DNA of 42,172 nucleotides from an uncultured Ignavibacterium sp. (lineage in GTDB: Bacteria; Bacteroidota; Ignavibacteria; Ignavibacteriales; Ignavibacteriaceae), in the NCBI GenBank assembly GCA_937125135.1, contig CAKZLD010000038.1:1-42172 (forward strand). Reading direction: 5' to 3'. Below are positions 1-42,172 of this stretch, one piece after another (positions within the stretch are counted from its first letter, which is position 1; each line of letters starts with the position of its first letter). The position numbers and the translations under genes were made by a program. Under the pieces are notes generated by a model. The model did no database searches, had not been told where the DNA came from, and was given only the letters and a program-made list of their open reading frames with translations.

Positions 1-151
1 TTTTTATAAGGACCGTTTCAGTACTTCTGACTTCAACGAACTATGTACAATAAAAAACATAAATAAACAATCTACATAGCTCAATTACTCGTAACTACTT
101 ACCTACGAATAACTTTCAATTTCAATTAATGAAACTATCACCATATTACTT

Positions 152-159
152 TATTTTTG
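152..159 (+). promoter_or_regulatory. Candidate -7 promoter element (TATTTTTG)
   Basis: TATTTTTG matches the Bacteroidota primary-sigma -7 consensus TAnnTTTG. It lies 31 bases before the ATG at 191, which gives a leader of about 24 bases. No -33 TTTG is visible at the expected distance and no Shine-Dalgarno sequence precedes the gene. The call rests on the motif alone. Confidence 0.3.
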
Positions 160-161
160 TC

Positions 162-194
162 CATAAAATTATTCAACAGTTTTTTACTATATGG
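162..194 (+). repeat. Left copy of an imperfect direct repeat around the first gene
   Basis: The region 169-194 (TTATTCAACAG followed by TACTATATGG) matches 20 of 26 bases at 1034-1059. Both copies are preceded by CATAAA, at 162 and 1023. This copy overlaps the start codon of the gene at 191. By-eye alignment in AT-rich DNA, so chance similarity cannot be excluded. Confidence 0.3.
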
Positions 195-847
195 CAATCA
201 TCAAAAAAAATTTAATTGGTGAACTTTCAGGAAGTTTATCTGATGTTATCTTCAGAAAAAGAAACGGTAAAATAGTAGCTTACTCTAAGCCATCGAATCA
301 AAAAATCAGTAATTCAAAAAAATCAATTGATGCTAGAAAGCGTTTTGCTACTACAGTGACCCTTGCAAAAAAAATCAACTCCAATATTCTACTCTCTGAA
401 ATATGGAAAATTTCTAATATCTCTGCGACCAATGCGTATCAAAAAATAATCAAAATCAATAGCAAATTTTCTGAACCCGATTGTATTTCTGTACAAAATA
501 AATTAGTACCTGACTCAAGATTCAATGCTTTTTTTACTTTCAAATACGATAATAATTTTCTTTATACTGATCTCGACTGTAAAAAATTAAATAAAGTATT
601 ATTAAAATTTCCAATTATTCACTATTTAATTTATGCAGTTACTATCTCAAATGATAAATATATTGAAATGATAAATATTGAATTACCTGATCTAAGATAT
701 CTAAACAGCTATAGTGCAGAAATCAACTTGGATAGAATTATAAATTCAAAAACTCTCTCTGCAGTTGCTCTTACAACTATTACCGCTAATCCTAGCAAAA
801 CTAAAAAGCTTATATGGACTTCGTCAGTGGGATTCAAAATTATTTAA
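191..847 (+). CDS. Hypothetical protein with DUF6266-like N-terminus
   Basis: This is a 218-residue basic protein with no signal peptide and no membrane segment. Its first 60 residues (MAIIKKNLIGELSG, then a G-K-x-V core and a K-P motif near residues 33-34, then a Ser/Lys-rich stretch before RKRF) resemble the start of the DUF6266-type family of Bacteroidota, whose function is unknown. The remainder has no recognised motif. The gene stands alone: nothing else is encoded in the first 1.2 kb. The ATG at 191 follows a candidate -7 element at 152 without a clear ribosome-binding site. The sequence is very AT-rich and Lys/Asn/Ile-rich, more so than the housekeeping genes of this window, which would fit an acquired or fast-evolving gene. 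Imperfect direct repeats lie on both sides. The family assignment is tentative; the coding call is firmer. Confidence 0.6.
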   Translation: MAIIKKNLIGELSGSLSDVIFRKRNGKIVAYSKPSNQKISNSKKSIDARKRFATTVTLAKKINSNILLSEIWKISNISATNAYQKIIKINSKFSEPDCISVQNKLVPDSRFNAFFTFKYDNNFLYTDLDCKKLNKVLLKFPIIHYLIYAVTISNDKYIEMINIELPDLRYLNSYSAEINLDRIINSKTLSAVALTTITANPSKTKKLIWTSSVGFKII

Positions 848-1226
848 CAAAACATTAAATCAAAGTTAAATTTTAACTAATTTCATAAATCACTTTAACT
901 AAAAGATACAATTAGATTATTTGATACAATATATTTTTCGAACATTCAGATCACATAAGAAAAATATTCAAACAACAAATGCTGTCGAAACTGTGCATCG
1001 TTAATATATCTAATTTATAAAACATAAAGGCTATTTTTCAACAGTCTGCTACCATTTGGCTGGATGATGTTTTAAAGATGATTTACTTAAGCTAACAAAG
1101 AGAAAGATAAAAATTAGACTATTATGCCTATTCTGAATTGCTATGTTGCTTGATCTCACTTATTTATTTTAGATAGAGACATTTAGTTATACTTTAGATT
1201 TATATTCCATTTACACAAATTCAGAT
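848..1226. other. Intergenic region, 379 bases, no gene seen
   Basis: No open frame of useful length, tRNA or ncRNA was recognised. It contains the short palindrome AGTTAAATTTTAACT (864-878) just after the first gene, possibly a weak AT-rich terminator, and the right copy of the direct repeat at 1023-1059. It separates converging genes. Confidence 0.5.
1023..1059 (+). repeat. Right copy of an imperfect direct repeat
   Basis: CATAAA, then TTTTTCAACAG and TACCATTTGG, mirror the sequence at 162-194 with a small length difference between the two blocks. The two copies enclose about 860 bases containing a single gene. Confidence 0.3.
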
Positions 1227-2717
1227 TCAAAATTGAAAATATATGAATGGTTGAATATCACTTGATTTGAATTGTAATATTATTATTAAAATAAATCCGA
1301 TGTAAAGAATTTGATAAATAAAATTCATATTGATAATTATTCCTATGAAATATTCTTCAAACCTTTTACCTACATAATGCAAGATGTATCCAAATACCAT
1401 TACGACAAATATCATCTGATATACTAATGGAAATTTTATCAAAAGTTCAACTTGAAAATCACTATAAATTTTACTAATAATGATTATGGAAGTTTCGAAA
1501 TCTTTAGCTCGAAAAAAAATCCAGCAGAAACTTACTATATTAAATGTAACTATTAGACCAACCAACTTTGTAAATGTATTTTTATTAAACTTGTTTGGTA
1601 AGTCAAAGACTTTTTCAACTCCTAACCAAAATCCGTGTATAAATCCCCACAATACAAATTTCCAATTTGCGCCGTGCCACAATCCACCAAGAAGCATTGT
1701 AATAATCAAATTGAAATAAGTCCTTATAATTCCTTTTCTATTCCCACCAAGTGTTATATAAAGGTAATCCCTCAACCAACTAGACAGAGATATATGCCAT
1801 CTTCTCCAAAACTCAGTTAAACTTACTGATTGATACGGTGAATCAAAATTTTTCGGCAATTTTATACCTAACATTAAAGCAAGTCCGATTGCCATATCGG
1901 AATATCCGGAAAAATCACAATAAATCTGAATTCCATATGCATACACACCCATTAAAATCTCTATACCACTAAATCTTAATGGTTCTTCAAATATTCTATC
2001 AACAAAATTTACGCTTAGAAAATCTGCTATCACAATTTTTTTAAATAATCCTGCCATAATAAGATAAATGGCTTGCCCAAAATCACTTCTGTTAAGATAA
2101 TAATCATTATTTATCTGTGGGATAATTACTGAAGCTCTTATAATTGGACCTGCAACTAATTGAGGAAAAAATGATATGCAGAATAAGTAATCAATATAAC
2201 TCTTTAACGGTTGAATTTTTTTTCTGTAAATATCAATTGTATAACTTAATGATTGAAATGTATAGAATGATATTCCCGCTGGAAGAAAAATATCATAAAA
2301 ATGTAGGTTACCAGAAAATAAATTGTTTATTGTATCAACAAAAAAATTTGTGTACTTAAAGTATGACAGGATTGATAAATTACTAATTAAACTTATCAGC
2401 AAATAGATTCTCCTCCTCAGTAGTGCTTCAGTGTTGTAAATCTTGAAAGCAACTAAATAATCTATAATTGTGGTAATTAAAATTAGAAAGAAATAGAATC
2501 CACTGCTCTTGTAATAAAAATATAATGAAAATACTACAATGTATAATATTCTTAATTTTTTATTTTTATAAATAAAGTTGTGTAATACAATAAAAATGGT
2601 AAATATAATTAGGAATGTAGCACTGCTAAAGATCAAAGGCTCATTTGAATTATAAATAAATAATCCAAAAAATTTATTTAAATCAAATTGGTTAATGAAT
2701 CTTTCAATTTCTTTCAT
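1227..2717 (-). CDS. MBOAT-family O-acyltransferase (AlgI-like)
   Basis: This is a 496-residue polytopic inner-membrane protein of the membrane-bound O-acyltransferase family. Members such as AlgI and PatA move acetyl groups across the membrane for O-acetylation of exopolysaccharide or peptidoglycan. Hydrophobic segments run through nearly the whole length. Family hallmarks are the stretch around FFPQLVAGPI (183-192), YCDFSGYSDMAIG (266-278), WRRWHISLSSWLRDY (304-318) and LGGLWHGANW (343-352), where His348 is the expected catalytic histidine. The length is typical for AlgI. The start overlaps the end of the preceding SGNH gene by 14 bases, so the two are translationally coupled. The two SGNH proteins upstream are the likely partners that complete acetyl transfer outside the membrane. 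The polymer acetylated cannot be told from sequence. The family call is secure. Confidence 0.93.
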   Translation of the reverse strand: MKEIERFINQFDLNKFFGLFIYNSNEPLIFSSATFLIIFTIFIVLHNFIYKNKKLRILYIVVFSLYFYYKSSGFYFFLILITTIIDYLVAFKIYNTEALLRRRIYLLISLISNLSILSYFKYTNFFVDTINNLFSGNLHFYDIFLPAGISFYTFQSLSYTIDIYRKKIQPLKSYIDYLFCISFFPQLVAGPIIRASVIIPQINNDYYLNRSDFGQAIYLIMAGLFKKIVIADFLSVNFVDRIFEEPLRFSGIEILMGVYAYGIQIYCDFSGYSDMAIGLALMLGIKLPKNFDSPYQSVSLTEFWRRWHISLSSWLRDYLYITLGGNRKGIIRTYFNLIITMLLGGLWHGANWKFVLWGFIHGFWLGVEKVFDLPNKFNKNTFTKLVGLIVTFNIVSFCWIFFRAKDFETSIIIISKIYSDFQVELLIKFPLVYQMIFVVMVFGYILHYVGKRFEEYFIGIIINMNFIYQILYIGFILIIILQFKSSDIQPFIYFQF

Positions 2718-3549
2718 GACTATTGATTATAGCTTTTGCCATTAATACTCCTTGCAAAAAATATCCCTGATGACTGAAATGAATCATATCTCTGCTTGAT
2801 AATCCATTTTTTAACCAATAATTTCTCGAATTCTTTCCTCCAGCAACCTCGTATAAATCATATAAAGCAATTTTTTTGTCCTCAACTATCTGTTTAATAA
2901 CTTTATTGATAACCTCAGAATTATTTGTTTTTTGCCGTTTTTTTATTATTTCAATTGGAGTAACCAATACTATTTCCGAATTTATTTTGTGAAACTTTTC
3001 TACTAAAGATGATATGTAAAAATTCAAATCGTTTTCACTGTAATTTGCAACTTTATCATTTGTCCCTAATGAAATAATTGTGAGATCAGGTTTAAATTCA
3101 TTAATAACATTATCTAATTCATTAAGGCTTGAAAAATATTCGAAAGTTTTACCTGATAAGGCAATACCAAAATATTCAATACCTATTGAATCCTTCTCAA
3201 AAGGAATAGTGACGGTTTTACTAACTTTTTTGTAGAAAACTTTTTTCCTCCTCCCTTTTTTAATCACAACTTTTCTGTTTTCCTCAAAAAATAATCTTGC
3301 ATCGTGAATTAGATATCTATTTCTTAATGTTAATATAAATCCTTTGGAAATATCTCCGGAAGCTAGATGAGAATCCCCAATGTGCAATATTCTAATTTTG
3401 CTTGAACTACTTAATTTCTTATAAAATTTAGGTTCATGATTAAATACTATATAGTTTTTATTAAGTTCAATGAAATCATATTTAGAAACGGCTGTATCTT
3501 GTGAAAAGATTATTTCCGAGATAAATAAAAATAAAAATAGCTTTATCAT
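2704..3549 (-). CDS. Secreted SGNH/GDSL-like hydrolase, probable acetyl-transfer partner
   Basis: The 281-residue protein begins with a hydrophobic signal peptide (about residues 1-17, ending near FSQ). It shows SGNH-hydrolase blocks: GDSH at 58-61 with the nucleophile candidate Ser60, GTND at 162-165 and DMIH at 254-257 supplying the Asp-x-x-His pair. Such proteins are esterases or acetyltransferases. Next to an MBOAT protein they usually carry out the last step of polysaccharide O-acetylation in the periplasm, as AlgJ/AlgX or PatB do. Its ATG overlaps the stop of the previous gene by four bases (ATGA) and its end overlaps the MBOAT gene, so the three genes form one operon. All three SGNH blocks look intact. 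Substrate and direction of the reaction (adding or removing acetyl) are inference. Confidence 0.85.
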   Translation of the reverse strand: MIKLFLFLFISEIIFSQDTAVSKYDFIELNKNYIVFNHEPKFYKKLSSSSKIRILHIGDSHLASGDISKGFILTLRNRYLIHDARLFFEENRKVVIKKGRRKKVFYKKVSKTVTIPFEKDSIGIEYFGIALSGKTFEYFSSLNELDNVINEFKPDLTIISLGTNDKVANYSENDLNFYISSLVEKFHKINSEIVLVTPIEIIKKRQKTNNSEVINKVIKQIVEDKKIALYDLYEVAGGKNSRNYWLKNGLSSRDMIHFSHQGYFLQGVLMAKAIINSHERN

Positions 3550-4904
3550 CTTTTTTGAAGTGTATCCTTATTTACGCTAAAATTGGTAATTTTTTCAAAA
3601 ATTCTTTTACCGATAAATTTTGCACCGCCTCTACTAATGTGTAAATAATCCTGTGCTGCTAATCCTTTATCAACCCATTTAACAATACTATTTACACCTC
3701 CCATTAAATCTAATAAATTGATAAAACTTGACCCCGTTTCCTCAGCTAGTTGTTTCTGTGCTTTTATGAGATTAAATATATTAGGATCAGTAATATAACT
3801 TTCTCCTTCTTTTTTCCCTCTGTCCCCTATGCTAACTATTAAAATATCTGCTTTCGGAAAACATTCCTTAAAATATTCAACTACTCTCTTCATCTGATTT
3901 TTATAATGGGAATAGTTTGTAACACTATCACTAAGAACATTCATTCCATACTGAAAAACTACTAATCTATAATTCAGATATTCATTAAATTTTTTTAAGT
4001 TTTCCGAAGGTATTTTATGAAGGGTAGTTCCTGAATATCCTCGAAGAGAAAAATTATCCACATATATTCCATTTCCTTTTTCAACTGATACACCATACAC
4101 TCTCATTAAATTAGGAGAGAAATTCATTGTCAGTTGATCATTTGCGCTATTTAAATCGATTACAAATTGACTTAGATAGTTTGTTTTTCCTGAGATTTCA
4201 ATCTTGTTATCATTCACAAAAAAATATGGAATCGTATCTTGAGTCAACACTGAATCACTTATTTTGTAAAAAAGTCTCAATAAATTATAATTTGCCTCTG
4301 GTGTCAAAGTTTTAAATGTAATTGTGAAATCCTCTTTAGGCTCAAATACTGCTCCTGAAATACCAAAATCGTATGTTTTTTTAGACTTATTTAATGCGTA
4401 AGTATTTATTTTATCTTCATCATATTCAAATGTTACTTTATTCCGAAATCGTGCATCAACAGAACTTAATGGGAGAAAACCAACACCGCTTCCTCCATAT
4501 TTCCTCTGCAAAAGAGTTCTTAAATCACTAGTTATCAAATCTCCTTCAATCTCCGAATCACCATAATAAGCAATACGTATAGGTTTTTCTTTATATTCTT
4601 CACTCTCCAAAGAAGACCAGAAATTTTTTAAGTGTACAAACGAATAATTACTTTTATTTGGTTTATATTGATCATCTAATGAAACTCTTTGATCGTCTAC
4701 ATTGAAAATATTTTCCTGCATGAGTTTTGAAAGTTGTTTTTCTTTTATGAAAGTAGAATCCTTCCTTATATCTGCAAAGAAATCAATCTTTTTTAACTTT
4801 AAATTGAATATACGAATCTCACCAACGAATGATAAGCCTATAAGGAAGATAATGATTATTAGACTAAGATAGACAGGCCTTTTATTAACTATGTTACTAT
4901 TCAT
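3546..4904 (-). CDS. Membrane-anchored SGNH-like protein
   Basis: This 452-residue protein has one N-terminal membrane segment (about residues 10-28) and a large periplasmic part. SGNH-type blocks are visible: YGDSEIEGD at 114-122 (nucleophile candidate Ser117), QYGMN at 318-322 in the place of the GxND block, and DYLH at 419-422. A stretch of about 130 residues between the first two blocks (roughly 170-300) looks beta-rich and may be a carbohydrate-binding-like insert. It is the first gene of the O-acetylation cluster. A GGGGTGA sequence lies seven bases before the ATG as a ribosome-binding site. It resembles SGNH proteins that accompany MBOAT acyltransferases in Bacteroidota. Having two different SGNH proteins suggests distinct roles, such as acetyl acceptor and final transferase. 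That division is inference. Confidence 0.8.
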   Translation of the reverse strand: MNSNIVNKRPVYLSLIIIIFLIGLSFVGEIRIFNLKLKKIDFFADIRKDSTFIKEKQLSKLMQENIFNVDDQRVSLDDQYKPNKSNYSFVHLKNFWSSLESEEYKEKPIRIAYYGDSEIEGDLITSDLRTLLQRKYGGSGVGFLPLSSVDARFRNKVTFEYDEDKINTYALNKSKKTYDFGISGAVFEPKEDFTITFKTLTPEANYNLLRLFYKISDSVLTQDTIPYFFVNDNKIEISGKTNYLSQFVIDLNSANDQLTMNFSPNLMRVYGVSVEKGNGIYVDNFSLRGYSGTTLHKIPSENLKKFNEYLNYRLVVFQYGMNVLSDSVTNYSHYKNQMKRVVEYFKECFPKADILIVSIGDRGKKEGESYITDPNIFNLIKAQKQLAEETGSSFINLLDLMGGVNSIVKWVDKGLAAQDYLHISRGGAKFIGKRIFEKITNFSVNKDTLQKR

Positions 4905-4940
4905 AACATTTCACCCCAGTTTAATTTTCTTTTAACCGTC

Positions 4941-4948
4941 CAAACTTA
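4941..4948 (-). promoter_or_regulatory. Candidate -7 promoter element (TAAGTTTG) of the O-acetylation operon
   Basis: On the minus strand TAAGTTTG matches TAnnTTTG. It would give a leader of roughly 30 bases before the start at 4904. No TTTG is present at the exact -33 distance; TTG occurs four bases too close, inside the palindrome at 4962-4973. Confidence 0.35.
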
Positions 4949-4961
4949 TTTATTTTCGGAA

Positions 4962-4973
4962 GAACAATTGTTC
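4962..4973. promoter_or_regulatory. Perfect 12-base palindrome, possible operator
   Basis: GAACAATTGTTC is a perfect inverted repeat 14 bases upstream of the candidate -7 element, overlapping the place of the -33 region. Its GAAC-N4-GTTC core is the same as the core of the Gram-positive LexA box, but nothing in the downstream operon is an SOS gene. A role as an operator is inference. Confidence 0.3.
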
Positions 4974-5426
4974 AAAGTAAATTAAAAATAGCTGATGAAA
5001 ATTAAATAATCAATCATTATAATAAAAATGTTAGTAATAACAATCGTACTTTATATTCTACAATGTTTCATATAATAAATCACTCTAATCATTGATGCCA
5101 TATTTGCAGTTTTATTCAAAAAAATGATAAAAAGCAAAATTTAAATAGCTATATAAAATAAATGTTTAATCCTAAATAAAATTTTTGATTTTAGCAAAAT
5201 TATAATTTTATGAAGTTCTAACTACTTCAAAGTACTCCTTTAAATTATTTAACGACCAAACTGTAATTTTATTAAAATTTAACCCTTTGTCACCAAACTA
5301 TTATATCGTGAAATTAATAAATGTTTTGCTTAATTCTTAAACTTTTTGTAAGATTAATATTAAACTCTAGCTACTTTTAATTTAATTAGTGAAAGTCCAA
5401 CTGAACCTAATTCAATATCTTTAAAT

Positions 5427-5520
5427 TGTTATTCCGCCCACCCTAAACTGATCGTTTCAGTATCTCTCTTTTTTGTCATTCTGAACTTATTTCCAAATCT
5501 CACCAATTGTCATTCCGAAC
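5427..5520. repeat. Three degenerate TGTCATTCnGAAC repeats
   Basis: TGTTATTCCG begins near 5427, TGTCATTCTGAAC lies at 5474-5486 and TGTCATTCCGAAC at 5508-5520. The last two differ at one base. They look like decayed copies of a short dispersed intergenic repeat. No coding frame crosses them. Confidence 0.4.
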
Positions 5521-5685
5521 TCAAATCGTAATTTATGAGACCTTCATAACGAATTTGTTTAAAACTTCCAAATAGCAAATATTTTTTTGTTTTCAATCTT
5601 AAATCTGAATTCGATAAAACTTGACCTCAATATTTAATTTATTTTACCCCAAAACTTCATTCTTATGTAATGATTTGATAGAAAA

Positions 5686-5738
5686 TTATATCGTTGACTC
5701 ACCTTGCGATTGCTTCTTTGCGACTCGTAGCGATATAA
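5686..5738. repeat. 53-base palindromic repeat element
   Basis: TTATATCG (5686-5693) and CGATATAA (5731-5738) are perfect 8-base inverted ends around a locally GC-richer core with two TTGCGA copies. Part of the same sequence (ATATCGTTG, then TTCTTTGCG) recurs at the right edge of the window, at 42152-42172. This suggests a dispersed palindromic repeat. Confidence 0.45.
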
Positions 5739-5841
5739 AAATTGATAACTGATTTTCCTACTCAAACCATCTACTTATTTTCCATTAAAATAAATTGATG
5801 TCTTATTATTTTCTTTATTAAAAGATACATTAAACTCATTT

Positions 5842-5896
5842 CACATACGCTCCACATACGCATATCTTTCGATTATCTATCATTTATCTTTCGATT
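5842..5896. repeat. Short direct repeats CACATACGC and ATCTTTCGATT
   Basis: CACATACGC occurs at 5842-5850 and 5853-5861 (period 11). ATCTTTCGATT occurs at 5864-5874 and 5886-5896 (period 22). Both are exact. No function is evident; slippage remnants or decayed binding sites are possible. Confidence 0.4.
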
Positions 5897-6293
5897 TTAT
5901 CATAGAATTAACTGATTGAGAACATTTTTTTTAAATTATTAGATAGTTCATTGAGAGTTAGTTTTTAAATAATTAGCCATAACAGTAAAAATAATAGTTT
6001 CATTTATATCGAATTTTTATTTGATTTCATTCATACAATTAAATTTATTTTTTAGATATAAATAAAGGACTAAAAATCTATTCATCGTAAAAACTTTACT
6101 AACAAATAAAATTATGCTCTCATTTTGATACAATTATATGATTTCACTCACAACCTAAAATTAACAAAAAAAATCCTTGACAAATATTCTGTAATTAAAT
6201 CAATTCAAAATGCAAGTATAATTTATTTATACATACTTGTAATTGAACTATTCCTGAGGGAAAAAATAATATTAATAAATTAAGGAGGTTAAA

Positions 6294-9200
6294 ATGAATA
6301 ACAAATTCTTTGTGCTCTTAACCTCACTTCTTTTTTATGTGGGGTTTACTTTTGCTCAAGCACCTGTTATTCCTGCAGATGGAGCAGTGAATGTTCTGCA
6401 GAGTACTGCCAGTGTTAGTTGGACGCCTTTTGATGACGGAAATGGAACAGCTCCATTTTATGATGCAGAGTATTCATTGACTGGAGCATTTGCTGGTGAA
6501 GAAATTGTCATGACAGTTTCTGGTAATTCTGCTTCTCTTCCTACTCTATCATTTAATACAAACTACTATTGGCGAGTTAGAGATAACGATACAGATGGTT
6601 CCGGAACTCCTGGTGCCTGGTCTAATTTTTCCTTTAAAACTGGCTTTCCAACTCTAAGCCTTTCTTCCCCAGCTAATGGTGCAATTGTAAGTCAAACACC
6701 TACATTAAGCTGGAGCACAAGTGCACCCGTTTCATTCGTTGATTACACGATAAACATTTCAGGTCCTAATGGATATAATGCAAATATCACAACTACGAGT
6801 CCTTATACATTTCCCAGTAACCTTGATTTCGGAACATATACTTGGAGCGTTACCATTGATGACAATAATACTCCATTAGATAATGTACCATTTACAACCA
6901 CAACCAGAACATTTAATATATATCCTGCATTACTAACTCCACCAAATACAATTACTGGAGTATCAGTTGAACCAGAATTTACCTGGGAAAATGATGGAAC
7001 TTCAACTTATTTGTTGGAAATTTCAAATTCAAATACTTTCGGTACTATTTTAGCTTCTTATAATGGTACTGGTGGTTCATATAATTTCACTGAAGCTGAT
7101 TTAGGCATGCCACTAAACAATAATACTTTTTATTATTGGAGAGTTACTGTAAATGGATTAACAACTCCATCTTATTCATTTAAAACTACGGCAAATGTTG
7201 GATTAAATTTAGCGAACCCTGGAAACGCCTCTATTGTATATCAATATGATCCATTAATGTTCTCCTGGTATTTAGGTCAAGCACAAGGTTCTTTGAGATT
7301 TTCATTACAAGTAATTCAATCCGCAACAGCTCCAACACAATCAGATTGGGCAACTCAAGTAACAAATTATGTTAATGGTAATCCTCATACTTTTACTCAT
7401 TTTTCAGATAATTTAACTACTACATTTCATTCAGTAAGTGGATTCTTAGGAGGATTAAGATATTACTGGAGAGTAGTCGCTTATTATGATAACGGTACTG
7501 TTGCAAATCAATTTGATTTCAGCGATAAAGTAGTGAGATATTCTCCTGTTTATTATTTCGATACCAGCGGTGGTGCTGTTACTGCTTATCCAAGCTGGCC
7601 TTCAGGAGGCTATACAATATATACTTTAACTCCATATTATTATTGGTACACTTTAATTTATCAACCAGGATTAACTTTTACAGTAGTTGTTTCACCCACA
7701 CCGGATATTGACAGTGATGGTAAATTAGATGACGAAGTCGGTGCTTCGACAATCGCTGCAGGAACTAATTATTTTGCTGTACAACCTTCAAACTTAAACG
7801 AAGGAACAACATATTATTGGCAAGTTATATCAACTTATAATTTAATTAATACTTATTCTGCAATTCATTCATTTGTAACTTATGCACCCAGTGCTGTAAC
7901 AGCGTATGTTCCAGTTCCTTCTTGGCCTGTTGGTGGAGTTACAGTATATACAACTGCTCCTTCATTACATTGGTGGGTAGGTGGTCCGTATAACAATCTC
8001 TTATTCGACATTCAATGGGGTACAGATCCAACATTAACAGTTAATACACTTGTTAGTGGATTAAGTAATTTATGGCATCAGTTAACTGGTTTGACAAACG
8101 GAGTAACTTACTATTGGAGAGTTAGATCATTTGAGAATGGTAATCCTCTTAATGTATCAGCTTGGTCTGCAATACAATCATTTACAGTTGTTGGCGGAGC
8201 TTCAAGTTATACTGTTGCATCCTGGCCTGTCGGTAATCCGATTGTTTATACTGATTTACCAACTTTGTCTTGGTATGTTGAAGGTTCGACTGCTGGTTGG
8301 TCTGGATACAGAGTGAAATGGCAAGCTAATACTGCTCCCGCAGATTGGGCTACTGTAATGAATGTCGCGGATGTTATGAATGTTAATCAAATGTTTTATA
8401 CTTTTACTTCGGCTTTAAATTATGGAACTACTTATTATTGGGCTGTTGCTTTATATGACGGTGTGAATAATCCAGCTCATGGAGCTTATTCACAGGGTTC
8501 GTTTACACTTGTTGGTGGTTCTTCAGTTGGAATAGTATTAACTTATCCGGCAAATTTATCCGTGGTTTACACTCAATCCCCCACATTATATTGGTATGTA
8601 AATGGAACTCCAACTGGAATTACATCATATCAATTAATGTATTCACAACAATCTGACTTCAGCGGTCCAACTACAGTCACAGTAAGTGGAATTCCAAATA
8701 CTTTTTATGCTCTTTCAGGATTAACACCAGGCGCAACATATTACTGGAGAGTAAGAGGACATTATTCAGGTACGACTTATACAAGTTGGTCTTCAACTTT
8801 TGAATTTGTTGTAGATGCAGGCGCAAGTCCTGTTGCTCCGAAAATTGGTTCACCAAATAATGTGAACATCACTGCAAATTCACCTGTATTATCCTGGTTC
8901 TTGCCAGTTCAATCAAGTTCACCACTACGATACAGAGTTGAATTAGCTTCTAATCCAGGATTTGCAAATGCACAGACTTTCGATAATGTCGCTAATCTAC
9001 AACAGGCAGTATCTAACTTAAATGTTGGTCAGTATTATTGGAGAGTAAGATCTTATGTTGCTAATAATCCTGCAAATCAATCAGGATATTCACCAACTGG
9101 AAGCTTCACAGTAAATTCACCAACCAGTGCTGATGATGGTACTAAATTAATACCTCAGCAATTTGAGGTTTCTCAAAATTATCCTAATCCATTTAATCCA

Positions 9201-9434
9201 AGCACCATTATCAGTGTTGCATTACCTGAAAATTCAAATATGAATATCAGGATTTACAATGCACTTGGTCAGGAAATTATGACATTAGTTGATTCTGATT
9301 TTGCTGCTGGAAATTACAATTTCACTTGGAATGGAACTGATAATTCTGGCAAATTAGTTTCAGCAGGAATTTATTTCTACAGAGTTGAAGCTGGTAAATT
9401 CTCCGCTGTTCGTAAGATGACTTTGATGAAGTAA
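6294..9434 (+). CDS. Large secreted protein: nine FnIII-like repeats and T9SS sorting domain
   Basis: The 1046-residue protein starts with a signal peptide (cleavage near FAQ, residue 22). Nine beta-sandwich repeats of about 100 residues follow, each with a YYWRV-like strand: 91-95, TWSV at 183-186, then about 280, 390, 507, 606, 714, 816 and 914. Several repeats open with a SWP-(V/S)-G-G element followed by YT. Such fibronectin-III-like modules are common in adhesins and extracellular enzymes, but no catalytic domain is seen. The C-terminus (about 957-1046, containing NYPNPFNPST and ending in KMTLMK) is a type A T9SS sorting domain, so the protein should be exported and fixed to or released from the cell surface. 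DIDSDGKLDDE (471-481) looks like a calcium loop. No cysteine is apparent. A strong AAGGAGG ribosome-binding site sets the start. It is a single gene followed by a strong terminator. Confidence 0.9.
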   Translation: MNNKFFVLLTSLLFYVGFTFAQAPVIPADGAVNVLQSTASVSWTPFDDGNGTAPFYDAEYSLTGAFAGEEIVMTVSGNSASLPTLSFNTNYYWRVRDNDTDGSGTPGAWSNFSFKTGFPTLSLSSPANGAIVSQTPTLSWSTSAPVSFVDYTINISGPNGYNANITTTSPYTFPSNLDFGTYTWSVTIDDNNTPLDNVPFTTTTRTFNIYPALLTPPNTITGVSVEPEFTWENDGTSTYLLEISNSNTFGTILASYNGTGGSYNFTEADLGMPLNNNTFYYWRVTVNGLTTPSYSFKTTANVGLNLANPGNASIVYQYDPLMFSWYLGQAQGSLRFSLQVIQSATAPTQSDWATQVTNYVNGNPHTFTHFSDNLTTTFHSVSGFLGGLRYYWRVVAYYDNGTVANQFDFSDKVVRYSPVYYFDTSGGAVTAYPSWPSGGYTIYTLTPYYYWYTLIYQPGLTFTVVVSPTPDIDSDGKLDDEVGASTIAAGTNYFAVQPSNLNEGTTYYWQVISTYNLINTYSAIHSFVTYAPSAVTAYVPVPSWPVGGVTVYTTAPSLHWWVGGPYNNLLFDIQWGTDPTLTVNTLVSGLSNLWHQLTGLTNGVTYYWRVRSFENGNPLNVSAWSAIQSFTVVGGASSYTVASWPVGNPIVYTDLPTLSWYVEGSTAGWSGYRVKWQANTAPADWATVMNVADVMNVNQMFYTFTSALNYGTTYYWAVALYDGVNNPAHGAYSQGSFTLVGGSSVGIVLTYPANLSVVYTQSPTLYWYVNGTPTGITSYQLMYSQQSDFSGPTTVTVSGIPNTFYALSGLTPGATYYWRVRGHYSGTTYTSWSSTFEFVVDAGASPVAPKIGSPNNVNITANSPVLSWFLPVQSSSPLRYRVELASNPGFANAQTFDNVANLQQAVSNLNVGQYYWRVRSYVANNPANQSGYSPTGSFTVNSPTSADDGTKLIPQQFEVSQNYPNPFNPSTIISVALPENSNMNIRIYNALGQEIMTLVDSDFAAGNYNFTWNGTDNSGKLVSAGIYFYRVEAGKFSAVRKMTLMK

Positions 9435-9451
9435 AATCTATTGAACTTTAT

Positions 9452-9485
9452 AAAAGGTCAGTCGGTTGCGGCTGACCTTTTTTAT
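9452..9485 (+). terminator. Rho-independent terminator after the FnIII-repeat gene
   Basis: AAAAGGTCAG (9452-9461) pairs with CTGACCTTTT (9472-9481) around a short GC-rich loop and runs into a T tract. The reverse strand has a shorter T run, so it may also help to stop the converging AMP nucleosidase transcript. Confidence 0.88.
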
Positions 9486-9557
9486 TTTAAATATTTGCAT
9501 AATAAGCGTCTTGAAAGAAAAAATAATCGTAAGTAAAAATGGAGCAGATTTTCCGGA

Positions 9558-10331
9558 TCAATAAATGAAATGTTTTATCTTTTCCCCTTTTTGTCCAATT
9601 TCTGTCATTGCTTCAATACCAATATCAAGATGAATATCGGCAAATTTCTGAGTAACTATCTTATCCGATTCCTCAGTCTTAATTCCTTCCGGAAACATTG
9701 GAACATCAGAGACCAATAACAAAGCACCTCGTGGTATTTCATTAACCAATCCTACAATAAATAAAGTTGCTGTCTCCATATCAATCGCGATAGTAGAAAG
9801 AGTTTTCAAATATGCTTTGAATTTTTCATCCCACTCCCAGACTCTACGGTTAGTAGTGTAAACAACACCAGTCCTGTATTCAAGTCCTCGTTGAACAATT
9901 TTATCAGAAACGAATTTATGCAATTTGAATGAAGGCAATGCAGGAACTTCTTTTGGTTTGTAATCGTCGCTTGTTCCTTCGCCTCTGATAGCAGCAATAG
10001 GCAAGATAAAATGCCCAAGTTCTGTTGATGTTTTAAGTCCACCACATTTACCAAGAAATAAAACACCTTTAGGAGCACGCGCAACAAGTAAGTCCATAAT
10101 TGTAGCTGCATTGGCTGAGCCAATTCCAAAATTTATCATCGTTAATCCCTGTGAATTAGTAGCTGTCTGCATTGGTTTACCGATACCTTTAATCTCGCAA
10201 TCAAATCTCTTAGCAAATTTTTCAAGATAATTATGAAAGTTGGTCAATAACATATAATCACCAAACTCATCAATCTGAGTTCCTGTGTAACGTGGGAGCC
10301 AATTTTTTGCAATTTCAAGTTTTGTTTTCAT
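9558..10331 (-). CDS. amn: AMP nucleosidase (short Bacteroidota form)
   Basis: This cytosolic protein of 257 residues belongs to the nucleoside phosphorylase superfamily. AMP nucleosidase splits AMP into adenine and ribose 5-phosphate and helps balance the adenylate pool. Visible motifs are NFGIGSANAA (67-76), FLGKCGGL (92-99), and IDMETATLF (183-191), which carries the purine/ribose-binding Met-Glu pair, then SDVPM near 209-213. The length fits the short form found in Bacteroidota, which lacks the N-terminal regulatory domain of the E. coli enzyme. It lies 39 bases downstream of the M64 peptidase gene on the same strand but has its own candidate -7 element at 10358-10365. There is no strong ribosome-binding site. 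Another nucleosidase or phosphorylase specificity is possible but less likely. Confidence 0.88.
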   Translation of the reverse strand: MKTKLEIAKNWLPRYTGTQIDEFGDYMLLTNFHNYLEKFAKRFDCEIKGIGKPMQTATNSQGLTMINFGIGSANAATIMDLLVARAPKGVLFLGKCGGLKTSTELGHFILPIAAIRGEGTSDDYKPKEVPALPSFKLHKFVSDKIVQRGLEYRTGVVYTTNRRVWEWDEKFKAYLKTLSTIAIDMETATLFIVGLVNEIPRGALLLVSDVPMFPEGIKTEESDKIVTQKFADIHLDIGIEAMTEIGQKGEKIKHFIY

Positions 10332-10357
10332 TTAAGAACCTTATTTTATGATTAACT

Positions 10358-10365
10358 CAAAGTTA
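10358..10365 (-). promoter_or_regulatory. Candidate -7 promoter element (TAACTTTG) of amn
   Basis: Minus-strand TAACTTTG fits TAnnTTTG and sits 27 bases before the amn start codon, giving a leader of about 20 bases. It lies in the short gap after the upstream peptidase gene, so amn may be transcribed independently of it. Confidence 0.3.
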
Positions 10366-10370
10366 AATTT

Positions 10371-11834
10371 TCAGTTAGTGTATGATTCAATTACTCTCTT
10401 AATTGCTTCCTCACACACTTTACAGAAAGGTTTATCACCTTTTGAAAACATAATACAATCAAGCATAGAACGATAAAGTCCTGTTGGTTTATATCCCGCT
10501 CCTTCAAATGCACCAACCTTATTCCAATATTTACTACTTCTTAAATAGTTATCAACTTTGATTGATTGTTCTTTGTCCTTAATTGCATATTCGTCTTCAG
10601 CAGCTTTAATTTGATCTTCCGGCGCTCGATTTCTTTTAAGTTCAGAGATATAATTATTCAAACGATTACGTTCCTTTAACCATTCGAAACTCATTTTATC
10701 AAATTCTTCTTTTTCCCAAAGTGTCGGAATTTCAATTCCATCAGAAAGAAGTGATTTCCACTTTATATTATCAGGATTAAGCAGAGCAGTGATATTTGGT
10801 TCAATCGGTTCTATAGTTGGTTTATGAATATCTGTATATGCAACATCAGAAGTATAGTATTCGTCAGCTAATCCAGCAAATGAATGACCGAATTCGTGAA
10901 TGAAAAGGTATTTTGCAAATTGATTGTCTGTGGTGTAAGTACAGAACTGATTGTAAATTCCTCCTCCACCGTAACGTGGGTGATTAACCTGAATATAAAT
11001 AGCATCATAAGGTACAAAGGCAGCGAGGTCTCTCATTTTCTTGTTATCTTCTGTCATAAGATATCGTTCTGAACCAAAAGTCCAAAACGAAGTATTCAAC
11101 ACAGTGTTAACAAAAATATTCGCACCTGGTAAATCAGTCCCGCTTTCTTCCGACGGTTTGAACACTCCATAAAAGTTAAATTTATCTTTTAATTCTTTAT
11201 ATGGTTCTTGTTCAAAAAAATAATTAATAAAACGACGTAAATCATCTTCAAATTTTTTCTTTTCACTAATCGTATATCCTTCTGCGAGTACGACAACATC
11301 AACTTTTTTATGAGGATGTCCGCTTTTTATCGGTTTAATTATTTCAACAGAATTATCAATTATTTTATCATTGATTATAAAAATACTTTGAGGATCAATC
11401 TCAGTTCGGAATATCTCATCCATCAAATTCATTTCATTTCTTTTTGCTATAACGAAAAAGATTTTCTTTTTGGGAAAAGGAATTAGTGCAGATTCGTGAA
11501 AGGTTTTATTAACCCCATCAATTCCTGCTTTAGTTGAAGCATACTCCTGAAAAAATGTATCAAAACCTTTTGAATAAATAAGTTCGCCATTTTCAACATT
11601 AAATATTTTGTAATAATATTTTCCGTTGTTCAGTTCATCAATTAAATTTATTGTACTGCCAGCCCACATTCCATATCTGTAAATTTTATCAATGGTAAAT
11701 ATCTCTGATTTGCTACTTCCTATGTGGAAATAATCAATTCGCATTGTTTCATCTGTAAAGTAGTCGTTAAAATTTATTTTGCTTTGAGATAAAATTACGA
11801 GAGGAAATAAGAAGAAATAAATAATTGCTTTCAT
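10371..11834 (-). CDS. Secreted M64-family (IgA-peptidase-like) zinc metallopeptidase
   Basis: With the start at 11834 the protein has 487 residues and begins with a clean signal peptide (MKAIIYFFLFPLVILSQS). A longer open frame to 11969 would bury this signal, and GAGG lies just before the chosen ATG. An N-terminal beta-rich region, about residues 20-160, matches the M64 N-terminal domain. The catalytic domain shows HEFGHSFAGLADEYY from residue 313, the M64 zinc signature HExxH followed by L-x-D-E-Y. Family members are secreted endopeptidases, named after a clostridial IgA peptidase; the substrate here is unknown. A Lys/Glu-rich helix interrupts the C-terminal part (about 395-435). Late cysteines (C-x2-C in FCKVCEEA) may form a disulphide. 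No T9SS sorting domain is present. It is divergent from the CotH gene, with 119 bases between. Confidence 0.88.
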   Translation of the reverse strand: MKAIIYFFLFPLVILSQSKINFNDYFTDETMRIDYFHIGSSKSEIFTIDKIYRYGMWAGSTINLIDELNNGKYYYKIFNVENGELIYSKGFDTFFQEYASTKAGIDGVNKTFHESALIPFPKKKIFFVIAKRNEMNLMDEIFRTEIDPQSIFIINDKIIDNSVEIIKPIKSGHPHKKVDVVVLAEGYTISEKKKFEDDLRRFINYFFEQEPYKELKDKFNFYGVFKPSEESGTDLPGANIFVNTVLNTSFWTFGSERYLMTEDNKKMRDLAAFVPYDAIYIQVNHPRYGGGGIYNQFCTYTTDNQFAKYLFIHEFGHSFAGLADEYYTSDVAYTDIHKPTIEPIEPNITALLNPDNIKWKSLLSDGIEIPTLWEKEEFDKMSFEWLKERNRLNNYISELKRNRAPEDQIKAAEDEYAIKDKEQSIKVDNYLRSSKYWNKVGAFEGAGYKPTGLYRSMLDCIMFSKGDKPFCKVCEEAIKRVIESYTN

Positions 11835-11860
11835 AAAAACCTCATTAAATTTATTAACCT

Positions 11861-11868
11861 TAAATTTG
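11861..11868 (+). promoter_or_regulatory. Candidate -7 promoter element (TAAATTTG) of the CotH gene
   Basis: TAAATTTG fits TAnnTTTG in the divergent intergenic region and would give a leader of nearly 80 bases before 11954. On the opposite strand TTGAAT (11939-11944) and TATTTA (11916-11921), 17 bases apart, could serve the peptidase gene. Both calls are motif-only. Confidence 0.25.
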
Positions 11869-11953
11869 CCATAGTAATTTAGTAATCTTTTCAGGAAATT
11901 GGGAAAGTCAGTTATTAAATACCGATAGAAAAATCTTAATTCAAAAGGCGTAA

Positions 11954-14299
11954 ATGAAATCATTAACAACTCTGTTTTGCTCTTTCGCTTTGTTTTTCAA
12001 TCTTGTTTTCGCTCAATCCGACCAAAGCTGGAAATTATACGACGATACACATATTGCCAAAATATTCATCAACATTGATCCCAATATTTTAATCTGGATT
12101 TATAACAATCCTCAAAGTGACTCTGAACATTATGCTTCAATTCATTTTCAGAATAACTGGATAAATCAAACAGTTGACTCAATTGGTTTTAGATTGAGAG
12201 GTAATACATCAAGAAATGCAAAGAAAAAATCATTCAAAATTTCTTTTAACACTTTCATTCCCGGCAGAGAATTTTATGGAGTTGATAAACTAAATCTCAA
12301 CGGAGAACATAACGATCCGTCAATAATCCGAAGTAAACTTTGTTTTGATCATTACAAATCAATCGGACATAAGGCTTCTCGTGCAAATCACGTTGAAGTT
12401 TATATCAATAATAAATATTACGGACTTTACATCTCTGTAGAACATATTGATGATGAATTCTTATCTAAAAATTTTGATGATGATTCTGGAAATTTATGGA
12501 AGTGCCTCTACCCTGCTGATTTAAGATATTTGGGTAGTGATCCGAATATTTACAAAAACTTAAATCAGGATGGAAGACCTGCATATGAGTTAACTACAAA
12601 TGAAAGCATTGGAGATTTTTCAAAACTCGTAAAACTTATTACATTGATTAACAACACACCGATTTCACAATTGTCTGATTCAATCGAGTCATTTTTGGAT
12701 GTACCGGGAGTTTTAAAATATTTTGCAATGAACATTCTGACAGGCAGTTGGGATGACTACTGGTCTTTGATGAACAATTACTATCTTTATCATCATCCGA
12801 TAGAAGATAAATTTTACTTAATACCTTATGATTATGATAATACTTATGGTATTGATTGGTTTAACATCAATTGGAGTAATGCAAATCCTTATAACTTCCC
12901 CAAAGTTGCAAGCGGTGCAAGACCTCTCGCTGAAAGATTACTTCAGGTTCCTGAATATAGAAATCTCTATACAAGGTTTTTACAATTTTTCAGAGAGAAA
13001 GTTTATTTACTGAATAACTGGAATGTTAGAATTGACTCTATAAGACAAATGATTACGAATTCAGCAATGCTCGATACTTTCAGAACAAAAGATTACGGTT
13101 TCACTACGAATGATTTTTTCAACTCATATTCCGAATCAGGTTACTCGAATCAGCATGTAAAGTTTGGACTTAAACAGTTTGTTAATTTGAGAAATCAATC
13201 TTTGCTGAATCAATTAAACTTTGTATCTGCACCACCGCTGATTTATAAAATAGATTACTCACCTAAAACTCCTAAATCAACCGATACAATCTTTGTTACT
13301 GTATCTGGATTTAGCTATAATGGTTTATCTGAAGTTTCAATCTATTATACTAGTAATGAAACAACTTCAGCTCAAATTTTTCCAATGACTTTCAGTCCAA
13401 TAACAGGCTCAAAAAAAGTTGAGGATAATGATAGATGGACTGGCTTTATTCCACCATTAGGAAATTCTACCGGTGGCAAATTCAGAATTTTTATAAAAGA
13501 TTTATTACATAATTCAAAATTCTTTCCTAGAAAAGATGGAATTGAACTTCGAGTTGTTACTCAATCCGGTGCTGGTTTAGTTATAAATGAATTTTTAGCA
13601 GATAACACTACGATTCCTGATCCATCGGGTGATTTTGATGATTATATTGAATTGTTTAATCCAACCCCTAATCCTGTTTTGTTGACGGGGAAATATTTAA
13701 CAGATAAAAAAACAAATCTTAAGAAATGGAGGTTTACTCAACCAAATTTAGTATTGGCTCCCAATCAATTTCTTATTATTTGGTGCGATGAACAACAAAG
13801 TCAGCCAGGCATTCATACAAATTTCAAATTGAGTAAAGACGGAGAATTTATTGCACTAACTGAAAATGACGGAATCACAGTTATTGATTCACTTAGCTTT
13901 GGACCTCAAAAGCAGGATACATCTTATTCAAGAATTCCAGATGGAAATTCAAACTGGCTTTTTACAAATCCAACTCCGGGTAATCCAAATGTTGTTGTTT
14001 CTAATAGAGATGATTTAATAACTCACGATTATTCATTAACAGCTTTTCCTAATCCTTTTAATCCATCAACAACTATCAGATATTCATTGCCCCATTCCAC
14101 TAATATTTCGATAAAAATCTTTGACGTACTTGGAAATGAAATCAAATTAATTGAGGAGGGAGAAAAAGAATCTGGAAAGCACGATGTTATTTGGAATGGG
14201 ATTAACAATAGCAATCAAAACGTTAGTTCAGGTATATATCTTATAACACTAAAAACTGATAGGAATTTCTTAACTCAAAAAGTAATTTTATTGAGATAA
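11954..14299 (+). CDS. CotH kinase-like secreted protein with lamin-tail and T9SS sorting domains
   Basis: This is a 781-residue exported protein. A signal peptide (1-20, ending VFA) is followed by a CotH domain (about 30-420) with RGNTSR (82-87), KKSFKIS (91-97), LNLNGEHNDPSIIRSKL (113-129), YYGLYISVEHID (155-166) and IPYDYDNTYGIDW (290-302). CotH proteins are atypical protein kinases first known from spore coats; bacterial surface homologues are widespread and mostly uncharacterised. A beta-rich linker leads to a lamin-tail domain (about 541-670, opening LVINEFLAD). The last 85 residues (AFPNPFNPST onward) form a type A T9SS sorting domain, which points to a surface or released protein. The start follows AAAGGCG. 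It is divergent from the M64 peptidase gene, and both products are exported. The domain calls are firm; the cellular role is unknown. Confidence 0.9.
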   Translation: MKSLTTLFCSFALFFNLVFAQSDQSWKLYDDTHIAKIFINIDPNILIWIYNNPQSDSEHYASIHFQNNWINQTVDSIGFRLRGNTSRNAKKKSFKISFNTFIPGREFYGVDKLNLNGEHNDPSIIRSKLCFDHYKSIGHKASRANHVEVYINNKYYGLYISVEHIDDEFLSKNFDDDSGNLWKCLYPADLRYLGSDPNIYKNLNQDGRPAYELTTNESIGDFSKLVKLITLINNTPISQLSDSIESFLDVPGVLKYFAMNILTGSWDDYWSLMNNYYLYHHPIEDKFYLIPYDYDNTYGIDWFNINWSNANPYNFPKVASGARPLAERLLQVPEYRNLYTRFLQFFREKVYLLNNWNVRIDSIRQMITNSAMLDTFRTKDYGFTTNDFFNSYSESGYSNQHVKFGLKQFVNLRNQSLLNQLNFVSAPPLIYKIDYSPKTPKSTDTIFVTVSGFSYNGLSEVSIYYTSNETTSAQIFPMTFSPITGSKKVEDNDRWTGFIPPLGNSTGGKFRIFIKDLLHNSKFFPRKDGIELRVVTQSGAGLVINEFLADNTTIPDPSGDFDDYIELFNPTPNPVLLTGKYLTDKKTNLKKWRFTQPNLVLAPNQFLIIWCDEQQSQPGIHTNFKLSKDGEFIALTENDGITVIDSLSFGPQKQDTSYSRIPDGNSNWLFTNPTPGNPNVVVSNRDDLITHDYSLTAFPNPFNPSTTIRYSLPHSTNISIKIFDVLGNEIKLIEEGEKESGKHDVIWNGINNSNQNVSSGIYLITLKTDRNFLTQKVILLR

Positions 14300-14371
14300 G
14301 GAAGATATTCCTATTAGTAAGTGATAGTGATATTCACTTCTTTAAATTCTTATCAGATGGTTTTTTTTGAC

Positions 14372-14379
14372 TAAATTTG
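14372..14379 (+). promoter_or_regulatory. Candidate promoter of the GTPase-like gene
   Basis: TAAATTTG fits TAnnTTTG. An alternative sigma-70-type pair in the same place is TTGACT (14367-14372) and TAATAA (14391-14396) with an 18-base spacer. Either would give a leader of about 60 to 80 bases for the gene at 14460. Confidence 0.3.
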
Positions 14380-14459
14380 TATAACAATTTTAATAACAAA
14401 ATGAAAATAAATTACATCATAAAACAACTCAAACAAAAATCACAAAGGAGAATATTTTT

Positions 14460-15779
14460 ATGGCTCGAAAGAACGTGTTGATAATGGGAGCAGCGGGAAG
14501 AGATTTTCATAATTTCAATGTTTTTTATCGTAACAATCCCGATTATAATGTCGTAGCATTCACCGCAACTCAAATACCCAATATTGAAGGTCGCATTTAT
14601 CCGAAACAACTTGCAGGAAAACTTTATCCGAATGGAATTAAAATCTATGAAGAGTCAAAACTCGAAGAACTCATAAAAAAATTAAAAGTTGATGAAGTTG
14701 TTTTCTCTTACTCCGATGTTCCTTTTGATTATGTAATGACTAAAGCTTCAATTGTAAATGCGGCTGGAGTTTCTTTTCGATTGCTTGGTGCTGCTGAAAC
14801 TCAAGTTAAAAGCACAAAACCTGTAGTTGCAGTTTTGGCAGTCAGAACTGGTTGCGGAAAATCTCAAACTTCAAGGAAAATTGTTGAAGTTCTTACAAAA
14901 GCTGGTAAAAAAGTTGTTGCAGTCCGACATCCTATGCCATATGGTGATTTAGTAAAACAAAAAGTGCAGAGATTTGCAACTTATGCAGATTTGAAGAAAC
15001 ATAATTGCACTATTGAAGAAATTGAAGAGTATGAACCACATATAGCTCGCGGTGGAGTTATTTATGCAGGTGTTGACTATGAAGCAATCCTTCGTGAAGC
15101 AGAAAAAGAAGCCGATGTAATTCTATGGGATGGCGGAAATAATGACTTCGCTTTCTTCAAACCAGATGTTACTTTTACAGTTGTTGATCCACACAGACCC
15201 GGACACGAACTTTCATATTATCCGGGAAACACTTCTCTTAGATTAGCTGACTGTGCAATCATCAATAAAATTGATTCTGCTGATGCTATCAATATAAATA
15301 TTGTCAGAGATAATATTTCCAAAATCAATCCGAAAGCAACAATAATCGAAGCAGCTTCTCCTGTTACTGTGGAAAAACCGGAACTAATTCGCGGTAAAAA
15401 AGTTCTCGTTGTTGAAGATGGTCCAACATTAACGCACGGTGAAATGAAATACGGTGCAGGTACTGTTGCTGCTCAAAAACTTGGTGCAAAAGAAATTGTC
15501 GATCCAAGACCATTTACTGTAAAATCAATCACAGAAACTTACAAGCAATATCCAAACATTGGTATTTTACTACCTGCGATGGGTTACGGCAAACAACAGA
15601 TGAAAGATCTTGAAACAACAATAAATAGAACTAAATGTGATGTGGTTGTAATTGGAACTCCGATTGATTTGAGCAGATATATCAAAATCAATAAACCATA
15701 TACTCGTGTAAAATATGATTTGCAAGAGATTGGCTCTATTACAGTTGAAACAATCTTAAGAGAGAAGAAAATCATTTAA
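14460..15779 (+). CDS. Cyclic 2,3-diphosphoglycerate synthetase-like P-loop protein (predicted GTPase)
   Basis: The 439-residue protein has no signal peptide. An N-terminal Rossmann-like part starts NVLIMGAAGRDFHNFN (5-20). A P-loop-type GCGKSQTS (131-138) follows in VLAVRTGCGKSQTSRK. The whole chain aligns in type with the family that contains cyclic 2,3-diphosphoglycerate synthetase of thermophilic methanogens, an enzyme that closes 2,3-diphosphoglycerate using ATP. Bacterial homologues are usually annotated as predicted GTPases and their activity is untested. Other visible elements are WDGGNND (about 224-230) and VDPHRPGHE (about 242-250). The start is set by AAAGGAG before the ATG. It is a single-gene unit, closed by a strong terminator at 15812-15876. 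The family call is good; the reaction in this organism is uncertain. Confidence 0.8.
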   Translation: MARKNVLIMGAAGRDFHNFNVFYRNNPDYNVVAFTATQIPNIEGRIYPKQLAGKLYPNGIKIYEESKLEELIKKLKVDEVVFSYSDVPFDYVMTKASIVNAAGVSFRLLGAAETQVKSTKPVVAVLAVRTGCGKSQTSRKIVEVLTKAGKKVVAVRHPMPYGDLVKQKVQRFATYADLKKHNCTIEEIEEYEPHIARGGVIYAGVDYEAILREAEKEADVILWDGGNNDFAFFKPDVTFTVVDPHRPGHELSYYPGNTSLRLADCAIINKIDSADAININIVRDNISKINPKATIIEAASPVTVEKPELIRGKKVLVVEDGPTLTHGEMKYGAGTVAAQKLGAKEIVDPRPFTVKSITETYKQYPNIGILLPAMGYGKQQMKDLETTINRTKCDVVVIGTPIDLSRYIKINKPYTRVKYDLQEIGSITVETILREKKII

Positions 15780-15811
15780 TAAATTTCAAGAACTAGAAAT
15801 ACTTTTAAAAT

Positions 15812-15876
15812 TGTCAGTCTGAGTATAATTGACTTGACTCATAAGTTGAGTCAATTTCAAGACTGACATTTTTTTT
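15812..15876 (+). terminator. Rho-independent terminator with long nested stem
   Basis: TGTCAGTCT (15812-15820) pairs with AGACTGACA (15860-15868). Inside, AATTGACT (15827-15834) pairs with AGTCAATT (15849-15856), or alternatively TTGACTC (15834-15840) with GAGTCAA (15848-15854). A run of T follows. It ends the GTPase-like gene. Confidence 0.88.
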
Positions 15877-15966
15877 ATCATATCATTTAAAGTTTCATTT
15901 CGTGTTAATTAGTGTAATTCGTGGCTAATACTTTAAGTTAGCATAACAGAAATAATAAATAGTTTA

Positions 15967-17424
15967 ATGCTTGCTGATAGAACACTTGATTTAATAATCG
16001 TGATTGTTTATCTCATTTTAGTTGCAGTTCTTGGAATAATTTCCGGAGGTAAACAGAAGTCAATTAAAGATTATTTTTTAGGAGCTGAAAAAATTCCGTG
16101 GTTCGCAGTCAGCTTCTCTATTATCGCTGCTGAAACAAGCACACTAACATTCATTTCTATCCCCGGATTAGCATATCTGACTAATTTCAATTTTCTTCAA
16201 TTAACTTTTGGATATTTAATCGGAAGAATCGCTGTTGCTTATTTATTGTTGCCTAAATATTATCAGGGAGAAATCTCGACTGTTTATACTTATCTTGAAA
16301 AAAGATTTGGCAAAAAAACAAGAACATTTGCTTCGATAATTTTTCTTCTAACCAGAGTTGCTTCTGATGGAGTAAGATTATTTGCTGCTGCTATTCCTGT
16401 CTATCTTCTCCTGAATATTGAACCTGAATATGCAATTATCATAATTAGTTTAATCGCTCTTATTTACACTTTCACTGGTGGAATGAAAGCGATTATTTAT
16501 GTTGATGCTCTTCAGATGTTTGTTTACTTAGGAGGAGCCGTCTTGGTAATATTTTTTATCAATAATCAATTACAATATTCTCATCAACTTATTGACATTA
16601 CAGGGAAAACATCCATAATAAACTTCGGTTTTGATAAGGGATTATCCGGATTTTTTTCACAGCCATATACTTTGATTGCAGGTTTGATTGGTGGAGCATT
16701 TTTATCTATGGCTTCCCATGGAACTGATCAACTTATTGTACAAAGATTATTAGCATTAAATAATTTAAAGAAAAGTCAGCTTGCTATAATTTCGACTGGA
16801 TTAATTATCATTTTTCAATTTGCTTTGTTTTTAATGATAGGTTTTTTTCTTTATAAATTTTATGGTCCAACAAATATGAAATCCGATGAAGTGCTCCCTT
16901 TATATATAATAAATGAATTGCCAAAAGGATTATCGGGAGTTATTATTGCCGGAATTTTTGCAGCCGCATTATCAACACTAGCTGGCTCAATTAGTTCACT
17001 CTCATCTTCAACTATGATTGACCTTTTCCTTAATAATAAAAACAAAAATGAATTGAATGAAAAATCAAAATTAATTTATTCAAGATTGTTCACAGTTGTA
17101 TGGACTTTAATTCTTATAGGTTCTGCATTCTTTTTTATGAATACAGAAAAAGCAGTGGTTGAACTTGCTTTGAGTATTTCATCATTTACATTTGGCGGAA
17201 TGCTTGGAACATTTTTACTTGGTATATTAAATTCGAAAGCAAATGAAAATACAGCAATAATATCATTCATAATTAGCATAATAACTGTTTCAATTGTGAT
17301 ATTATTAAAGTTAGTTGCTTGGACTTGGTATGTATTTATCGGTGTTGCAGCTGTTCTTATTTTGGGAATGATTCAAACAAAAATCAATGAACTCTGTGAA
17401 TCCAAAAGTCTTAACCGTAAATAA
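15967..17424 (+). CDS. Sodium:solute symporter (SSS/SLC5 family), first of a pair
   Basis: This 485-residue protein has about thirteen predicted membrane helices and belongs to the solute:sodium symporter family, which drives uptake of sugars, amino acids, organic acids or vitamins with the sodium gradient. Family signs are the N-terminal DYFLGAEKIPWFAVSFSIIA region (34-53), the ALSTLAGSISSLSSS stretch of the sodium-site helix (about 335-350), and the length. The substrate cannot be assigned. A second, different symporter starts 15 bases after its stop, so the two are likely co-transcribed. No convincing ribosome-binding site or TAnnTTTG element precedes the ATG; the gap upstream holds the terminator of the previous gene and a GTG-rich short repeat (15901-15925). 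Confidence 0.88.
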   Translation: MLADRTLDLIIVIVYLILVAVLGIISGGKQKSIKDYFLGAEKIPWFAVSFSIIAAETSTLTFISIPGLAYLTNFNFLQLTFGYLIGRIAVAYLLLPKYYQGEISTVYTYLEKRFGKKTRTFASIIFLLTRVASDGVRLFAAAIPVYLLLNIEPEYAIIIISLIALIYTFTGGMKAIIYVDALQMFVYLGGAVLVIFFINNQLQYSHQLIDITGKTSIINFGFDKGLSGFFSQPYTLIAGLIGGAFLSMASHGTDQLIVQRLLALNNLKKSQLAIISTGLIIIFQFALFLMIGFFLYKFYGPTNMKSDEVLPLYIINELPKGLSGVIIAGIFAAALSTLAGSISSLSSSTMIDLFLNNKNKNELNEKSKLIYSRLFTVVWTLILIGSAFFFMNTEKAVVELALSISSFTFGGMLGTFLLGILNSKANENTAIISFIISIITVSIVILLKLVAWTWYVFIGVAAVLILGMIQTKINELCESKSLNRK

Positions 17425-17439
17425 ATTTTAGATATTATT

Positions 17440-19182
17440 ATGGAAATACTTGATTACATCATTGTTTTAGTTTACTTCATAATATCCTTTTCAATTGCAT
17501 TTTATTATTATAAACGTGCTGGTAAAGACACGAATGAATTTTTTCTTTCTGGCAGAAACCTTCCATGGTATTTAGCTGGATTATCTATGGTTGCAACAAC
17601 TTTTGCTGCTGATACTCCATTGGCAGTTACAGAACTTGTCGCAAGAAATGGAATTGCTGGTAACTGGCTTTGGTGGAATTTTGCTTTTGGAGGAATGCTT
17701 ACGGTTTTTTTCTTTTCAAGATTATGGAGACGAGCTGGATTAGTTACCGAAGCAGAATTTGCTGAAATGCGTTATTCTGGGAAACCAGCTAGATTTCTGC
17801 GTGGCTTTCGTGCTGTTTATCTCGGTTTAATTATGAATATCATTATCATCGGCTGGGTTAATAAAGCAATGATTTCCATTCTGACAGGTTTCTTTGGAAT
17901 TGATGAGTCAGTAGTGTTCATCTATGTTTTTGCAGTGATGGCAATCGTAGCAATTTACTCTGCGTTGTCTGGACTTTGGGGTGTTGTTATCACTGATGCA
18001 TTTCAATTTTTTATGGCGATGACTGGTTGTATCATATTAGCAATAATAGTTGTAAACTCTCCTGAAATCGGCGGAATAGGTGAACTTCAAAATAAACTTC
18101 CACAAACTGTTTTCAACTTCTTCCCTTCAATTTCTAATTCAGCTGATGTTTCAGGAGCTCTCGTTTTATCGCTTTCATCTTTTTTAGCATATGTTGGAAT
18201 TATTTGGTGGGCTAGTTGGTATCCTGGAGCTGAACCTGGTGGTGGCGGTTATGTAGTGCAAAGAATGTTATCATCCAAAAATGAAAAACACTCTTTGTTC
18301 GCTACTTTATTTTTTCAAGTTGCTCACTATGCTTTGCGTCCATGGCCTTGGATAATAGTTGGACTTTGCACTTTAGTTTTATATCCGGAGTTATCTGAAA
18401 ATCAAAAAGGTCTCGGTTATATTTATGCTATGAAAGATTTTCTGCCAACAGGTTTGAAAGGATTACTGATAGCAGCTTTTTTCGCAGCTTATATGAGCAC
18501 AATTGCTACTCAATTGAATTGGGGAACTTCCTATTTAATAAATGACTTTTACAGACGATTCTTATTCAATAATAAAAATGAAAAACATTATGTATTGATT
18601 TCGAGATTAGTAACTCTGTTACTTATGTACTTTTCTGTTTTAATTACTCTGTTTATTAATAGAATTTCAGGTGCTTGGGAATTTATTCTTGAGTGTGGTG
18701 CTGGATTAGGATTAGTTTTAATAATGAGATGGTTCTGGTGGAGAATAAATGCGTGGAGTGAAATCTCTGCTATGATTACTCCTTTTATTCTTCTTCCAAT
18801 ACTCAAATCTTACAGAATTGAATTTCCGACAACTCTGTTCATCATTGTTCCGTTGACTACATTTGTTTGGATAATAATTACGTTCTTAACTAAACCAACT
18901 GATGAAAAAATATTGATTAGTTTTTATAAAAAAGTTTATCCCGGCGGAAGATTATGGAGAAAAATCTCGGATAAAATTCCTGATGTCAAAACAAATCAGA
19001 ATTTTGGAAGTATGTTAATTAACTGGTTATCTGGAGTGGTTTTGGTTTATTCTTCTTTATTCTTTATAGGTAAAATTATTCTCGGATTATATTATGATTC
19101 TTTAATCTATTTGGTTTTAATAATATTCTCAATTATTGTAATTGTGAAAAACTTATCAAAGGATGATATCAAGTACGAATGA
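17440..19182 (+). CDS. Sodium:solute symporter (SSS/SLC5 family), second of a pair
   Basis: This is a 580-residue polytopic inner-membrane protein, distinct from its neighbour. The N-terminus reads FFLSGRNLPWYLAGLSMVAT (34-53), the usual SSS start after the first helix. A conserved FFAAYMSTIATQLNWGTSYL stretch (near 347-366) covers the sodium-binding helix. The C-terminus has extra helices compared with the 485-residue protein, accounting for the greater length. It resembles the large SSS proteins common in Bacteroidota, whose substrates are mostly unknown. It lies 15 bases behind the first symporter and converges on ftcD, with a shared bidirectional terminator between. Proximity to a histidine-degradation gene does not show the substrate, because the genes are on opposite strands. 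Confidence 0.88.
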   Translation: MEILDYIIVLVYFIISFSIAFYYYKRAGKDTNEFFLSGRNLPWYLAGLSMVATTFAADTPLAVTELVARNGIAGNWLWWNFAFGGMLTVFFFSRLWRRAGLVTEAEFAEMRYSGKPARFLRGFRAVYLGLIMNIIIIGWVNKAMISILTGFFGIDESVVFIYVFAVMAIVAIYSALSGLWGVVITDAFQFFMAMTGCIILAIIVVNSPEIGGIGELQNKLPQTVFNFFPSISNSADVSGALVLSLSSFLAYVGIIWWASWYPGAEPGGGGYVVQRMLSSKNEKHSLFATLFFQVAHYALRPWPWIIVGLCTLVLYPELSENQKGLGYIYAMKDFLPTGLKGLLIAAFFAAYMSTIATQLNWGTSYLINDFYRRFLFNNKNEKHYVLISRLVTLLLMYFSVLITLFINRISGAWEFILECGAGLGLVLIMRWFWWRINAWSEISAMITPFILLPILKSYRIEFPTTLFIIVPLTTFVWIIITFLTKPTDEKILISFYKKVYPGGRLWRKISDKIPDVKTNQNFGSMLINWLSGVVLVYSSLFFIGKIILGLYYDSLIYLVLIIFSIIVIVKNLSKDDIKYE

Positions 19183-19204
19183 AGATAACAGATTAAACTC
19201 AATC

Positions 19205-19263
19205 AAAAAATTTTTAACAATTTGAAAAAGGATCATTCCTTCAAATAAATTAAAAATTTTTTT
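19205..19263. terminator. Bidirectional terminator between symporter pair and ftcD
   Basis: The outer arms AAAAAATTTTTAA (19205-19217) and TTAAAAATTTTTTT (19250-19263) enclose an inner hairpin with AAGGA-TCAT-TCCTT at its top. A- and T-runs on both sides suit termination in both directions between converging genes. The stem is mostly A-T, so strength is uncertain. Confidence 0.6.
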
Positions 19264-21099
19264 TCAACTAATCTTGCTCTCAACAATTTCAAAGACCTGA
19301 TCTAAAACAATCTTAGCTTCTTGCTCTAATTGTTTACATTTTAATTTCATTGCATCATTAAAGTTCGAATCTTTGATGTCTTTAAGATTAATGAGTACAT
19401 TGAAAATTCCTCCTTTCACTCCTGTAAATCCACATTGAGCACCAACACCAACATCAGTAATGGAAGCAGGATTTCCAAATTCTGCAACTGTTTTACAAAG
19501 TTTAATCACTTCCAAACTTAACTCTGCGGTATTTAATGGAACATTAACAGCTTTCTTTAAACCTTCCTGCATTGCATTTTCTCTCAACAATTTTTCTTCA
19601 GCAGTTTTATTAGGTAGTCTTTTAGCTGACATAAAATCATTAAATGCATTAGTATCATCATCAACTGCTTTTAATAGAGAGTCTTTTAGAGTTTGTGCTT
19701 TCTCAGCAGCATCTGATAGTATTTCATCTTGCTCTTTTGTTGATCCTCTTTTATATGAAGTAAGATTCGATACCATAGAAGCCAAAGCAGCACCCAATGA
19801 ACCAACTAATGCTGCAATTGAACCGCCTCCGGGAGCAGGAGTTTCTCTTGAAACTTCATCAGTAAAGTCGCACACTTTCATCTCAATTAATGAAGTCTCC
19901 AAATTCTTCGGAAGTCCTAAAACTCTTTCTTCAATCTTAAATTCAGAAACATCATTCAATCCTAATGATTGAACTGCAGTGTTGAGAATATCTTTAATCG
20001 GAACCCCGGCTGAACGAGTTTGTTTTCGCAAATAATATTTTCCTGTTTCTAATAAAGCAGGATATGGAACCATACCAACAATTTCACTTCCTGTAACTCT
20101 CAGTCCTCTTTGTTCAGCTAATTCTACAGCCTTATCAAAAACATGATGCATTGATGTGATTTTGTAATCAGTAAGATTGATTGAAATCTGTGCTCTGTCA
20201 TATTTTGGAACCATCCAGCCGATCGCTTTACAATGCTTGAATATACCGGGAACTTTCACTGATTGACCTTCTGGTTTCGAAATATCCATACCGTTCAATT
20301 CAAACAATTCAACTAAATCATATTTATGAACTCGAAGGCAATGCTCGCTCGTTTCTTGAAATGTTTTACCAATGAAATCACAACTACCGCAAGGATAATT
20401 TCCTTTCTGATACTTCAAAATTTCTTCAGATTTAAAGTAAAACTTATCATCTGTTTTCTTTCGTGCTGAGCGTCCTTTTTCTCTTAATTCAAATGCAATA
20501 TCCGTAGCATATTTTTCTTCTCGAGTATTAAGATTAATATTATAAGCAATTAAAAATTCTCTTACACCAATTACAGTTGCACCAGCTCTTGCATTAAATT
20601 CTGACGGACCAAAATCAGGTTTCCATTTTGGGTCTTTAAGTTTTTCAGGCAGAGCTTCATATTCACCTTGACGGATTTTTGCTAAATTTTTTCTTTCCGG
20701 ATTAACAGCACTTTTTTCATATAGATAAACAGGTATTTGTAATTCTTCACCTACTCTCTTTGCAACTCGCTTTGAAAGTTCAATACACTCTTCTTCCGTA
20801 ACTCCTGTAATTGGTACAAATGGAAATACATCTGTTGCTCCCATTCGTGGATGAGTGCCTTTATGTTTTGACATATCAATTAGTTCAGCAGCTTTTTTAA
20901 TTGAAAGGAATGCAGCTTCTTCTACTGCTTGAGGAGTACCGACAAAAGTTACAACAGTTCTGTTCATATCAAAACCCGGATCAACATCTAATAATTTTGT
21001 CCCTTCAACTTTTTCTATTTCATCTGTAATCATTTTAATTATTTCAGTTCTCTGACCTTCTGAAAAATTTGGAACACATTCAATAAGTTTTTCTGACAT
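19264..21099 (-). CDS. ftcD: Bifunctional glutamate formimidoyltransferase/formimidoyl-THF cyclodeaminase
   Basis: This 611-residue cytosolic enzyme combines two steps at the end of histidine degradation: transfer of the formimino group from formiminoglutamate to tetrahydrofolate, and deamination to methenyl-THF. The transferase part has VPNFSEGQ (9-16), KHKGTHPRMGATDVFPFVPI (78-97) with the expected catalytic His83, and FNARAGATVIGVREFLIAYN (168-187). The cyclodeaminase starts about residue 405, with ETPAPGGGSIAALVGSLGAA (419-438) and INLKDIKD (570-577). Between the two transferase subdomains (about 213-285) lies an insertion absent from the 541-residue mammalian enzyme. It holds C237-x2-C240-x12-H253-x4-H258, a C2H2 zinc-finger spacing. 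GAGG precedes the ATG. It is last in the aroC operon, 29 bases after the carboxyltransferase gene. No other histidine-degradation gene is near. Confidence 0.95.
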   Translation of the reverse strand: MSEKLIECVPNFSEGQRTEIIKMITDEIEKVEGTKLLDVDPGFDMNRTVVTFVGTPQAVEEAAFLSIKKAAELIDMSKHKGTHPRMGATDVFPFVPITGVTEEECIELSKRVAKRVGEELQIPVYLYEKSAVNPERKNLAKIRQGEYEALPEKLKDPKWKPDFGPSEFNARAGATVIGVREFLIAYNINLNTREEKYATDIAFELREKGRSARKKTDDKFYFKSEEILKYQKGNYPCGSCDFIGKTFQETSEHCLRVHKYDLVELFELNGMDISKPEGQSVKVPGIFKHCKAIGWMVPKYDRAQISINLTDYKITSMHHVFDKAVELAEQRGLRVTGSEIVGMVPYPALLETGKYYLRKQTRSAGVPIKDILNTAVQSLGLNDVSEFKIEERVLGLPKNLETSLIEMKVCDFTDEVSRETPAPGGGSIAALVGSLGAALASMVSNLTSYKRGSTKEQDEILSDAAEKAQTLKDSLLKAVDDDTNAFNDFMSAKRLPNKTAEEKLLRENAMQEGLKKAVNVPLNTAELSLEVIKLCKTVAEFGNPASITDVGVGAQCGFTGVKGGIFNVLINLKDIKDSNFNDAMKLKCKQLEQEAKIVLDQVFEIVESKIS

Positions 21100-21128
21100 T
21101 TTAGCCTCAATATTTACTTAATGGATTA

Positions 21129-22673
21129 TTATAATGGAATATTACCGTGTTTTTTCTTTGGATTGGTATCAACTTTTTCACTTAATAAATCTAAAGCATT
21201 AATTATTCTTTTTCTTGTCTCTCGTGGATAGATAATATCATCAACAAAACCTCTCTCAGCAGTTACAAAAGGATTTGCAAATTTTTCAATGTATTCCTGA
21301 AGTTTGCTGTTCAATTCATCTTCAGGATTTTCTGCGTTTTCTATTTCTTTTTTGAAAATAATTTCAACAGCACCTTTGGGACCCATAACAGCAATTTCCG
21401 CAGAGGGCCAAGCAAAATTAAAATCACCTCGAATATGTTTTGAATTCATCACATCATAAGCACCACCATAAGCTTTTCTTGTGATGACAGTGATTTTAGG
21501 AACTGTAGCTTCACTAAAAGCATACAATAGTTTTGCTCCATGTCTGATTATTCCGTTCCATTCCTGATCAGTTCCAGGTAAAAATCCCGGAACATCAACA
21601 AAAACAACTAAAGGAATTCCAAAAGCATCACAAAATCTCACAAAACGTGCAGCTTTAACTGAAGCATTTATATCCAATACTCCTGCAAGAACTTCAGGTT
21701 GATTTGCAATTATTCCGACAGATTTTCCTCCAATCCTCCCAAATCCAACGATAATATTTCCTGCATAATTTTTATGGACTTCAAAGAAATCTTTATCATC
21801 TACAACTCTCAAAATTATCTCTTTCATATCATAAGGTTTATTTGAACTATCCGGAATAATGTCATCTAAAGATTGATCATCTGAAACAGTGTTAAAATCA
21901 AAATCTGATTTTGGAGGTCGATCTAAATAATTTAATGGAAGGAATGACAAAAGTTTTCTGACATTTTGCAAGGTTTCAACTTCATTGTCATAAACGAAAT
22001 GTGCAACTCCGGATTTTACTGCGTGAGTATCAGCTCCTCCTAATTCTTCAAAAGTAACATTTTCGTGAGTTACAGTTTTAACAACATTAGGTCCTGTTAC
22101 AAACATATAACTTGTATTTCGAACCATAAAAATAAAATCTGTAATTGCTGGCGAATAAACCGCACCGCCTGCACAAGGACCCATTATCACACTAATCTGA
22201 GGAATAACTCCACTTGCAAGAGTATTAAGTAAAAAAATATCAGCATAACCACCAAGACTGCTAACTCCTTCCTGAATTCTTGCTCCGCCAGAGTCATTCA
22301 ATCCGATAACAGGAATTCCAGCTTTCATTGCGGTTTTCATAATCTTAACAATTTTTTGTGCGTGAGTTTCGGAAAGTGAACCACCAAATACGGTAAAATC
22401 CTGACTGAACAATGCTACCGGTCTTCCGCCAATCCTTGCAAATCCAGTAACAACACCATCTCCGGGAATATTGATTTTATCTATACCAAAATCCTTAGCT
22501 CTGTGCTTGACAAACATATCTGTTTCTTCGAAACTGCCTGAATCAACTAATAACTCAATTCTCTCTCTTGCAGTCAACTTTCCTTTATCGTGCTGAGCTT
22601 TTATTTTATCAAGACCACCGCCAAGTATAGCAAGTTTTTTAATCTGTTCAAGTTTTTCGAATTTGTCTTTCAT
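21129..22673 (-). CDS. Acyl-CoA carboxylase beta subunit / carboxyltransferase (PccB/MmdA-like)
   Basis: The 514 residues cover the complete carboxyltransferase family domain in two crotonase-like halves. Motifs include [20 protein letters not shown] (71-90), [10 protein letters not shown] near residue 128, [18 protein letters not shown] near 162, [16 protein letters not shown] (about 324-339) and [13 protein letters not shown] near 402, with the family's usual C-terminal KKHGNIPL. Such subunits either carboxylate propionyl-CoA together with a biotin carboxylase and a biotin carrier, or act as the alpha subunit of sodium-pumping methylmalonyl-CoA decarboxylase. No partner subunit is encoded in this window, so the two cannot be separated. 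It lies eight bases behind the MBL gene and upstream of ftcD in the aroC operon. The start has no evident ribosome-binding site. Confidence 0.9.
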
Positions 22674-22681
22674 CTTTTGTT

Positions 22682-23332
22682 CTAAATGTTATTAACTAAA
22701 AATGGATTAAGTTTTTTTTCTTCACCAATTGTAGAATATTCTCCGTGACCCGGAAATATGGTTACATCATCAGGAAGAGTTAAAAGTTTTGATTTAATAC
22801 TTTCAATCAATTGAGAGTAATTTCCACCCCATAAATCAGTTCTGCCAATGGATTGATTAAATAAAACATCACCAGTAATACAAACTTTGTTCTGCTCAGA
22901 GTACAAACAAAACTCTCCGGGTGTATGTCCAGGTGTGAAAAGACATCTTATAATTTGATCACCTAATTTCATCACAAAATCTTCTTTTAAATATTCATCT
23001 GGATTTGCGATAGTATCTATTTGTAAGCCAAACATTTCAGCTTGCGATACTGCCATGTTTAATAACGGTAAATCTTCCTTTGGAATCAGATATTTGATTT
23101 TATATCTTTTTAATACTGAATTCACTCCGAGAATATGGTCGATATGACAATGAGTATTGACTAAATACTTCGGTATTAAATTATTTTTCTCAATAAAATC
23201 GAATAACTCTTTCTCTTCATTTGAATCAGAACAACCGGGATCAACAATCATTGCCTCGAGAGTTTCAGTATCCCAAATTAAATATGTGTTTTCCAAAAAT
23301 GGATTGAATACGAATTTCTTTAGACTAAGCAT
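22682..23332 (-). CDS. MBL-fold metallohydrolase (glyoxalase II-like)
   Basis: This cytosolic protein of 216 residues has the metallo-beta-lactamase fold. Metal ligands are visible: THCHIDH (60-66, the HxHxDH motif with H61, H63, D65 and H66), H136 in TPGHTPGE, D155 in ITGDVLF and H196 in [18 protein letters not shown] (158-167) is typical of the YcbL/glyoxalase II-like branch, which hydrolyses thioesters such as S-lactoylglutathione or related conjugates. The true substrate is unknown and bacteria of this group often lack glutathione. The ATG overlaps the end of aroC by eight bases, which implies translational coupling. The pccB-like gene begins eight bases after the stop. Confidence 0.9.
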
Positions 23333-24545
23333 TCTTTTTTCTGAAATTTTTTGTTACTCTTTTAATGATGTTCTTTGTGAAATTAAGATAATTACTCTTT
23401 GTTTCCTCTATTGAATCGCCACCAAATTTATCAAGAAAATGTTTTGCAATAACCCAGGCAAGCATTGATTCTGCGATTACAGCACAAGCAGGGACAGCCA
23501 CAAAATCACTTCTTTCTCTTCTTGACTCAACTTCTTTCATACTAGTTAAATCAATTGATTTTAATGGCTTCATCAATGTTGAAATTGGTTTCATCGCACC
23601 CCGAATTATAATTGGCAATCCTGTGCTTATTCCTCCTTCAATCCCACCAGCATAATTTGTTTTGCGATGAAAAAAATTATCTTTAATTATTATTTCATCG
23701 TGAACTTGTGAACCATATTTATCAGATGACTCAAATCCTAATCCTATCTCAACTCCTTTAACTGCGTTAATTGACATTATTGCTTGAGCAATATCAGCAT
23801 CTAATTTTCTATCATAACTCATAAATGAACCGAGCCCGATCGGAATACCTGTTGCAATTACAATGAAAGTTCCACCAAGAGTGTCTCCGTTTTTTTTTGC
23901 TTTTTTTATTTTATTGATGATTTGTCTCTCCTGATTTTCATCAAGTACTCTCACCTGACTTTTATCAGAAGCTGAAATAATTTGTTCGGCATTAAAATTA
24001 GTCGTTAAATCATTTTCAAATAAACGAGCTAAAAAATTTTCTTTCGAATAAATTCCACCAATACTTTCAACGAAACTTCCCACACTGATTCCAAATTCTG
24101 ATAAAAACTTTCTTGCAACAGAACCAGCAGCAACTCTGGCAGCTGTTTCCCTTGCTGATGAGCGTTCAATAGAATTTCTAATATCATCATAATTAAATTT
24201 GATTGTTCCGTTTAAATCAGCGTGACCGGGGCGAGGAATAGAAATTTTCTCTGAAATATTTTTATTCATTTCAATTGACATTACATCGAACCAGTTATTC
24301 CAATCTTTATTTTTTATCAGCATTGAAATTGGACTACCGAGAGTTTTTCCATATCGAACGCCTGACAAAATCTCAACTTCATCAGATTCAATATTCATTC
24401 TTGTACCTCTGCCGTAACCAAATTGTCTTCTTCTGAGTTGTTTATTAATATAATCCGATGATAATTTAAAATTTGATGGGAAACCGTCGACAATAACACA
24501 AAGTGATTTTCCGTGAGATTCGCCAGCTGTAAGAAATCTTATCAT
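23325..24545 (-). CDS. aroC: Chorismate synthase
   Basis: Chorismate synthase makes chorismate from 5-enolpyruvylshikimate 3-phosphate, using reduced FMN, as the last step of the shikimate pathway. With the start at 24545 the protein has 406 residues and begins MIRFLTAGESHGKSL, the family signature. An upstream in-frame extension to 24569 would cross the ribosome-binding site AGGAG and is rejected. Other signatures are RRRQFGYGRGTRM (about 38-50), ERSSARETAARVAAG (about 130-145) and RRERSDFVAVPA (about 345-356). The enzyme is complete. It heads an operon with the MBL, carboxyltransferase and ftcD genes. The unit starts right behind the htrA terminator, and a TATTTTTG element lies at the end of that terminator's T tract. 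Confidence 0.96.
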   Translation of the reverse strand: MIRFLTAGESHGKSLCVIVDGFPSNFKLSSDYINKQLRRRQFGYGRGTRMNIESDEVEILSGVRYGKTLGSPISMLIKNKDWNNWFDVMSIEMNKNISEKISIPRPGHADLNGTIKFNYDDIRNSIERSSARETAARVAAGSVARKFLSEFGISVGSFVESIGGIYSKENFLARLFENDLTTNFNAEQIISASDKSQVRVLDENQERQIINKIKKAKKNGDTLGGTFIVIATGIPIGLGSFMSYDRKLDADIAQAIMSINAVKGVEIGLGFESSDKYGSQVHDEIIIKDNFFHRKTNYAGGIEGGISTGLPIIIRGAMKPISTLMKPLKSIDLTSMKEVESRRERSDFVAVPACAVIAESMLAWVIAKHFLDKFGGDSIEETKSNYLNFTKNIIKRVTKNFRKKNA

Positions 24546-24566
24546 TAATTCTCCTGTTAATGGAAG

Positions 24567-24574
24567 CAAAAATA
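24567..24574 (-). promoter_or_regulatory. Candidate -7 promoter element (TATTTTTG) of the aroC operon
   Basis: Minus-strand TATTTTTG fits TAnnTTTG and overlaps the end of the htrA terminator's T tract, so the -33 region would lie within the terminator hairpin. It would give a leader of about 15 bases, just enough for the AGGAG site. Confidence 0.3.
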
Positions 24575-24605
24575 AAAAAAACGCTCCTGATTTTTACAGG
24601 AGCGT
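24573..24605 (-). terminator. Strong Rho-independent terminator after htrA
   Basis: ACGCTCCTG (24581-24589) and CAGGAGCGT (24597-24605) form a perfect 9-base-pair stem with a seven-base loop. On the minus strand a run of eight T's follows. It ends the PfkB-mtnA-recO-htrA operon just before aroC. On the plus strand only three T's follow, so it works mainly for the minus strand. Confidence 0.92.
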
Positions 24606-24634
24606 TTATTGTTGAAAAGAATCATAATGATAGA

Positions 24635-26131
24635 TTATTCTTGCGGAATTTCGAGTCCGACAAATCTTGTGTTTCCTTCCGAATCCTGAACTTTTAGTAA
24701 TACAGCATCTCCTTGTTTACTATCAATAATTCGTTTAAAATCATCTACATCTTTCACTGCGCGTCTATCAGCTTCCAAAATAACTAATCCTCGGAATAGT
24801 CGCTGATCATCAGCTTTACTAAAACTTTTTACATCGGTTATCATAACACCATTATCTGTTTTATATGTATCCTTTTCTTTTGATGTTAAGTTTCTAACTG
24901 TCATTCCGATATTTTCAAGATTAAGTAAATCTCTTTTAGACTCTTTTTTACTTTCTGATTCTTTTTTAGAAACAGGTTCAGTCTTTTCTTTTTCATCGCG
25001 TGGTCTGAGTTTAACCTTTCTTTCAATTTCTTTTTTATCTCTGAACAGAGTTAAAGTTACTGTTGTACCCGCAGATTTTGAGGCAACATAGCTTTGTAAT
25101 TCATTTGGTTTGTTAACTTCTTTTCCATCAATTTTAAGAATTACATCACCGGATCTTATGTCAGCATCTTCTGCAGCTCCACCTGGAACAATACCTTGAA
25201 CTATTACACCTTTTGGTTTATCCAGACCTAAGGACTTTGCCATTGCATTATCAACCTCACCAATATTAACTCCAATATATCCTCTGTTAACTCTTCCGTA
25301 TGCAATTATTTCTTTGGAAACTGTTTTAGCAAGATTAATTGGAATTGCAAAACCATATCCGATATATGTTCCTGTTCCTCGTGTTGCAATAGCAGTATTT
25401 ACTCCAACTACAGCACCTGATAAATCAACCAAAGCCCCTCCACTATTTCCGGGATTGATTACTGCATCTGTTTGAATGAAATTTTCAACTCCATAACTAT
25501 CTCTAATTAAACCAAGCTGACCCCGACCAATTGCACTAACGATTCCAGCTGTAACTGTTGAAACTAATGACAAAGGATTACCAATTGCCATTACCCACTG
25601 CCCTACTTTCAAATTATCTGAATCTCCTAAATATGCAACTGTAAGATTTGACGCATTGATCTTGACAACCGCTAAATCTGTTAGTGGATCTGTTCCAATT
25701 ACCTCAGCCTGAAATGTTCTTTTATCAGCAAGATTTACTGTAACTCTATTAGCTTTTTCAACTACGTGATTGTTTGTTAGAATGTATCCATCTTCAGAAA
25801 TTATAATACCACTACCACTTCCCTGCTGTTCTCTTGGCATATCCTGAAAATCTCTGAATGGGAAAAAGAAAAAATTACCCTGAGGATTTTCTCTTTCAGA
25901 TACTACAGAAATTTGAACTATTGCCGGAGTAACCTTTTCTGCAACTTCAATAAAAGCTTTTGAGAATGATGTTGCATCTGCATCAAGATTTACTGGAGGA
26001 GTAGGTGAGCCAAGATTTATATCAGCCAAACCGGGTCGAACGAATCCGAATCCAGATACGAGTAAAGCACCAAATAAAACCCCAACTGAAACTAAAAGAA
26101 TAGCGGCAAGCATTGTTTTTTTATTGAACAT
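24635..26131 (-). CDS. htrA: Do-family serine endopeptidase (DegP/DegQ/HtrA type)
   Basis: This 498-residue envelope protease degrades or refolds misfolded exported proteins. An N-terminal hydrophobic segment (about 8-28) acts as signal peptide or anchor. The trypsin-like domain carries the full catalytic triad: His122 in ILTNNHVV, Asp152 in DPLTDLAVV and Ser230 in NPGNSGGAL. A first PDZ domain spans about 280-375. A Lys/Glu/Ser-rich linker (about 375-395) precedes a second PDZ domain (about 400-495). Length and order match Do-type proteases. A GGAGG site lies before the ATG, 20 bases after recO. It is the last gene of its operon, ended by the terminator at 24573-24605. Which of the DegP or DegQ subtypes it represents cannot be decided. 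Confidence 0.95.
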   Translation of the reverse strand: MFNKKTMLAAILLVSVGVLFGALLVSGFGFVRPGLADINLGSPTPPVNLDADATSFSKAFIEVAEKVTPAIVQISVVSERENPQGNFFFFPFRDFQDMPREQQGSGSGIIISEDGYILTNNHVVEKANRVTVNLADKRTFQAEVIGTDPLTDLAVVKINASNLTVAYLGDSDNLKVGQWVMAIGNPLSLVSTVTAGIVSAIGRGQLGLIRDSYGVENFIQTDAVINPGNSGGALVDLSGAVVGVNTAIATRGTGTYIGYGFAIPINLAKTVSKEIIAYGRVNRGYIGVNIGEVDNAMAKSLGLDKPKGVIVQGIVPGGAAEDADIRSGDVILKIDGKEVNKPNELQSYVASKSAGTTVTLTLFRDKKEIERKVKLRPRDEKEKTEPVSKKESESKKESKRDLLNLENIGMTVRNLTSKEKDTYKTDNGVMITDVKSFSKADDQRLFRGLVILEADRRAVKDVDDFKRIIDSKQGDAVLLKVQDSEGNTRFVGLEIPQE

Positions 26132-26151
26132 TTATAAGACCTCCGTATATG

Positions 26152-26880
26152 TTATAACATTGATAATGAATTTAATCCCTTGAAAGATTCAATATGACTT
26201 TTCAAATAATTTATTAAGAACTGAATACCATTCACAAACAATTTTTCTGAATAAGAATTAATTTTTTTTCTGTTTTTTAGACAAAATAGATAATTAAAAA
26301 GTTCCGAATGATTATTCCCCTTTTCTTTGCTGCACTTATCACAAATAAAACCATTTGAAAAGAAATAATTTACACCCACATCTGGCTTTAGTTCAGAAGA
26401 ACATAATTCACAAGTTTCAAGATTTATTTCATATCCAATTTCTTTGATAAAAAACATTAGAAATCTTCCAAAAAGTACTGCAGGATGTTCTGTCTCATTT
26501 TCAATTAAAGATAAAATTCTAATTACCCCATTAAATATCAACTCATTAGATTCATTTTCAACTAATAAGTTTTTTACTAACTCACATACTGCAAAAGCGT
26601 ATCCTGATAATTCAATCTTCGATTTAATTTTAGGATAGTGCGAAATTAAATCAGCAGACGAAATAATTTGAATATCTCTTGATTCTTTTTTATACATCAC
26701 AATTTGAATATGATTTAATACATCAACTACAGAGGCAAGTTTTGATTTTGGGTTTCTACCTCCTTTAATTATCGCCGATATTAAACCATTATTTCTTGTA
26801 AATAAAGATACAATAAGACTTGAGTCAGAATAGTTTATTTTACCGAGCACAACTGCTTCAGTTTTTATTATTTCACTCAT
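26152..26880 (-). CDS. recO: DNA repair and recombination protein RecO
   Basis: RecO works with RecR and RecF to load RecA on SSB-coated single-stranded DNA. The protein has 242 residues, the normal length. An N-terminal OB-fold starts TEAVVLGKINYSDSSLIVSL (7-26) and reaches GGRNPKSKL (40-48). The helical C-terminal half contains a zinc site with C157-x2-C160 and C180-x2-C183. The ATG overlaps the end of mtnA by eight bases, and htrA begins 20 bases after the stop. No other recombination gene is near, so the operon association appears to be lineage-specific rather than functional. The RecO call is secure. Confidence 0.93.
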   Translation of the reverse strand: MSEIIKTEAVVLGKINYSDSSLIVSLFTRNNGLISAIIKGGRNPKSKLASVVDVLNHIQIVMYKKESRDIQIISSADLISHYPKIKSKIELSGYAFAVCELVKNLLVENESNELIFNGVIRILSLIENETEHPAVLFGRFLMFFIKEIGYEINLETCELCSSELKPDVGVNYFFSNGFICDKCSKEKGNNHSELFNYLFCLKNRKKINSYSEKLFVNGIQFLINYLKSHIESFKGLNSLSML

Positions 26881-27886
26881 TTATAAAGTTGTATGGAAAT
26901 CGGTAAATATTTTTTTCTGTAATAATGCCTGAAATTAAATGTGCAGGAGTTATATCAAATGCTGGAGAAAAGTAATCCCAGTTCTTAAGCCCAATCAATC
27001 TGTCTCTGACAGAAAATATTTCTTCTCCACTTCGATGTTCAATTTTTATTTCCTGACCAGAAATAATCTTTTTATCAATTGTTGAAGATGGTGCTGCAAC
27101 GTAAAACGGGACATTAAAGTAATTACAGATAATAGCCAAAGATAAAGTGCCGATTTTGTTTGCTGTATCTCCATTCAAAGCAATTCTATCTGCTCCAACA
27201 ATTACCAAATCTATGTTATTTTTTTGCATCAAGGAAGAGGACATAGAATCTGTAAGAATAGTAAAGGGAATATCAAGCTTATCAAGTTCAAATGCTGTTA
27301 ATCTCAAACCTTGAAGTAATGGTCGAGTTTCATCAATATAAACTTTGTTAATTAAATCATGGTCAAACGCATTTTTTATTATGCCTAAAGCTGTTCCGAA
27401 AGATGCTGCAGCCAGACTACCAGTATTACAATGAGTCAGAACATTAGATTTTTTATGAAAAATATTTAAACCAAGTCTTGATATCCGGGATGAATTATGA
27501 TTTTCAGAATTATGAATTTCGATAGCTGTTTGAAGTAGACGCAAATATACATTATCACTTTCCAATAACTTTTCAAATTTATCTCTCATCAAATCTGCTG
27601 CATAAAATAAATTTACAGCCGTGGGACGAGTCGAAGTGATTCTATCATAAACCTGATTAAAATATTCTTCAGATTTTGAATTAAAATTTTTGAATGCTAA
27701 AGCGATTGCAAAACCAGCAGCAATTCCGATTAAAGGAGCACCTCTAATCTCCAGCTTTTCAATCGCTTCTGCTATGCGCTCATAAGAATCAGTTGAGATG
27801 TACTCTTCTTCGAAAGGTAACTTTGTTTGATTCAGAAAATGGAGATAATTGTTTTCAAATTTTAATGCGAAATAATTATTCTTCAT
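26873..27886 (-). CDS. mtnA: S-methyl-5-thioribose-1-phosphate isomerase
   Basis: MtnA converts methylthioribose 1-phosphate to methylthioribulose 1-phosphate in methionine salvage. Related enzymes act on 5-deoxyribose 1-phosphate or ribose 1,5-bisphosphate. The 337-residue protein shows RGAPLIGIAAGFAIAL (48-63), THCNTGSLA (151-159) with the catalytic Cys153, YIDETRPLLQGLR (183-195), VGADRIALNGDTANKIGT (230-247) with the catalytic Asp233, and AAPSSTID (264-271). The methylthioribose kinase or MTA phosphorylase that would make its substrate is not in this window. Its start overlaps the PfkB kinase gene by 11 bases, making these two an obvious functional pair. The family is clear; substrate within the family is less certain. 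Confidence 0.92.
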   Translation of the reverse strand: MKNNYFALKFENNYLHFLNQTKLPFEEEYISTDSYERIAEAIEKLEIRGAPLIGIAAGFAIALAFKNFNSKSEEYFNQVYDRITSTRPTAVNLFYAADLMRDKFEKLLESDNVYLRLLQTAIEIHNSENHNSSRISRLGLNIFHKKSNVLTHCNTGSLAAASFGTALGIIKNAFDHDLINKVYIDETRPLLQGLRLTAFELDKLDIPFTILTDSMSSSLMQKNNIDLVIVGADRIALNGDTANKIGTLSLAIICNYFNVPFYVAAPSSTIDKKIISGQEIKIEHRSGEEIFSVRDRLIGLKNWDYFSPAFDITPAHLISGIITEKNIYRFPYNFINE

Positions 27887-28790
27887 CGAAACGAGAGAGA
27901 TTCATAAATTGTCTAAATCTGTCTTGAATTTGTAAAAGCGAGAGATCCTCAAGTCCCTTTGTACTGAATTTTTCAACACAGAATGAAGCCATTGTGCTTC
28001 CATAAATTACAGCTCTTTTCAGATTGTCTGGTGATAAATCTCTTGTTTTAAATAAGTATCCGATAAAACCTCCTGCGAATGAATCTCCTGCACCAGTAGG
28101 ATCAAATATATTTTCCATTGGAAATGCTGGTGCTGAAAATATTATATCTTCAGAAAATAAAAGTGCTCCGTGCTCTCCTTTTTTAATTATCAAAATCGGC
28201 GGTCCCATCTCTCTTATTTTCTTGGCTGCTTTAATTAGGTTCGGTTCTTTAGCTAATAATCTTGCCTCGGAATCATTTATAATTAATACATTAACTTTGG
28301 GTAAAAGTTCTAAGAGTTCAGCTTTTTTCCCTTCAATCCAAAAATTCATAGTATCACAAACAATAAATTGCGGTGATTCCATTTGTTCTAAAACTTTACT
28401 TTGTAAAACGGGGTCAATATTTCCAAGACAGATATACTTACTCTTTCTTGCATTTTCAGGAATTTTGGGATCGAATTTTTCAAACACGTTTAATTCAGTA
28501 AGTAACGTGTCTCTGACATTTAAATCATAATGATATTTACCTGACCATCGAAAAGTTTTTCCACCAGGAATTATTTCTAATCCTTCTAAATCAATATTAT
28601 GATTGTTGAGCATTTCGATATAACTTTTTGGGAAATCGTCACCAACAACACCAACAACTTTAATGGGACCACTGAAATAACTTGCTGCCAAAGAAATATA
28701 TGTCGCTGAACCACCCAATGCATCATCTATTTTATCAAAAGGTGTTTCGACAGAATCTAATGCAAATGAACCTACCACTAAAATTCCCAA
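27876..28790 (-). CDS. PfkB-family sugar kinase
   Basis: This 304-residue ribokinase-like protein phosphorylates a sugar or nucleoside hydroxyl with ATP. It begins MGILVVGSFALDSVETPF, the usual N-terminus of a widespread uncharacterised PfkB subfamily, with LGGSATYISLAAS (25-37), VVGVVGDDFP (45-54) and DPTGAGDSFAGGF (230-242), the ATP/anion-hole signature with catalytic Asp236. The start codon is TTG: no ATG lies in frame near, GGAG stands five bases before it, and the family's N-terminus begins exactly there. It is the first gene of the operon with mtnA, recO and htrA, overlapping mtnA by 11 bases. The pairing suggests that its product or substrate is linked to a pentose 1-phosphate, but specificity cannot be read from sequence. 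Confidence 0.88.
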   Translation of the reverse strand: MGILVVGSFALDSVETPFDKIDDALGGSATYISLAASYFSGPIKVVGVVGDDFPKSYIEMLNNHNIDLEGLEIIPGGKTFRWSGKYHYDLNVRDTLLTELNVFEKFDPKIPENARKSKYICLGNIDPVLQSKVLEQMESPQFIVCDTMNFWIEGKKAELLELLPKVNVLIINDSEARLLAKEPNLIKAAKKIREMGPPILIIKKGEHGALLFSEDIIFSAPAFPMENIFDPTGAGDSFAGGFIGYLFKTRDLSPDNLKRAVIYGSTMASFCVEKFSTKGLEDLSLLQIQDRFRQFMNLSRFDEE

Positions 28791-28823
28791 TGTAACTCCA
28801 AAAATTTGTTTAACAATTTTTTA

Positions 28824-28831
28824 CAAATATA
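28824..28831 (-). promoter_or_regulatory. Candidate -7 promoter element (TATATTTG) of the PfkB-mtnA-recO-htrA operon
   Basis: TATATTTG on the minus strand is a perfect TAnnTTTG. It begins three bases beyond the T tract of the cytochrome-operon terminator and would give a leader of about 27 bases with a GGAG site before the TTG start at 28790. Confidence 0.4.
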
Positions 28832-28834
28832 CAA

Positions 28835-28860
28835 ACAAAAAAGCCGTCAAATGACGGCTT
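28835..28860 (-). terminator. Rho-independent terminator of the cytochrome operon
   Basis: AAGCCGTC (28841-28848) pairs with GACGGCTT (28853-28860) around a four-base loop; on the minus strand six T's follow. It lies five bases after the stop of the 7-haem lipoprotein gene. Confidence 0.92.
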
Positions 28861-28865
28861 AAATT

Positions 28866-29774
28866 TTAATAATCTCTTTCCTGCCCGAATATATTCAGTT
28901 TACCATTTATGTGTTTTGAAGGATCAGTGATAACATATTTACCTCCAACTAAAGCGACTACTCCAGCATGGCAAGTCTCACAAGTTCCAACATTCGGATG
29001 TGTACCACCTTGAGCAGAGGTTTTGGGGAGAGAATTTCCTGTATCTTTATTCCCATGACAAGTTCCACATTTACCACCTTCAGAGCCAGAAGTAAAAGAT
29101 ACTACATAATCCAAATTTCCATTTTTGAAATAACCGTGACAATAGGTATTTGAACAAGAATTAGTTTCAAAATTATAAGATGGATTTGGAGTAAATAGAG
29201 GCAAACTTGCATCATAATCTGTCGTTCCTGTTTCGTTGGTTTGAGTTTTGGTTAAATTACCAAAAATAATTTCTGAACGAGGAGTGCTGTCGAAATGTCC
29301 CTCTGATAAAAACAATGTGGGAACTTTATGACACTCATTGCATTCAACTGCTTTTCCTGATGAAGCTGCATAAAGATGTTTTACATGTGCACCGACTCCT
29401 CTTGAACTTGAGCTGATGCTTCCATCTAATGCCCTCGGTGGAGCAATTTTAGTCGGGTCAGCAAAATCGCCGTGGCAAGTATTACAAGCTTCGGGACCTG
29501 TTGGTTGTGTATGACAAGTCAAACAATTTCCACTTGCTTCTTTTATTATACCACCTTGATAATTTGCTCCGTGACATTGTTTACATTCTTTCATTGTCCA
29601 GTCAGTGGAAGCAATCAACTTCCCATGAAAATCAGGAGACGTTGGATTTTTAATTCCCGGTTTATGAATATTTACCGAAGGCGAAGAAGGCAAATCTTTA
29701 TTCATCTCACTGCAGGAAATAAAAATCAAAATTGAAAATGATAATAACGCTATTGTTTTAAATAATTTTTTCAT
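28866..29774 (-). CDS. Multihaem c-type cytochrome lipoprotein (seven haem motifs)
   Basis: The 302-residue protein has a lipoprotein signal peptide with lipobox LIFIS-C21, so it should be lipid-anchored, probably at the outer membrane. Six CxxCH motifs (64, 84, 97, 145, 236, 265) and one CxxxxCH (207-213, CSNTYCH) give up to seven covalent haems. The CxxxxCH/CxxCH combination is characteristic of cytochromes first catalogued in Geobacter. The motif-poor part around 150-205 could hold a distal ligand region. It is the last gene of the cytochrome operon, four bases behind the 14-haem gene and directly before the terminator. By position and topology it could be the outer-surface end of an electron conduit. 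Haem number is predicted from motifs only. Confidence 0.9.
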   Translation of the reverse strand: MKKLFKTIALLSFSILIFISCSEMNKDLPSSPSVNIHKPGIKNPTSPDFHGKLIASTDWTMKECKQCHGANYQGGIIKEASGNCLTCHTQPTGPEACNTCHGDFADPTKIAPPRALDGSISSSSRGVGAHVKHLYAASSGKAVECNECHKVPTLFLSEGHFDSTPRSEIIFGNLTKTQTNETGTTDYDASLPLFTPNPSYNFETNSCSNTYCHGYFKNGNLDYVVSFTSGSEGGKCGTCHGNKDTGNSLPKTSAQGGTHPNVGTCETCHAGVVALVGGKYVITDPSKHINGKLNIFGQERDY

Positions 29775-29778
29775 ATTT

Positions 29779-30972
29779 CTACCTATGACAATAATTACAA
29801 AAACCGGAAGTTATCGGTGAATTAGGATTAGCATTTGTATGACAGTTATAACAAATCGAACCTTGTGTGTCGTGCCAATCTCCTTTCTGATCTTTCATAA
29901 ATCCAGTTATGTGAGTTTTGGGATTAGTTCCTTTTATTCCATCACTATCTAAATGACAGGTTATGCAAACCGCATCTCCTCCATTCACATCGTGACAAGA
30001 GCTGCATCTTTCAATATCGCGTTTTGCTAAGGTAGCGTGCAATCCACCGCCAGTTCCAACACCTATCGTAAAGAAATTTGGTTTCAAATGTGTTGCAGGC
30101 ATAATTCCACTGTAAGCAAAATCGGTACTTTCTGAAGCATGGCAGGTTGCACAAAATGTTTCCGTCTGATGACAAGATTGGCATTCAGCCGTTTTGCCTT
30201 TTGCATCAAATCCGTGAGTAAATCTGTAATTAATTTCATGTACTCTTCTTATAGCTTGTTGCTTTGGCCCATCAACAAAATTGCTTGGATAATAAGGTTG
30301 ATAAAAATCAGTTTTAAGGTTTACTTCTGTTATTACACTCGTAGCAGCGTGACAATCTTCACAACTGTGATTATCATGACACATTGCACAATTCGCACCT
30401 ACCATTTGCGCAGAGAATTTATGCGTGTTAATGAATCTTGCCACTTTATGATTTTGAGGGAATAAGTTTGCTGTAGATATATGACAGGATTCGCAAGCAT
30501 TTGATGCAACTGTTTTATCATTATGACAAGCATAACAATTTTCCATTGGTGGATTTGCTGCTACCGCCTGCCAGCTGTAATCAACTTCCGTTAATCCTTT
30601 ATGACAAGATTCACAATCCATATTCTGATTTTCAATATGGAATTTATGATTGAAAATTAACTCCGATTTCTCTTTTTCTATCGGTTCATAAGTATCTCCG
30701 ATATGGCAAGTGCTGCATTCATTTTCATTGTTTACATCGTGACAAGATGAACAGTTATCGTGATTGGGAAACAGTCTGTCGTTCAGAGAAATGCTTTCTG
30801 CAACAGCACTGTGACAAGTTTTACAATCTACTAATTCTGCGTGTACAGAATGTGAAAACTTGATTTTAACTTCTTTTTCATCAACTTGATATTGATAATT
30901 GTTTCTTGAAGCTATGAAAAGAAGTGATACTGATATTAAAACTACAATACTGTAAAATAATTTTATTTTCAT
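29779..30972 (-). CDS. Fourteen-haem c-type cytochrome
   Basis: This is a 397-residue exported protein with an N-terminal hydrophobic segment (about 4-21) that is either a signal peptide or a membrane anchor; no lipobox is seen. Fourteen CxxCH motifs begin at residues 50, 74, 86, 120, 146, 160, 195, 204, 264, 274, 323, 336, 374 and 392. Spare histidines in patterns such as FSHSVH (39-44), FNHKFH (107-112), NTHKFS (182-187) and FTHGF (251-255) suggest bis-histidine ligation, as in cytochrome c3/c7-like wires. One haem per 28 residues suits a long electron wire. It lies ten bases behind the beta-barrel gene and four before the lipoprotein gene. A role as a periplasmic or barrel-inserted wire is inferred from the gene order. 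Confidence 0.9.
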   Translation of the reverse strand: MKIKLFYSIVVLISVSLLFIASRNNYQYQVDEKEVKIKFSHSVHAELVDCKTCHSAVAESISLNDRLFPNHDNCSSCHDVNNENECSTCHIGDTYEPIEKEKSELIFNHKFHIENQNMDCESCHKGLTEVDYSWQAVAANPPMENCYACHNDKTVASNACESCHISTANLFPQNHKVARFINTHKFSAQMVGANCAMCHDNHSCEDCHAATSVITEVNLKTDFYQPYYPSNFVDGPKQQAIRRVHEINYRFTHGFDAKGKTAECQSCHQTETFCATCHASESTDFAYSGIMPATHLKPNFFTIGVGTGGGLHATLAKRDIERCSSCHDVNGGDAVCITCHLDSDGIKGTNPKTHITGFMKDQKGDWHDTQGSICYNCHTNANPNSPITSGFCNYCHR

Positions 30973-30982
30973 TCTGCACTCA

Positions 30983-32251
30983 CTAAAAATTTAAATTAAA
31001 CCAATGATTCAGTTTAAAGAATACTCTGAAATCATTTTTGTAAATTTTGTTATCTAAATACTGTCCTTGTAAATCAAAAGATAATTTTCTGAAGGGTCTG
31101 AAATTTAATCCAGCAGAAAGAGTTGTTATATTGTTCGTTTCTGAATCTTTACTAACTTTATAACTTGCATAGGACAAACCAATATTTGGAGTTATTAACC
31201 CGTCAAGAAAAGTATATGCAGAATAAAGAGAAACAGCATCCATTTCTCCAGCATAACCAAAAGTTTTTCTGTAACTAAAGGTTCCAAATTTTGTTGATGC
31301 TCCTAATCCAATTCTAGATGAATTATCATCTTTGAATTTTACATAACCGAATTGAGCAAGTATTGTATAGTTTTTATCAATCTTGTAATCCAGACCTGCT
31401 TCGATTTCCTGTGTGTTTCCATAATCAAAAACAGAAAAGATAGAGTTATATCTTACTCGTGGCTCTCTGTAATTATAGTAAAGGTTTACTCCTAAATCTT
31501 TAATCTTTTCAATTCGTGCATCGAGTTCAACTTTAGAAGTTTGTTTAAAGTTTAAGTCATATTCATATTTGGAATTGATAAATAAAAAGTTCTCTGAGAA
31601 ATAAGAAGCTTCACCACTTAGATATTGAAATTGATTCGATTTATTTGAAATTAAAACCTGAATCGGATTAAGATTCGGATCAAGTCTTAATGCTTTGTAA
31701 TCAGTTGGTTTGAAATTTTTATTTACATATCCAAATGCAAATTGAAAATCTTGAAGAATAGTTGTTGATAATCTTGCTCCGGCAATATAATTATCAGAAA
31801 AATTTTCAATCAGTTCTAATTTTTGATAGGCTGGTACATTACCTCCATAAAAACCAGTAAGCTTGAAGTCATACTTATTTAGTGAGACAGAGGCACCATC
31901 CATCAATCCACCAACGACACTGTTTATTATAGGTTGGCGACCAATTTTAACATTTGCAATATCGAAAAGATTTCTTGCTTCAAGATATAAATTATAGAAA
32001 CGCAATCTTGGATCAGAATCTAATTTCTGAGCTAAATCAGTTTCCAGATTTAAGTTTGACCGCAATGAAAAATTTTCGTAATTGAAATTGAGATTTAACA
32101 TTTGGTAGGCTCTTAAGTGATTCTGAGAAACACTTGCAGAATCAAATCTTTCAAACATATAAACAGAAGAAGAAAATCTTCCATTTAAATTTTGAGAGAA
32201 AAGAACTCCTCCAACAGTTAAAAACAGCATTAGAAGTAGTTTTTTGTTCAT
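30983..32251 (-). CDS. Outer-membrane beta-barrel protein, probable porin of a porin-cytochrome complex
   Basis: This 422-residue protein has a signal peptide ending near LFSQ (residue 20) and alternating amphipathic strands throughout, for example LNLNFNYENFSLRSNLNLE (52-70). It ends in HWFNLNF with a terminal Phe, as is usual for outer-membrane barrels. KIGRQPIINSVVGGLMDG (about 102-119) recalls porin-like loops. It has no cysteine haem motif. It lies between a tetrahaem and a 14-haem cytochrome in one operon. In Geobacter-type porin-cytochrome complexes such a barrel holds a multihaem cytochrome across the outer membrane. Clear similarity to MtrB or the Geobacter porins cannot be shown by eye, so the role is inferred from context. 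GGGG/GGAA lies before the ATG. Confidence 0.75.
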   Translation of the reverse strand: MNKKLLLMLFLTVGGVLFSQNLNGRFSSSVYMFERFDSASVSQNHLRAYQMLNLNFNYENFSLRSNLNLETDLAQKLDSDPRLRFYNLYLEARNLFDIANVKIGRQPIINSVVGGLMDGASVSLNKYDFKLTGFYGGNVPAYQKLELIENFSDNYIAGARLSTTILQDFQFAFGYVNKNFKPTDYKALRLDPNLNPIQVLISNKSNQFQYLSGEASYFSENFLFINSKYEYDLNFKQTSKVELDARIEKIKDLGVNLYYNYREPRVRYNSIFSVFDYGNTQEIEAGLDYKIDKNYTILAQFGYVKFKDDNSSRIGLGASTKFGTFSYRKTFGYAGEMDAVSLYSAYTFLDGLITPNIGLSYASYKVSKDSETNNITTLSAGLNFRPFRKLSFDLQGQYLDNKIYKNDFRVFFKLNHWFNLNF

Positions 32252-32262
32252 AAAATATTCCC

Positions 32263-32802
32263 CTATTTAGTTTTAGGTACAGGATGCTTAATTTTTTCCC
32301 ACGATTCTTCGAAGTTGAATCCAATGTAAGTTGGACTTTCAACATTATGACAGGTAATGCAGTAAGCTTCAATATTTTCAAACAAAACTAAACCTTTTTG
32401 TACAGCGAGTGCACGGTCTTTCATAACTTTCATATCTTTATATTCAGAGCCGGGACCGTGACATGTTTCGCACTGAACTCCGTCTTCAATCTTAAATTTC
32501 TTACCTATTAAAGAAGCATCCACGTTATAACCAGAAGCGTGACATTTAAGACAATCAAAATTTTCATAAGCATTACCGGAAAGACCTTTTTCTTTCATAA
32601 CTTCAGCAGCACGTTCAGTTTTGAGCGTTTCATAAGCACGGGAGTGTTTACTTTCTTTCCAAATTCCCAATTGATTCCCCTGTTTTTCAGTTTTATGACA
32701 CATTACACATGGTTCAACACCAATATATCCAAATCCATTTTGAGCATTTATTAAAGTGGGGAGGGTAAAAGAGAGAATTAAAAGTAATTTAACAGAATGC
32801 AT
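32263..32802 (-). CDS. Periplasmic tetrahaem cytochrome c (cytochrome c554-like)
   Basis: This is a 179-residue secreted protein: signal peptide 1-20 ending INA, then YIGVEPCVMCHKTE. Four CxxCH motifs begin at residues 32, 84, 111 and 148. Its pattern - an early CxxCH, LGIWKESKHSRAYETL (45-60), CLKCHASGY (84-92), GVQCETCHGPGSEY (108-121), then CITCHNVESPTYIGFNF (148-164) - matches the cytochrome c554-like tetrahaem family. Such proteins carry electrons in the periplasm. It is the first gene of the operon, with GGAG before the ATG, and stands 11 bases before the barrel gene. It could deliver electrons from the inner membrane to the 14-haem cytochrome. That direction is inference. All four haem motifs look intact. 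Confidence 0.92.
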   Translation of the reverse strand: MHSVKLLLILSFTLPTLINAQNGFGYIGVEPCVMCHKTEKQGNQLGIWKESKHSRAYETLKTERAAEVMKEKGLSGNAYENFDCLKCHASGYNVDASLIGKKFKIEDGVQCETCHGPGSEYKDMKVMKDRALAVQKGLVLFENIEAYCITCHNVESPTYIGFNFEESWEKIKHPVPKTK

Positions 32803-32834
32803 AAAGTCTCCATAAAGATTTGATTTGAACTATT

Positions 32835-32865
32835 CAAAAATATTTATATAATGAAAAAATGACAA
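32835..32865 (-). promoter_or_regulatory. Promoter of the cytochrome operon
   Basis: On the minus strand TTGTCA (32860-32865) precedes TATTTTTG (32835-32842). The TTG and the TAnnTTTG element are 20 bases apart, the spacing expected for a Bacteroidota-type -33/-7 promoter. A leader of about 26 bases with a GGAG site would result. It is the best promoter match in the window. Confidence 0.5.
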
Positions 32866-33010
32866 GGATTATTTTTTATTTAATTGATAATGTGTTATTG
32901 AAATTGAGTTAAGAATAGTATATCATTCATCAGTATTTGAAACTAAACATCATAAAAAAATGAGTTTTTATTAATTTCTTAAATTGTTAATTTGAAACAG
33001 AAAATTTCGG

Positions 33011-33454
33011 ATGCAAATGATGAAGTATATTATAATAATTATAACTGTCTTTCATACTATTATTTTTTCTCAGACAGAGGATAAACATATATGGAAACCC
33101 CTCACAACACAGTCAGGAGAAAAATTCTGGTACGATCCAACTACTTTTGATTCAGTGGTAAATGAAAAATTAAACGTGTGGATATTGGAATCACATCGCC
33201 CACCATTAAAATTTGAAGCTATTGATGGAGATGTTTTTCGCTCTAAAACTCTTTATACAATTAATCTTGCGAATGCAAAATATGGTTTGAAAAAAATCCG
33301 ATACTACGGATTAACCAATCAGGAAATTTATTCATATGATTATGATAAGTATGAATCCGATGACATTTTTACTTTCCCTTATCCAATTATCCTCGATTCC
33401 AAGATTCATTTAGTTCTTCAGGAGTTCCTTAAAAAGAAAAGATATCAAAAATAA
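33011..33454 (+). CDS. Small secreted protein, surface-adhesin-E-like
   Basis: This 147-residue protein has a signal peptide (to about FSQ, residue 21) and a compact beta-rich body. WKPLTTQSGEKFWYDPTTF (28-46), a VWILE strand and the LYTINLANAKYGLKKIRYYG stretch (about 80-100) resemble the adhesin-E-type domain found in small bacterial surface or periplasmic proteins that have a W-x-D-x pattern. This resemblance is by eye and modest. Alternative in-frame ATG codons occur at 33017 and 33020; none has a clear ribosome-binding site. The SET-domain gene begins three bases after the stop, so both are probably on one transcript, but no functional link is evident. The protein keeps no catalytic signature. 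Confidence 0.65.
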   Translation: MQMMKYIIIIITVFHTIIFSQTEDKHIWKPLTTQSGEKFWYDPTTFDSVVNEKLNVWILESHRPPLKFEAIDGDVFRSKTLYTINLANAKYGLKKIRYYGLTNQEIYSYDYDKYESDDIFTFPYPIILDSKIHLVLQEFLKKKRYQK

Positions 33455-33457
33455 TTT

Positions 33458-33853
33458 ATGCAGTTTATTGAAGATTTAATTGTTGTTAAAGATTCCAATC
33501 TGCACGGGAAAGGATTATTCACGTTATCAGATATTCCTCAAAGAACGGTGATTATGAAAATTATTGGTGATGAGATTGATGAAAATGAATGTATCAGAAG
33601 AGAGAATGAAGAAGATAATGTTTATATCTTTTATAAAGATGAGAACAAATACATTGATACGATAAATTCTGACAAAATTAAATTCATAAATCATAATTGT
33701 GATTGCAACTGCTACATAGATGAAGATGATGAAGGAAACTTAATTTTGGTTGCTTTAAGAAATATCTCTGTAGGAGAAGAACTAACAATTGATTATGGCT
33801 ATGATGAAATATACAGCAGTTGTAGTTGTAACAGTTGTGATAATAAAAAATAG
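33458..33853 (+). CDS. Small SET-domain protein, probable lysine methyltransferase
   Basis: The 131 residues make up little more than a SET domain, which moves methyl groups from S-adenosylmethionine to lysine side chains. The N-terminal SNLHGKGLFTLSDIPQRTVI (13-32) is the usual SET entry. FINHNCDCNCYI (76-87) is the N-H-x-C-x-x-N-C cofactor site. GEELTIDYGYD (106-116) holds the catalytic Tyr region. C122, C124 and C127 form a short post-SET cysteine cluster that could bind zinc with a cysteine of the NHxC motif. The central region is shorter than in eukaryotic enzymes, as in other bacterial SET proteins. The substrate is unknown. It follows the adhesin-E-like gene by three bases, and its stop codon abuts that of clpS on the other strand. 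Confidence 0.88.
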   Translation: MQFIEDLIVVKDSNLHGKGLFTLSDIPQRTVIMKIIGDEIDENECIRRENEEDNVYIFYKDENKYIDTINSDKIKFINHNCDCNCYIDEDDEGNLILVALRNISVGEELTIDYGYDEIYSSCSCNSCDNKK

Positions 33854-34138
33854 TTAAGTTACTATTTGGGTGTGTAAAGCAATTTCCTCCAAAATGGAAG
33901 ACACTCTCAAACATTCCTTCAATTCACCGCTGAAAACAACCGCTTTCCCTTTAACGTGAACCTCAAAAGTTAAAGAGCGTGCTTTTTCGAAAGAACAATT
34001 AGTCGCCTTAATAATCTGAGCGATTACTTCATCAAATGAATGCCAGTCATCATTGTAAAGGATTACTCTGCTGGCTAATACATTCAATGTATCAGTATCC
34101 TCAATTATTTCCGGGGCTTGTTGTTTTTGAATGTCCAT
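33854..34138 (-). CDS. clpS: ATP-dependent Clp protease adaptor ClpS
   Basis: ClpS binds proteins with destabilising N-terminal residues and hands them to ClpAP, or ClpCP in other groups. The protein has 94 residues: a flexible N-terminal tail (1-23), then RVILYNDDWHSFDEVIAQII (24-43), which contains the N-degron pocket residues around the NDD motif, and VHVKGKAVVFSGELKEC (about 60-76). The length is normal for the family. It starts 11 bases behind the TatD/radical-SAM gene and is probably the third gene of the purM operon. Its stop codon touches the stop of the SET-domain gene on the opposite strand, with no space for a separate terminator. Confidence 0.92.
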   Translation of the reverse strand: MDIQKQQAPEIIEDTDTLNVLASRVILYNDDWHSFDEVIAQIIKATNCSFEKARSLTFEVHVKGKAVVFSGELKECLRVSSILEEIALHTQIVT

Positions 34139-34149
34139 TGAACTTTCAG

Positions 34150-35511
34150 TTAAAAATAATGCCTTAATCTGAATTCAGCTTTAATTTCTTCTTCAATTAT
34201 TTTTTTTGCTTTTTGAATTTCAACTTCTTTCAAATCAACAACTGTCAGCACTACTTTATGTGTATAGTTTACAGCGCTCTTTGCAAAATTAATCATTTCA
34301 TAAAAATATTTTTCATCAACTTGCATCAATTTTGAATATTGCTTTGCATCAGTTGAATTTAAGCTAATTGAAACTGTATCAATTAAGCCTTTCATTTCAG
34401 GAATGATGTCTCTATTATTTATCAAATTTCCGTGACCATTGGTATTCAATCTTGTTTTTCCACCGTTTGCTTTTACAAATTTCGAAATTTCTTTTACTAC
34501 ATCCCATCTTATTGTTGGTTCACCGAAACCGCAAAAAACGATCTCATCATATTTTTTCGGATCGCCAATTTCACTGATATAAACTTCTGCATTAGGTTCC
34601 TCTGATTTTTTCATTCCAAGATTATAACCACTTATGAATGGATCAGTTTTCCTTCTGCAGAAAACACAATCAGCATTGCAACGATTTGTAACATTAACAT
34701 ACAATGAATTTCCAAGTAAATAGGTAAAACTTGTTTTGGGTACTTTACCAATTCCAAACATTCTGAATGCATTAAGTGAAGTTATTTTTCCAATTTCTTC
34801 TGAACTTAGATTTTTTATCTCAGATATTTGTTTTACAGTATTCTGTAAAGAAGCTGGCTCATTTCTTTTACCTCTGTACGGCATCGGTGACATAAAAGGT
34901 GAATCTGTCTCGAGTAAAAGATGATTTATATCTATCGCTTTTGCAATCTCTCTCAGATCAGTAGATTTTTTATATGTGATATTACCAGTAAATGATATGA
35001 AATGACTCATTTTAATATATTCGATTGCATCTGAAAGGGATGCATTAAAACAATGAAACTGAGCCTTTAATCCTGTTGAACAATATGAAGAAATTATTTC
35101 CATCATATCTTCATCTGAATCACGATTATGAACAATTATTGGTTTTCCAAGTTCTAATGCTAATTCAATCTGATCTTTGAATGCTTGTATTTGTTTTTCC
35201 TTAGGTGAAAAATCATAATAATAATCAAGACCTATTTCGCCAATAGCAACAACTTTTTCGTGATTGGCTAAATTTTTTAATTCAATCAGAAATTTCCTAT
35301 TCCAATCTTTAGTTTCGTGCGGATGAACTCCAACTGCTGTATAAACAAAATCATATTTTTCTGAAAGACTTAAAGATGTTTTAGCAGTTTCTAAATCTGT
35401 TGCAGGAACTATTATATAGTCAATCAAATTTTCTTTAGCTCGATTGAGAACTTCGTCTAAATCATTCTTAAAATTTTCGTAAAAAAGATGTGCGTGAGTA
35501 TCAACGAACAT
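34150..35511 (-). CDS. TatD-family DNase fused to a radical SAM domain
   Basis: The 453-residue protein joins two domains. Residues 1-255 are a TatD-type metal-dependent hydrolase: HAH (6-8), GEIGLDYYYD (91-100, Glu92), IIVHNRDSDED (125-135, His128), FHCF (152-155, His153) and LLETDSPFMSPMPYRGKRNE (199-218, Asp203) supply the metal ligands. Residues 262-453 are a compact radical SAM domain with C278-x3-C282-x2-C285 for the 4Fe-4S cluster, then FCGFGEPTIRWD (326-337) and RLNTNGHGNLI (354-364). TatD-associated radical SAM proteins are a recognised group of unknown function, encoded beside or fused to TatD. The ATG shares one base with the purM stop (TAATG), and clpS follows by 11 bases. The domain architecture is clear; the reaction is unknown. 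Confidence 0.92.
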   Translation of the reverse strand: MFVDTHAHLFYENFKNDLDEVLNRAKENLIDYIIVPATDLETAKTSLSLSEKYDFVYTAVGVHPHETKDWNRKFLIELKNLANHEKVVAIGEIGLDYYYDFSPKEKQIQAFKDQIELALELGKPIIVHNRDSDEDMMEIISSYCSTGLKAQFHCFNASLSDAIEYIKMSHFISFTGNITYKKSTDLREIAKAIDINHLLLETDSPFMSPMPYRGKRNEPASLQNTVKQISEIKNLSSEEIGKITSLNAFRMFGIGKVPKTSFTYLLGNSLYVNVTNRCNADCVFCRRKTDPFISGYNLGMKKSEEPNAEVYISEIGDPKKYDEIVFCGFGEPTIRWDVVKEISKFVKANGGKTRLNTNGHGNLINNRDIIPEMKGLIDTVSISLNSTDAKQYSKLMQVDEKYFYEMINFAKSAVNYTHKVVLTVVDLKEVEIQKAKKIIEEEIKAEFRLRHYF

Positions 35512-36518
35512 TAAACTACTTCTCCGATTAACAAAGCATGTTCAGAAAGTAAATGACACAATTCGAAAAGTTTTCGTTCATCCTTTGGTGAAATAATTAT
35601 CGCAAGACCAATTCCCATATTGAAGACTTTTCTCATCTCAGTAATCTTTACGTTTCCTGATTCTCTTATCAACTGAAAGATTGGAGGTGGAGTCCAATTT
35701 CCCCAATGAATTTTTACATTCAAACCTTCGGGAATAATTCTGGAAATATTTCCAACAATTCCGCCGCCTGTAATGTGTGCCATACCTTTGATATCTAAAT
35801 CTTCTTTCAATCTTGTAATAAGTTGAAGATAGGATTTATGAATTTTCAGGAGTTCTTTTCCTAAAGTATTATTTAGTTCAGGGATAAACTGATTTAATTC
35901 AAACTTGTTAAGCAAAACTTTTCTAGCCAAAGAATAACCATTTGTATGCAAGCCGTTTGAAGTTATTCCAACTATCAAATCATCTTTTTGTATTCTCGAA
36001 CCGTTTATGATTTTTTCTTTCTCAACGATTCCTACTATAGTTCCAGAGATATCATAATCACTTTCATTGTAAAGACCCGGCATCTCCGCTGTTTCTCCTC
36101 CAATCAATGCACATTGATTTTCTTTACAAGCAATTGAAAATCCTTTAATAACTTCAGCGGCGACATTCGGATTGAGCTTTCCGGTCGCGAAATAATCAAG
36201 AAAAAATAGTGGCTCAGCTCCGCAAACGGCGATATCATTCACACAATGATTCACCAAATCCTGACCAATCGTTTCGTGTGAATTCATCTCAATTGCAATT
36301 TTAAGTTTCGTCCCGACTCCATCAACACTTGAAACCAATACAGGATTTTTATACTTGGATAATTCTAACTCATAAAATCCACCAAAAAGACCAATTTCTG
36401 ATAGAACATTTTTGTTAAAAGTATTTTTTGCATAATCTTTTATTTTCTGAACCGTTTTCTCTCCTGCTTTTATATCAACTCCAGCAGATTTATATGTCTC
36501 AGACAAATTAATCTCCAT
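35511..36518 (-). CDS. purM: Phosphoribosylformylglycinamidine cyclo-ligase (AIR synthase)
   Basis: PurM closes the imidazole ring of the purine precursor AIR from FGAM with ATP in the fifth step of purine synthesis. The 335-residue protein has the N-terminal YKSAGVDIKAGEKTVQKIK (9-27), SSVDGVGTKLKIA (63-75), HCVNDIAVCGAEPLFFLDYF (91-110), and IGGETAEMPGLY (139-150), which mark the ATP-grasp-unrelated PurM fold and its nucleotide site, and THITGGG-like GMAHITGGGIVGNI in the C-terminal half. The length is normal. It is first in the operon with the TatD/radical-SAM gene and clpS. A TATTTTTG element lies only about ten bases before the ATG, so the transcript might be nearly leaderless; no ribosome-binding site is seen. 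Confidence 0.95.
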   Translation of the reverse strand: MEINLSETYKSAGVDIKAGEKTVQKIKDYAKNTFNKNVLSEIGLFGGFYELELSKYKNPVLVSSVDGVGTKLKIAIEMNSHETIGQDLVNHCVNDIAVCGAEPLFFLDYFATGKLNPNVAAEVIKGFSIACKENQCALIGGETAEMPGLYNESDYDISGTIVGIVEKEKIINGSRIQKDDLIVGITSNGLHTNGYSLARKVLLNKFELNQFIPELNNTLGKELLKIHKSYLQLITRLKEDLDIKGMAHITGGGIVGNISRIIPEGLNVKIHWGNWTPPPIFQLIRESGNVKITEMRKVFNMGIGLAIIISPKDERKLFELCHLLSEHALLIGEVV

Positions 36519-36526
36519 TTTTTCTT

Positions 36527-36534
36527 CAAAAATA
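36527..36534 (-). promoter_or_regulatory. Candidate -7 promoter element (TATTTTTG) of purM
   Basis: Minus-strand TATTTTTG fits TAnnTTTG but ends only about eight bases before the ATG, which would place the transcript start nearly at the start codon. A leaderless transcript or a chance match are both possible. Confidence 0.2.
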
Positions 36535-36675
36535 ATATTAGTAATTCATTGATTAAAAATTATACTATCGAATATAGTTCAAATGCAGAAAATTTAATCT
36601 TAAAGTGTAACTTTATCAGGCGTTTTCTCATCTAAAAGATGGAATTATATCCTTAAAAAATTGTGTTCTAAATGA

Positions 36676-36683
36676 TATATTTG
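36676..36683 (+). promoter_or_regulatory. Candidate -7 promoter element (TATATTTG) of the hrcA operon
   Basis: TATATTTG fits TAnnTTTG and would give a short leader of about 14 bases before the ATG at 36704. No -33 TTTG at the usual spacing and no CIRCE inverted repeat is seen in the region 36519-36703. Confidence 0.35.
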
Positions 36684-36703
36684 CACGCAAATTATTGAGA
36701 ATT

Positions 36704-37753
36704 ATGATTCACGAAGAGTTAAACGAAAGAGAAAAGTTAATACTTAAATCCATCATACAGCAATTTATTTTAACTGCTGTACCAGTAGGATCTCGTTTTA
36801 TTTCGAAAAAGTATGATATTGGATTTTCGCCCGCTACAATCAGAAATGTTATGGCTGATTTGGAAGAGTCAGGCTATATTAACCACCCTCATACTTCTGC
36901 GGGAAGAATTCCTACTGACAAGGGTTACAGATACTACGTTGATGCTTTGATGTCAAAGGAAAATCTTAATCCCAACGAAAAAAAACTGATAGATGAAAAA
37001 CTAAAACCAATTCAAAAAGATCCCGAGACTTTAATTAAAGTCGCTTCATCAATTTTGAGCCAAATTACTCATCAGATTGCTTGTGTTTCTTATCCTGCTC
37101 TGGATGATGCTGTTCTTAATAAAATTCAGTTGATTGAAATTTCTTCAACCAGACTGCTTGTTGTAATTAGTGTAACATCTGGTTTAGTTAGAACTGTTAC
37201 TCTTGAGATGAATTCTGAAGTTGATCATTCCGTCCTTGAATCGGTTGAATCAAAATTAAATGAGAAATTGTGCGGATTAACTTTCAAACAAATTAAAAAT
37301 ACTTTTTCCGAAAGATTTAAAGACGTTGATAATGAGGAAAAGCCGATTATCAGACTGTTTTTAGAATCTACTAACAAAGTCTTTGCTGATTCAATTAAAG
37401 ATGATAAAATTGTTTTGACAGGAGCAAAAAACATTTTGCATCAACCTGAATTCGAAGATCCGGAAAAATTTGAGAGCGTTATCGAATTGATTGAGAATAA
37501 AGATATCGTTATTCATATTCTTGAACAGCATATGGAAGACACTAAGGATTCTGTTGTAGTAAAAATTGGCAAAGAAAATATGCACGAAAAATTCTATGAA
37601 TATAGTTTAATAACAAAAGATTATAATCTTGGCGAAGTGAAAGGTATCCTTGGAATTATTGGTCCGAAGAGAATGGAATATTCAAAGATAATTTCGATTG
37701 TAGGATACATTTCAGAAACTTTATCAAATTTCTTATGCGGTCAAAATAGATAA
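36704..37753 (+). CDS. hrcA: Heat-inducible transcriptional repressor HrcA
   Basis: HrcA represses chaperone genes by binding CIRCE elements and is activated by GroEL. With the ATG at 36704 the protein has 349 residues; a TTG three codons earlier (36695) is a less likely start. The N-terminal winged-helix domain has LNEREKLILKSIIQQFI, VGSRFISKKYDIGFSPATIR and the family signature HPHTSAGRIPTDKGYRYYVD (about residues 60-80). The GAF-like core and dimerisation region complete the usual length. It heads a tight operon with grpE and dnaJ. No CIRCE repeat (TTAGCACTC-N9-GAGTGCTAA) lies upstream, so autoregulation is not evident here; CIRCE-controlled groESL may be elsewhere. The identification is secure. 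Confidence 0.95.
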   Translation: MIHEELNEREKLILKSIIQQFILTAVPVGSRFISKKYDIGFSPATIRNVMADLEESGYINHPHTSAGRIPTDKGYRYYVDALMSKENLNPNEKKLIDEKLKPIQKDPETLIKVASSILSQITHQIACVSYPALDDAVLNKIQLIEISSTRLLVVISVTSGLVRTVTLEMNSEVDHSVLESVESKLNEKLCGLTFKQIKNTFSERFKDVDNEEKPIIRLFLESTNKVFADSIKDDKIVLTGAKNILHQPEFEDPEKFESVIELIENKDIVIHILEQHMEDTKDSVVVKIGKENMHEKFYEYSLITKDYNLGEVKGILGIIGPKRMEYSKIISIVGYISETLSNFLCGQNR

Positions 37754-37762
37754 GGAGGTTCT

Positions 37763-38314
37763 ATGAGCGAAGAAATAAAAAATGAAATAAATTCTAATGA
37801 AGACACAAATAATATTCCTGAAACAGAACAAGAAGAAAATCATTCATTAGAGAATAATATCGAAGAGCTTGAAAAAGAAAGAGATTCGTGGAAAGATAAA
37901 TTTCTTAGAAAAGCTGCAGAATTTGAAAACTATAAAAAGCGTGTTGAAAATGATCAGATAGCTTTAATTACCTATGCTGCTGAATCATTTATTAAAAAAA
38001 TTCTTCCAGTCGTAGATGACTTTGAAAGATCTCTGCAACATATAAATGACGCTCAGGACCTTGATGATATTAAAAAAGGTATTGAGCTTATTTATAATAA
38101 ATTATTAAAATTTCTAGAAGAGCAAGGAGTAACAAAAATTGAATCAATCGGTAAACCTTTCGATGTTCATTTTCACGAAGCTGTAATGCAAAAAGAAGAT
38201 GCCAACCTTCCTCCTCATACAGTTCTGGATGAATTGGAAAAAGGTTATATGCTTAAAGATAAAGTAATTCGATTTGCTAAAGTAGTTGTCAGTTCAGATA
38301 ACCAATCAAATTAA
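37763..38314 (+). CDS. grpE: Nucleotide exchange factor GrpE
   Basis: GrpE releases ADP from DnaK and so sets the pace of the Hsp70 cycle. The 183-residue protein has an acidic disordered N-terminus (1-30), a long coiled-coil helix (about 30-85, including WKDKFLRKAAEFENYKKRVE at 43-62), and the C-terminal beta domain with SIGKPFDVHFHEAVMQ (about 130-146) and the final VIRFAKVVVS. The ribosome-binding site AAGGAGG lies close before the ATG, nine bases after hrcA. dnaJ follows after three bases. dnaK is not in this operon, unlike in many other bacteria. Confidence 0.95.
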   Translation: MSEEIKNEINSNEDTNNIPETEQEENHSLENNIEELEKERDSWKDKFLRKAAEFENYKKRVENDQIALITYAAESFIKKILPVVDDFERSLQHINDAQDLDDIKKGIELIYNKLLKFLEEQGVTKIESIGKPFDVHFHEAVMQKEDANLPPHTVLDELEKGYMLKDKVIRFAKVVVSSDNQSN

Positions 38315-38317
38315 ATT

Positions 38318-39469
38318 ATGACAAAACGAGATTATTACGATGTTTTAGGCGTTTCAAGAAATGCTACAAAAGAAGATCTAAAAAAAGCTTATAGAAAACT
38401 TGCAATGCAATATCACCCTGATAGAAATCCCGGTGATAAAGAAGCAGAAGAAAAATTCAAAGAAGCAGCTGAAGCATATGAAGTTTTAAGTAATGATGAT
38501 AAACGAGCTAAATATGATAGATTTGGTCACGACGGTTTAAGAGCCGGAGGTTTCTCATCCGGAGGATTTACAGACATCAATGATATCTTCTCTCACTTCT
38601 CTGATATTTTTGGCGGGGGCTCTATTTTCGATGAATTCTTCGGTACATCATCCTCAAGAAGCAGATCAGGAAGAAGAAGAACCACAGGAACTCCTGGCTC
38701 TGATTTAAGAGTAGTGATTAATTTAACTCTTGAAGAAATTGCAACCGGAACTGAGAAAAAAATTAAATTAAAAAGATATGTTCAATGTCCGGATTGTAAT
38801 GGAACAGGAGCCGATAAAGGAACTTCAAAAAAAGTTTGTTCCGTTTGCAAAGGCTCAGGTGAAATAAGGCAAGTCAGCCGATCAATTTTTGGTCAGTTTG
38901 TAAATATAACTCCTTGCTCAAGTTGCAATGGTGAAGGCGAAGTTGTGGACATTGCCTGTAAGAAATGTCAGGGTGAAGGAAGAATTCAAGATGAATCTAC
39001 AGTTAAAATCGAAGTCCCTGCTGGAGTTCACAACGGAAGTTATATGACTCTGCGTAATCAAGGTAATGCAGGAAAACGCGGTGGAGAAAATGGTGATTTG
39101 GTTGTTGTTTTCAAAGAATTAGAACATCAGTTTTTTACCAGAGAAGAAGATAATATCATTTACGAACTCTATCTTTCTATTCCCGAAGCAATTTTAGGAA
39201 CTGAATTGGAAGTTCCAACTCTCACTGGCAAAGCATTAGTTACAATCGAACCAGGGACTCCATCAGGGAAATTACTTAAAATGTCGAATAAAGGAATTAA
39301 GCATTTGAATCAACCTGGATTCGGTGACCAAATAATTAAAGTTATCGTCGAAATTCCGAAAAAAATCTCATCAAAAGAAAGAGAGTTGTTGAAAGAATTA
39401 GCCGAACAACCAAACTTTAAATCAAGAATTACAGAAGACAAAGGTTTCTTTAAAAAATTTGGTCTATAA
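38318..39469 (+). CDS. dnaJ: Molecular chaperone DnaJ (Hsp40)
   Basis: DnaJ presents clients to DnaK and stimulates its ATPase. The 383-residue protein is a complete type I Hsp40. The J domain (about 5-70) contains HPD at 33-35. A Gly/Phe-rich region follows, with a basic [11 protein letters not shown] insert (about 112-124). The zinc domain has four C-x2-C-x-G-x-G repeats: [24 protein letters not shown] and CKKCQGEG. The C-terminal client-binding domains end in FFKKFGL. It starts three bases after grpE. A ComEA-like gene follows seven bases later. All functional motifs are intact. Confidence 0.97.
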
Positions 39470-39476
39470 TGATTTT

Positions 39477-39971
39477 ATGAGTGCAAATTTTTATAGTAAA
39501 CTCGGTTTATCTTCAAATGAATTTAAGCTACTTCTATTTGTAACCATCTCTTTTATTTTTGGATTTGTATTGAATCAATTATTTAAAATTTCTAACAAGA
39601 CAGATTTAACTGATTTCGATTACTCTTTTCAAGATAGCATTTTCACCGCCACAGATTATGAAAATCAAAAAGATTTTTCTGAAAGTTCAGATTCGATTGT
39701 TGTTTCTAAACAAGAAGTTTTAGATTTTAACAATATAAAATTTGGGAATATTTCAAAAAAGGTTTTGCCTGCGGAAAAAAGCATTGATATAAACACTGCC
39801 ACAAAATCTGAGTTAATGAATTTGCCCGGGATCGGTGAAAAAACAGCAGATAATATCATAGCCACTCGCGAAAAAAAAGGAAAGTTTTTGAAACTTGAAG
39901 AACTAAAAAAAGTAAAAGGTATTGGTGATAAAAAATTTGAAAAAATTATTAAATACATCTATATAAAATAG
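39477..39971 (+). CDS. ComEA-like helix-hairpin-helix protein with membrane anchor
   Basis: With the ATG at 39477 the protein has 164 residues; an in-frame TTG at 39459 inside the end of dnaJ is less likely. An N-terminal membrane helix (about 16-34) is followed by a Ser/Asp-rich linker and a C-terminal double helix-hairpin-helix domain: IDINTATKSELMNLPGIGEK (about 103-122) and LEELKKVKGIGDKKFEKI. This architecture is that of ComEA, which binds incoming DNA during natural transformation, but similar proteins without a proven uptake role are widespread. It starts seven bases after dnaJ and stands before a membrane protein and a PilM-like protein, which fits a DNA-uptake or pilus context. The assignment of domain is firm; the role in competence is inference. 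Confidence 0.85.
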   Translation: MSANFYSKLGLSSNEFKLLLFVTISFIFGFVLNQLFKISNKTDLTDFDYSFQDSIFTATDYENQKDFSESSDSIVVSKQEVLDFNNIKFGNISKKVLPAEKSIDINTATKSELMNLPGIGEKTADNIIATREKKGKFLKLEELKKVKGIGDKKFEKIIKYIYIK

Positions 39972-39982
39972 TTGGAGGTAAA

Positions 39983-40552
39983 ATGTCATTTACAAACCGC
40001 ACAAATGAAGATCCTTGGTATGTGCACGCAGCCCTGTATGTTGTTATTATTGTTCTTGTTGGTGTTTTGATTAAAGTTGCGATTCTTGACCCGCAGGAAA
40101 TAATCGAAACAGAAAAATATATCAAAAAGGAATCAAGATTACGAATGACAAATCTTAAACACGCTCAAATCCTTTATGAGAAAAAAATGGGAAGATTTAC
40201 TGATAATCTCGACACGCTTATCAACTTCATAAAATATGATAAATTTGTTGACAGTATCAGAAAAGGGATTGACCCAATTACAAAAAAGCCTTCTAATCCG
40301 TTTGTCCCATTATCTCACGGTGAATTTACCCCTGAAAGTCTCTTTACAACTCCAAGAACTGGTGAAAGATTTATCGTCAAAATTGATACTACTGTAACTA
40401 AAGATACTGTTGTAACACCAAGAGGTAAAGTTTTAAGAGTTGATGTCAAAACTTTAATCGGAACAAGGTATTATATTGAAGACCCCGATGGAAACGGTAC
40501 AGTAGGAAGTCTTGATAATGATGCTCTTAAAAACACTGCATCATGGGAATAG
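39983..40552 (+). CDS. Hypothetical single-pass membrane protein, pseudopilin-like middle region
   Basis: This 189-residue protein is not confidently assigned. It has one membrane helix (about 17-37) preceded by a short polar N-terminus, without a prepilin-peptidase site. A charged helix follows (about 40-62). LKHAQILYEKKMGRFTDNLDTLINF (about 59-83) resembles the segment of pseudopilins where an A-x-x-x-Y-x-x-x-x-G-x-[FY] pattern precedes a short loop. The rest is soluble, with a TVTKDTVVTPRG strand pair and DPDGNGTVGS (165-174), a loop reminiscent of a calcium site. GGAGG lies before the ATG. Its place between a ComEA-like and a PilM-like gene, with gaps of 11 and 10 bases, suggests a shared complex. 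The function is unknown. Confidence 0.7.
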   Translation: MSFTNRTNEDPWYVHAALYVVIIVLVGVLIKVAILDPQEIIETEKYIKKESRLRMTNLKHAQILYEKKMGRFTDNLDTLINFIKYDKFVDSIRKGIDPITKKPSNPFVPLSHGEFTPESLFTTPRTGERFIVKIDTTVTKDTVVTPRGKVLRVDVKTLIGTRYYIEDPDGNGTVGSLDNDALKNTASWE

Positions 40553-40562
40553 CTAAAAATAA

Positions 40563-41483
40563 ATGTCAAGAACTGATAGCTTTGCAGGTTTTAATTTAAC
40601 TTCTTCCAAATTACAGTATGTTGAAGTATCTGTAAATGATAAGCAGATTGAATTACTTAATGTTAATGAAGTTTTTCTTAATGAAGAAATAAATTTTGAG
40701 AATGATAAAATTTCTAAAATAGGTGCTCTGATTCAGAGCGCCTATGAGGAATTACAATTAAACAATCAGATAAACCCAAAATTTGTTTCATTCACTCTCC
40801 CACTTGATTTATTTTCTATCGTTCAATTGCCTCTCGACGATAGATTAAGTGTTCAGGAAGCAATAGAAGATTTTCGTATTCAGTATTCAATTTTATTTCC
40901 TTTCCGTGAAAACCTGCTAATCAAATACTATGAAGTCGAGCCAAACGCTCTTAACAATAATGATTCCGCAATAGTATTTGGAATTGAAAATAAATTTATT
41001 GAATGCATTAACAACTTTGCTAAAGACAACGAACTGAAAATTTTGTTTATTGATAATCCGCTTACTTCTGCAAATTTATCTTTGCTCAGCAGTAATTCTG
41101 TTTTATGTAAAGGATATTATTTGAGTATATACATTCAGAAAAAAAATATTGCTTATACTTTATCTTTCAATCAAAAAATTCTCCGGATGAAATCCTTTTA
41201 CTTTACCAGAATCGGCGATTTACCTGAAATACTAAATGCGGAATTCAATCAGGAAATTTTCTCTAAAATTGATTTTGATTCTTTAAGCGCAAGTTTTATT
41301 TCAGGAGATGAAGTATCACCAAATCTCGTTTCATTACTTAGGAAATCTCTTAACATAGATTTTATTTTATTCAACCCATTTGAAAAACTAAAAACTCGTC
41401 CCGAAATTTTTGATAATAAATTCTTCCTGAAAAAATATAATTCATTTTCTTCTGCACTCGGAATTGCTCTCCGACTAAATTAA
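40563..41483 (+). CDS. PilM-like protein (divergent actin-like fold)
   Basis: This 306-residue soluble protein has no signal peptide. FAGFNLTSSKLQYVEVSVND (8-27) takes the place of the G-x-D-x-G-x-x-x-x-K phosphate loop of PilM/FtsA-type proteins but lacks its conserved Asp. The C-terminus (LLRKSLNIDFILFNPFEKLK at about 258-277, then SSALGIALRLN) matches the PilM pattern of a pole-of-fold helix, an NPF motif and a final A-x-G-x-A-L-R. PilM normally binds the PilN tail under the inner membrane in type IV pilus or type II secretion machines. The family call is a by-eye judgement and ATP binding may have been lost. It lies ten bases behind the membrane protein and five before rsmD. Confidence 0.65.
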   Translation: MSRTDSFAGFNLTSSKLQYVEVSVNDKQIELLNVNEVFLNEEINFENDKISKIGALIQSAYEELQLNNQINPKFVSFTLPLDLFSIVQLPLDDRLSVQEAIEDFRIQYSILFPFRENLLIKYYEVEPNALNNNDSAIVFGIENKFIECINNFAKDNELKILFIDNPLTSANLSLLSSNSVLCKGYYLSIYIQKKNIAYTLSFNQKILRMKSFYFTRIGDLPEILNAEFNQEIFSKIDFDSLSASFISGDEVSPNLVSLLRKSLNIDFILFNPFEKLKTRPEIFDNKFFLKKYNSFSSALGIALRLN

Positions 41484-41488
41484 TATTC

Positions 41489-42058
41489 ATGAGAATGAGA
41501 ATTATTTCCGGTTACCTCAAAGGTAGGTTAATCACTGTGCCTCAATCAAAATTTATCCGTCCAACTACCGACAGAGTGAGAGAAACTTTATTCAACATAC
41601 TTAATAATAAAATTGATTTCGAGAACATAAGGGTTTTAGATTTATATTCAGGCTCTGGTTCTTTAGGGATTGAGTGCATAAGCAGAGGTGCAGAGAGTGT
41701 AAGTTTCATAGAAAAAAATAAATTGATTTATTTCAATTTGATTGAAAATCTAAAAATTCTGGGGATAGAAAATAAGTGTGAAGTAATAAGAGCAGATGCA
41801 GTTACATTTACAAAGAAGCATTCCACACTCAAATATGATTTAATTTTAGCTGATCCTCCTTTTTTTGAATTTGATATTTATGATGTTCTGAAAAATGTAA
41901 TAAGGAATAATTTGCTAACTAAGAATGGTTTGATGATTATTGAAAGATCAATACAAACTAAGGAAAAAGATATAAAAGAATTTTCCACTGAGCCGTTTCG
42001 GATTATAGGAGATGCATGTTTATACGAAATCACGAATTTGAATAAAAAAGATTTATGA
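41489..42058 (+). CDS. rsmD: 16S rRNA (guanine(966)-N(2))-methyltransferase RsmD
   Basis: RsmD methylates G966 of 16S rRNA in the 30S subunit. The 189-residue protein starts MRMRIISGYLKGR; an ATG two codons later (41495) would give the more usual MRIISG start, so the exact start is open. Signatures are IRPTTDRVRETLFNIL (23-38), VLDLYSGSGSLGIE (49-62) for S-adenosylmethionine binding, and the catalytic ADPPF (121-125). The length is normal. It is the last gene of the hrcA operon in this window. No terminator is evident in the 114 bases that remain. Confidence 0.93.
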   Translation: MRMRIISGYLKGRLITVPQSKFIRPTTDRVRETLFNILNNKIDFENIRVLDLYSGSGSLGIECISRGAESVSFIEKNKLIYFNLIENLKILGIENKCEVIRADAVTFTKKHSTLKYDLILADPPFFEFDIYDVLKNVIRNNLLTKNGLMIIERSIQTKEKDIKEFSTEPFRIIGDACLYEITNLNKKDL

Positions 42059-42151
42059 AAAATTACTAATTATTAAAGTTATTAGCTCTAATACGATTCA
42101 AACTCCGATCCAAAACCTAAAATCTCCGACGACCAATGACTATTGACCAAA

Positions 42152-42172
42152 ATATCGTTGCGTTTCTTTGCG
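42152..42172. repeat. Partial copy of the palindromic repeat, cut by the window edge
   Basis: ATATCGTTG (42152-42160) and TTTCTTTGCG (42163-42172) repeat the ATATCGTTG and TTCTTTGCG blocks of the 5686-5738 element, with a shorter distance between them. The second inverted end would lie beyond the window. Confidence 0.4.

What the first reader, a model, noticed from the sequence alone, without database searches (positions are those of the whole stretch)
28866..32802. Compact four-gene porin-cytochrome cluster with up to 25 haem sites
Seen: a tetrahaem c554-like protein, a beta-barrel ending in Phe, a 14-CxxCH cytochrome and a 7-motif lipoprotein lie in one operon with its own promoter and terminator. 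Known: Geobacter- and Shewanella-type conduits combine a barrel with a periplasmic and a surface multihaem cytochrome. Inferred: this is an electron path across the outer membrane, with the lipoprotein at the outside. The barrel does not obviously match MtrB by eye, so the set could be a distinct variant.
Basis: partly seen in the sequence, partly recalled or inferred. Interest (0 to 1): 0.6.

Follow-up and report, generated by a model that had tools for sequence, protein, structure and literature searches.

The report
Ignavibacterium porin-cytochrome electron conduit
The four genes encode an outer-membrane wire that most likely lets the bacterium pass electrons from its respiratory chain to solids outside the cell; the same gene set was published for Ignavibacterium album in 2014, so the type is known, and the new part is that it is a near-constant single-copy trait of most of its bacterial class.

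Summary
On the - strand, 28866-32802, a tetrahaem c554-like protein, a cysteine-free barrel, a 14-CxxCH cytochrome and a lipoprotein (6 CxxCH + 1 CxxxxCH) form one tight operon ending at a terminator; 25 haem sites. The set matches the published Ignavibacterium album pcc cluster (IALB_1837-1840; Shi 2014, PMC4245776), including its 14-haem, 400-residue periplasmic cytochrome. The nearest database relatives are Ignavibacterium MAGs (90 and 87% barrel identity). So it is a new species' copy of a known porin-cytochrome (PCC) system.
What I add: gene order is almost invariant (tetrahaem upstream 64/66, cytochrome downstream 67/67, haem lipoprotein next 55/55). The barrel is single-copy in 95/149 sampled class genomes and nearly absent from the rest of the phylum. 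The core is constant (14 haems in 64/67); the lipoprotein varies up to 29 motifs. AlphaFold gives a barrel of about 22 strands with conserved lumen and outer loops. Genomes lacking the barrel tend also to lack two candidate quinol-oxidising multihaem proteins. Function is inferred from anatomy, synteny and Fe(III)-reducing relatives; nothing was measured.

The parts
32263..32802 (-). tetrahaem c554-like periplasmic cytochrome (179 aa, 4 CxxCH, leader ending INA|Q): electron entry/shuttle protein
   Evidence: Pfam Cytochrome_C554 72 bits vs cut-off 20.8; immediately upstream of the barrel in 64 of 66 related loci
30983..32251 (-). outer-membrane beta-barrel (422 aa, no Cys, ends in Phe): sheath of the conduit
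   Evidence: AlphaFold pLDDT 85.2, 24 strand segments, read as 22 barrel strands plus one short hairpin; Foldseek to outer-membrane barrels; conserved across the class; lumen-facing residues and outer loops more conserved than lipid-facing residues and inner turns
29779..30972 (-). 14-haem c-type cytochrome (397 aa): the wire expected inside or below the barrel
   Evidence: 14 CxxCH; triheme c7-type domains (GSU1996-like 3ov0); exactly 14 haems in 64 of 67 relatives; 12 further invariant His that can act as second haem ligands
28866..29774 (-). haem lipoprotein (302 aa, 6 CxxCH + 1 CxxxxCH): surface tip of the conduit
   Evidence: lipobox in 91 of 91 relatives with the post-Cys consensus C-S-(D/E)-L-x-(E/D/N)-(D/N)-I
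29712..29714 (-). lipobox cysteine codon (Cys21), followed by S-E-M-N-K-D
   Evidence: sequence; family comparison of the leaders
29136..29156 (-). atypical haem motif CSNTYCH (CxxxxCH) of the lipoprotein
   Evidence: inside the GSu_C4xC__C2xCH match
28841..28860 (-). intrinsic terminator of the operon: 8-pair stem AAGCCGTC/GACGGCTT, loop of 4, T-run

Best explanation
It is a porin-cytochrome (PCC) electron conduit of an Ignavibacterium species, the counterpart of IALB_1837-1840 of I. album. The tetrahaem c554-like protein collects electrons in the periplasm. They probably come from the quinol pool through the NapC/NirT-type and multihaem-cytochrome b561 proteins encoded elsewhere in the genome. 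The 14-haem cytochrome sits in or under the barrel and carries electrons through the outer membrane. The surface lipoprotein with about 7 haems hands them to an acceptor outside, such as Fe(III) minerals, humics, an electrode or a partner cell. Shown by computation: the genes, motifs, barrel prediction, synteny, distribution and conservation. Inferred: the assembly, the membrane sidedness, the direction of flow and the acceptor.
For: Coordinates and motifs. Near-invariant gene order in related loci: 64/66, 67/67, 55/55. Barrel in 54/59 close relatives and 95/149 of the class, as one copy per genome; extra hits are pieces of split genes or weak partial matches. Of 58 hits in 395 phylum genomes, only one lies outside the class, and it is weak. 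Barrel fold. Conserved lumen (p 2.5e-5 against lipid side) and outer loops (p 5e-5 against inner turns), as expected of a filled barrel with fixed partners. c7-type chain in the cytochrome. Lipobox in 91/91 with a conserved, often acidic post-Cys stretch resembling Bacteroidota surface-export signals (PMC5080379). In several other families of the class the cluster lies beside Rieske/cytochrome b/multihaem, NapC-type and CcmF genes. Co-loss with the multihaem-b561 protein (p 1.6e-4) and the NapC-type protein (p 0.006). Published match: I. album 14-haem, 400-residue cytochrome plus porin (PMC4245776). Melioribacter roseus, reported to carry a PCC, reduces Fe(III) (PMC6137239).
Against: No experiment on this cluster was found. 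AlphaFold could not model the 14-haem protein (pLDDT 55), so its fit in the barrel is untested. The barrel has no detectable sequence relation to any solved protein. The window's own post-Cys sequence (SEMNKD) is weaker than the proven export signals. The co-loss tests ignore shared ancestry and rest on five genomes in which the barrel was not found, one of them an incomplete draft.
Confidence: 0.85

Rival explanations
1. The same conduit runs inward: electrons from outside, such as Fe(II), a cathode or a partner cell, enter through the lipoprotein and 14-haem wire to the periplasm.
For: The parts work in either direction; outer-membrane Fe(II)-oxidation systems use the same kinds of parts (established knowledge; Shi 2014 overview). 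Class members near this locus carry Rieske/cytochrome b genes that could run either way.
Against: A dedicated surface cytochrome is present in every readable relative, whereas Fe(II)-oxidising clusters often lack one. Known relatives are heterotrophs, some of them Fe(III) reducers. Candidate quinol oxidases are present and co-occur.
Confidence: 0.1
2. The 14-haem cytochrome is not in the outer membrane but anchored in the inner membrane by its N-terminal helix, reaching across the periplasm to touch the barrel.
For: Hydrophobic stretch of about 17 residues with conserved K2, K4 and Tyr7 (Tyr in 50 of 54), unusual for a discarded signal peptide; helix 2-23 predicted with pLDDT about 90; N-terminal part resembles the c7-type subunit A of alternative complex III (8k9e, 6btm).
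Against: Ala at position 22 in 45 of 54 fits signal peptidase cleavage, and several distant homologues have clear AxA-type sites (AEA|GDG, SAVA|GED, SNA|GTE). Gene adjacency to the barrel is absolute.
Confidence: 0.08
3. The barrel is a solute or metal porin and the cytochromes act as a separate soluble redox relay or terminal reductase.
For: No barrel homology to known conduit porins in Pfam (MtrB_PioB not hit); weak general porin and LptD profile similarity.
Against: Synteny in every readable relative; conserved lumen and outer loops; the surface lipoprotein would have no electron source; published BLAST-based assignment as PCC porin (PMC4245776).
Confidence: 0.04

Closest known systems
Ignavibacterium album JCM 16511 pcc cluster IALB_1837-1840 (Shi et al. 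2014, PMC4245776)
   Same: Same genus, same four-part set; 14-haem periplasmic cytochrome of about 400 residues; outer-membrane cytochrome with an atypical haem motif; extra periplasmic cytochrome.
   Different: No difference of kind found. The I. album sequences themselves were not retrieved by name, so percentage identity was not measured.
Geobacter sulfurreducens OmbB-OmaB-OmcB (PCC)
   Same: Porin-like barrel + periplasmic multihaem cytochrome + outer-membrane multihaem lipoprotein in one cluster; CxxxxCH/CxxCH domain also typical of Geobacter.
   Different: 14 instead of 8 haems in the periplasmic part and about 7 instead of 12 in the surface part; tetrahaem c554-like protein in the operon; the I. 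album counterpart was published as lying outside the five PCC groups.
Shewanella MtrCAB / MtrB_PioB family
   Same: Works alike in outline: barrel sheath, cytochrome inside, cytochrome outside.
   Different: Barrel has no MtrB_PioB match and about 22 rather than 26 strands; the 14-haem protein matches c7-type chains, and MtrA was not among its matches; PF11854 absent from this genome.
GSU1996 dodecahaem 'nanowire' cytochrome (3ov0)
   Same: N-terminal about 130 residues of the 14-haem protein match its triheme c7 repeats (E 2e-22).
   Different: GSU1996 is not part of a barrel operon of this kind (general knowledge, not tested); most of the C-terminal half has no such match.

Membership tests
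Porin-cytochrome (PCC) system | gene for a porin-like outer-membrane barrel | tested here: met
   AlphaFold barrel, pLDDT 85; Foldseek probability 1.00 to outer-membrane barrels
Porin-cytochrome (PCC) system | adjacent gene for a periplasmic multihaem c-type cytochrome | tested here: met
   14 CxxCH, 10 nt from the barrel gene; adjacent in 67/67 relatives; the periplasmic location itself is inferred from the leader
Porin-cytochrome (PCC) system | in most cases an outer-membrane multihaem cytochrome (lipoprotein) | tested here: met
   lipobox, 6+1 haem motifs; 55/55 relatives have a haem protein there; location inferred
Porin-cytochrome (PCC) system | sequence homology of the porin to OmbB | not testable with these tools
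   No OmbB sequence was at hand; Shi 2014 reports selection by BLAST E<0.01 against the Geobacter proteins, which picked up IALB_1839 (PMC4245776)
Porin-cytochrome (PCC) system | physical complex that moves electrons across the outer membrane | not testable with these tools
   needs purification and liposome assay
MtrCAB / MtrB_PioB | barrel matches MtrB_PioB (PF11854) | tested here: not met
   no match in 36 family members at E<=0.1; none in own genome, while 3 of 59 relatives do have a PF11854 protein
MtrCAB / MtrB_PioB | 26-strand barrel | tested here: not met
   24 strand segments in the model, of which about 22 form the barrel by my reading
Cytochrome c554 (CycA of Nitrosomonas) | equivalog score over cut-off | tested here: not met
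   52 bits against a cut-off of 400; only the general Pfam C554 domain is met

The most novel reading that the evidence does not exclude
This is a third, independently built architecture of outer-membrane wire: a barrel of about 22 strands with unusually conserved outer loops around a 14-haem c7-type chain unrelated to MtrA. It would be inherited vertically as a core single-copy trait of the class Ignavibacteria, with a constant core and a freely exchanged surface tip of up to 29 haem motifs.
Probability: 0.35. Interest if true: 0.5.

Novelty: new member of a known kind. Interest (0 to 1): 0.3.

Why it matters
The cluster itself is known. It matters mildly because the class-wide conservation suggests that exchange of electrons with the outside is a basic trait of Ignavibacteria, common in sediments, groundwater and bioreactors, rather than a speciality of a few Fe(III) reducers. 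A constant 14-haem core with an interchangeable surface cytochrome is also a clear, testable design rule, and this compact set would be a good target for a structure.

Tried and rejected
AlphaFold of the 14-haem cytochrome failed (pLDDT 55) and was not used beyond its N-terminal helix. Sequence searches of solved structures with the barrel gave nothing. Foldseek found only generic large barrels: ushers, AlgE and Occ porins. The promoter scan was at the shuffle expectation. Rieske/cytochrome b of the type next to the cluster in other families was not found in this genome; the MAG is 92% complete and the search had no positive control, so the absence is weak. Considered and dropped: MtrB membership (no PF11854 match) and Nitrosomonas c554 function (score far below cut-off). 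I first suspected an inner-membrane anchor on the 14-haem protein from its conserved Tyr7; AxA sites in distant homologues made that less likely. I could not establish whether one of the unnamed same-genus genomes (G005) is I. album itself.

Full report
OBSERVATION. Motif counts are 4, 0, 14, and 6 CxxCH plus one CxxxxCH; all 28 cysteines of the 14-haem protein are in haem motifs, the barrel has no cysteine, and the 23 other long window ORFs counted have no CxxCH. The CxxxxCH site sits in the Geobacter-type CxxxxCH/CxxCH domain. A good terminator hairpin with a T-run closes the operon at 28860-28841. A promoter could not be recognised: promoter-like sites in the region are at the shuffle expectation.

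ORIGIN. Database relatives at 90, 87, 67 and 66% barrel identity are MAGs labelled Ignavibacterium, so the window comes from an Ignavibacterium species; the genome held is a 2.7 Mb MAG.

KNOWN COUNTERPART. Shi et al. 2014 (PMC4245776) list one pcc cluster in I. [quoted passage not shown] Gene order and, where stated, sizes and haem counts agree with this window. The same paper says the I. album porin and periplasmic cytochrome fall outside its five phylogenetic groups. Later papers report such clusters in Melioribacter roseus and other Ignavibacteria (PMC7399161; PMC6137239). I could not retrieve the I. album proteins by name, so identity to them is not measured.

SYNTENY AND DISTRIBUTION. In loci fetched from named genomes, a tetrahaem protein lies upstream of the barrel in 64 of 66 that extend far enough, a multihaem cytochrome directly downstream in 67 of 67 (exactly 14 haems in 64), and a haem protein at the lipoprotein position after it in 55 of 55, with (6+1) motifs in 26 and up to (28+1) in others (loci, first listing). 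So the core is constant and the surface part varies. The barrel is found in 54 of 59 close relatives and 95 of 149 genomes sampled from the class, as a single copy: the few second hits are pieces of genes split between contigs or weak partial matches. Of 58 hits in 395 genomes of the phylum, only one lies outside the class, and it is weak. In distant families of the class the barrel is 28-39% identical; most but not all of those loci keep the tetrahaem protein, and the cytochrome has 11-14 haems.

STRUCTURE AND CONSERVATION. AlphaFold with 63 sequences gives an all-beta model (pLDDT 85.2, pTM 0.74) of 24 strand segments; I read them as 22 membrane strands plus one hairpin in an outer loop. Foldseek finds large outer-membrane barrels but no specific relative. 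With strands assigned from the model and sides by hydrophobic alternation, lumen-facing residues are more conserved than lipid-facing ones (3.03 vs 2.56 bits, p 2.5e-5), and outer loops more than inner turns (2.77 vs 2.04, p 5e-5). Outer loops are usually the most variable part of a barrel (general knowledge), so this suggests fixed partners inside and outside; it is indirect evidence. The 14-haem protein could not be modelled (pLDDT 55). By profile its N-terminal part matches the c7-type nanowire cytochrome GSU1996 (3ov0, E 2e-22) and the c7-type subunit of alternative complex III; weak MtrC matches appear, and MtrA is not among the matches. Twelve His outside the haem motifs are invariant in 54 relatives, so most haems can be bis-His ligated.

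EXPORT. The tetrahaem and barrel leaders look like ordinary cleaved signals (INA|Q, LFS|Q). All 91 lipoproteins examined have a lipobox followed by C-S-(D/E)-L-(K/Q)-(E/D/N)-(D/N)-I, with an acidic residue within +2 to +8 in 90. Bacteroidota surface-export signals are polar or basic, then acidic, e.g. SDDDD and SDDFE (PMC5080379). The resemblance supports surface display but was not tested. The 14-haem leader is less clear: conserved K2, K4 and Tyr7 are odd, while Ala22 and AxA sites in distant homologues favour cleavage.

INNER-MEMBRANE LINK. In several other families of the class the cluster abuts Rieske, cytochrome b, an 11-haem protein and, in some, a NapC/NirT-type protein and CcmF (L174, L179, L180, L182, L188); in another family it abuts multihaem and multihaem-b561 proteins (L050). 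In this genome a NapC/NirT-type 6+1-haem protein, a 13-haem-b561 fusion and a small cytochrome c lie together on another contig (L201). Across 59 genomes, absence of the barrel goes with absence of the multihaem-b561 protein (4 of 5 vs 2 of 54, p 1.6e-4) and the NapC-type protein (3 of 5 vs 3 of 54, p 0.006). These p-values ignore shared ancestry. Proteins of these types (ImcH, CbcL) are proposed quinol oxidases for extracellular electron transfer, and homologues have been reported in Ignavibacteriae (PMC6295460).

NOT MTR. No MtrB_PioB match in 36 barrel relatives; PF11854 is absent from this genome and present in only 3 of 59 relatives. It works like Mtr in outline but is not a member.

VERDICT. 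A real, intact PCC electron conduit, already described for the genus. New here, as far as the papers searched show: the class-wide conservation, the constant core with variable tip, the conserved barrel loops and the co-loss with candidate quinol oxidases. Direction outward is most likely; the acceptor is unknown.

Noticed in passing
L201:2800-6852 (same genome, contig C188): NapC/NirT-type 6+1-haem protein, 13-haem protein fused to cytochrome b561, and a monohaem cytochrome c in a row, with response regulators nearby: likely quinol-side partner module.
   Followed up: partly
window 30900-30972 (N-terminus of the 14-haem protein) and relatives in alignment A3: Leader of the 14-haem protein has conserved K2, K4 and Tyr7 (50 of 54), unusual for a cleaved signal peptide; possible membrane anchor.
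   Followed up: partly
L174, L179, L180, L182, L188: In other families of the class the porin-cytochrome cluster sits beside Rieske, cytochrome b, 11-haem and, in some, NapC-type and CcmF genes, so a near-complete quinol-to-surface path lies in one locus.
   Followed up: partly
L038:4978-7602: In one Melioribacteraceae relative the surface lipoprotein position holds an 874-residue protein with 28 CxxCH plus one CxxxxCH.
   Followed up: no
L203, L204, L205 (G022, G029, G032): Three relatives of the family carry an MtrB_PioB-type barrel in addition to this barrel.
   Followed up: no
window 33458-33853 (+): Small protein next to the operon that looks SET-domain-like by eye, kept next to the cluster in other genomes of the family; function unclear.
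   Followed up: no
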